Source of the DNA: Candidatus Woesearchaeota archaeon
GTDB lineage: Archaea > Nanobdellota > Nanobdellia > Woesearchaeales > JACPIF01
Direction: 5' to 3'
Assembly: GCA_016188215.1 (NCBI GenBank)
Contig: JACPIF010000007.1
Location: 1 to 36,658, forward strand
DNA: 36,658 nt
The notes below the pieces were generated by a model. It did no database searches, was not told the DNA's origin, and was given only the letters and a program-made list of their open reading frames with translations. The first letter of the stretch is position 1, and each line of letters starts with the position of its first letter. Below are positions 1 to 36,658 of the stretch, in pieces. The translations under genes were made by a program, and so were the position numbers.

Positions 1-942
1 CTTGACTATGACGGCAGGCCCATCTTCGGCTTCTCAAGCATTGAGTTTGTTGATATGATGATGGACATCAATAAGGATATTGAGATAATTCCTGCGCATG
101 TCTGGACGCCCTGGTTCGGCCTGTTCGGCAGCTCAACCGGATTTGATTCCGTGGAGGAGTGCTTCCAGGATCGCAGCAAACATATTCATGCATTGGAGAC
201 AGGATTAAGTTCAGACCCTTTGATGAACTGGCGCCTGTCAAGCCTGGACAAATACGCCTTGCTCAGCTTCTCAGATTCACACTCTTTTTGGCCGTGGCGC
301 ATGGGCAGGGAAGCTACTATGCTTGACATCAAGCCGACCTATAAAGAATTAATTAATGCTATAAGGACCAAGGATGGCTTGCTGGGAACTATTGAAGTTG
401 ACCCAAACTTCGGCAAGTACCATTTCACAGGCCACCGGGACTGCAATATCTCTGTTGATCCGGCGCAATCAAAAAAATTCAGAGAAATTTGTCCTAAATG
501 CAGCAGGAAGATGACAGTAGGTGTTTTAGAGCGAGTTGAGCAGCTTGCGGACCGGCCGGAAGGATTTGTACCAAAAGATGCAAAACCCTATCATGCCCTG
601 ATTCCGTTATCCGAGCTAATTGCCACAGTACTGAAAAAACCAGTTGCTTCCAGACAGGTATGGCAGGAATTCTATAATTTGGTAAGCGCAGGAAGGACAG
701 AGCTTGATATTTTGCTTGAAACACCGTATGACGAGCTTCATGCCTTAGTCTCAGGCAAGCTGCTGGCGGATTTCATCATGAGGAACCGTGAAGGAAAGAT
801 AAAGATAAGGCCTGGGTACGACGGTGTCTATGGAATCCCTCTTCTGGATGAGAAAGAGGAGGAACTATACGTCAAGGAAGCCCAGCTTGCAATTGCTAAG
901 CTCAGGGCAAAGCAGACTGGATTGCAGGAGTTTATTTCTTGA
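1..942 (+). CDS. Endonuclease Q, PHP-type DNA repair nuclease (5' end outside window)
   Basis: The reading frame is open from base 1, so this is the C-terminal 313 residues of a longer gene. The sequence matches my knowledge of the archaeal endonuclease Q family (the old TIGR00375 group), which cuts DNA 5' of deaminated bases such as uracil and hypoxanthine. Family hallmarks seen are IPAHVWTPWF, an ETGLSSDP stretch, a SDSHS metal-binding segment of the PHP domain, and a zinc-finger-like region with CxxC (ICPKCSRK) and an upstream HRDC. A helix-rich C-terminal tail follows, as in the family. The ATG at 55 is an internal methionine because homologous sequence continues upstream of it. It acts in cytoplasmic DNA repair. 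Confidence 0.9.
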   Translation, partial: LDYDGRPIFGFSSIEFVDMMMDINKDIEIIPAHVWTPWFGLFGSSTGFDSVEECFQDRSKHIHALETGLSSDPLMNWRLSSLDKYALLSFSDSHSFWPWRMGREATMLDIKPTYKELINAIRTKDGLLGTIEVDPNFGKYHFTGHRDCNISVDPAQSKKFREICPKCSRKMTVGVLERVEQLADRPEGFVPKDAKPYHALIPLSELIATVLKKPVASRQVWQEFYNLVSAGRTELDILLETPYDELHALVSGKLLADFIMRNREGKIKIRPGYDGVYGIPLLDEKEEELYVKEAQLAIAKLRAKQTGLQEFIS

Positions 943-1142
943 GATGCGTCGCAGACTTTTGGCCTTAGTAAAATTGGCGCTTGCGCCATTGCTAGTTTAT
1001 TTCATATTAATTTATTTACTATATACAATTTGCAACCGCTCACTTCCAAAGAAACGCTTTAGTGTTTCTTGGCCAAGAAAATGCTTGCATTTTCTCTGGC
1101 GTTCGCGGATAAACTTTTTCACCATGGGCAGCTTGCGGCGCA
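943..1142. repeat. Intergenic cluster of three hairpins, two or more with TT loops
   Basis: No gene is supported between the converging endonuclease Q and lipoprotein genes. The stretch holds three short palindromes: GGCGC-TT-GCGCC at 976-987; a 10-bp stem with TT loop and one G-T pair at 1049-1070 (AAGAAACGCT / AGTGTTTCTT); and 1073-1099 (AGAAAATGC-TT-GCATTTTCT, extended by CCA/TGG). The third resembles the AGAAAATCC hairpins at 17446-17475 and 30490-30510. These may act as terminators for the converging genes or be copies of a dispersed palindromic element. Confidence 0.55.
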
Positions 1143-2390
1143 CTAATCTTCTTCAGGGCATTCTGTGATCCAGCAAGGCGCCCTGTTAACATTTCTCACA
1201 GTAACCTTGACATCCTGTGACACTTCATTCACGCCATCTGTTACTGTAATTTTAACATTGTAGACAGCCTGGTCTGGATTGCCGTCATCATAATCAGTCT
1301 GCCACCTGAACAGGTTCCTTTCCTGCATGAAATTCTTGTCGCTTGCCTTGTAAACAAGCTCTTTCCCTTCAGGATCAGTTGCCTTAACGAGAATCTCGGC
1401 AATCTGCCCTTCATCAACAGTTACATCCGCTATAGGCTCAAGCACAGGCATCTTGTCTTTCGGCAGCACTATTACTGTAAATGATGTTTCCGCGCTCGCA
1501 TGGGCATCGCTTGCTGTAACTTTAATCGTGTAAGTTCCCTTATCGCCTATCTTGGTCTGCCATTCGCCTGCATCGCTGACAGGGCCGAACACAGTCACTT
1601 TGATAGGATCATTATCAGGGTCTGTCGCTTTCAGACTTACCTTCACTAAATCTCCTTCAGTCACTTCCACATTGTCAATGGCCTGGAGCTGTGGAGCCCT
1701 GTTAACATTATTAATTTTCACAGTCACGTCCTGTGCTGTTGAATACATCCCATCAGATGCAGTTACTGTCACTAGGTGCGTTCCTGCATCATTATAGTTA
1801 GTCTTGTATAATTTGCTGTTCATCCAGCCGGAAATTTTGATTTCAACCTCATCATTGTTTGGGTCAATTGCCTTTGGATTGATAATGACTGTATCCCCTT
1901 CGCTGAGCGTAATATCCTCAATAGTCTCAAGTATAGGAGCCTGGTTGAATTTGTTGATCACTATCTTTAGATAGAGTGTGCTGTTGATTTTCCCATCAGA
2001 TGCAACTATCTTGGTCTTGTATTCCCCCCTGTCTCCAAGCTTAGTCAGCCATTCCCCCCTTTCGTTCAGCGGCGCATAGAAGTAATACTTGACAGGATCC
2101 CCATCAGGGTCTGCAGCTGATAACTTAGGCTTTACCATCTGCGTTTCATTTACCGTGATGACAAAGAAATCCTTGTCAGGCACGTTGCTTGGCACAACCT
2201 CAGCAGTTGCAGAAGCTGTTATCTGCGGCAGGATGTCCTGCTCAAGCTCCGGCTCAACAGGGCCTGTTGCAATCTTATCAAGCGGGATAGTAGTAAGGCC
2301 TTTCGGCTTTGCTGCCTGAGGATTGATGTTCTGGCATCCAATAAGAATAAGCAAGATAATGCCCAATGCAACTATGACTCCCTTTCTCAT
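1143..2390 (-). CDS. Surface lipoprotein with four Ig/cadherin-like repeats
   Basis: The product is 415 residues. It starts with a lipoprotein signal: a basic start (MRKG), a hydrophobic core and a lipobox LIGC, with the cysteine at residue 19. After a Pro/Thr-rich spacer come about four repeats of 75-90 residues with DPDGDP, DPNNDE, DPDNDP and DPEGKE calcium-site-like motifs, each followed by a TASDG-type strand. This is typical of cadherin-like or tandem-95 bacterial and archaeal surface repeats. ATG 2390 is preferred over the upstream in-frame codon at 2426 because it places the signal peptide at the N-terminus and has a GAGGTG site upstream. It is probably a membrane-anchored adhesion or spacer protein; the ligand is unknown. 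Confidence 0.75.
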   Translation of the reverse strand: MRKGVIVALGIILLILIGCQNINPQAAKPKGLTTIPLDKIATGPVEPELEQDILPQITASATAEVVPSNVPDKDFFVITVNETQMVKPKLSAADPDGDPVKYYFYAPLNERGEWLTKLGDRGEYKTKIVASDGKINSTLYLKIVINKFNQAPILETIEDITLSEGDTVIINPKAIDPNNDEVEIKISGWMNSKLYKTNYNDAGTHLVTVTASDGMYSTAQDVTVKINNVNRAPQLQAIDNVEVTEGDLVKVSLKATDPDNDPIKVTVFGPVSDAGEWQTKIGDKGTYTIKVTASDAHASAETSFTVIVLPKDKMPVLEPIADVTVDEGQIAEILVKATDPEGKELVYKASDKNFMQERNLFRWQTDYDDGNPDQAVYNVKITVTDGVNEVSQDVKVTVRNVNRAPCWITECPEED

Positions 2391-2462
2391 CTGCGTCCCT
2401 ACACCTCTTTCTCTGCAAAAAAGCAATCACGGTATACTTATTTATAAATTTTGCTGTGCCCT

Positions 2463-3095
2463 TCATCTTCTCAGCAGATATCCAATGCCTACCAGCGTAC
2501 CGACAGCAAGTGCTGTATTAATTACAACCTGCCTCATAAAATCAGCAAAAAACTGCCCTGGGAACAAAGTAATCAGCGTAGAATCAGCAGGAAACTCATA
2601 ATTGCCCTGTGGAAATAAAAGTGAGTGCATTTCCTGGAATGCGCTGGGAAAGTTGAACAGCGAAATGCCTAGCAAAAAAAGCAAAGCCAGCAGCAATATT
2701 CCTGTTGCCATGAAATACATGCTTAAGAATGCTCTTTTCTCCTCCTTCAACTTTACACTCTTCTGGACAAAATAGAAAACGACAAGAAGCAGCCCAGCCA
2801 GTGCATACATAGTCCATCGCAAAGCAGTAAAAATGGCCTTAACATCTGAAAGATGGCTCTTTTCTTCTTCTGTTAGCAGGTTTGTAGTAAGGTTTACTTT
2901 TCCCTTAAGAAAACTAAGGATCTCTTTAGCAATGGCATCTGCCTCTGCCTGCTTCTCGTACACTCCAAGCCTGCTGAATTCCTGCGAATAGAACAGTTTG
3001 TCATAAAGCAGTGCATTAAACAAGAAAAGCGGAATAAGGAGTGCACTGATAAGCACTAATGCTCCAAGCTTTGCGGAATGCTTCATTTGCTTCAT
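2463..3095 (-). CDS. Four-TM membrane protein, DUF1461/TIGR01906-like
   Basis: The product is 210 residues. Hydrophobic helices lie at about 9-30, 90-115, 122-147 and 189-207, with a polar loop of about 60 residues after the first. The arrangement and motifs such as LFNALLYDKLFYSQEF fit the DUF1461 integral membrane family, whose function is unknown. ATG 3095 is chosen because a TATA-like box (3119-3128 on this strand) lies about 26 bp upstream, giving a leaderless start; ATG 3086 is the alternative. The gene is divergent from the secreted Cys-rich protein at 3148, and both appear to use the same AT-rich box. Confidence 0.7.
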   Translation of the reverse strand: MKQMKHSAKLGALVLISALLIPLFLFNALLYDKLFYSQEFSRLGVYEKQAEADAIAKEILSFLKGKVNLTTNLLTEEEKSHLSDVKAIFTALRWTMYALAGLLLVVFYFVQKSVKLKEEKRAFLSMYFMATGILLLALLFLLGISLFNFPSAFQEMHSLLFPQGNYEFPADSTLITLFPGQFFADFMRQVVINTALAVGTLVGIGYLLRR

Positions 3096-3117
3096 TACCT
3101 TGAATAGAATAATAATG

Positions 3118-3128
3118 TTTAAATATAC
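3118..3128. promoter_or_regulatory. Shared bidirectional TATA box
   Basis: The sequence TTTAAATATAC sits about 25-27 bp from the ATG at 3095 on the minus strand and about 26 bp from the ATG at 3148 on the plus strand. Both genes would therefore be leaderless from one near-palindromic TBP site. No other TATA candidate lies at the right spacing for either gene. Confidence 0.55.
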
Positions 3129-3147
3129 TTTGCTTTTACACGAGCGT

Positions 3148-3720
3148 ATGAAAAAGAGTGTGCTGATATTACTGGGCTTTTTTTCCTTTCTCACTATGCT
3201 CGCGTATTCACAGCCATTCGGCCCGCCAGTCTATATAGTAAATCCGGAAACTGCAGAATGCAAGTATTACTTTGCAGGCGACCCCAAGCATTACAATCCC
3301 CGGCCTGAAGGCTTTAATTTCACCCTAGGCTACACCACTGAAACAAAGTGTGAACACTGGTATCTCTGCAGGGGCTTGAACGGCTCAAACCCTGGAATAG
3401 GATGGGCAGAGGGGACATGCGTATGTCCGCCAAACTATGAGTTCAATGAAACCTTAGGCTGCATCTCGGCAAAGCCGAAATATTGGATACTAGCTTGCCA
3501 GAATACATCCGGGATATGGGAAGAAACCATGCCTGATAATTTTAACTGCTCAACTTACTGCACAGATGGCATGTGCCGCAGAGTTAATTGCAGCTGGCAG
3601 CCAGGCTGCATCTGCCCGCAGGGAACAGCATGGAACTATGATACAGGGTGCAACGGGAGCAACGGCAGTTTCCTTGCCGCAATCAAGGCATGGTTCAGAA
3701 AACTCTTTAAAGCAAGTTGA
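3148..3720 (+). CDS. Secreted Cys-rich protein of unknown function
   Basis: The product is 190 residues. It has a signal peptide (MKKSVLILLGFFSFLTMLA), then a compact cysteine-rich domain with pairs such as CVCPP and CICPQG and at least six N-x-S/T sequons (NFT, NGS, NET, NTS, NCS), which suggests an exported, disulphide-bonded and possibly N-glycosylated protein. The last 20 residues form a basic amphipathic helix (AIKAWFRKLFK) that could lie on the membrane. ATG 3148 is chosen from the TATA spacing and the signal peptide. I do not recognise the family. Confidence 0.65.
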   Translation: MKKSVLILLGFFSFLTMLAYSQPFGPPVYIVNPETAECKYYFAGDPKHYNPRPEGFNFTLGYTTETKCEHWYLCRGLNGSNPGIGWAEGTCVCPPNYEFNETLGCISAKPKYWILACQNTSGIWEETMPDNFNCSTYCTDGMCRRVNCSWQPGCICPQGTAWNYDTGCNGSNGSFLAAIKAWFRKLFKAS

Positions 3721-3734
3721 TTCTCTTTCATCTC

Positions 3735-4139
3735 ATGAAAAAAGTATTAGTGTTCGGCACGTTTGATATCCTGCACCCGGGGCACCTGTATTTCCTGAGA
3801 GAGGCAAAAGGGCGCGGCGATACATTAGTAGCGGTTGTTGCTCTTGACGAGACAGTGAAACAGGTGAAGGGCAAGTCTCCGCAGAACAACCAGGAACAGC
3901 GCATGGAAAACCTGCTCAAGACAGGCATTGTTGACAAGGCAGTATTGGGCAATCCAGGAGACAAGCATTTAATTATTGAGCAGCTCAGGCCAGATGTAAT
4001 TTGCCTTGGTTATGACCAGAAATTTTTTACAGAGAATCTTAAGGAAAACCTTGCGCAGCGTGGAATTAACGCTGAAATAATAAGAATTGGCTCTTATTAC
4101 CCGGAAAAGTATAAAAGCTCCAAGCTGAAAAGTAGCTAA
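3735..4139 (+). CDS. ribL: FAD synthase RibL-type cytidylyl/adenylyltransferase
   Basis: The product is 134 residues. The N-terminus has the nucleotidyltransferase signature GTFDILHPGH (residues 8-17). QEQRMENL and LGYDQ follow, as in the archaeal RibL family, which transfers AMP from ATP to FMN to make FAD. The length fits the small single-domain family. A TATA-like CTTTAAAG at 3704-3711, inside the end of the previous gene, lies 26 bp before ATG 3735 and supports this start over the upstream in-frame codon at 3717. The closest alternatives are glycerol-3-phosphate or ethanolamine-phosphate cytidylyltransferases. Confidence 0.8.
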   Translation: MKKVLVFGTFDILHPGHLYFLREAKGRGDTLVAVVALDETVKQVKGKSPQNNQEQRMENLLKTGIVDKAVLGNPGDKHLIIEQLRPDVICLGYDQKFFTENLKENLAQRGINAEIIRIGSYYPEKYKSSKLKSS

Positions 4140-4153
4140 AAAAGGTGTTTTTG

Positions 4154-4972
4154 ATGAAGGTCTGGCTAAGGTACAGCATCCTTGTCATAGTCTTTTTACT
4201 GCTCATTCCATCGCTGCTCGGATTTGCTGCCCTGTCTGTTACTAAATTCAAGCTCCTGAAAGCAGGCACATATATCAACGCTCTTGAAAAAAATGATGGT
4301 TACGGGCTTATTGAGGCGCATATCACTAAAAACTACAGCTCCCTAAAACTGCCAGAGGGATATACTAAAAGCCAGATAGATAGCAGCATAACCAGCGTAT
4401 TTGATTATTTGAACGGGCAGACTGACTTGCTTGAGCTTAAGATTGATGTTCGGCCTCTAAAGCAGCAATACTTAGGCAATTCTGCGCTATTCATGCAAGA
4501 CAGCGCAGAATCAAAGCTTCTGCCGGATTATATTGACATGGCTCCTCAGTTTGATACCAGCATGATAAGCCAGGCGCGGCCTATAATTGGCATTGCACGC
4601 GCAGGTTTCTACGGCCTTGCAATTTTAAGCCTTGCACTGCTGGAAGCTGCATTCCTGCTCTGCGCAACACTGAAAGGATGGCTGCGCTTCACCGGCTCTT
4701 CATTCCTTGTTTCAGGTGCCCTCCTGCTCATGCCATTGCTTGTATTGCCAGGCATGATTGCCCGCAATCCCAAAATGGTTCAGAACGAACTTGCAGCACC
4801 CCTGCTGCTGGATGTCGCAAATGACATCGCACAATTTGCCAGAGCGATAGCCTTTACTTTCATGGGAGCAGGGGCAGTGGTCTTTGGCTTGTCTTTCTTT
4901 GCAAAGAAACAGCCTACAGTCGTTCAAAAGAGAAAGCAAAAAAAGTCTAAGCGGCGCCCCAGCCGTCATTAG
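4154..4972 (+). CDS. Four-TM membrane protein, family not recognised
   Basis: The product is 272 residues. One hydrophobic helix lies at about 6-28. A polar segment of about 120 residues follows, then three closely spaced helices at about 145-170, 178-203 and 228-250, and a strongly basic tail (KRKQKKSKRR). The topology resembles the DUF1461-like protein at 2463-3095, with an external loop between the first and second helices, but clear sequence similarity is not visible. The start is ATG 4154 because a GGTG ribosome site lies at 4144-4147 at good spacing. It is 14 bases after ribL and probably co-transcribed with it. Confidence 0.65.
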   Translation: MKVWLRYSILVIVFLLLIPSLLGFAALSVTKFKLLKAGTYINALEKNDGYGLIEAHITKNYSSLKLPEGYTKSQIDSSITSVFDYLNGQTDLLELKIDVRPLKQQYLGNSALFMQDSAESKLLPDYIDMAPQFDTSMISQARPIIGIARAGFYGLAILSLALLEAAFLLCATLKGWLRFTGSSFLVSGALLLMPLLVLPGMIARNPKMVQNELAAPLLLDVANDIAQFARAIAFTFMGAGAVVFGLSFFAKKQPTVVQKRKQKKSKRRPSRH

Positions 4973-4996
4973 CGATAGAGTTAAACAGCATGCCCC

Positions 4997-5674
4997 TCAC
5001 TCGTCAAATTCAACTTTTCCAAACAAATAAACACCCTTGTATAGCTTAACTGGCCTCCAGTTGTCTGCCACTAGGCTTGCGTCAAGCCATTCTGCAAGCT
5101 CCCCTGCATTGCCGATGGTCGCTGATAGCGCCACAATCTGCACCTTCTTGAGGATTTGCCTCAGTATTGTCAGCAGGACTTCCAGAGTTGGTCCTCTGCT
5201 CACGTCATTCAGCAGGTGGATTTCATCAACAATCACCGTTGTCACGTATGGCAGCCACGGGCAATGATGCCTTATCAGGGAATCCATTTTCTCAACCGTC
5301 ATTATAATGACGTCATAATTTTCAAGCCATGCAGAGTTTGAGTCTATATCCCCTATGCTCATCGCAACCCTGTATTTTGTATCCTTGAAGACTTCCTTAT
5401 ATTCCCTTAGTTTTTCGCTCGCCAATGCCTTAAGCGGCACTAAGTATACAATCTTGGAGCCTGGCTGCGCCTCAAGATTTTTACCGATGAGGATGGTTGC
5501 GATAGCAGTCTTTCCCGAGCCAGTAGGAGTGCAGACCAGCATGTTATTGCCTTCCAGAAGCCCTGCCTTTACTGCCTTTTCCTGCGCAGAGTTCAGCTTT
5601 GTTATATTCCTATTCTGGAAATAGCTTACGATAAGTTCAGGAACTCCTTTAGATTTGAGGTCTTTGAAGTCCAT
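4997..5674 (-). CDS. Truncated Hel308-like helicase, N-terminal RecA domain only
   Basis: The product is 225 residues; full Hel308/Ski2-type helicases are roughly 700. Motifs are in order: Q-like NSAQEKAV, Walker A TPTGSGKT (49-56), Ia VPLKALASEK, Ib TVEKMDSL, II DEIH (150-153) and III SAT (184-186), ending just after the WRPVKL linker. The second RecA domain, winged helix and ratchet domain are absent: past the stop, the opposite strand encodes the unrelated membrane protein. It has its own promoter (TTTTTAAAC at about 5696-5705, 26 bp from ATG). It could bind ATP but not act as a normal helicase. It is a remnant, a split-gene half, or a specialised single-domain protein. Confidence 0.75.
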   Translation of the reverse strand: MDFKDLKSKGVPELIVSYFQNRNITKLNSAQEKAVKAGLLEGNNMLVCTPTGSGKTAIATILIGKNLEAQPGSKIVYLVPLKALASEKLREYKEVFKDTKYRVAMSIGDIDSNSAWLENYDVIIMTVEKMDSLIRHHCPWLPYVTTVIVDEIHLLNDVSRGPTLEVLLTILRQILKKVQIVALSATIGNAGELAEWLDASLVADNWRPVKLYKGVYLFGKVEFDE

Positions 5675-5767
5675 TGGGTAAAGAGGAACACCACAGTTTA
5701 AAAAAGTTTACATAGATCGCAGCGTGAGACAGCAATCTTTAAATACTGACTTCCAGAGAAAAATCCC

Positions 5768-6706
5768 ATGATAGAGCTCCGCAAAGACTATGTCCTTGAC
5801 CGCTGGGTCATCATATCTGAAGGAAGGAAGGACCGCCCAAAAGAATTCAAGAAAGAAGTTGCTGCAAAGCAAGAAGGAGTGTGCTATTTCTGCCAGGGAA
5901 ATGAGAAGCTGACGCCGCCTGAGATAGGTCGCGTTGCAAATAATGGGAAGTGGAAGATCCGCTGGTTTGCAAATAAGTTCCCTTTTGTAGCAATACAGAA
6001 AAGCCCTGCAATAAAGAAAAATGGTTTCTATGAATCAGGGGAAGCATATGGGTACCATGAAATCGTCGTTGAGACTCCTGAGCATGCAAAGCAATTCTGG
6101 GACAATACAGCGCAGGAAATGGCAGCCATCCTTAACGTTGTCGCTAACAGGATCAGAGAATTATCCGCAAAGAGTGGCATAAAGCATGTTGCCGTGTTCA
6201 AGAACCACGGCCCGGATGGAGGCACTTCTATTGTCCATTCCCATCTGCAGGTTGTTGCCTACAATAAAATCCCTGAACTAGTGAAAGAAGAGGCAGCCAA
6301 ATCATTGCAGGGCAAACGATGCCTTTATTGTGCAATTGTCAGGCAGGAAGCAAAGAGCAGGAGGTTTATAGCGGAAAACAAGTCGTTTGTCGCGTTTGCC
6401 CCATTTGCATCGCGGTTTAATTACGAGGCATGGCTATTTCCAAAGAAGCATTATACCAGCATCACCGAGCTTTCACCCTCTGCCATTGCAGACCTCGCAT
6501 TAATGCTCAAGAAACTCCTTGGCAAGCTTTCAAGTTTTAATCCTTCATATAATTTCTATTTCCATAACACGCCAAAAGGCAAGAAACTTCATTTCCATGT
6601 GGAAATAACTCCCAGAATAGCCACCTGGGGCGGCTTTGAGATGCAGACTGGTGAAATAGTTAATTCAGTCAGTCCAGAAGAGGCTGCTAAGTTCTATAGA
6701 GGCTGA
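5768..6706 (+). CDS. galT: Galactose-1-phosphate uridylyltransferase
   Basis: The product is 312 residues. It has the GalT layout: LRKDYVLDRWVIIS at the start, zinc-type CYFC (39-42), HGPDGGTS before the catalytic HSHLQ (157-161; the second His carries the UMP intermediate), a second CLYC pair (185-188), and the C-terminal half with HNTPKG and HFHVEITPR. The enzyme exchanges UMP between UDP-sugar and galactose-1-phosphate in the Leloir pathway; some archaeal members act on other sugar-1-phosphates. A TATA box CTTTAAATAC (5737-5746) lies 26 bp before the ATG, so the transcript is probably leaderless. Confidence 0.9.
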   Translation: MIELRKDYVLDRWVIISEGRKDRPKEFKKEVAAKQEGVCYFCQGNEKLTPPEIGRVANNGKWKIRWFANKFPFVAIQKSPAIKKNGFYESGEAYGYHEIVVETPEHAKQFWDNTAQEMAAILNVVANRIRELSAKSGIKHVAVFKNHGPDGGTSIVHSHLQVVAYNKIPELVKEEAAKSLQGKRCLYCAIVRQEAKSRRFIAENKSFVAFAPFASRFNYEAWLFPKKHYTSITELSPSAIADLALMLKKLLGKLSSFNPSYNFYFHNTPKGKKLHFHVEITPRIATWGGFEMQTGEIVNSVSPEEAAKFYRG

Positions 6707-6762
6707 TTGGCAAATTGACAGATTGGCACAAGCTTTTAAAAGCATTCTTCATTAGCAATCAC

Positions 6763-7215
6763 ATGGGACAGGACACTTCCTTGGATACTCTTGATGCAAT
6801 GCTGGAAGAGATTGGCCTGCACAAGATAGAAGAGGTAAATGCCTTTAGGGGCGGGGTCTACACGCTCATGGATACAACGTACCAGGTAACAGTCATGGTA
6901 CAGGGCAGATTATCAGAAGATAAAGGCCCGCTTGTAAAGGTTGGCTTTGACTTCAGAATTAATGGCGGATCAAGATTTGGCGGCAGTTTATTGGCTCTTA
7001 AAGAGATTTCCACATTAGTTAAGGCACGGGTTGTCCAATTTGAGAGTACATTAGGCAATGCCCCCATAGGAAGCACTCCTTATAATGCAAGAAGCTCCGG
7101 CATTCGTCTGGACTATCCTTTGGATGCAACTGAAGAGGTTGTTGTTGCAGATTTGCTTGCTGTCCTAAAAAGATACGAAACTGAAATCAGAAACCCAGAT
7201 AAGATTATGGCTTAG
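6763..7215 (+). CDS. Conserved-looking hypothetical protein, 150 residues
   Basis: ATG 6763 is preferred over the in-frame TTG at 6715. A TATA-like CTTTTAAAAG (6733-6742) lies 26 bp before it, and the TTG would start inside the promoter. The product has mixed alpha/beta character, with strands such as VYTLMDTTYQVTVMV and VGFDFRIN followed by glycine-rich and acidic segments. There is no signal peptide or membrane helix. I do not recognise the family. Its last 11 bases overlap the end of the convergent coiled-coil gene. Confidence 0.6.
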   Translation: MGQDTSLDTLDAMLEEIGLHKIEEVNAFRGGVYTLMDTTYQVTVMVQGRLSEDKGPLVKVGFDFRINGGSRFGGSLLALKEISTLVKARVVQFESTLGNAPIGSTPYNARSSGIRLDYPLDATEEVVVADLLAVLKRYETEIRNPDKIMA

Positions 7216-7597
7216 TCCTTGCATCATCCAGCATCTTCTCAAACTCATGCCTGGTGACCATCTGCTCCGGGCTCCAGAGGTCAATCCGCCTTTTAAGAGT
7301 GTCGAGCTCCTCCTTCCTGACCACGTAATTCAATGAGGCAGCCTGCAGCTTTAATTCATAGATGACCAGGCTTAGCTTCTGCTTCATCTGCTCCAAATGC
7401 TTCTTTACCAGGGCGTATTCATTGTATATCTCAAGTGAATCTTCAGTAAGCCTTTCCTTAAGCCCGTCAACAGCAGCGCTCAGCTTCTGGTGGGCCTTTT
7501 CCGCAGCTTCAGTCTCGTTCCTGATAGATTCAATAATTCTTAGAAGTTCCTGGGTGTCTGGTCCTGCTGTATCTTTTTTCTTTGAGAAGAGCGCCAT
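7205..7597 (-). CDS. Small coiled-coil protein
   Basis: The product is 130 residues. Residues from about 15 to 105 have the heptad-like Leu/Glu/Lys pattern of a long coiled coil, with few glycines or prolines. A short Lys-rich N-terminus precedes it and a polar C-terminus follows. The ATG directly abuts the stop codon of rpoK (TAA-ATG, no gap), so translation is very likely coupled. The function is unknown; a structural or adaptor role is only a guess. Confidence 0.65.
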   Translation of the reverse strand: MALFSKKKDTAGPDTQELLRIIESIRNETEAAEKAHQKLSAAVDGLKERLTEDSLEIYNEYALVKKHLEQMKQKLSLVIYELKLQAASLNYVVRKEELDTLKRRIDLWSPEQMVTRHEFEKMLDDARTKP

Positions 7598-7897
7598 TTA
7601 ATCAGCTTGCTGCTTTTCCTCGGTTGCCTTCAGGTGCATCAACAGCTTACGTGCAAAAGCCTTGTCATCTTCAGGGATGCTTGGCATAGGTTTGTGCACC
7701 GTGATAGGTATCAGGCCTTTCTCAAATTCAAGCTTGGCAATATCAAGCGTATTGTACCGCATCTGCCTGAGCTCTTCCTCTCCGAGTCTCACTACAAATG
7801 GTGCGCCCGCGCTTATCTGCAGTGCCCTGGCACCTATAATGCGTGCTTTCTCGTATTTGGTGTAGCGGGCTGATTTGTCCTGTTTATCCTCAGTCAT
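7598..7897 (-). CDS. rpoK: DNA-directed RNA polymerase subunit K (Rpb6/omega homologue)
   Basis: The product is 99 residues. It contains the signature YTKYEKARIIGARALQIS, followed by GAPFVV and IAKLEFEKGLIPITV, which is the conserved core of archaeal RpoK and eukaryotic Rpb6. The subunit stabilises the clamp and assembly of RNA polymerase. A short charged tail follows the core. A TATA-like TTTTAAAA at about 7930-7940 on the minus strand would start transcription roughly 12 bases before the ATG. The coiled-coil gene follows without a gap in the same operon. Confidence 0.92.
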   Translation of the reverse strand: MTEDKQDKSARYTKYEKARIIGARALQISAGAPFVVRLGEEELRQMRYNTLDIAKLEFEKGLIPITVHKPMPSIPEDDKAFARKLLMHLKATEEKQQAD

Positions 7898-7956
7898 TAG
7901 AACATCTATGCCATAGGTATAATGGGCAGCTTTTAAAACTTGCGCTTTTAAGCTTT

Positions 7957-8205
7957 TTATTGCTCATCTTTATGGTATATATCCAGAAATATTACCTTTT
8001 CTTCTGCCTTGATATACGCATAGGAAAGCCTGTACGGCTTTATGTATAGTTCACGGGTATCCTTCCTGTCAAATTGCATGGGTTTGCCTATCTCTGGATT
8101 ATGTACGATTTTTGCCATCTGCTTCCTGATTTTTTCCTTTAAGAGAGCATCCCTTATTTTTTGAAACAGCTTAAGAAAATGAGGATGATACTGAACTATT
8201 ACCAT
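7957..8205 (-). CDS. RelE/ParE-superfamily toxin
   Basis: The product is 82 residues, the usual size for the family. It shows the typical helical N-terminus (YHPHFLKLFQKIRDALLKEKI), a central NPEIGKP, then the beta strands RELYIKPYRLSYAYI and KVIFLDIYHKDE, with basic residues that in RelE proteins contact ribosome-bound mRNA. It overlaps the upstream AbrB-type gene by 7 bases, the normal coupled antitoxin-toxin order. It probably cleaves mRNA or otherwise blocks translation when free of its antitoxin. Confidence 0.8.
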   Translation of the reverse strand: MVIVQYHPHFLKLFQKIRDALLKEKIRKQMAKIVHNPEIGKPMQFDRKDTRELYIKPYRLSYAYIKAEEKVIFLDIYHKDEQ

Positions 8206-8468
8206 TTCTCCAGCTCTTTAAGAAATTCCTCTTGCGAGAGAGAAATGAATTCCCCCTTCTCGTATCGTTTCCATGCTTCTTCAGTCCTTCTGGCAAATTC
8301 CAGATCCTCCTTAAGTGTTTTTTGAGCTTCAGTTGCCCTCTTTAGAATGAGCCTGTCTTTATCCCTGATGACAATAAATTTTTCGCCGCTCTTGTACCCT
8401 CTCCTCATCTTCTTAGGGATGACTATCTGGCCCTTTGAGCTCATCTTAGTGACATCAATGTCTATCAC
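8199..8468 (-). CDS. AbrB/SpoVT-type antitoxin
   Basis: The product is 89 residues starting at GTG 8468. The N-terminal half is a swapped-hairpin DNA-binding domain (TKMSSKGQIVIPKKMRR, then GEKFIVIRDKDRLILKR). The C-terminal half is a charged helical tail that would wrap the RelE-like toxin encoded immediately downstream. A GGTG site at 8477-8480 supports the GTG start over ATG 8444. A TATA box (8501-8510) and a perfect inverted repeat (8483-8498) lie directly upstream, which suggests autorepression. Confidence 0.8.
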   Translation of the reverse strand: MIDIDVTKMSSKGQIVIPKKMRRGYKSGEKFIVIRDKDRLILKRATEAQKTLKEDLEFARRTEEAWKRYEKGEFISLSQEEFLKELEKW

Positions 8469-8482
8469 GCTTTTTCACCAAG

Positions 8483-8498
8483 GTAAGATGTATCTTAC
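8483..8498 (-). promoter_or_regulatory. Palindromic operator of the toxin-antitoxin pair
   Basis: GTAAGAT-GT-ATCTTAC is a perfect inverted repeat with 7-bp arms. It lies between the minus-strand TATA box (TTTATATAGT, 8501-8510) and the GTG start at 8468, next to the expected transcription start. This is where a bound AbrB dimer or toxin-antitoxin complex would block initiation. Confidence 0.6.
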
Positions 8499-8566
8499 TT
8501 ACTATATAAACTTTTCCTTTAAAGACGACCGAAACTTATTTAAGGGTGTTAAGCCATAAAAGAGCC

Positions 8567-9082
8567 ATGGAGCCTAACTTGCTTGTCACCATTGAGCCTT
8601 CGCATGAAGGCCTGGCAAAACAGGAGATAGAAGCCCTGCTCAAGCCGTTAAAGAAGAAGCCAAAATACCTCAAATCTGGGATTAGCGGCCTGCTTAATAT
8701 CCGTATTGTCAATCCTAAAGGCATTGTAAAGAGCCTGGTTAAGGTATGCAAAAAAGACGCTTCTAAATTCAGGAAAACATACCATTGGACTCCAATAGAT
8801 AAATGGGTCAAGGCTGACCTTAAAGCGATGCAGAATGCAGCCAGGGCGCTTGGCAGGAAGATAAAGCCCAGTGAGACCTGGAAGATGAGGCTTGACAAGC
8901 GGCATTTTGATAAGATGCATACCACCGAGCTTATCCTTAAGCTGACCGAGGTGGTTGAGCGCTCTAATGTTGACCTGGAGAATCCAAAGAAGATCATCTC
9001 AGTGCAGATTATCGGCAGGAAAGCAGGCTTCTCCCTGTTGAATGCGGACGAGTTTCTGGATGTGAATAAGATCGCGCAATAG
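8567..9082 (+). CDS. THUMP-domain RNA-binding protein, Tan1-like
   Basis: The product is 171 residues. It begins NLLVTIEPSHEGLAKQEI, followed by a basic alpha/beta region and the segment RHFDKMHTTELILKLTEVV, typical of THUMP domains in archaeal Tan1/THUMPD1 relatives. Eukaryotic Tan1 helps Nat10/Kre33 acetylate cytidine 12 of tRNA-Ser and tRNA-Leu. There is no catalytic methyltransferase domain, so an RNA-binding adaptor role is likely. A TATA-like TTATTTAAG (8536-8544) lies about 26 bp before ATG 8567. Confidence 0.75.
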   Translation: MEPNLLVTIEPSHEGLAKQEIEALLKPLKKKPKYLKSGISGLLNIRIVNPKGIVKSLVKVCKKDASKFRKTYHWTPIDKWVKADLKAMQNAARALGRKIKPSETWKMRLDKRHFDKMHTTELILKLTEVVERSNVDLENPKKIISVQIIGRKAGFSLLNADEFLDVNKIAQ

Positions 9083-9129
9083 GGCCACAATAGGAATGTT
9101 TTTATATCTGCTAATTAAAAGTTTTAATC

Positions 9130-9582
9130 ATGGCTCAGGTTTCAAGGGATACCCCGCTTTCTGAACTTACCTTGAGGAAATATGAAAAGCCTTCGCACAT
9201 GCCCGAGCGGCAGGTTGTCAAGAAAATCTGCCTTAGCCTTGGTGTGCTGCAGCCAGGGGATTCCCGGGATGTGATTGTTGACATTCTGCATGTTTTGCTT
9301 AAGGGGCGAAAGCGGAAAAAGCTACTTACTGCAAAGCAGATTGAGGACGCAGTGATAAAGCAGAGGAAGCGTGCCAAGCTGGAGCTATTAGGCATAGCCT
9401 CATCCAATATACGGCGCCAGATACGAAGGTTAAAGGAAATTATGCTGGTTGAGAAGGTTAACAATGGCTATAGGATAGCTGAATTCATGCCGCTTGCCGA
9501 GATCTACGAGAAGAAGATAGAGAAGTTCTATCTAAGCTCAATCTCTGAGAGGATTAAGGAGTATCTGGCTATAGTTAAGTGA
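9130..9582 (+). CDS. Putative winged-helix DNA-binding protein
   Basis: The product is 150 residues, basic, with no signal peptide. A predicted helix-turn-helix spans about residues 65-115 (KKLLTAKQIEDAVI...SNIRRQIRRLKEIMLVEKVNNGYRIAEF): the recognition helix is followed by the strand pair of a wing. The C-terminus is a helix that could dimerise. A TATA-like TTTTTATATC (9100-9109) sits 26 bp before the ATG. I do not recognise a named family; a transcription factor is the likely role. Confidence 0.6.
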   Translation: MAQVSRDTPLSELTLRKYEKPSHMPERQVVKKICLSLGVLQPGDSRDVIVDILHVLLKGRKRKKLLTAKQIEDAVIKQRKRAKLELLGIASSNIRRQIRRLKEIMLVEKVNNGYRIAEFMPLAEIYEKKIEKFYLSSISERIKEYLAIVK

Positions 9583-9606
9583 TTCTAAATCATTTTATAT
9601 ACTATC

Positions 9607-9614
9607 CTTTTTTT
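9607..9614 (+). terminator. Oligo-T terminator of the winged-helix gene
   Basis: A run of eight T (9607-9614) starts 25 bases after the stop of the preceding gene. It overlaps the start of the tRNA-Ala promoter region (TATA at about 9592-9601). Confidence 0.45.
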
Positions 9615-9627
9615 CCCCTACCAAACG

Positions 9628-9641
9628 GGGCCTGTGGTCTA
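9628..9641 (+). repeat. Duplicate of the tRNA-Ala 5' end, copy 1
   Basis: The 14 bases GGGCCTGTGGTCTA occur here and again at 9678-9691, exactly 50 bp apart. Copy 1 lies at the distance expected for a tRNA 5' end from the TATA box at about 9592-9601. It is followed by a hairpin-forming stretch (GGTCT...AGACC enclosing CGAAC/GTTCG) that contains TTCGG. Read as a D-arm, GTCT...AGAC with a GG in its loop is more canonical than the D-arm of copy 2. Confidence 0.75.
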
Positions 9642-9677
9642 TCGAACAAAGTTCGGAAGACCCCATCCCAGCAAGCT

Positions 9678-9768
9678 GGGCCTGTGGTCTAATCGCATGA
9701 CGTGACCTTCGCAAATCAGGAATGATCGACAGAGGTCAAGGCTCCGGGTTCAAATCCCGGCAGGTCCA
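9678..9768 (+). tRNA. tRNA-Ala(CGC) with an anticodon-loop intron
   Basis: Acceptor stem GGGCCTG/CAGGTCC contains G3-U70, the alanine identity pair. Anticodon stem TGACC/GGTCA encloses TTCGCA-[intron 9714-9732]-A, giving anticodon CGC (9710-9712). Variable loop is AGGCT, T-arm CCGGG-TTCAAAT-CCCGG, discriminator A at 9768; CCA is not encoded. The 19-base intron has an inner ATCA-GGAA-TGAT hairpin and a near-canonical BHB (three of four central pairs). The D-loop from this 5' end (TAATCGCAT) lacks the usual GG, so the true 5' end could be the upstream copy at 9628 with further introns. Product identity is firm; the exact 5' boundary is not. Confidence 0.75.
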
Positions 9769-9850
9769 TTCGTTCAGGTAGGCTTTATGCCTACCTTGAT
9801 TAAATTGCCAGGTGATTTTGCACCTGGTTGCAAATCCCGGCAGGTCCATT
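9751..9850 (+). repeat. Duplicated tRNA-Ala 3' end around a two-hairpin insert
   Basis: The 20 bases from CAAATCCCGG to CAGGTCCATT occur at 9751-9770 (inside the tRNA) and again at 9831-9850, exactly 80 bp apart. The 60-base insert holds two perfect hairpins: GGTAGGC-TTTAT-GCCTACC (9777-9795) and CCAGGTG-ATTTTG-CACCTGG (9808-9827). This could be the scar of an element integrated at the tRNA 3' end (att-like duplication), or a spliceable T-loop insert, because splicing anywhere within the repeats leaves the same tRNA. Confidence 0.8.
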
Positions 9851-9919
9851 ATCATATTTCCTATTTCTCCCTGATCATATTACTATTATTGCAAAATAGA
9901 GAAAGCCTTAAATACCTGT

Positions 9920-9938
9920 GTCTATACATAGTCTATAC
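9920..9938 (+). promoter_or_regulatory. Direct-repeat operator candidate
   Basis: GTCTATAC occurs at 9920-9927 and 9931-9938, 11 bp apart (one helical turn). It lies between the TATA-like CTTAAATACC (9907-9916) and ATG 9940, so a bound protein would cover the transcription start. The downstream product begins with a putative DNA-binding domain, which suggests autoregulation. Confidence 0.4.
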
Positions 9939-9939
9939 T

Positions 9940-10758
9940 ATGCAAACACTTGTAAAGGAGCAAATAGTCAAAACTGTGGTCAAGTCAGGCAATGGGGGGG
10001 CAGTATGGGTCCCTAAAGACTGGCTGGGGGAGGAAGTAGTAGTTATACTTCCGCAAAGGCCCAAGCTTGATCTTAAAGAAAAGGTTATCCACCTGCTGGA
10101 ACCTTATCTAAAAGATATTATCTCAGTAGCGATTTATGGCTCATACGCAAGAGGAGAGCAGACAAAAGATTCTGATATTGACGTATTGGCAATAACAAAG
10201 GATAAGGAGCTTAAGCTGGATTTTAAGAGAGAAAACATAGAAGTTACCTCTTTTCCCGCTGAAAAACTCAAGAAGGCCATTCAAAACCATCCTGCTCTTT
10301 ATTATCAGATAATTAAAGAGGCAATACCTTTGATAAATGCACCTCTACTAGAGGAATTAAAGCAAGTAAAAATAACTAAAGAAAGTTTTAAAGAATATTT
10401 AGGGGATACTGGGGAGCATTTAGAAAGCAATAAAGGCCTATTAGAGTTAGATAAAAAAGAGGGGTTATATCTTTCATCTTATTCTGTTTTATATTCTATA
10501 ATGCTCAGATTAAGGACTCTATTCATTATTCAGTGTATCCTGGAGGATAAACCCTTTTCAAATAAAAAATTCAAATCCAGGCTTAAAGCTCATGGTTTAA
10601 GCAGTAAAGAATATGAAGATATTTACAAAGTTTATAGGCTTTTTAGGGATGATAAGTCAACAAAAAGTTTAAAGATAAAGTTAGCTCTTGCAGAGAAATT
10701 ATTAAATATCCTTGAAGTAGAACTGAAATCAGTGCAGAATTTAGTAGATGGCAAATAG
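9940..10758 (+). CDS. DUF2080-like / minimal nucleotidyltransferase / helical-domain fusion
   Basis: The product is 272 residues. Residues 1-40 (VKTVVKSGNGGAVWVPKDWLGEE) resemble the DUF2080 family of small, putatively transposon-associated archaeal proteins with an AbrB-like fold. Residues 45-130 are a minimal nucleotidyltransferase (MNT) with GSYARG (67-72) and the acidic pair of SDID (D79, D81). Residues 150-270 are all-helical and HEPN-like, though no clear R-x4-6-H motif is visible. MNT and HEPN proteins usually form two-gene toxin-antitoxin pairs, so a fusion with a DNA-binding head is notable. ATG 9940 is leaderless from the TATA at 9907-9916; upstream open frame runs through the tRNA and is not used. 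Confidence 0.7.
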   Translation: MQTLVKEQIVKTVVKSGNGGAVWVPKDWLGEEVVVILPQRPKLDLKEKVIHLLEPYLKDIISVAIYGSYARGEQTKDSDIDVLAITKDKELKLDFKRENIEVTSFPAEKLKKAIQNHPALYYQIIKEAIPLINAPLLEELKQVKITKESFKEYLGDTGEHLESNKGLLELDKKEGLYLSSYSVLYSIMLRLRTLFIIQCILEDKPFSNKKFKSRLKAHGLSSKEYEDIYKVYRLFRDDKSTKSLKIKLALAEKLLNILEVELKSVQNLVDGK

Positions 10759-10939
10759 GAAAAAGAGACTAAAAAAAGGTATTGATTCTCTATCCGAGCA
10801 GCTTAAGCTCCATGAAATAAAATTAAAAAAAGCTGAGAAAGATGGAAACATTGGGCTTGCCTCTTACTATAAAAAAGAGCTGGCTGGCAAAAAGAAGGAT
10901 TTTGACAGAAAGAAAAGGATGCTTGAAAAAGGAGGATAG
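10748..10939 (+). CDS. Small basic coiled-coil protein
   Basis: The product is 63 residues, Lys-rich and predicted to be almost entirely helical (KKRLKKGIDSLSEQL...KKDFDRKKRML). Its ATG overlaps the end of the nucleotidyltransferase fusion gene by 11 bases, so it is translationally coupled to it. It may be a partner of that protein; the family is not recognised. Confidence 0.5.
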   Translation: MANRKKRLKKGIDSLSEQLKLHEIKLKKAEKDGNIGLASYYKKELAGKKKDFDRKKRMLEKGG

Positions 10940-10971
10940 TGCCTATTCTTCAAAAACACACTTGCAGAAGA

Positions 10972-11532
10972 CTATTTCTTAGGCCTTTTAGCCCTGGTTT
11001 GCTTAGGCTGTTCAAGAGGGGTATTGACAGCGTCCCGCAATCTTATTTCTTTAAGAAATCTTTCAACAGGCGGCAAAAGGGATATGTCATATTCCCTAAA
11101 AATATCTTCGTCGCTATCATCCCTGACATAAGGAGCATCTATCTTGGCGCATTCTTCTTTAATCCCTAATATCATAAATAAAGTCTTTAAGGATTTAGTC
11201 GGTTTATCATATGCTTTTGCGATTTGGACATAGCCGTCAGGAATCTGAATATCAACTTCTTCATTGATTTGAACAGTCCTTTCCCATCCGACCCGGTATA
11301 CGGCTTTGTACAATCCAAATGAGAAACTTGTCCAATGGGTTTTTCCCTTGGGATTGCTGCCTTGAGCAACGACTTTTGCACCCTGCATTGATTGATACAT
11401 GCTGTCAAATAGTACAGAAGTTTGTTTCTCAAGAGTTGGCTCAGTGAATGATGTACAACCATCGGCGTTTGCAGCCGCTAATGCAAAAACGCCTGCTGCA
11501 GCTGCGGCCGCAATATACTTCATGATTGCCAT
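10972..11532 (-). CDS. Exported hypothetical protein
   Basis: The product is 186 residues with an alanine-rich signal peptide (MKYIAAAAAAGVFALAAANA) and a likely cleavage site after ANA. The mature part has two cysteines near its ends (DGCTSF and KEECAK), mixed alpha/beta content and a basic C-terminus (KRPKK). ATG 11532 is favoured by a minus-strand TATA (TTTTAAAG, about 11553-11562) at leaderless distance; ATG 11523 is the alternative. The gene converges with the coiled-coil gene. Family not recognised. Confidence 0.6.
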   Translation of the reverse strand: MAIMKYIAAAAAAGVFALAAANADGCTSFTEPTLEKQTSVLFDSMYQSMQGAKVVAQGSNPKGKTHWTSFSFGLYKAVYRVGWERTVQINEEVDIQIPDGYVQIAKAYDKPTKSLKTLFMILGIKEECAKIDAPYVRDDSDEDIFREYDISLLPPVERFLKEIRLRDAVNTPLEQPKQTRAKRPKK

Positions 11533-11596
11533 ATACTATGTTTCTGGGTTGATCTTTAAAATCTTTGCTGCAGTACATCACAGGATTCAAACCCGC

Positions 11597-11782
11597 CTAA
11601 CTTTTAGAATTAACAAGCTCATCCTCCTCAGAAGGCGATTCATCAGTGAATACCCAGCCGCACGAGGCACACTTGTAGCTGTTTGGCTTTTCCCTAACCT
11701 TCCTCATAACGCCCTTGCAGTAAAAACAGTAGTAGCTGGTCCTGAGAGGCGCCCTGGGAGCAAGTCCATAGTAAGGGGCCAT
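11597..11782 (-). CDS. Zinc-ribbon protein (possible C-terminal half of a frameshifted gene)
   Basis: The product from ATG 11782 is 61 residues. It has one zinc ribbon, CFYC...CASC, separated by about 15 residues, then an acidic tail. It overlaps the 84-residue frame at 11704-11958 by 79 bases. A run of eight A on the coding strand (11790-11797) lies just upstream in the overlap; a -1 shift there joins the two frames into one protein. The zinc ribbon may therefore be the C-terminal domain of a single 11597-11958 gene rather than an independent product. Confidence 0.5.
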   Translation of the reverse strand: MAPYYGLAPRAPLRTSYYCFYCKGVMRKVREKPNSYKCASCGWVFTDESPSEEDELVNSKS

Positions 11783-11958
11783 GGTTCTCTTTTTTTTGTT
11801 CTATTTACTTTCAATCGTTTCTGCACTGCAAGTACATCAGCAGCCTCATACGGCACATGCCCCGGTATACCATAGATGTCCCCTTCAGATTCGTCATCCC
11901 TGTCAACTCTGTCGTCCATTTCCTTAGGGTACATAGGATACAGTTTTTTTCTTGCCAT
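11704..11958 (-). CDS. Small charged protein, frame joined to zinc ribbon by A8 run
   Basis: The frame gives 84 residues. The first 57 are charged and conserved-looking (MARKKLYPMYPKEMDDRVDRD, then IYGIPGHVPYEAADVLAVQKRLK). After the A8 run at 11790-11797 the sequence turns into low-quality sequence (PLTMDLLPGRLSG) that mirrors the zinc-ribbon frame. This suggests the real product shifts -1 at the run, or that one A is missing from the assembly. Family not recognised. Confidence 0.45.
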   Translation of the reverse strand: MARKKLYPMYPKEMDDRVDRDDESEGDIYGIPGHVPYEAADVLAVQKRLKVNRTKKREPWPLTMDLLPGRLSGPATTVFTARAL

Positions 11959-12045
11959 AGTGGTGTATAAATGGATTCATTACTTAATTATTGGGTATAT
12001 ACATTCTATACTTTATAGAAAAAGATAATCCGCAAAAAAGCGACT

Positions 12046-13017
12046 TTACTTTGGCGCGTTCTCCAGGTTTATGACAATAAACCCGATATCCCTCGTCTTT
12101 GTTATGATCCTCCTGATATAGCCGCAGAACGTGGGCATCCATGTCTGCATATATTTCTCTCTTATATTCCGGATAATTTTGTCATAATGCGTAAATTCAT
12201 CCACTACAGTATTAGCCATACTCTCATCCATTGTGTTGTAGGCGATAAGTGCCCTTTCATAATTATTGTAGACTTCTTCAAGCACATGTTGTATTTCAGC
12301 CTTAGCCTTTGGGCTCAGCCTTTTTAAGAGATTAGTCTCGCAAAGGATTTTTGACATGCCGGCAATATATTCTGCAATCTTGTCCAGATAGTGTATCAGG
12401 AATGCAGTGTAGCATAGCTCGAGGGAGGAGGCATTAAACTTATAGGCGACATCAGAATCAACCAAAGCATTTGTTATTGCCCGTTTTGCCAATAAGGTCT
12501 GGCGCTGCACCTCATAACTCTTCTCAAGGATATCCTGGATGTCACAGGCGCCGTCGCACATCTCGTTAGTCTCTTTGAAAATAGTTTTGGTGATCTGCTC
12601 TATCCTATTTATCATTGATCTTAGATTCAGGCTCTTCACATCCCAGAAGATATGTATGACTATTGTGTTAGAGGTGACTTCCATAACCTCGGCTGCGATG
12701 AGCTCGTGGACTTTTTTTCTGATATACTGTACTTTCCCCGCATTAGAGCCCTTAATTGTCACGTGCGTGTATCCATTCAGGTAGGCAGAAACTAGCAGCC
12801 TGGTGACCTCCTTTACCCCCTTGTTTTCCATCTCTATATCTATAGACCTTTGCTTTTCATCAGCCTCAAGCTTGGGGATAATCTCAATAGAATTCCTTGA
12901 TGTTTCCTGTACAGAAAGAGTGTCTCCTTTCTTCAGCCTGTTTTTCCTTATCCATGTCTTTGGCAGAGTCACGCTGAAGGTTGCCTTCCCGAAGCCGATT
13001 AATTTTCTCTGCTCCAT
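12046..13017 (-). CDS. PhoU-family phosphate regulator with AbrB-type DNA-binding head
   Basis: The product is 323 residues. Residues 1-50 form an AbrB/SpoVT-like domain (KLIGFGKATFSVTLPKTWIRKNRLKKGDTLSV), common in archaeal PhoU-type regulators. The rest is helical, with the two three-helix PhoU repeats expected to bind metal-phosphate clusters (MINRIEQITKTIFKE and HYLDKIAEYIAGM). It probably senses phosphate status and regulates uptake genes, though no phosphate transporter is in the window. A minus-strand TATA (TTTTATATAT, about 13037-13046) is 26 bp from ATG 13017. Confidence 0.8.
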   Translation of the reverse strand: MEQRKLIGFGKATFSVTLPKTWIRKNRLKKGDTLSVQETSRNSIEIIPKLEADEKQRSIDIEMENKGVKEVTRLLVSAYLNGYTHVTIKGSNAGKVQYIRKKVHELIAAEVMEVTSNTIVIHIFWDVKSLNLRSMINRIEQITKTIFKETNEMCDGACDIQDILEKSYEVQRQTLLAKRAITNALVDSDVAYKFNASSLELCYTAFLIHYLDKIAEYIAGMSKILCETNLLKRLSPKAKAEIQHVLEEVYNNYERALIAYNTMDESMANTVVDEFTHYDKIIRNIREKYMQTWMPTFCGYIRRIITKTRDIGFIVINLENAPK

Positions 13018-13143
13018 GAGTGTATTAGGGAATCACACGAGATATATAAAATTATCCAAAAATGTATACTAAGCTATCTTATTGACGACAAATAAGTATA
13101 TACATCTATATCTGTATATCAGTTCTATAGTCAAGATTGATAT

Positions 13144-13284
13144 ATGCCAAAGATTATCATAAAAACAGCTGGGTCAACTCCAGTGAGCCACCGTATAAGG
13201 CTGCCGAGACTCAGAAAGTCAAAGGCAGAGAGGGCGCATTCGGAGAATTTGACCCGGTTAGGCAAAAATGGAAAGGGACCCTAA
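13144..13284 (+). CDS. Small basic protein, 46 residues
   Basis: The frame runs ATG 13144 to TAA 13282-13284. The product is strongly basic (HRIRLPRLRKSKAERA), starts with a short hydrophobic strand (MPKIIIKTAG) and has no cysteines. A TATA-like TGTATATC (13114-13121) lies at leaderless distance. It overlaps the next small gene by 17 bases, so it is the first gene of a run of tiny overlapping genes ending in Hsp20. Existence as a protein is inferred from context. Confidence 0.4.
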   Translation: MPKIIIKTAGSTPVSHRIRLPRLRKSKAERAHSENLTRLGKNGKGP

Positions 13285-13402
13285 AAAAGGGATGATGTGC
13301 AGCATCTGCGGCTCGCTGCTCAGCATGGAGGATAATGGCATATACATCTGTGACAGGTGCGAATATGGGTGCATTATCTATGAGCGGAGACTGGCATACT
13401 GA
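13268..13402 (+). CDS. Tiny zinc-ribbon protein, 44 residues
   Basis: ATG 13268 to TGA 13400-13402. It has two cysteine pairs, CSIC and CDRC, about 16 residues apart with CSICGS turns, a rubredoxin-knuckle zinc ribbon, and ends in IYERRLAY. It overlaps the gene before (17 bases) and after (23 bases), a packing expected for translationally coupled small genes. Function unknown. Confidence 0.55.
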   Translation: MERDPKKGMMCSICGSLLSMEDNGIYICDRCEYGCIIYERRLAY

Positions 13403-13511
13403 GGAAAAAGCATGTTACAGGTGTGGCAGCATGTTTTATCCGTTGTATCATGCAGACAGGCTATGCGGTGATTGCGAGATTGACCTGCACATGGAGATGG
13501 CTGAACTGTAA
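13380..13511 (+). CDS. Tiny zinc-ribbon protein, 43 residues
   Basis: ATG 13380 to TAA 13509-13511. It carries CYRC and CGDC pairs about 16 residues apart, with an acidic/hydrophobic C-terminal helix (IDLHMEMAEL). It overlaps the preceding zinc ribbon by 23 bases in another frame. The spacing resembles that gene, but the sequences are not close copies. Confidence 0.5.
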   Translation: MSGDWHTEEKACYRCGSMFYPLYHADRLCGDCEIDLHMEMAEL

Positions 13512-13567
13512 ACCAGGGAGCAGATAGGCAAGTAAAAGCAATATTGAGCAAATGCGGGGTGGTATAA

Positions 13568-13747
13568 ATGGGAAAAAAGATTGAGCGGGAGATTGAAAGG
13601 AATCTGCGGAGCTATAAATGGGAGCCTGAAATTGATGAAGAGGATGACCTGAGTATCTACAACGAGGAGGAAAGGCGCAGGGAACTGGACGAAGACGGCA
13701 TTACTGGCTGGGAAGAGGCCTTTATGGAAGGATGGATGGGTGCCTGA
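13568..13747 (+). CDS. Small acidic protein, 59 residues
   Basis: ATG 13568 follows a GGGGTGGT ribosome site. The product is rich in Glu/Asp and Arg and ends in the distinctive GWEEAFMEGWMGA, with conserved-looking Trp and Gly residues. It lies 10 bases upstream of the Hsp20 gene. It has neither cysteines nor a signal peptide. Family not recognised. Confidence 0.55.
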   Translation: MGKKIEREIERNLRSYKWEPEIDEEDDLSIYNEEERRRELDEDGITGWEEAFMEGWMGA

Positions 13748-13757
13748 ATGGTGAAGC

Positions 13758-14147
13758 ATGCAGCGGATGCTTGAGTGGGATGACTTTGGAGAAAGTTTTC
13801 TTGTGCCGCGTAATCACAAAACTTTAGAAAGGCTGAAAGGCACTGCCCACTACAGGAGGGCATTTGGCGACATCAAGGAAACTCCAAGGGAGTTTATAGC
13901 GACAATACTGCTTCCAGGGATTCAAAGGGAGGATATTGTAATTTCTATCAGCAGGCACGGCATAGGGGTGCATGGGCAAAGGCACGAGCAAAAAAGAGAT
14001 GCTGGAAGAGGAATTCAGCTGCAGCGTTCCTATCTCGGGTTTTACCGGTATTTCAGCCTTCCTAAGGATGCTGATTTAAATGGCATTAAAGCTGATTTTG
14101 ACAACGATGTTTTGCAGTTGCGCATACCCAAGATACCAAAGCAATAA
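13758..14147 (+). CDS. Small heat-shock protein (Hsp20/alpha-crystallin)
   Basis: The product is 129 residues. The alpha-crystallin domain shows TPREFIATILLPGIQREDIVI, an RSYLGFYRYFSLP segment (cf. family FxRxxxLP), and DADLNGIKADFDNDVLQLRIPK. The C-terminal IPKIPKQ contains the I-x-I/V-like tail used in oligomer assembly. This is an ATP-independent holdase of the cytoplasm. It follows the tiny zinc-ribbon genes and is probably co-expressed with them. A GGTG just before ATG 13758 supports the start. Confidence 0.85.
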   Translation: MQRMLEWDDFGESFLVPRNHKTLERLKGTAHYRRAFGDIKETPREFIATILLPGIQREDIVISISRHGIGVHGQRHEQKRDAGRGIQLQRSYLGFYRYFSLPKDADLNGIKADFDNDVLQLRIPKIPKQ

Positions 14148-14201
14148 TGCTATTTTCTATTTCCATAAACATTTAAAAGATTGCACAATCCTGTATCTCT
14201 T

Positions 14202-15368
14202 ATGGAATTTGACGAACCCTATGAGCCGCAGGAAGACTCATTCCTGCTCCAGAAGCATGTAAAGCAGCTTGCAAAGAGTGTAGTCCTTGACATGGGCACT
14301 GGTTCCGGGATCCAGGCTGTTGCTGCTGCATCGAGGGAGAGCGTTAGGAAAGTGCTGGCAGTTGATATTAGCAAGGATGCAGTCGAGCAATGCAGGAGGA
14401 ATATAAAGAATAAGAAGGTACAGTTCAAGCAGTCTGACTTGTTCGATCATGTTCCGGAGCAGGCTTTTGATACAATCATCTTTAACCCGCCTTACCTGCC
14501 GCAGGACGCGAAACTGAAGGACCTGACCATCTACGGCGGAAAGCAGGGGTATGAGACTGTAAAGCGCTTCATAGAGCAGGCAGGGGATTATCTTAAAACA
14601 GATGGCATGATTTTGCTGCTGTTCTCCTCACTTACTAAGCAGGAAGCTGTTAACGATATATTGGAAGATAACCTGTTCACCTATGCCCTGCTTGAAACCC
14701 AGCACATCTTCTTTGAAGATTTATTTGTGTATAAAATACAAAAGTCTGAATTGCTCAAAGAGCTCAACAGGAGAGGATTGCACGCCATTACACTTCTAAA
14801 GAAAGGGAACAGGGGCATAGTCTATACTGCGCTCTATAAGAAAAAGAAGGTTGCCATCAAAGTGGAAAACAAGGAAAGCAGAGCTATTGACAGGCTCACA
14901 AACGAGGCGAAATGGCTCAAGCTGCTCAATAAACATGGCATAGGCCCGAAACTGTCCTTTGCAGCAAGAAAATACTTAATTGAAGAATTTGTTGAGGGAA
15001 GATTCATAATGGATTTTTTGCAAGGTGCAGGCAGGGATGATAGCAGGAAGCTCCTGTCCACACTCCTAAACCAGTGCTATGTCCTGGACAGGCTTAAAGT
15101 AACCAAAGAGGAAATGCAGCGGCCGTACAGGCATGTTATTGTAACAAAAAGAAAGCCAGTCATGCTTGACTTTGAGAGGTGCAGATCTGCTGAGCACCCC
15201 AAGAATGTGTCCCAGTTCGTGCAATTCATTACAAATGCTAAAGTTCATGCTCTGCTGAAGCGTAAAGGGATTATGATAGAGATCCACAAGCTAAGAAGCC
15301 TTACCAAGGGCTATAAGGAGCAGCCAAATAAAGAAAACTTTAAGAAAATCTGCAAGGCGCTTGATTAA
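14202..15368 (+). CDS. Mtq2/HemK-like methyltransferase fused to a kinase-like domain
   Basis: The product is 388 residues. Residues 1-180 are a class I methyltransferase with motif I VLDMGTGSGIQA and NPPY (95-98), the signature of glutamine/adenine N-methyltransferases. The N-terminal YEPQEDSFLL fits the archaeal Mtq2 group, which methylates release factor aRF1. Residues 190-330 match the COG2112-type predicted Ser/Thr kinase: KGNRGIVY loop, VAIK lysine (220), helix with NEAKWL, and LDFERC in place of DFG. Start ATG 14202 is 26 bp after the TATA CATTTAAAAG (14170-14179). Two proteins that are usually separate are joined here. Confidence 0.85.
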   Translation: MEFDEPYEPQEDSFLLQKHVKQLAKSVVLDMGTGSGIQAVAAASRESVRKVLAVDISKDAVEQCRRNIKNKKVQFKQSDLFDHVPEQAFDTIIFNPPYLPQDAKLKDLTIYGGKQGYETVKRFIEQAGDYLKTDGMILLLFSSLTKQEAVNDILEDNLFTYALLETQHIFFEDLFVYKIQKSELLKELNRRGLHAITLLKKGNRGIVYTALYKKKKVAIKVENKESRAIDRLTNEAKWLKLLNKHGIGPKLSFAARKYLIEEFVEGRFIMDFLQGAGRDDSRKLLSTLLNQCYVLDRLKVTKEEMQRPYRHVIVTKRKPVMLDFERCRSAEHPKNVSQFVQFITNAKVHALLKRKGIMIEIHKLRSLTKGYKEQPNKENFKKICKALD

Positions 15369-15400
15369 GTTTATATACTTTGATTTTAATACAGATGTTG

Positions 15401-15607
15401 ATGGAATCAACCCGTGAAAGCCCTTGCCCTTGCGGTGGAGCAATAACCTGGCGCAAGGAGAATGTTAGCGTTAAGAAAGAGATGTTCAGGCGCCTGGATG
15501 TCGGGCTTTGCGATACATGCCATGTTAGATACTTATCAAATGATTCTGCTGATTTAGTAATAGACAAGCTAACCCATGAAAACAAAACAGCGCGTCACAG
15601 AATTTGA
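15401..15607 (+). CDS. Small zinc-finger protein, YgiT-like
   Basis: The product is 68 residues. It has CPCGG near the start and CDTCHVRYL about 27 residues later, the spacing of YgiT/MqsA-type zinc fingers. ATG 15401 is chosen because a TATA (GTTTATATAC, 15369-15378) lies 26 bp upstream; ATG 15395 is possible. It overlaps the alkylguanine methyltransferase gene by 32 bases, so the two are translationally coupled. No toxin partner of the MqsR type is adjacent. Confidence 0.55.
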   Translation: MESTRESPCPCGGAITWRKENVSVKKEMFRRLDVGLCDTCHVRYLSNDSADLVIDKLTHENKTARHRI

Positions 15608-15917
15608 GCGGCAGGTGTATGATCTCTGCTCTAAAGTTCCAAAAGGGTCAGTTACCAGCTACAAGGAGATAGCTCATGCCATGCATACAAAAGCGTACAG
15701 GGCAGTCGGCGCTGCGCTCAGGAGCAATCCATACGCCCCTAAAGTGCCATGCCACAGGGTTGTTGCTTCCAACGGCACACTGGGCGGCTTCCAGGGCAGC
15801 ATAAATCCGAGGGGACATTCTTTAAGGAAGAAAGCCAGTATGCTCACAGAAGAAGGACTTGAAATAAATAAAGGAAGAATAAAAGAATTTGAAGAAAGAT
15901 TGTTCAAACTTCAGTGA
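15576..15917 (+). CDS. ogt: O6-alkylguanine-DNA alkyltransferase, single-domain form
   Basis: The product is 113 residues. It contains the complete C-terminal domain: TSYKEIAHAM, the RAVGAALRSNP DNA-binding helix, and the active site PCHRVV with catalytic Cys59. The N-terminal ribonuclease-H-like domain found in Ogt/Ada proteins is missing, so it may be a minimal MGMT or act like alkyltransferase-like proteins; because Cys is kept, repair activity is likely. Its 3' end overlaps the convergent gene by 14 bases. Confidence 0.85.
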   Translation: MKTKQRVTEFERQVYDLCSKVPKGSVTSYKEIAHAMHTKAYRAVGAALRSNPYAPKVPCHRVVASNGTLGGFQGSINPRGHSLRKKASMLTEEGLEINKGRIKEFEERLFKLQ

Positions 15918-16281
15918 ATAATTCTTCTTGTCTATGCTTCTCTTTGAGGCCATGCACAAATGCATACCCTCCAAGATTTGCCTGTGTTACAACCACTCTA
16001 AAACCAACTATATCTTGGGATTCTATTCTTAAATGGTAAGGTGTAGATGGTCCTGCTGATAGATCGCTTATTCCAGTTGAACTTTTTTCAGCTTCTCCTA
16101 TTACGCGAATAGCTAAATTATCAGGCATATCCAAATCAGTCCTCAAAAAATCAATAAGCGCATCCCTAGTTGGAAAATCTGCCTGATGTTTCAATGGATT
16201 TGGTAAATAACAACTATATCCTGGAGCAATGCCACCTATACCTGATGGCCTGCTAAAATGAGGGATATAAGGTGTATTCAT
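15904..16281 (-). CDS. Hypothetical protein, 125 residues
   Basis: The product starts with a Pro/Gly-rich segment (IPHFSRPSGIGGIAPGY), followed by mixed alpha/beta sequence (RDALIDFLRTDLDMPDNLAIRVIGEA and YHLRIESQDIVGFRVVV). There is no signal peptide or TM helix. A GGAGAA site lies before ATG 16281. It follows TFB on the same strand with a 21-base gap and may be co-transcribed. Family not recognised. Confidence 0.5.
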   Translation of the reverse strand: MNTPYIPHFSRPSGIGGIAPGYSCYLPNPLKHQADFPTRDALIDFLRTDLDMPDNLAIRVIGEAEKSSTGISDLSAGPSTPYHLRIESQDIVGFRVVVTQANLGGYAFVHGLKEKHRQEELFTEV

Positions 16282-16302
16282 CGTTATTCTCCTTTCTCAT
16301 AG

Positions 16303-17223
16303 CTACTTCTTCTTTTTGGTCTTCTTGATCTCTTTCTCTAGATTGAGCTTCTCAAGCAGCTCTTTGTACCTGTTCCTGATAGTGACTTCTGTGACTCCAG
16401 CAACATCCGCAACTTCCCGCTGCGTCCTTTTCTCGCCGTGTATCAAAGCAGACACATACAGAGCAGCAGCTGCTATTCCCGTAGGCCCTCTCCCAGATGT
16501 CAATTCGGCATTCTGGGCGCTATCTAATATCTCGACAGCCTTTGACTGCGTTTCAGCACTTAACTTTAATGAGCTTGCAAACCGTGCGATGTAGTCAGCA
16601 GGGTTGCTTGGCAATATGGTAATGCCTAATTCCCTCGTTACAAATCTATAGGTTCGCCCTATTTCCTTTTTCTCTATACCAGATGCCTCTGATAACTCAT
16701 CAAGTGTCCTTGGGACCTCATGCCTTCTACAGGCAGCATATAGTGCTCCTGCAACCACAGACTCCATACTTCTTCCCCTAACAAGGCCTCGCTGAACCGC
16801 AAGAGTATATATCCTTGCAGCCTCTTCCTCAACTGTCTTGGGAAGCTTCAGGTAGCTTGCAACACGCTTTAATTCAGCCAGCGCAAGCTTCAGGTTCCTT
16901 TCAATAGCAGTGCTTATCCTGTACTGCCATTTTCTAAGCCTGAAGAACTTGTTCCTGTCCTTGTTGCCTAATTGATAAAGATCAGCTTTCCTTCCAACCT
17001 CAGTACCGATACCCTGATCGTACTGAGTATAAGTCATGGGAGCGCCTGTCCTGCGTTTACTCTCCCCATCGTCAGAATCAAACTCCCGCCATTCCTGCGA
17101 GAAATCCACCATCTTCTCTTCAATAACCAGGCCGCAGTCCTTGCAGATGACCTCGCCCTTCTCCCTATTGATGTTTAAGCTTAAGCTGCCGCATTCCGGG
17201 CATTTCTTGATGCTTGTTGCCAT
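16303..17223 (-). CDS. tfb: Transcription initiation factor IIB (TFB)
   Basis: The product is 306 residues, a normal length. N-terminal zinc ribbon CPEC (8-11) and CKDC (27-30), then the B-reader (SQEWREFDSDD) and B-linker, then two cyclin folds (about 110-205 and 210-300) with the GRSMESVVAGALYAACR and GRGPTGIAAAALYVSA repeats. The second carries a helix-turn-helix (TQREVADVAGVTEVTIRNRYKEL) that recognises the BRE next to TATA. This protein would act at the many TATA boxes noted in the window. ATG 17223 is preceded by GGAGGAT and a TATA-like CTTAAAAC at about 17241-17250. Confidence 0.95.
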   Translation of the reverse strand: MATSIKKCPECGSLSLNINREKGEVICKDCGLVIEEKMVDFSQEWREFDSDDGESKRRTGAPMTYTQYDQGIGTEVGRKADLYQLGNKDRNKFFRLRKWQYRISTAIERNLKLALAELKRVASYLKLPKTVEEEAARIYTLAVQRGLVRGRSMESVVAGALYAACRRHEVPRTLDELSEASGIEKKEIGRTYRFVTRELGITILPSNPADYIARFASSLKLSAETQSKAVEILDSAQNAELTSGRGPTGIAAAALYVSALIHGEKRTQREVADVAGVTEVTIRNRYKELLEKLNLEKEIKKTKKKK

Positions 17224-17421
17224 TTTGTGTTGGATCCTCCGTTTTAAGATATCGCAATGACTATAGAAAAGCTTATACTGGTCCTGATGTATACCCCCTC
17301 AATACCATTATAGTCGGTAACAATACAAATATTTTTAAAGAGAAATCATTACTAATATATAAAGCTTTCCCTATTTTAGGGGCAAATTTTATAAATCTTG
17401 CCTAATTTTGAGTGAATTCTG

Positions 17422-17643
17422 ATGAAACCACAAAATTCAGAGAATTTTGGGTCCAGAAAATCCAAGGATTTTCTCGGAACAAAAGAGAGCAAAGAGACTT
17501 TGAATCCTGAGCTGTACAAAATCCTTGCATGCCCTGTGTGCAAAAGCGATGTAAAATATACTTCTGACATGAAAGCGCTCAAATGCGTCAAGTGCAGCAA
17601 GACCTATCCTATTCGTGATGGGATCCCTGTGATGATGGCTTGA
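17422..17643 (+). CDS. Trm112-like zinc protein with a palindromic-element insertion
   Basis: The product is 73 residues. Residues 28-73 are a Trm112/UPF0434 core: CPVC, then CVKC about 19 residues later, and TYPIRDGIPVMM. Trm112 is the small activating subunit of several methyltransferases, including Mtq2-type enzymes such as the one at 14202. Residues 5-24 (NSENFGSRKSKDFLGTKE) come from an inserted palindromic DNA element that is also read in the same frame in the gene at 29696-30592. TATA TTTTATAAAT (17387-17396) supports ATG 17422. Confidence 0.75.
   Translation: MKPQNSENFGSRKSKDFLGTKESKETLNPELYKILACPVCKSDVKYTSDMKALKCVKCSKTYPIRDGIPVMMA
17431..17486 (+). repeat. In-frame palindromic element, copy A
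   Basis: It contains two adjacent palindromes: AAAATTC-AGA-GAATTTT and AGAAAATCC-AA-GGATTTTCT. A diverged copy in the other orientation lies at 30490-30548. Both copies sit inside the N-terminal coding part of a gene and are translated in the same frame to NSENF..RKS.DFLG.KE. Confidence 0.75.
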
Positions 17644-17692
17644 TTCTTAAATCAACAGTTTTATAAATTATCTTCAAGTTAATCTCTCCTGT

Positions 17693-17790
17693 GCCACGGT
17701 CGCATAATCCGGTAGTGCGGCAGCCTTGAGTTGCAAAGACTAGAGAGCTGCTCCCTTCGGGGATTCTCGGTTCAAATCCGAGCCGTGGCG
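17693..17790 (+). tRNA. tRNA-Ser(TGA) with a 15-base intron
   Basis: Acceptor GCCACGG/CCGTGGC with discriminator G, the serine type. D-arm GCA-TAATCCGGTAG-TGC with GG. Anticodon stem GCAGC/GCTGC encloses CTTGAG-[17731-17745]-A, giving anticodon TGA (17727-17729). Class II variable arm of 14 bases with CCC-TTC-GGG. T-arm CTCGG-TTCAAAT-CCGAG. The intron sits at 37/38, with three of four central BHB pairs and a weak inner helix. TATA TTTTATAAATT (17659-17669) precedes and five T (17791-17795) follow. CCA is not encoded. Confidence 0.9.
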
Positions 17791-17795
17791 TTTTT
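17791..17795 (+). terminator. Oligo-T terminator of tRNA-Ser
   Basis: Five T directly follow the discriminator base. The stop codon of the convergent minus-strand gene begins at 17796, so there is almost no intergenic DNA. Confidence 0.55.
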
Positions 17796-18708
17796 ATCCT
17801 AAATTTTCGTGCCTAGCATATTGATACAATATTCCAGGCAAAGCGTCCAAAATGGTTCTTGATTCTTTGTCTGATAGACCAATTTCCATAATATCAGCTT
17901 TACCGTCTTCTAGGCTGAAGGACATATCATACGCTTTATTCCCATATAAATCTTTAGGAGCATTTTCAGGTATGATACTACCGCCCAATCTTCCCATTAC
18001 AGTATAGAATATTACATCTCTTTTTGGAGAAGTTTCAATTGAACCAATTTTTACACCATGCCTTTCTCTGCTTTTTATCTTCTGGATTGCTTCATCAGCC
18101 CTTGGATCACTTGATAAGATAGCATTTAATGCGATCCTCCCAATACCGCTCGTCCCCAAAAGCCCCTCTGGTCTCCAAAAGGCCTCGTACAAATCCCAAA
18201 GCGCCACTGATAAGGGATGTTCTTCATCCAATTTATAGAATTTTTTTGGTTTTATGTCGTGAGCTAGATAACGCAATGCCTCTGGCAGCTTATATGCTAT
18301 TGCTTTCCATGCGTCTATAAGGGACTTAGCTCTATCATCCTGACCTTCATACGGAACTTCCTGAACAATTCCTTCAGAGTACCTGACTGTCATCAATGTA
18401 AGTTTGCTTATCTCTTCTGGATTATAGATGCCTTTAGTATTAAAGCCAATTCTAACCTCAAGACCTGAGTTAATAGGGTATAAGCTTACTTCACCTGCGC
18501 TGTCATCTGTTTTGGGGTTCCTCTCGCCAAGTAAACATAATCCTTTTCCGTGATACTCCGATATTTCATGACTTTTTTTAATTTGCTCCTGCCCTTCTTC
18601 GGAGTTTATGTAGCCTTGTAATTCTTCAAATGCCAAAATCAGTTCAGATTTTGCAGGTTTATTTGACCTTTCTCCCAGCCTTTCCCTTATTTTGGTTAGC
18701 AAGCTCAT
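17794..18708 (-). CDS. Hypothetical cytoplasmic protein, 304 residues
   Basis: The frame is intact with typical codon use. The N-terminus is helical and charged (KIRERLGERSNKPAKSELILAFEELQ). The rest is alpha/beta with strands such as GEVSLYPINSGLEVRIGF and DVIFYTVMGRLGG. There is no signal peptide or TM helix. Its start lies 3 bases after the stop of the upstream membrane-anchored gene, so they form an operon. I do not recognise the family. Confidence 0.6.
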   Translation of the reverse strand: MSLLTKIRERLGERSNKPAKSELILAFEELQGYINSEEGQEQIKKSHEISEYHGKGLCLLGERNPKTDDSAGEVSLYPINSGLEVRIGFNTKGIYNPEEISKLTLMTVRYSEGIVQEVPYEGQDDRAKSLIDAWKAIAYKLPEALRYLAHDIKPKKFYKLDEEHPLSVALWDLYEAFWRPEGLLGTSGIGRIALNAILSSDPRADEAIQKIKSRERHGVKIGSIETSPKRDVIFYTVMGRLGGSIIPENAPKDLYGNKAYDMSFSLEDGKADIMEIGLSDKESRTILDALPGILYQYARHENLG

Positions 18709-18711
18709 TTT

Positions 18712-19191
18712 TTATTTTACTCCTTTTTGGAGAATAGTAATATAGCTGCTTGGAATTACGCCTATCTTTTCAACATGGTCAACTTTTATTGTTTCATAAA
18801 AACCAGGTCCGTATTTAATCCGAATTTTAACTTTATCGCCAACTTTTAGCCTATCTGCTAAAGCTTCTATAGTCCTATGTTCGCCAAGAGTAGATGAATT
18901 GTATACAGAAAGGTGATATTCCCCTTCATTTGTTTCTAAATTTAGGAAATATGCTTTATTATCATATATATCTCTGATAGTTTCTTTAATTACTATACCA
19001 TCTAAAAATTCAGGTTCTGGCGGTTTAGGTATATCACTCTCATAAATAGTAGTCACTTTTATTTGGCGAATGTGAGGAGGAAGAGTGCGCTCTCTAACAA
19101 AGTCGTATACAGCAGAGCCGGCGAAGGGTAACACGATTGCAGCCGAGACCCAAAAAGCCCTAATATAGTTGTTGAATGCCATTTTCATCAC
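18712..19191 (-). CDS. Membrane-anchored protein with an OB-like external domain
   Basis: The product is 159 residues. One hydrophobic segment near the start (AFWVSAAIVLPFAGSAVYDFV, about 12-32) is either a signal anchor or an uncleaved signal. The remainder is beta-rich (DNKAYFLNLETNEGEYHLSVY and LKVGDKVKIRIKYG), suggestive of an OB or barrel-like fold. It is the first gene of a two-gene operon with the 304-residue hypothetical. Internal start choices are M1 to M4. Family not recognised. Confidence 0.55.
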   Translation of the reverse strand: MMKMAFNNYIRAFWVSAAIVLPFAGSAVYDFVRERTLPPHIRQIKVTTIYESDIPKPPEPEFLDGIVIKETIRDIYDNKAYFLNLETNEGEYHLSVYNSSTLGEHRTIEALADRLKVGDKVKIRIKYGPGFYETIKVDHVEKIGVIPSSYITILQKGVK

Positions 19192-19291
19192 TTCACTACT
19201 CGCAAGTAATACCTTATATTATAACTTTCTCTTAAGATTTTAATAAAAAAAGAGAAAATTTATATATAAAACAGTATTAATGATAATACCT

Positions 19292-20239
19292 ATGGGATTA
19301 GACAAGAAAGACACACAATTATTAGCAGAATTAGATACAAATTCACGCCAGACATACCAAGAATTAGGAAGAAAATTGCGCCTGAGCAAGGATGCGGTAA
19401 AGTATCGCATGGAGCGCCTGGAGAAGCTAGGCATTATCGAAGGGTATTACACTGAAATCAACACCATGCAGCTTGGCTATACTATTTACCGCCTCTATTT
19501 CAAGCTGCAGAATATTGACGAAAAGAAGAAAAAAGAGATGATAGCATGGTTTGTCTCGAGAAAAGAAACATTTTATGTGGTTGAAATAGTGGGGCAGTGG
19601 GATATTGATATTCTCATGTGGGTAAAGAGCAATGTCATGCTGGAGCAGTTCTGGAGAGATTTTAAGATGATGTATCGAAAATATGTCCAGAATTATCTCC
19701 TTTCCATCTATACAAGATTGCAGATTTTTCCCAGAAAATACCTTGGAAACAAAGCTGAGACTGTTTATATTAAGGAGACCGCTGATATTGTAAAGATTGA
19801 TTATATCGATACTGAAATACTAAGGCAACTCGCGTCTGACGCACGGTTGAATTTTGTTGATATAGCGCTAAAGCTGAAAACAACCGCAAAAATAGTGGCA
19901 TATAGAGTAAGAAAGCTGGAAAGGCAGGGAATCATTCTAAAATACAGGGCAAAACTAAACTATACACTGCTTGGTAGAGGATATTATAAGCTTGAGGTTA
20001 ATCTCAATGATATTACAAAGTTGAAATCATTCTACTATTTTGCCTTTATGCACAAGGACTTTACACATATCAATGAAACTCTTGGCTCTACTGATTTTGA
20101 AGGAGACATAGAAATAGAGTCTTTTGAGAAACTCACAGAAATCATCAGCCAACTACAGGCACAATTTCCAGGAACTGTGAGGGATTATTTCTATTTTCAA
20201 ATATTTAAAGTCTATAAGATTAATTTCTTTCCTGAATAA
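19292..20239 (+). CDS. Double Lrp/AsnC-type transcriptional regulator
   Basis: The product is 315 residues with two Lrp-like units. Unit 1 is a winged helix (DTQLLAELDTNSRQTYQELGRKL...VKYRMERLEKLGII) plus a RAM-like domain (YRLYFKLQNIDEKKKKE...VVEIVGQWDIDILMWV). Unit 2 repeats the winged helix (EILRQLASDARLNFVDIAL...VAYRVRKLERQGII) and a second RAM-like domain to the end. ATG 19292 lies 26 bp after a TATA box (TTTATATATAAA, 19260-19271). Its paralogue at 24429 is damaged, so this is probably the working copy. Confidence 0.8.
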   Translation: MGLDKKDTQLLAELDTNSRQTYQELGRKLRLSKDAVKYRMERLEKLGIIEGYYTEINTMQLGYTIYRLYFKLQNIDEKKKKEMIAWFVSRKETFYVVEIVGQWDIDILMWVKSNVMLEQFWRDFKMMYRKYVQNYLLSIYTRLQIFPRKYLGNKAETVYIKETADIVKIDYIDTEILRQLASDARLNFVDIALKLKTTAKIVAYRVRKLERQGIILKYRAKLNYTLLGRGYYKLEVNLNDITKLKSFYYFAFMHKDFTHINETLGSTDFEGDIEIESFEKLTEIISQLQAQFPGTVRDYFYFQIFKVYKINFFPE

Positions 20240-21724
20240 TTATCTTATAACCACAACATCTTTCTGCAATGCTTCAACCGCAAACTTCAATTTCTCAGAA
20301 TTCTCCGCATGGATGGTAAACAATGTATCGCTTTTCTTCACTTTGTCGCCGCGCTTGTAATGCAAATAAATCCCTGCGCCTTTATCAGTGGGAGCGCCTG
20401 CAATCCTGGCTATCCTTGAAATATGCAGTGGATCAACGTTTGTGACTCTACCGGATTTGTATGCTCTAAATCCATATCTGTGTTTGCCTACCTTTATCCG
20501 TGAGGAGCTTGTCGTATTCCCCCCCTGCGCCTTGATGATCTCTCTCATCTTCTCGTATGCTTTTCCAGATTCAAGAATCTCAGCCGCAAGCTTCTCACCC
20601 TGCCCTTTCCGCGCCTTGCCGGCCATCTCAAGGATTAATCCTGCCATGTGCACGGACTTCTTCCTTAGATCCTCAGCCCCGTCATTATTGCTCAACACGT
20701 CCAGGACATCTCTGGCCTCAAGTGCAGGCCCTATGCCTCTGCCTATCGGCTGCGAGCCGTCGGTAATGACTACATTAATTTTTCTCTTCAGCCTTCTTGC
20801 AATCGCTTCAAATTCCCTTTTCAGCTTGAGCGCGCGATATGGCTTCTCTATTTTTGAGCCTTTTCCAATAGGAATATCAATTAGGATATGAGTGCTTCCC
20901 ACCGAAAGCTTCTTTGCCATGATTGACGCAAGCAGCTGCGACTCAGCATCTATGCTCAATGGCTTCTCTACCTTGATTATTTTGTCATCAGCGGGCGCCA
21001 GGTTCAATGCGCCGCCCCATACAATGCAGCCTTTTGTCTTCTCAACTATTTTCCGCATCTTTTCCACAGCGAATGAAACTGGCGCAAGCACTTCCATGGT
21101 ATCAGCTGTCCCCGCAGGGCTTGTTATGGAACGGCTGCTCGTCTTGGGGATGTATAATCCCGCGGCTGCAATGATAGGCACGATGAGCATGGTAGTCCTG
21201 TTGCCAGGCACGCCTCCGATGGAATGCTTGTCAATGATAGGATATTTCCTCAGCTTGAGCGTAGTCCCGTGAGCCACAATGGACTTGGTAAGCATGATGG
21301 TCTCATTAAAGTCCATGAGGTTGGTGTAGCACGCAGAAACGAAATATGTAAGCTCAGTGTCGCTCAGCTTGTTGTGCGTTATATCCCACACTATCTGGTC
21401 TATCTCCCGTGCATTGAGCTTCTTGCCGTCCAGCTTCTTCTTGATAAAATCAAGCGACAATGGCTTGCGGGCAAGCATGATATGGACACTATCCTTGTTT
21501 TTCACATGGAGAGAAGAGAGCATTTCCTCAAACAATCCGATATGGCCCGGCTTCACAGTCCTGCCGGTTGCAATGTCAACGACAGCAGTCTCCACCCTGT
21601 CCCCTTTGATTACTTTGATCCTGTCAAGGTTGTGTATGTCAAGCTTCTGCGCATCCCTCTTGTTTAGAATCGCAACTAACACGCCTCCGCTTGATATATC
21701 AACATCCTTTACTGTAAACTTCAT
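20240..21724 (-). CDS. deoA: AMP phosphorylase
   Basis: The product is 494 residues, matching archaeal AMP phosphorylases, which are longer than bacterial thymidine phosphorylase by an N-terminal domain of about 80 residues. Signature KHSIGGVPGNRTT (about 166-178), then TSSRSITSPAGTADTMEVL and WGGALNLAPADD, as in the NDP family. It converts AMP plus phosphate to ribose-1,5-bisphosphate and adenine, the first step of the archaeal pathway through R15P isomerase to form III RuBisCO; the other two enzymes are not in the window. ATG 21724 has GAGGT six bases upstream, and a TATA box lies at about 21748-21757. Confidence 0.93.
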   Translation of the reverse strand: MKFTVKDVDISSGGVLVAILNKRDAQKLDIHNLDRIKVIKGDRVETAVVDIATGRTVKPGHIGLFEEMLSSLHVKNKDSVHIMLARKPLSLDFIKKKLDGKKLNAREIDQIVWDITHNKLSDTELTYFVSACYTNLMDFNETIMLTKSIVAHGTTLKLRKYPIIDKHSIGGVPGNRTTMLIVPIIAAAGLYIPKTSSRSITSPAGTADTMEVLAPVSFAVEKMRKIVEKTKGCIVWGGALNLAPADDKIIKVEKPLSIDAESQLLASIMAKKLSVGSTHILIDIPIGKGSKIEKPYRALKLKREFEAIARRLKRKINVVITDGSQPIGRGIGPALEARDVLDVLSNNDGAEDLRKKSVHMAGLILEMAGKARKGQGEKLAAEILESGKAYEKMREIIKAQGGNTTSSSRIKVGKHRYGFRAYKSGRVTNVDPLHISRIARIAGAPTDKGAGIYLHYKRGDKVKKSDTLFTIHAENSEKLKFAVEALQKDVVVIR

Positions 21725-21779
21725 CAACGCACCTCTTACTGGAATACTTTAAATAAACAATCTTGGAATAAACAAATTT

Positions 21780-21900
21780 GGACAACTGGCGCGAAATGCG
21801 CGCCTCAATAAGTCCGCGATTCTAGCTGTGCAATCGCGGTTCGCGGACTCTTGCACAGTCCAGCCCAGTTTACTGGGCTGGTTCCCTGCTCATTATAGTA
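21780..21900. repeat. Intergenic stack of palindromes
   Basis: No gene is seen. Hairpins include GGCGCG-AAATG-CGCGCC-like arms (21788-21804), nested AGTCCGCG / CGCGGACT (21811-21849) enclosing CCGCGATT / AATCGCGG, CTGTGCAA / TTGCACAG, and a perfect 10-bp stem CCAGCCCAGT-TT-ACTGGGCTGG (21862-21883). Confidence 0.7.
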
Positions 21901-21901
21901 G

Positions 21902-22042
21902 TTATTGAAAATTCATGGGTTTAAAACCCCTTGCTTTAGCATGAATTTTCAATCCCGCAAACTTGCCTATCAATCACGAGGCGCAATCAAAACCCCAGCT
22001 TTTAAACTGGGGATTGCGCCGAGTGGCAAGTTTGCGTTATTT
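21902..22042. repeat. Nested palindromic element R1 (intact copy)
   Basis: The left part is ATTGAAAATTCATG...CATGAATTTTCAAT around GGGTTTTAAACCCC-like sequence. The right part is GCAAACTTGCC...GGCAAGTTTGC enclosing GGCGCAATC...GATTGCGCC enclosing CCCCAG-CTTTTAAA-CTGGGG. Its first 57 bases (21902-21958) recur exactly at 28413-28469 and its last 36 (22007-22042) exactly at 28772-28807, so it is a dispersed element, not a local structure. The end adjoins the AI-2E permease stop codon. Confidence 0.8.
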
Positions 22043-22055
22043 ACTTAACTTTGCT

Positions 22056-23132
22056 CTAATCTCTCTGCGCCTCAACCTCTTCCATCCTGTATATCTTGAC
22101 AAACGTGATAAGCATCGCTATGATCAGCGGCCCGGCAATTATGCCTACAAACCCGAATAGCTGCAGGCCCCCGATGACGCCTAGCAGCACTGCTATGGGA
22201 TGTATCCGCGCCCTGTCGCCTATTATCTTTGGCTTCAGCACATTATCAATCAGGCTTACGACGAAGATTCCCCACAGCAGGAGGATTATGCCCTTGAACA
22301 CAATAAGGTTGCTGTCCTGTGCATAACCGTCAAGCATCAATATGATTGCAGCCGGGAACCAGATGACTGCAGGACCCACATACGGGATGAATGCAAAGAA
22401 CGTCATGATAACACCCCATACAAAAGGCGATGATACGCCAAGCACTACAAAAGCAAGGGTAGCCAGTGCGCCTTGCACTAGCGCAACAATAAAATTCCCG
22501 AATATGACTGCATAAGTCACGTCATTGAACTGGTTGAATATCTGCTTATGGTGCCTCTTGTGGACAGGAAGATACTTTTCCACTTCCAATACAAACTGCT
22601 TCCCGTCACGGAGCAGGTAGAATATGATGAAGAACATGACAAATATCTCAAGGATCCTCTTTGGGACTGCAAGCAGGAATTCCGAGCTGAGCTGGACTAT
22701 CCTTCCTGTAAACTTATTGATGGCCGCATCAAGGTGTGTCTGCGCTTCAGGCTTTGCCATATATGCCGAGAAATACGCAAAGCCCCTGCAAAGCAGGTCA
22801 TTCAGCTCGCATTTCTTATTGTTAGGGTTTTCTGAATCAAGCTTATCCTTGGTCTGGGTGTACAGATCAACAGCCTCTCTGCTGACTGCATTCACCAGCA
22901 AGCCGATTGGCACTGCAATGACGAGCAGGATGAGCAATGTGGTTACCAACGCGCTCAAAGTTTCCCTTCCGCTCTTCTCGGCAATCCACCTGTGCACTGG
23001 ATAGAAGACGTATGCAAAGATTATCGCCAGAAGAATCGCGGAGATCAGCGGCCTTATAAGAGCGAAGGAAAGAAGCGCAAGTATAATGACAATGGTTATG
23101 AAGAATATTTTGGAATACTTGAACACTTCCAT
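22056..23132 (-). CDS. AI-2E family (PerM/UPF0118) membrane permease
   Basis: The product is 358 residues with about eight hydrophobic segments. The architecture fits the AI-2E exporter-like family: two N-terminal helices (FFITIVIILALLSFALIRPL...YVFYPVHRWI), a soluble loop of about 80 residues, then a helical bundle with the conserved PYVGPAVIWFPAAI and the C-terminal GGLQLFGFVGIIAGPLI motif. Family members are proposed to export quorum signals, ions or other small molecules; the substrate here cannot be inferred. A minus-strand TATA (TTATATAAT, about 23152-23160) lies at leaderless distance from ATG 23132. Confidence 0.88.
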   Translation of the reverse strand: MEVFKYSKIFFITIVIILALLSFALIRPLISAILLAIIFAYVFYPVHRWIAEKSGRETLSALVTTLLILLVIAVPIGLLVNAVSREAVDLYTQTKDKLDSENPNNKKCELNDLLCRGFAYFSAYMAKPEAQTHLDAAINKFTGRIVQLSSEFLLAVPKRILEIFVMFFIIFYLLRDGKQFVLEVEKYLPVHKRHHKQIFNQFNDVTYAVIFGNFIVALVQGALATLAFVVLGVSSPFVWGVIMTFFAFIPYVGPAVIWFPAAIILMLDGYAQDSNLIVFKGIILLLWGIFVVSLIDNVLKPKIIGDRARIHPIAVLLGVIGGLQLFGFVGIIAGPLIIAMLITFVKIYRMEEVEAQRD

Positions 23133-23218
23133 GAGTTACCCTAGTTTACGGTATTATATAAAGTTAATCCAGAGTTTAAGAAAGTTATAAATATGATGCC
23201 TTATCATGCTCATTACGT

Positions 23219-23424
23219 GGGCCCGTAGTCTAGTGGCTCAGCCTTTTACGAAAACGCTGGCGAAAAGTGAGGGTTTCGCTTTCGCTCAAGCCCTCGGATT
23301 AAAAGGCTCCACACATGACGTCTCTTTGACGCAAATCCGCAGGATTACCTAAAATCCTTGGATTTTCAACATGGAGAAGGTCCCCAGTTCGAAAGGTGAA
23401 ACCTCGGAAGTCTGGGCGGGCCCA
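23219..23424 (+). tRNA. tRNA-Val(GAC) with three introns (D-loop, anticodon loop, T-loop)
   Basis: After removing introns 23239-23314 (76 bases), 23332-23371 (40) and 23394-23410 (17), the mature tRNA is 73 bases: acceptor GGGCCCG/CGGGCCC, D-arm GTC-TAGTGGCTAT-GAC, anticodon stem TCTCT/GGAGA with anticodon GAC (23328-23330), variable AGGTC, T-arm CCCAG-TTCGAAT-CTGGG, discriminator A. The first two introns have perfect BHB geometry: GTGG/CCAC with 3-base bulges CTC and ACA, and TTGA/TCAA with bulges CGC and CAT. The third has TTCG/CGGA (one G-T pair). TATA GTTATAAATA lies at about 23184-23193. CCA is not encoded. Confidence 0.93.
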
Positions 23425-23490
23425 TTCTTTACTTCTGTACAGTGGTAGTAATAGAAAGATTTATAAAGGACGAACTCTTTATGAGAACCA

Positions 23491-23934
23491 ATGAATACTA
23501 CATTAGATACAGGACTGGCCGCAAGCGCTCTTAACGGAGGTAGTTATAGGCCCAACTTAAGTGCTCTTAAACCTCTTTACCGATCGCCGATGCAGCATGC
23601 CATGGATTCAAGAGGTAATGGCTGCTTCGGCGTGGATCATGTTGTAGTTGAAACTGCAGAAAGAATGTCGCGCGCAATCTTTGGGTATCTACATGAGCGG
23701 GATGGATTTCACAAGCCTGCGCAATTATATGTCGATCCAAGAGAGGTCATGACGAACAGAACCTTTATGAGGGCATATAGGCTTGCTGTCAGCGGCAGAT
23801 GGTTGAATCCAGAGGAGCAGCAGCACCTCTTAAGCGGGATTGTCGGCATCCTGGCTGAAGAGCTTAAGCCTGATTTCTTTAAGGAATTAAAGCAAAAGCA
23901 AGAGCGAGACGCCAAAGAAGTAAATACATTTTAG
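23491..23934 (+). CDS. Hypothetical cytoplasmic protein, 147 residues
   Basis: A TATA box (TTTATAAAGG, 23460-23469) is 26 bp before ATG 23491. The product is alpha-helical in its middle and C-terminal parts (VDHVVVETAERMSRAIFGYLHE and PEEQQHLLSGIVGILAEELK) with a disordered, glycine/serine-rich N-terminus. There is no signal peptide or membrane segment. Family not recognised. Confidence 0.55.
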   Translation: MNTTLDTGLAASALNGGSYRPNLSALKPLYRSPMQHAMDSRGNGCFGVDHVVVETAERMSRAIFGYLHERDGFHKPAQLYVDPREVMTNRTFMRAYRLAVSGRWLNPEEQQHLLSGIVGILAEELKPDFFKELKQKQERDAKEVNTF

Positions 23935-23962
23935 TTCTTTTGTTAAAAATAAAAAGGCATCA

Positions 23963-24217
23963 TCACGATGCCATGACAGCTGATCCCAAAGCTACCATTG
24001 CAGGTATTGGGCTTGCTGAGAATTCATTGTGCAGCATCTGCCTATAGTACCTTCCCTCTCTGCTGTGTGAGGTATGGCGCTTTAGAATTTGCCTCTCAAT
24101 TGCTTCCTTAATGGTCTCGTGCGGCCTGTGCTCCAATGTAAACCTGTGCACCACATCGTCTATTGCATGCGCTATCTCTGCCTGGGGCTGTGCCCTGGCC
24201 AACTTCTCTATCACCAT
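23963..24217 (-). CDS. Small helical protein, 84 residues
   Basis: ATG 24217 is chosen over GTG 24226 because a GAGGTG ribosome site lies at ideal spacing before it. The product is helical and rich in His and Arg (IAHAIDDVVHRFTLEHRPHETIKEAIERQILKRH), with a hydrophobic C-terminal end (IPAMVALGSAVMAS) too short for a clear TM helix. It converges with the 147-residue gene. Family not recognised. Confidence 0.5.
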   Translation of the reverse strand: MVIEKLARAQPQAEIAHAIDDVVHRFTLEHRPHETIKEAIERQILKRHTSHSREGRYYRQMLHNEFSASPIPAMVALGSAVMAS

Positions 24218-24251
24218 CTTATTCACCTCTGTTATTGCTGCTTCTGCTTCA

Positions 24252-24322
24252 CTGCTCTAATGTCATAGCTGTTCTTGAAGTAGGCAGTTCAGGTTGATAC
24301 CTTACTGCCTGCTTAAGAGCAG
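24252..24322. repeat. Two nested hairpins upstream of the second Lrp gene
   Basis: Outer arms CTGCTCTAA (24252-24260) and TTAAGAGCAG (24313-24322); inner arms TAGGCAGT (24281-24288) and ACTGCCT (24304-24310). They lie between the divergent genes at 24217 and 24429. This could be a small RNA, a terminator or another palindromic element; nothing decides between these. Confidence 0.4.
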
Positions 24323-24428
24323 AGCCATTATACTGCAAAGGCCTATATTTAAAGCCTTTTCTCTAGTTATTCCATAAAATAACAATATTTATATATTAAT
24401 GTCTTTATATTGAAATTTGTGAGTAAAT

Positions 24429-25313
24429 ATGTTTAAATTTAAACTAGACATGAAAGACCGTAGAATTCTGTACGAGCTTGATTTTGAAGCAAGGCAGAGC
24501 TTGCAGCAGATTGGCAGAAAAGTAGGATTGCCTCCGGATGTTGTGCATTACAGGATAAAGCGCCTGGAGAAAGAAGGTATCATAACAGAATATTCATTCA
24601 TGGTTGATTTAGGCAAGCTGGGCAGGATGGATTTCAGGGTATACCTGAAATTCCAGCACTATAATGACGCAGCAAAGAAAGAGATTGTTGAATACCTGAA
24701 AGGGCTTGATAAGGTAAAATGGATTGCAGACTGCTACGGCGCCTTTGACATGGTCATTGGCATAGAGACAACCTCAATCCATGAGTTGGATGATGTCAAG
24801 GATTATTTATTCTCAAAGATTGACAAATACGTGCTTGAGAAGGACATTGCAACAGTTGTTGAAGTGCGGGCCTTCCGCAGGACATATTTTCTGGGCAACG
24901 ACATGCTTGAGCTCAATGAGCCGCTATTCGTCATGGGACGCAGCGCAAAGACAGAGATAGATTCAACCGATATTAACATACTCAAGAAGCTTGCTCAAAA
25001 AGGGAAAGCAACAATCGTAGAGATTGCAAAGGAGTTGGAGCTTACACCCAGGATAGTCGGCTATAGGATCAAGGAATTGGAGAAAAAAGGCCGAGATCGC
25101 CTTGAGACTTTCAAGCAATGGTGCAAGTCCCATCCTAATGTGCTGCACTACGAGAAAATATTTGGCAACTGGGACATAGAGCCTGAGTTTGAAGTCGCAA
25201 GCATTGAAGAGATGCAGGCTATTTTAGCAGATGTCTAGAATAAGTTTTCAGATATTATCAAGAAGATTGACACTGTTGCTATTACCAGGCAATATAAGTT
25301 CAGGTATTCCTAG
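24429..25313 (+). pseudogene. Double Lrp/AsnC-type regulator with internal deletion and in-frame TAG
   Basis: The open frame 24429-25238 gives 269 residues: an intact first Lrp unit (winged helix about 8-60, RAM-like domain to about 150) and a second winged helix (DINILKKLAQKGKATIVEIAKEL). After EKKG, about 27 residues present in the paralogue at 19292 are missing, so the second ligand domain lacks its first strand. TAG at 25236-25238 then stops the frame, yet the same frame stays open to TAG 25311-25313 and reads NKFSDIIKKIDTVAITR, which matches the C-terminal region of the paralogue. The first unit could still bind DNA as a truncated protein. The TATA-like TTTATATTG lies upstream. Confidence 0.65.
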
Positions 25314-25360
25314 CAAGAGTATCTTTACTACTATGGTTAAGGGAAAGTATGCTCAGAATA

Positions 25361-25657
25361 CTACTTGAGGTGTGTTGCTATTATCTTTTTATTATCAAAC
25401 ACAGCTTTCCTCTTAATAGCTTTGGAATGCTTCCTCAGATTCTTCCTGGTCTTGTGCAGCTTCTCCTCTGCCTTGATGCCGAGCCTTGAAGTGCGGAACA
25501 ATGCAAAGCTAATCCTTCGTGCATAGCTTACTATAATATGAGGGAGATTCTGTACAAGCATAGTCATCACATATTGCACGATAACCCCGATAAAGTCAAG
25601 CAGTGACATCACCAGGTTCACGATGAACTGGAGTATTGATAGTATGATGGCTGCCAT
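25361..25657 (-). CDS. Small membrane protein
   Basis: The product is 98 residues. It has one long hydrophobic stretch (about 3-36, perhaps two short helices: IILSILQFIVNLVMSLLDFIGVIVQYVMTM). Then comes a basic cytoplasmic-type tail rich in Lys and Arg (KLHKTRKNLRKHSKAIKRK). It lies downstream of the RpoP-like gene on the same strand with an 18-base gap, so co-transcription is likely. Family not recognised. Confidence 0.55.
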   Translation of the reverse strand: MAAIILSILQFIVNLVMSLLDFIGVIVQYVMTMLVQNLPHIIVSYARRISFALFRTSRLGIKAEEKLHKTRKNLRKHSKAIKRKAVFDNKKIIATHLK

Positions 25658-25675
25658 GCTATTTACTCTTTCTTC

Positions 25676-25795
25676 TCATGCATGGTCTTTTACATATTTT
25701 ACCGTGTGGAATATCCTGTTGCCACACAGGCACTTGTAGGTATTATCCCTTACTTGCTTGCACTTTGTGCACCGGTATAATTGCCTCCATGCCAT
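25676..25795 (-). CDS. 39-residue zinc protein resembling RpoP (Rpb12)
   Basis: ATG 25795 is selected because a minus-strand TATA (CTTAAAATAC, about 25821-25830) lies 26 bp upstream; the longer open frame to 25918 runs through that promoter. The product has YRCTKCKQV, then KCLCGNRI about 12 residues later and a basic C-terminus (KYVKDHA). This pattern, CxxC followed by CxCGxRI, resembles archaeal RNA polymerase subunit P, a zinc protein of 40-50 residues that binds RpoD/RpoL. The first half is shorter and more divergent than usual, so the assignment is tentative. Confidence 0.45.
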   Translation of the reverse strand: MAWRQLYRCTKCKQVRDNTYKCLCGNRIFHTVKYVKDHA

Positions 25796-25830
25796 GTTAA
25801 ATGATGAAAACACCCATGAGTATTTTAAGG

Positions 25831-26134
25831 TTTTGAAATTTTTGGATTTCAAATACCTCGAAACGCAATTTGCGTTTCGTTGGTTTGCCATATTTAGTTC
25901 CAAGGTACACAAATCCAAGAAGATAAATATTTATGTTTTACTTTGACATATAGCTTTGAAATATACCAAAATATTACAACTATGCAAATTGGCCTTTCTA
26001 AAAGAAACTATTGAATCACCTGTAAATATTTAAACCTTGGATTTCGCCTAAAATAGCCATAAGTCATATGGAGTATATGGCTAGTGCATGATATGCACTA
26101 TATGCACATAATTTTGCTATGCTGGCTCCAGCAA
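25831..26134. other. Intergenic region with hairpins and a candidate promoter
   Basis: No gene is supported. It holds GAAAT/ATTTC (25835-25850), a strong CGAAACGC-AATTT-GCGTTTCG hairpin (25859-25879), and AGTGCAT-GAT-ATGCACT (26089-26105). A TATA-like ATATTTAAACC (about 26026-26036) could start a transcript near 26060 for the secreted protein at 26317, giving a 5' leader of about 250 bases, unlike the leaderless genes elsewhere in the window. Confidence 0.45.
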
Positions 26135-26247
26135 CCGTAAAGAAGGTGTCATGGCATTGCTCAGGCTTTGCCAGAATCTCTTTGTAAAGAGTGTCGCAAA
26201 GAGATGTCATATTCAAGGGGGCAGGTGCCCTTGGCTATCTTTTACGG
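26135..26247 (+). ncRNA. Structured 5' leader of the secreted alpha/alpha-barrel gene
   Basis: CCGTAAA (26135-26141) pairs with TTTACGG (26241-26247), closing a multibranch loop. Inside are three hairpins: TGGCA/TGCCA (26152-26173), ATCTCTTTG/CAAAGAGAT (26176-26205, 9 bp perfect) and an AAGGG/CCCTT arm (26215-26232). The arrangement, upstream of a gene with its own ribosome site, looks like a cis-regulatory RNA. I do not recognise a known riboswitch class. A direct repeat GATGACAGG follows at about 26264 and 26295. Confidence 0.4.
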
Positions 26248-26316
26248 ATGGCAGGAAATCAGCGATGACAGGCTGCTCAATGCAGCTTAGCAGTGATGAC
26301 AGGGGTGACAGAAACT

Positions 26317-28377
26317 ATGGGAATAAGTGACGTAAAGAAAGTAATAGGTAGCACACTAGGCGCCTTGCTTCTCTGTTTTGCAATAGTAGCGGGAGCTTCT
26401 GCTTCCCTTATTGATCCAAATGAGCAGGGATTCAACGGCCAGAGCCGATCTACCAATTATGACGAGCTTTTGAATGCGCTCTACGCGAGCGGCAAGACAG
26501 TTTCTACTGTAGCAGGAGACAAGATGTGGGTGGCCTGGTTCAAGACAAGCTCAAATTGCCAGCAGTCCGACCTTCAATCAGGCAGTAACTGCAATTCCGG
26601 GCAGGCAATTGACTTTACGCACAACTGCATGGTCTCAGATGAATTCAGCCAGGTCGGTATTGTAGCGGCTATGGGCAAGGACCAGTCCAGGATGGACCAA
26701 TTCTATAATACAGTATTGGCAACTAAGAGCACTAATGGCAACATTCCTGCATGGAGAATATACAGGAATGGAGACACCATAGAGCCCTGTAAATCAGGAA
26801 TTAATGGAAACTGTGACACTGCAAGCGATGCAACCGCAAGGATCATAATTGCATTGTACACAGGCGCAAAGAACCAATACTTTACTAATGATGCACAGAA
26901 ATCTAAATATCTAAGTCTGGCAAACCAGCTCTCAAGCGATTTCCTCACATATGAAGTTGACCAGACTTGCAGGCCAAGCAGCCTCGGCCAGGGTAATATC
27001 TGCTACTGGCTTGCAGGCGGCAGCAATGTGAAGCGCGCAGGCATTGGTGCATGGGACTTTGCCTATACTGGGTATTATCCTGATGCGATCATTGCAATGC
27101 TTGCAGCGTACAAGAGCACTAATGAGCAGAAATACCTTACCGCAGCGCAGCACTTCGGCCTGAATTTCCTCCAGGCAGCCAACTGGGACGGCAATACATT
27201 TACTGCCCCGCCCGGCAAGAGTTTCAGGTGGGTTCCTGACGGCCAGGGGATTCCAAGGGCACAGTGCACCAATACCTGCAATCCTGTCATGTGGGATGCA
27301 TTTGATGCATCGCGTGCAGCAGGCATGTGCCAGGCAAATTATTATGCCAAGCAGATGGGAGTCACCCTTCCCGGTATGGACAAGTATTGCAGCGTCTGGA
27401 GTTCAAAATACATGAGCAATCCAAACAGCGCCCCCATACAATATTATCCGAACGGCAACGCTGTCAATTTCCAGTCAGGATATTTTGCGCAGGGATTGCA
27501 GTCGCTGTTCCAGGCAGGTGCAAACCCAAGCCTCTATGAGGCAACAGTTGACAGCGCGCTTGCTCACTATAACCCGGGCACAAGGACATTTGACAGCACG
27601 CCTTGTTTTGGCGTCTATACACAGGCATTTGCAGTAAGAAGCTTAGGGATGGGCATAGGAAGGGACGCGGGCGCATTTGGAGGATCAGCGCCGTCACCAA
27701 CACCAACTACAGAGCCAGAGCCAGTGCCAGTTCAGCCTGAAGAGCCTGTACAGACAGTGCCTCAGCCTTCACCAGCGCCCACACCAACCGCTGGAATTGG
27801 CAGCCTGAGCACTTCATGCACCGCAAATAGCGTGTCATGCCTGAAGAAAAGCGATGCAACAAGCGGGACATGCAGGACTGTACTGTTCGGCACATCAAAA
27901 GGGGACATAAAAATGCTTGGCTGCGAGAAAGGCAGCGGGTATATTGAGCTGTACCAGCAGGCAGCGCCTTCCTCTATTACTTGGAAAGCTTGCCTGGCAA
28001 ACGGTTGCATATCAAACAGTAATGGCTTTGCCAGATTCCAAGTGACAACCACCTCTGCGCCTGAACCTGCTTCAACACCTGTGCAGGAGCCTGCTCCAGC
28101 ACCGGAGCCCAGTCCTACGCCGACTACATCTGTGAGCGGGGTCGCAGGCCTGCCAATAGTGGTGAAGCCTTCCGGAACAAAAACGAGCGACAGCAATGAC
28201 GGAAGCTGCAGGACCGTAAGCTATAGCACAAGCTATGGTTCAATCACTGCAAAGGTTTGCCAGAAATCTAGCAACAGGTATGAGATGTACCTCTTGAGGG
28301 CTGCAAATCCTGCAAGCATCTGTGTAGGGAGCTACTGCGTAGGGCCACCTAGCGGGTTTGCCTCATTTACATATTGA
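26317..28377 (+). CDS. Large secreted alpha/alpha-barrel protein with two Cys modules
   Basis: The product is 686 residues. A signal peptide (IGSTLGALLLCFAIVAGASA) ends near residue 30. Residues 30-440 are helical repeats with aromatic and acidic turns (GAWDFAYTGYYPDAIIAMLAAYKS; VMWDAFDASRAAGMCQANYYAK), typical of (alpha/alpha)6-barrel glycosidases or polysaccharide lyases. A Pro/Thr/Glu linker follows (about 27685-27790), then two Cys modules (about 27815-28050 and 28150-28375), with CRTV...CEKGSGYIELY and CRTV...CQKSSNRYEMY. The same module is in the GH9-like and dehydrogenase genes. ATG 26317 follows GGGGTGA at good spacing. The exact enzyme class is not clear. Confidence 0.7.
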   Translation: MGISDVKKVIGSTLGALLLCFAIVAGASASLIDPNEQGFNGQSRSTNYDELLNALYASGKTVSTVAGDKMWVAWFKTSSNCQQSDLQSGSNCNSGQAIDFTHNCMVSDEFSQVGIVAAMGKDQSRMDQFYNTVLATKSTNGNIPAWRIYRNGDTIEPCKSGINGNCDTASDATARIIIALYTGAKNQYFTNDAQKSKYLSLANQLSSDFLTYEVDQTCRPSSLGQGNICYWLAGGSNVKRAGIGAWDFAYTGYYPDAIIAMLAAYKSTNEQKYLTAAQHFGLNFLQAANWDGNTFTAPPGKSFRWVPDGQGIPRAQCTNTCNPVMWDAFDASRAAGMCQANYYAKQMGVTLPGMDKYCSVWSSKYMSNPNSAPIQYYPNGNAVNFQSGYFAQGLQSLFQAGANPSLYEATVDSALAHYNPGTRTFDSTPCFGVYTQAFAVRSLGMGIGRDAGAFGGSAPSPTPTTEPEPVPVQPEEPVQTVPQPSPAPTPTAGIGSLSTSCTANSVSCLKKSDATSGTCRTVLFGTSKGDIKMLGCEKGSGYIELYQQAAPSSITWKACLANGCISNSNGFARFQVTTTSAPEPASTPVQEPAPAPEPSPTPTTSVSGVAGLPIVVKPSGTKTSDSNDGSCRTVSYSTSYGSITAKVCQKSSNRYEMYLLRAANPASICVGSYCVGPPSGFASFTY

Positions 28378-28412
28378 AACAATTGAAACACAATTTAGAA
28401 CTTGTCGGGAAA

Positions 28413-28807
28413 TTATTGAAAATTCATGGGTTTAAAACCCCTTGCTTTAGCATGAATTTTCAATCCCGCGCTTTTAATGTCAGAATTCCACCATTCTAAG
28501 TCCTAAAAATGCAAAAGCATTTTTGGAACTCGGAAATTTTGATTTCCGAGTAATGGTGGTTTAGTACCTAAACCACAAAACAATAATGGAATTCTGAGCA
28601 TGTCATGAATCAAGGATTCATGAGCATCGTCAAAAATTCTATTTTTGAGATGCTCAAGAACCACTCGATGCAGTTCATTGAGCATTCCACCAGTCCATTG
28701 GAAATCATAGATTTCCGAGTGTGCTCAGAAATGCTTGACATTTCTGACATATGACTGGTGGTTCTTGACAGCTGGGGATTGCGCCGAGTGGCAAGTTTGC
28801 GTTATTT
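28413..28807. repeat. Palindromic element R2, split by a second element
   Basis: 28413-28469 is identical to R1 21902-21958 and 28772-28807 is identical to R1 22007-22042. Between them lies the 294-base element described at 28477-28770, inserted at the GCTTTTAA loop of the CCCCAG/CTGGGG palindrome of R1. R1 bases 21959-21997 are missing from R2. No protein gene is supported in this stretch. Confidence 0.8.
28477..28770. repeat. Multi-hairpin element with a short copy at 29153-29193
   Basis: Ends are ATGTC-A-GAATTCCACCATTCT and ATGACTGGTGGTTCTTGACA. Inside are nested inverted repeats: TCAGAATTCCA/TGGAATTCTGA, CCACCATT/AATGGTGG, AAAAATGC/GCATTTTT, CTCGGAAAT/ATTTCCGAG, TCATGAATC/GGATTCATGA, TGAGCATC/GATGCTCA and CCACCAGTC/GACTGGTGG. 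The short copy at 29153-29193 has the same two ends directly joined, so the inner 250 bases look like a later insertion or the short form like a deletion product. Confidence 0.75.
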
Positions 28808-28850
28808 CCAGAGCCCAAATCCTCTGGGATTTTGTGGTTTCTGTTTTTTA

Positions 28851-29126
28851 TTAATACCTTTGTCCAGCCTTCTTTCTGATTCTTTCCGTAAGGCTGCTCA
28901 ACTCTTCATCAGGAGGCCTGGGTCCTTCCACATAGACATCCACTATCCTGCGTTCTTTTTCAGGTATCAAATAATAGGCTTGCATCTGCATTTCTTCCCA
29001 ATAAAAATGATTATACTTGAATTCACGGGCAACAACAAGCGTGTAGTCTTTTCCATCCTGCTGTTGCTTCATCCTTTCAAGGCATACAATAGTCTCAATA
29101 CCTATATGACTTAAAGTTCTCGTCAT
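28851..29126 (-). CDS. Hypothetical protein, 91 residues
   Basis: The product is soluble, with beta-strand character (IGIETIVCLERM and KDYTLVVAREFKYNHFYW) and a charged C-terminal helix (DEELSSLTERIRKKAGQ). ATG 29126 is preferred to the TTG at 29153, which lies inside the short palindromic element. The gene is downstream of the signal peptidase gene on the same strand. Family not recognised. Confidence 0.45.
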   Translation of the reverse strand: MTRTLSHIGIETIVCLERMKQQQDGKDYTLVVAREFKYNHFYWEEMQMQAYYLIPEKERRIVDVYVEGPRPPDEELSSLTERIRKKAGQRY

Positions 29127-29152
29127 GCTCACACGCTCGTGATAAATCTTCA

Positions 29153-29193
29153 ATGTCGGAATTCCACCATTCTATGACTGGTGGTTCTTGACA
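29153..29193. repeat. Short copy of the 28477-28770 element
   Basis: The 41 bases from ATGTCGGAATTCC to GGTTCTTGACA carry both ends of the long element joined. The outer ATGTC/GACA and the inner ACCA/TGGT arms make it an imperfect palindrome. It lies between the signal peptidase gene and the 91-residue hypothetical. Confidence 0.75.
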
Positions 29194-29218
29194 TGTAATT
29201 ATCAAAATCTAGAATCTA

Positions 29219-29653
29219 TTAACTGTACAGCGTGACTGCAAGAATGCCTTGCACTGCACTCTTATTTATCTTCTCATCATAATTGTTATTATCCCCGGCA
29301 ACATAGAGCTCATTACCGTAGATTGCGATAATGCGGTGCGACCTGATGCTGTCCCCGCTATGGTATTGTATAATATTGCCTTCAGCAAGTGTCTGGTTCC
29401 TGTATGGTATGTAGCAGTGCATATTTCCTGCAAACATAGTTGGGTTCATGCTCGCTCCTGTTCCCTGAAAGCAGGTTACGCCTTCAACAAGGAGTAGGCT
29501 CCCATTATAGGTATAATCAAAATCAGTGTGGTGCGCCTGGATATAGTGCCTGGCAAAGCGGGGCATCTCAACATCCGCAAAGCTAGTGATGCTGACCAGT
29601 ATAATGGCCGCCACGACAGTCAATCCGATGATCTCAATTTTGCTGATTTTCAT
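29219..29653 (-). CDS. Signal peptidase I, archaeal/Sec11-like
   Basis: The product is 144 residues. N-terminal TM anchor (about 7-25), then GASMNPTM with the nucleophile Ser68, the SHRI motif (His106, replacing the bacterial Lys as in Sec11), and the VAGDNNNYDE segment with conserved Asp residues. The C-terminal TM found in some relatives is missing. It would remove signal peptides on the outer face of the membrane. ATG 29653 lies 42 bases after the sugar nucleotidyltransferase gene on the same strand, next to very large exported proteins it could process. Confidence 0.8.
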   Translation of the reverse strand: MKISKIEIIGLTVVAAIILVSITSFADVEMPRFARHYIQAHHTDFDYTYNGSLLLVEGVTCFQGTGASMNPTMFAGNMHCYIPYRNQTLAEGNIIQYHSGDSIRSHRIIAIYGNELYVAGDNNNYDEKINKSAVQGILAVTLYS

Positions 29654-29695
29654 AGTTAGGCTGCAGGCTGCTGCAGGCTGGAGCATGCAAGGTTT

Positions 29696-30592
29696 CTATG
29701 GTGTGGCGTTTTCCAACAGCTTAAACTTCCTAAGAACCGGCTTGCCTCTCACAGGCTCCTTGAATCCCTGCCAGGAACTCCCAGCATGCGCATAGCGCTC
29801 AGGAGTTCCTGTATCAAACCATTGCCCCTTGAACGGGAATCCGTATAGCATGCCATGCTCTGCAAGCAGAGGGAATATGTGCCGCTCAATCATGCAGTAG
29901 CCAGGCGGAACAAGCTTGATCACATCAGGGTTGATTATGTACAACCCGGCATTAATCAGATTGCTCGGCGCCTCTTCCTTCTTTGGTTTCTCAACAAAGA
30001 ATGCTATGCGCTTCCCATCCAATGCGACAACACCGTATTGGCTTGGGTCTTCAACTTCAGTCAGTGCAATGGTGGCTGCAGCTCCAGTTTTCACGTGCTG
30101 CTCATACATCAGCTGCAGGTTAATGTCCTTCAGCTCATCTGCATTGCACATAAGGAATGGCTCACTCAGCCATCTCTTATGCAATCGCATGGCGCCTGCG
30201 GTTCCCAGTGGCTCTTTCTCCTCAACATAGCGGATAGAAATCCCATGTTTGCTGCCATTCCCGTAATGCTTCCTTATCTTTTCCCCCATATAGAAGATGC
30301 TTAGTGATATGTCATTAATCCCATAGCGCTTGCACAGCTCTATACTGTAATCCAGGATTGGCTTTTCCTGCAGTTTCAGCATAGGCTTTGGCATATCTTT
30401 TGTGAGATCCTTCATCCGCGTGCCAAAACCGCCTGCCATAACCAGCGCTTTCCTAAGAGGTTTTTGCTTTTCGCCAATAATCTCAAATTCTTTCTTGCCT
30501 AGAAAATCATAGGATTTTCTGGCCCAAAAATTCTCTGAATTTTTAGGGATTGAAGACTTTTTAATCAATTTTTTAATCAACTTCTCCTCCAT
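29696..30592 (-). CDS. Sugar-1-phosphate nucleotidyltransferase with palindromic-element insert
   Basis: The product is 298 residues. From about residue 47 it is a nucleotidyltransferase (GT-A-like Rossmann) domain: ALVMAGGFGTRMKDLTKDMPKPMLKL, the central NADEL, VEKPKKEE and WFDTGTPERY. This fits GDP-mannose or dTDP/UDP-sugar pyrophosphorylases; the sugar is not clear. A left-handed beta-helix or hexapeptide tail is absent. Residues 17-37 (NSENFWARKSYDFLGKKE) come from the palindromic element also read in the Trm112 gene. ATG 30592 has GGAGG upstream. It probably supplies sugar nucleotide for envelope glycans. Confidence 0.85.
   Translation of the reverse strand: MEEKLIKKLIKKSSIPKNSENFWARKSYDFLGKKEFEIIGEKQKPLRKALVMAGGFGTRMKDLTKDMPKPMLKLQEKPILDYSIELCKRYGINDISLSIFYMGEKIRKHYGNGSKHGISIRYVEEKEPLGTAGAMRLHKRWLSEPFLMCNADELKDINLQLMYEQHVKTGAAATIALTEVEDPSQYGVVALDGKRIAFFVEKPKKEEAPSNLINAGLYIINPDVIKLVPPGYCMIERHIFPLLAEHGMLYGFPFKGQWFDTGTPERYAHAGSSWQGFKEPVRGKPVLRKFKLLENATP
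30490..30548 (-). repeat. In-frame palindromic element, copy B
   Basis: On the coding strand it reads AAATTC-AGA-GAATTT then AGAAAATC-CTAT-GATTTTCT, matching copy A at 17431-17486 with about 80 percent identity by eye. It lies in the N-terminal extension upstream of the catalytic domain, in the same frame as copy A. Confidence 0.75.
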
Positions 30593-30637
30593 GGTAATCC
30601 CTCCGTTTAATCTTGTGCTAATTTGTCAGTTAATTCA

Positions 30638-33600
30638 TCATGACACCACTATTGGTAATGTATCGTTCATTGCGGTAGTTCCCTGCCGCGCAGTACAACT
30701 TACAGAATAGGAGCCTGGTGCATAGGTGTAATACACGTCCCTATTCGCAGAAGCAAGCTGCTTGCTGCCGTCACCGAAGAACCAGTCATAGCTGGTTGGT
30801 GAAAAGCCGCTGGTACCGCAGACGAAGACATAGCTTCTATTCTGCGGGTACCAGGGCGCTATGCTTAAGCTCACTGCCAGCGTGCCGTTTGAAGGTGTGA
30901 TATTTGTTGGCGTATCATTTGTTGGTGGCGTGGGATTTGTAGCGTTTGAGAGAGGGGCAGTGGATGAGCTAGCATTCCCAAAGCAAACAGGATAATCTGT
31001 GCTCTTCACATATCCATCGTCCTTGATGCAGAATGGCCCTAAGCACAGGGAAATTGCAGGATCTGTCTGCGCCTGCTTATACATCTCAAAGTACTGCGCA
31101 TTGTAGCTGCCTGGCTTGTCACACGCCTGAACTGTCAGGCTTCCGCTGGCGCTTGAGCATGTAATGCTCCTGCATCCTCCCAGAATATCCTGCGTGATAG
31201 CACCGCCTGAGCATTCAGGCGGCATGTACTGGATGTTATTATAGCATGTAGTGTTTGCCGGCGTGCTGTTGCTTGAAGTATTGCCTGGCGTAATATTTGT
31301 AGGTGTTGAATTTGTTGAATTTGCAGGTGGGGGTGGAAGAGGCGGTGAAGTAGGCGTATTATTCACAGATGTTGCATTGCCCGTGCATATTGGATAATTC
31401 CCGCTCTTTACGTACCCAAGATTCTTGATGCATGTGCTGCCAATACATACATCGCTCACCGAACTTCCTGTTTTTCCCTGCAGGTACATCTCAAAGTAAT
31501 CTGGAGCACTGGATGACGGCTTGTCACAGGCAAGTATCTGCATGCTGTCTGCACCATTCGCACACTGTATTGTCCTGCATCCGTTATAGGCATCTGTAAC
31601 AATAGAACCACCTGTGCAGTTTGCAGGTATTGCCTGGACATTGTTAAAGCACGTGCCAGGGGATGCAGTGTTATTGGTTGGCGCAGCCGGTGTAGCGTTT
31701 GTCGGCGTTGAATTTGTAGGCTGGGGCGCAGAAGGCGGCAAAGTCCCGGATTCATTCCGGAATTGCAATGGTGCGTGAGGCTGCCTGTTATTATATCTTC
31801 CATCAGAAAAGGCGTACAGCTCAAGCGCTGTAGCTACAAGCTCATTTGTTGATTCAGTGAATTCGTATATATCTGCATCATCGGCATAATTCAATATTAT
31901 ATCATTGTCTGCAAAGATGTCAAATGCGCCATTTATCCATCCGGGAATATACTTCATGCCATTCTTGAACGTCTGATTTGTGACAAACATTGGAGTTGTC
32001 GGCTCATTATTGTAGCTGTTTCCTGAGCTGCCAAAAAGATGGCCCAGCATGTTATAAGCGCCATCAAAGAAGATGAATGCGCCTGAGGCATTCTGGAACT
32101 GGTAGATTGGGGTATGTAGGCCTTCAAACAGGCCGTTGCTTGGCTCCCTGTAATGTTTTTGCAGAAGAGAGGAATGGAATTCGCTTGGAAAATTGCCAAT
32201 GCCAAAAATAAAGCTTTTTGATACTATCGGCGCATTAATGCCGGTGCCCTCCTGCACGCCGTTCATGCCAGCAAGCCAGGCAAGCTGCGCATCAGCAATT
32301 GCAGGTATAAAGCTTTCAGCCACATCATCCGGGTACATTTCAGTTGTTTTTGCAGCCAGCACAGCCTCTGCCAGCATGAAGCGTGAATTCATGAATTGGA
32401 TATTGGGATCAAACTGGTAGACACGCTCTCCAGTCCTTGAAATAGCCTTGTCCATACCTGCATCCTTATAATCATAGAACAGCTTCCCACGGAAAAACTC
32501 CCTTGGATCTGTGTTAGATACAGGATACTCAAGATTGAGTGCCTGCAGATCATCCTTGTGCTTTATGTATTCATGCCAGTAATACTCATTCCCCCTGGTG
32601 TGGTCAGAAACAAAAACCTGGCTTACGAAGTTCCTTACTGAGTGGGCTTCCTGCAGGTAAGTCACGTTTCCTGTATAGTCATACAACAGGAACAGCGACG
32701 CACCCCAGTAGGGTGTATCTTCAGCTGTTGTATTGAACTGCCTATAACGGTCTTTTATGTACCTGTAGGTGCCCAGGGATCTGTTGAACAGGGCCTTGCC
32801 CTCATCTGCGTCATAATCATGCACAGCAGGTATCGCCATAAGGAAGGCAAACAATGTTTCAGTTGTATATTTCCTGTTTGAAATACCGTAGAATATCATA
32901 CACGGGTTATAGACTCCATTGAATCCCCCATTGGCAAGATCAACATCTACCCTGCAGCTGAAATCTGGCCCCCAGCCTTTTGCTACAGCATAGTTCCCGT
33001 TATGGAAAATAACAGCTGTCTTGTCAACATAGCTTGCATTGATGCAGGTCTCATCTCTTTTGCATTTGTAATAGCGCTCAGCATCGTTGATGCACTGCTG
33101 CCATGCTGCACTTCCGTCATCCTCGCCGCACAGGCTTTTTACAGGAACCACTGCGAATGAACTGGGTGGATTTCCAGGGGAATATACGCTCATGTTCGTG
33201 AGGTTTGTAGGTCCTGGCACGAACACATTATGTACGGCAAGTGTCCATCCTGTCCTGAAGCCAGTCCCGTCGGTGCGCTCCAGAGCCACTGCCCCCTGCA
33301 GCCCTTTCAGGTATTGCACATACGACCTGATATATTCCAGCATATCTGGCTTTCCGGCTCCGCTCATCGCATACCTATCAGATGAAAACAGCGCAGGATT
33401 CCTGCGGTATGCGCTCGCAAGCCTGGCCAGCGTCACAGCAGCCTGATCAGCTTCCAGTAAAAAGCTGCCGTCTGCCATCGCTGGGAATGACGGATCATAT
33501 CCCGTATGCAGGTCTGCATGATAGCTTGAATTCTGCTGCTGGAGTGCATTGAAAAATTCAAGATAGATAGGGGCAGTATCCTCATAGACGCTCCTATTGA

Positions 33601-33985
33601 TTGTAAAAATAGGAGAAGCGCCGCCGAGGCTCGTCTGGATATAATAATTTCCTTCACTGGCAAACCCTGAGAAATCACCCACAAGGCACGGGTTGTTGCC
33701 TTGGCATTCAACAGGAGCATCATTATAGTCCCTTGCTTTCTGCAAGGGCAGCGTCACTACAGTTGCATTGGTTACTGCATTCTTCAGGGAAAAGCTTCCA
33801 TTTGCTGCATTGGTGTAGGCTACTGCCTGCTTGAAGCCATCAGGATGATATCCTAGCTGGGAAACCGCGACAAGCTCTGCATTTGCAAAAGCTGCAAGAA
33901 GAGACATCATGCCTACACAGAGTGCAAAGACCATGATGGTCTTCAATCCAGTCTTCCTTATTCCCCCTACCCATATCTTACTCAT
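30638..33985 (-). CDS. Secreted GH9-like glycoside hydrolase with two Cys modules and a PKD domain
   Basis: The product is 1115 residues. Signal peptide (TIMVFALCVGMMSLLAAFANA), then an Ig-like CelD-N domain (VSQLGYHPDGFKQAVAY), then a catalytic (alpha/alpha) barrel of about 650 residues ending in YEFTESTNELVATALELYAF, like the acid-catalyst region of GH9 enzymes; the usual GGWYDAGD motif is not recognisable. Pro/Thr linkers separate two Cys modules (about 31380-31652 and 30975-31245) with YFEMY cores, then a PKD domain (YDWFFGDGS...YTYAPGSYSVSC). Start ATG 33985 has GGGAGGTT. Many N-x-S/T sites suggest glycosylation. It follows the dehydrogenase gene by 59 bases. Confidence 0.75.
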   Translation of the reverse strand: MSKIWVGGIRKTGLKTIMVFALCVGMMSLLAAFANAELVAVSQLGYHPDGFKQAVAYTNAANGSFSLKNAVTNATVVTLPLQKARDYNDAPVECQGNNPCLVGDFSGFASEGNYYIQTSLGGASPIFTINRSVYEDTAPIYLEFFNALQQQNSSYHADLHTGYDPSFPAMADGSFLLEADQAAVTLARLASAYRRNPALFSSDRYAMSGAGKPDMLEYIRSYVQYLKGLQGAVALERTDGTGFRTGWTLAVHNVFVPGPTNLTNMSVYSPGNPPSSFAVVPVKSLCGEDDGSAAWQQCINDAERYYKCKRDETCINASYVDKTAVIFHNGNYAVAKGWGPDFSCRVDVDLANGGFNGVYNPCMIFYGISNRKYTTETLFAFLMAIPAVHDYDADEGKALFNRSLGTYRYIKDRYRQFNTTAEDTPYWGASLFLLYDYTGNVTYLQEAHSVRNFVSQVFVSDHTRGNEYYWHEYIKHKDDLQALNLEYPVSNTDPREFFRGKLFYDYKDAGMDKAISRTGERVYQFDPNIQFMNSRFMLAEAVLAAKTTEMYPDDVAESFIPAIADAQLAWLAGMNGVQEGTGINAPIVSKSFIFGIGNFPSEFHSSLLQKHYREPSNGLFEGLHTPIYQFQNASGAFIFFDGAYNMLGHLFGSSGNSYNNEPTTPMFVTNQTFKNGMKYIPGWINGAFDIFADNDIILNYADDADIYEFTESTNELVATALELYAFSDGRYNNRQPHAPLQFRNESGTLPPSAPQPTNSTPTNATPAAPTNNTASPGTCFNNVQAIPANCTGGSIVTDAYNGCRTIQCANGADSMQILACDKPSSSAPDYFEMYLQGKTGSSVSDVCIGSTCIKNLGYVKSGNYPICTGNATSVNNTPTSPPLPPPPANSTNSTPTNITPGNTSSNSTPANTTCYNNIQYMPPECSGGAITQDILGGCRSITCSSASGSLTVQACDKPGSYNAQYFEMYKQAQTDPAISLCLGPFCIKDDGYVKSTDYPVCFGNASSSTAPLSNATNPTPPTNDTPTNITPSNGTLAVSLSIAPWYPQNRSYVFVCGTSGFSPTSYDWFFGDGSKQLASANRDVYYTYAPGSYSVSCTARQGTTAMNDTLPIVVS

Positions 33986-34044
33986 GATAACCTCCCAAAC
34001 CTTTCTTCTATCTCTTTCAGAACATCTGATGCTCAGATTACCTC

Positions 34045-36243
34045 CTAGTTGCACTGGAAATCGCTGCTTGTGCATTCCTGCAATGTTATTGTAGTTGTTG
34101 TGCTTGCGGTCTTTCCATTTGCAAGGTCACGTATTGCGCAGCTTGCAGTGTAGGTTCCTGGTGCAGGGTATTTGTGATATGTGCTAAATGAATCCATGTT
34201 AGTCTGCTGCATCCCGTCGCCAAAAACGAAATCATATTTGAATGGCCCTATGCCGTTTGACTGCTTGCATTCCCAGACCATCTCAAGCCCTTTCGGATAC
34301 CATCTTCCAGGGCCTAAAGCCGCTGAAAAAGCCGTGCTGCCTGGCGGTAGGGAATTAGATCCTCCGAACACTACCTTGTAGATATTCCCACTTGTCTGGC
34401 CAGCTCCTGTGAAACCGGTTTCTCCATAAATATCAGTGAAGTATAATCCGTCAGGGCCGAATGCAAGGCCAATGGGGGCGCTAAAGCCGCTTCCATTATA
34501 CACGAGGAAATCAGACACGCTTTGCTTGCTGCCATCTAGGTTTAGCCTGAACTGTACAATTCTTTTTGCAATAGGTTGCGGACCTTTGCTATAAGTTGAG
34601 CCAGAAAGGCCAACATATAATGAACCTGTGCTATCGCCTGGGAATCCTGAAGAGCCAGAATCGAATGCAGCAGCAACGGGAGCAGTTGTCTGTGGCCATA
34701 AGTGCCAGGTTCCTGCAGCTGTGTCGCAGCACCAGCCAAATGTATTGCCAGCTGTTACGCGATATACACCATCATCAGAGTCAGGACCGTTATTTGTTGC
34801 AAACAGTTCATTAGTGCCAGGCCTCCAGGCTGTTCCAAATGCATTTCTAAAACCAGCAGCCCAGGCTAAAGTACCCCATGGATTCCCGCCAGGATTTGAG
34901 CCGTCATCATTGAATCTCAATATTTTTCCGGACATAACTCCCGGATTTTTTGCATTAAAGGGATCATCTGCGTCTCCCACGCTCATGTAGAGCTTGCCGT
35001 CCGGACCCCTGGTTATCTGATGCACATGGTGCGAAGGCGAGACTGGTATCCCAGAAAGGATCGTAGCGGTGCCAGTATAACCGTCACCATTGCCATTAGT
35101 GAAAAATCTCACGACTTTTCCATAATATCCGCTGGGAGCACTGTTGTCATTATAGACTAAGCTGACAAACAAGTCGCCTGTTGTAGGATCAACATAGATT
35201 CCATCCACTCCAGTTTCCCCTGAACCGGGAAGGCTGCCAAAGCTTTGGTAATTCAACAAATTGTTTGCAAACTGGACATAGCTTCCATCCTTTCTGATCA
35301 TGCCCACCTGGCCATACAGTTGGGTAAAGTAAAGCAGCGGCTGCTGTCCGGAAGGAAGATGATTGTAAAGTTCAGGTGCAATTGCAAGGTTTACAGGCAC
35401 GCTGACACCCTGAGCAACCAATTGGACACCATAACCATTCCTTACTGCCCATCCTGACGGTGTCGGGACAAGGGAAGAGGACGTTGAAGTATTTGTGAAT
35501 TGGCTTCTTGTCCTGAAAAAGCGCCATTCGCTCCATGCGCTTACATTATTTGCAGGAGCTTTCTCATAGAACCTGGCGCGCAGCCTGTATAGCTGATTGA
35601 ACTTAAGCATGTTCTGTCCCGCAAGATTTCCTTCGAACATTCCATCTGCGTTATGTATATGAGTCAGGATCTGCGTATTGTATAGTGAACTCCATACGCG
35701 CTCATTTACAGCATCGTCCCACATCTCAAAATCTGTGGCAACATGAGTGTCATTCTCCGCATCAGTCATTGGAAATACATGGATGTGGAAATCTGTTACA
35801 TCCACATCGCTTTTGCCTGCACTCGGCTCAAGCCATGTCGGAGCATTTGGAGGCAGATTAGCTGTACCTCCAGTCCCACCAGAGCCTGTGCATATCGGAT
35901 AATTCCCGCTTTTTTCATATCCTTTCCCTTTTAGGCACGTGCTGCCTATGCATATGTCTGAGACTAAGCTTCCTGCCTTATTCTTGAGATACATCTCAAA
36001 ATACTGCGGAATGCTTCCATCTGGCTTGTCGCAGGAAAAAATCTTCATGTTATCTACCCCGTTTGCGCAGATTATAGTCCTGCAGCCATTATAGCTATCT
36101 GATGTTATTGAGCCGCCGGCGCATGTTGCAGGGATATTCTGCACGCTTGAATAGCAGGTCGTGTTTTGTGATGGAGGTGTAGGCGTTGAGCACACATTAT
36201 TCTCATCTATTATTCCATCGCAATCGTTATCCTTTATTCTCAT
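34045..36243 (-). CDS. Secreted PQQ-type sugar dehydrogenase, C-terminal frame of a frameshifted gene
   Basis: This frame gives 732 residues: a MopE-like metal motif (DNDCDGIIDEN), a Cys module (about 35880-36165, YFEMY), a fibronectin-III-like domain (about 35490-35850), then a six-bladed propeller of the soluble glucose/sorbosone dehydrogenase family (HHVHQITRGPDGKLYMSVGD; GKILRFNDDGSNPGGNP; AAGFRNAFGTAWRP) and a final PKD domain (FVFGDGMQ...YHKYPAPGTYTASC). Such enzymes oxidise aldoses with PQQ and Ca. The nominal ATG 36243 is only the artefact of a 37-bp tandem duplication (36198-36271); without it the frame runs straight into the upstream part. There is no signal peptide here; it lies beyond the window. 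Confidence 0.75.
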   Translation of the reverse strand: MRIKDNDCDGIIDENNVCSTPTPPSQNTTCYSSVQNIPATCAGGSITSDSYNGCRTIICANGVDNMKIFSCDKPDGSIPQYFEMYLKNKAGSLVSDICIGSTCLKGKGYEKSGNYPICTGSGGTGGTANLPPNAPTWLEPSAGKSDVDVTDFHIHVFPMTDAENDTHVATDFEMWDDAVNERVWSSLYNTQILTHIHNADGMFEGNLAGQNMLKFNQLYRLRARFYEKAPANNVSAWSEWRFFRTRSQFTNTSTSSSLVPTPSGWAVRNGYGVQLVAQGVSVPVNLAIAPELYNHLPSGQQPLLYFTQLYGQVGMIRKDGSYVQFANNLLNYQSFGSLPGSGETGVDGIYVDPTTGDLFVSLVYNDNSAPSGYYGKVVRFFTNGNGDGYTGTATILSGIPVSPSHHVHQITRGPDGKLYMSVGDADDPFNAKNPGVMSGKILRFNDDGSNPGGNPWGTLAWAAGFRNAFGTAWRPGTNELFATNNGPDSDDGVYRVTAGNTFGWCCDTAAGTWHLWPQTTAPVAAAFDSGSSGFPGDSTGSLYVGLSGSTYSKGPQPIAKRIVQFRLNLDGSKQSVSDFLVYNGSGFSAPIGLAFGPDGLYFTDIYGETGFTGAGQTSGNIYKVVFGGSNSLPPGSTAFSAALGPGRWYPKGLEMVWECKQSNGIGPFKYDFVFGDGMQQTNMDSFSTYHKYPAPGTYTASCAIRDLANGKTASTTTTITLQECTSSDFQCN
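36121..36219. repeat. 99-bp exact repeat shared with 36560-36658
   Basis: Bases 36121-36219 are identical to 36560-36658 (the window end), 439 bp apart. Less the 37-bp duplication, the period is 402 bp, or 134 codons: one Cys module plus one MopE-like motif. The module array may continue beyond the window. Confidence 0.85.
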
Positions 36244-36271
36244 CTATTATTCCATCGCAATCGTTATCCTT
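36198..36271. repeat. Perfect 37-bp tandem duplication that breaks the reading frame
   Basis: A 37-base unit (36198-36234) is repeated immediately at 36235-36271. It encodes KDNDCDGIIDEN in both copies, but 37 is not a multiple of three, so the frame shifts and the upstream part stops at 36227-36229 (TAA). Removing one copy restores a single open gene. Confidence 0.9.
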
Positions 36272-36658
36272 CCCGTCACAAGTTTCAGTTGATGGAGTAC
36301 ATGAAGGTGGTGGAGTGCTGTTAGAGCCTGTGCATATCGGGAAATTGCCGCCTCTCTCATATCCGCTTGTTTGCAGGCATGTGCTTCCAATACAGACTGC
36401 CGGAGGCGCGCCTGACTGCAGTTGCTTATACATCTCAAAATATTGCGGGCTGCTTCCGTCCGGCTTGTTGCATGCGAGGATTTTGTTGCTATTGCCTCCG
36501 CTTGAGCATGTTATGCTTCTGCAGCCATTCCATATGTCCTGCGTGACAGATCCGCTTGAGCATGTTGCAGGGATATTCTGCACGCTTGAATAGCAGGTCG
36601 TGTTTTGTGATGGAGGTGTAGGCGTTGAGCACACATTATTCTCATCTATTATTCCATC
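36227..36658 (-). CDS. N-terminal part of the same modular gene: Cys module plus MopE-like motif (5' end outside window)
   Basis: The frame is open from the window edge and gives 143 residues, starting in DGIIDENN and ending at the TAA created by the 37-bp duplication. It holds one complete Cys module (CYSSVQNIPATC, GCRSITCSSG, KILACNKPDGSSPQYFEMY, CIGSTCLQTSGY) and the motif ETCDGKDNDCDGIIDEN, a MopE-type putative metal-binding repeat. The nominal start at 36634 is a GTG (valine) inside the repeat, not a real start. It reads as the upstream half of the gene at 34045-36243. Confidence 0.75.
   Translation of the reverse strand, partial: DGIIDENNVCSTPTPPSQNTTCYSSVQNIPATCSSGSVTQDIWNGCRSITCSSGGNSNKILACNKPDGSSPQYFEMYKQLQSGAPPAVCIGSTCLQTSGYERGGNFPICTGSNSTPPPSCTPSTETCDGKDNDCDGIIDENKG

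Follow-up and report, generated by a model that had tools for sequence, protein, structure and literature searches.

A valine tRNA gene carrying three introns

Within the window, the whole stretch of 36,658 nt that was analysed, positions 23219-23424 of the plus strand hold a 206-nt tRNA-Val(GAC) gene composed of four exons (20, 17, 22 and 14 nt) and three introns, all on the same strand. Exon 1 (23219..23238) supplies nucleotides 1-20 of the mature tRNA, in agreement with intronless orthologs; exon 2 (23315..23331) supplies nucleotides 21-37, including the anticodon GAC; exon 3 (23372..23393) supplies nucleotides 38-59; and exon 4 (23411..23424) supplies nucleotides 60-73, with CCA not encoded. 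The introns measure 76 nt (intron 1, 23239..23314, in the D-loop at approximately 20/21), 40 nt (intron 2, 23332..23371, at the canonical position 37/38) and 17 nt (intron 3, 23394..23410, in the T-loop at 59/60). A TATA-like element, TTATAAATA (23185..23193, plus strand), lies 26-34 nt 5' of the gene and, from its sequence, represents a putative promoter. An earlier note on this DNA had described a single gene with introns of these lengths in the D-loop, anticodon loop and T-loop, and our analysis confirms that the three-intron arrangement is real.

In the canonical BHB motif, the central helix is formed by the 5' exon pairing with the 3' end of the intron. Reading and scoring of the exon borders identified the expected 4-bp central helix and two 3-nt border bulges, in strict form for introns 1 and 2. 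In intron 1 the central helix is GUGG/CCAC and the bulges are CU|C and AC|A; in intron 2 the helix is UUGA/UCAA and the bulges are CG|C and CA|U. The inner helix spans 6 bp or more in both. At intron 3, a central helix UUCG/CGGA with one G-U pair is flanked by bulges AA|A and AG|U; its inner helix (GGU/ACC) has one extra unpaired U opposite the 5' bulge AA|A, the 3' bulge being 3 nt, and the motif is thus slightly relaxed. Motif scoring therefore bears out the previous description of perfect geometry in two introns, including that of the D-loop, with a third intron at 59/60, and the motifs agree with the archaeal BHB type of splicing that had been proposed.

Removal of the three inserts yields a canonical 73-base tRNA, as the earlier note had claimed, which ARAGORN names tRNA-Val(gac) and in which all stems and all conserved residues are restored. 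The unspliced gene was called neither by ARAGORN, with its intron option on or off, nor by Rfam RF00005. A search allowing non-canonical introns, which had been recommended for this locus, was performed with our own BHB-aware finder, which scores the acceptor, T, D and anticodon arms while permitting BHB introns. The gene was recovered at a score of 25.8, compared with a best score of 18.1 among 200 dinucleotide-shuffled windows, and no finder score of 21 or above was obtained from the reversed sequence of loci. The precursor also folds better than 200 shuffled sequences (z -4.1).

The spliced sequence has full-length, uninterrupted blastn matches in relatives (best 92%), including an intronless tRNA-Val(GAC) identical at 67 of 73 positions without gaps (L295), and the exon boundaries are consistent with such intronless Val tRNAs. 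Partial intron sets were also found in the same Val gene of relatives, comprising the anticodon intron only (L310) or the T-loop intron only (L317), while a tRNA-Val(TAC) in a genome of another family (G084, L177) possesses introns of 15, 33 and 51 nt at the same three positions. The latter gene adjoins a tRNA-Gly(GCC) with a T-loop intron. A second intact tRNA-Val(GAC), which would have spoken against the original interpretation, was not found by blastn in the 91%-complete host genome. From its sequence, the locus probably represents a working tRNA-Val(GAC) gene and the only one of its genome; given the completeness of the assembly, a second tRNA-Val(GAC), or a second subunit of the splicing endonuclease EndA, could sit in the missing part.

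Introns among the other tRNA genes of the host genome

The host is a tiny, uncultured archaeon whose genome comprises 1.11 Mb in 13 contigs. The protein adjoining tRNA-Val(GAC), which from its sequence we take to be AMP phosphorylase-like, finds its main matches in Woesearchaeota and Nanoarchaeota genomes (50-63%); as these are also its closest named matches, the previously suggested DPANN host is supported. A scan for viral contigs gave no match. We surveyed one sample of stretches from this genome (~388 kb) plus targeted pieces, combining RF00005 matches, a T-loop pattern and the BHB-aware finder. The intron positions of the resulting 26 tRNA genes, an incomplete census, were listed as the earlier note had advised: approximately 19 of the 26 contain introns, and at least 11 contain introns at non-canonical positions.

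T-loop introns at 59/60 occur in Val(GAC), Leu(GAG), Leu(CAG), Gln(CTG), Lys and a Ser-like gene, the anticodon of the Lys gene being CTT by reading (CAA had initially been proposed by the finder). D-loop introns occur in Val(GAC), Phe(GAA), Leu(TAA) and Leu(CAA); introns at 10/11 mark a common site in Gln(TTG) (L018) and Gln(CTG) (L138); and an intron at 29/30 interrupts Thr(CGT). Three introns are also present in tRNA-Gln(CTG) (region of G000:C1:143362-143399), where they measure 20, 23 and 29 nt at 10/11, 37/38 and 59/60, and ARAGORN names the spliced product tRNA-Gln(ctg). A tRNA-Leu(TAA) with a 17-nt D-loop intron (L009, G000:C1:19564-19666) is reported by ARAGORN as Arg(cct) with an anticodon intron. 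When the T-loop pattern was relaxed, 12 real matches were obtained from the host genome versus 37 in the control, and only matches inside a readable tRNA were counted. The census pattern GGTTCRANNCC also produced several chance matches, and five candidates (L057, L058 and L063-L065) were rejected as tRNAs.

Closer inspection of the Ser-like gene (L137, region of G000:C1:94575) showed, besides its T-loop intron, an anticodon-loop insert of ~80 nt, perhaps representing two introns; the anticodon-loop inserts of this gene and of the Lys gene (L022) were given no definite intron assignment. The window itself also contains a tRNA-Ala(CGC) (9678-9768) and a tRNA-Ser(TGA) (17693-17790), with canonical 37/38 introns of 19 and 15 nt, respectively.

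T-loop introns are spread through the order

Across 288 genomes of the order, a pattern representing strict-BHB introns at 59/60 returned 825 matches, compared with 109 in a reversed control. At least one match was found in 232 of the 288 genomes (95 in the control), and three or more in 130 (1 in the control). Complete tRNAs of many isoacceptors with T-loop introns were confirmed at inspected places; for 60 further places, the finder identified approximately 27 full tRNAs with a T-loop intron, with chance matches among the remainder. Introns at 59/60 were also detected in other orders of the class (L180, L181, L185, L186, L188 and L251). The expansion, which the earlier note had called unusual for a DPANN-type archaeon, is therefore not confined to the host genome. 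Furthermore, T-loop introns are nearly identical among several tRNAs of one genome in two cases, G291 (contigs C29, C42 and C46) and G189. This sequence similarity suggests intron copying, as has been reported for Thermoproteales (PMC4033280), where several tRNAs of a single genome also share introns that are nearly identical.

The RtcB ligase gene is itself interrupted

The host encodes both EndA and the ligase RtcB. The RtcB gene (L117, G000:C11:8649-10018) appears as three separate matches, separated by two introns of 31 nt each (8722-8752 and 8830-8860) with strict BHB motifs. Upon their removal, one continuous frame runs through HWGYGFPIGG and GFDINCGMR, the latter containing the active-site Cys. 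The RtcB genes of two genomes, each of a different other family, carry a strict-BHB intron in the same Tyr codon (G037, L282, 32 nt; G032, L284, 29 nt). Most other RtcB genes examined are uninterrupted. We found no published RtcB introns, in a searched literature that mostly lacks subscription papers and preprints.

BHB introns in mRNA are known for cbf5 of Crenarchaeota (PMC2738675), which shares with the present case an archaeal protein-coding gene of RNA processing but differs in gene and lineage; here two introns also occur in one gene, alongside an alpha-type EndA. The interrupted RtcB thus adds an instance of this rare class in the very gene needed for splicing.

Other insertions were also observed among RtcB genes. 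In G046 (L283, G046:C60:2300-3950), a frame-shifting insertion with an in-frame TAG lies two codons 5' of the shared intron site, and no strict BHB was found in it. In-frame, intein-like insertions occur at the NCG motif in two further genes (L285, G057:C83; L286, G026:C87), in a small and a large form.

One alpha-type splicing endonuclease gene detected

Examination of the EndA subunit type, as the earlier note had proposed, identified one alpha-type gene in the host genome (G000:C11:158530; PF01974), closest to single alpha subunits and encoding 200 aa in an open frame of 204. A PF01974 search of the 91%-complete genome with a cut-off as lax as E 10 detected no second EndA gene; within that limit, the genome contains one short alpha gene. 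An EndA match was present in 39 of 40 relatives, nearly all with one gene in an open frame of 160-260 aa. Alignment to the alpha4 EndA of M. jannaschii (1a79) extends over 148 residues with a length difference of one residue (E 8e-30), and spans residues 53-200 with the N-terminal ~50 residues outside; the best structural match is the alpha subunit of N. equitans (3iey_A). Among 29 EndAs of the order, the catalytic residues are conserved and no insert of more than 2 residues relative to M. jannaschii occurs in the aligned region. The catalytic Tyr, His and Lys are present and a CSL/ASL-type loop insert is absent, with M. jannaschii 1a79 as the only reference. We also noted an order-specific, conserved loop, RG(V/I)KPGEDHA, beside the catalytic Tyr and His, with a conserved Lys; this loop might be relevant to substrate range.

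Previous work indicates that alpha4 and alpha'2 EndAs lacking a lineage-specific loop cut only canonical BHB motifs well, whereas the cutting of relaxed motifs depends on (alpha-beta)2 or epsilon2 enzymes and their special loops (PMC6379350, PMC4033280, PMC12397907). As most of the motifs identified here are strict, a narrow enzyme should suffice. In our reading, strict motifs at unusual positions need no broad-specificity enzyme, and intron 3 represents the real test: given that its motif is not fully strict, and given the literature on alpha4 enzymes (PMC6379350, PMC12397907), its cutting by the host EndA is a prediction. The earlier note had held that the introns imply an epsilon-like or heterotetrameric endonuclease, which the single alpha-type EndA of ~200 residues, showing no insert in the region aligned to the M. 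jannaschii alpha4 enzyme, leaves unsupported.

Proposed splicing route and its alternatives

Taken together, these observations make it highly probable, as judged from sequence, that the tRNA-Val(GAC), probably the only one of this genome, is matured by three-step BHB splicing involving an alpha-type EndA and RtcB, as part of an order-wide spread of introns. The 206-nt transcript, if expressed, would fold such that each intron forms a BHB at its exon borders. The single-gene alpha-type EndA, probably acting as an alpha4 homotetramer, would cut all three introns, in whichever order the cuts may be made, and RtcB would ligate the four exons to give a regular tRNA of 73 nt. Since the motif itself is strict, the D-loop and T-loop could have been colonised by introns with no need for a broad-specificity enzyme.

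The same three steps of cis-splicing might instead be performed by a broad-specificity endonuclease, either a heterotetramer whose beta subunit escaped detection or a fused enzyme of epsilon-like type. Such an enzyme would account for the slight relaxation of intron 3 and of some other motifs, and the distant relative Nanoarchaeum, which supplies the best structural match, has an (alpha-beta)2 enzyme. We nevertheless consider this unlikely, given that relatives, too, nearly all possess a single EndA gene. No epsilon-size or fused gene was found, the EndA of 200 aa being far from the ~390 aa of an epsilon2-type enzyme with three fused units, and none of the 29 aligned EndAs departs from the M. 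jannaschii alpha4 form by an insert of more than 2 residues in the aligned region. Also, PF01974 detected no separate structural beta gene, bearing in mind that beta subunits can be divergent and that 9% of the genome is missing.

It is considerably less probable that tRNA-Val(GAC) represents a decayed, unexpressed pseudogene with random insertions. While standard tRNA finders do miss the gene, each of its three insertions coincides precisely with a BHB motif, and a complete tRNA is regained once they are excised; the gene is also preceded by a TATA-like box, has no detected second copy, and shares its build with many other tRNAs of the genome and order. Finally, self-splicing introns, although group I introns are present in Woesearchaeota rRNA (PMC6125680), and a split or permuted gene were both rejected as scarcely credible, since introns of 17-76 nt are far too short for self-splicing, the window gave no group I or II match at E up to 1, and the four exons are collinear on one strand within 206 nt.

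Relation to known systems

Up to three BHB introns per tRNA, and the positions 20/21 and 59/60 listed for archaeal tRNA introns (PMC4090602), are known mostly from Crenarchaeota (PMC4090602, PMC8450103). Thermoproteales genes such as tRNA-Pro(UGG) of Pyrobaculum islandicum resemble the present gene in carrying up to three BHB introns at canonical and non-canonical positions (PMC4090602, PMC4033280). However, Thermoproteales fall within groups whose enzymes are heteromeric, of the (alpha-beta)2 kind, and possess many relaxed motifs, whereas here a DPANN archaeon combines a single alpha-type EndA with mostly strict motifs. In ARMAN/Micrarchaeum, whose genome is likewise small and of DPANN type, tRNA introns also occupy several positions and are cut by an epsilon2 EndA (PMC6379350, PMC12397907); that enzyme fuses three units and contains a loop specific to ARMAN, and no such gene was found in the Woesearchaeota-type host. 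A eukaryotic tRNA also carries three BHB introns, one per arm, those of the D and T arms being spliced out earlier than that of the anticodon, but at positions 12/13, 37/38 and 53/54 and with a eukaryotic-type endonuclease. Two elements are new as far as the searched literature shows: the RtcB introns, and the extension of such tRNA introns through an order of Woesearchaeota-type archaea that have a single alpha-type EndA.

By the accepted rule, non-canonical and multiple tRNA introns go together with endonucleases of broad specificity that carry special loops (PMC6379350, PMC4033280, PMC12397907). In this order, three-intron tRNAs and widespread T-loop introns coexist with what is apparently the simplest enzyme type, so that the rule becomes directly testable through one small protein. 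We lean towards the view that BHB introns have spread among the tRNA genes of a whole DPANN order, reaching even the RtcB mRNA, while the order kept only a plain alpha-type endonuclease. If true, a broad-specificity enzyme would be unnecessary for such an expansion as long as the motifs remain strict, and the splicing of the RtcB mRNA would require RtcB itself, with a feedback loop as a possible result. Standard finders also miss or misname such genes, as with the Leu(TAA) gene called Arg, and tRNA-based estimates of completeness and claims on codon decoding in these archaea are consequently biased.
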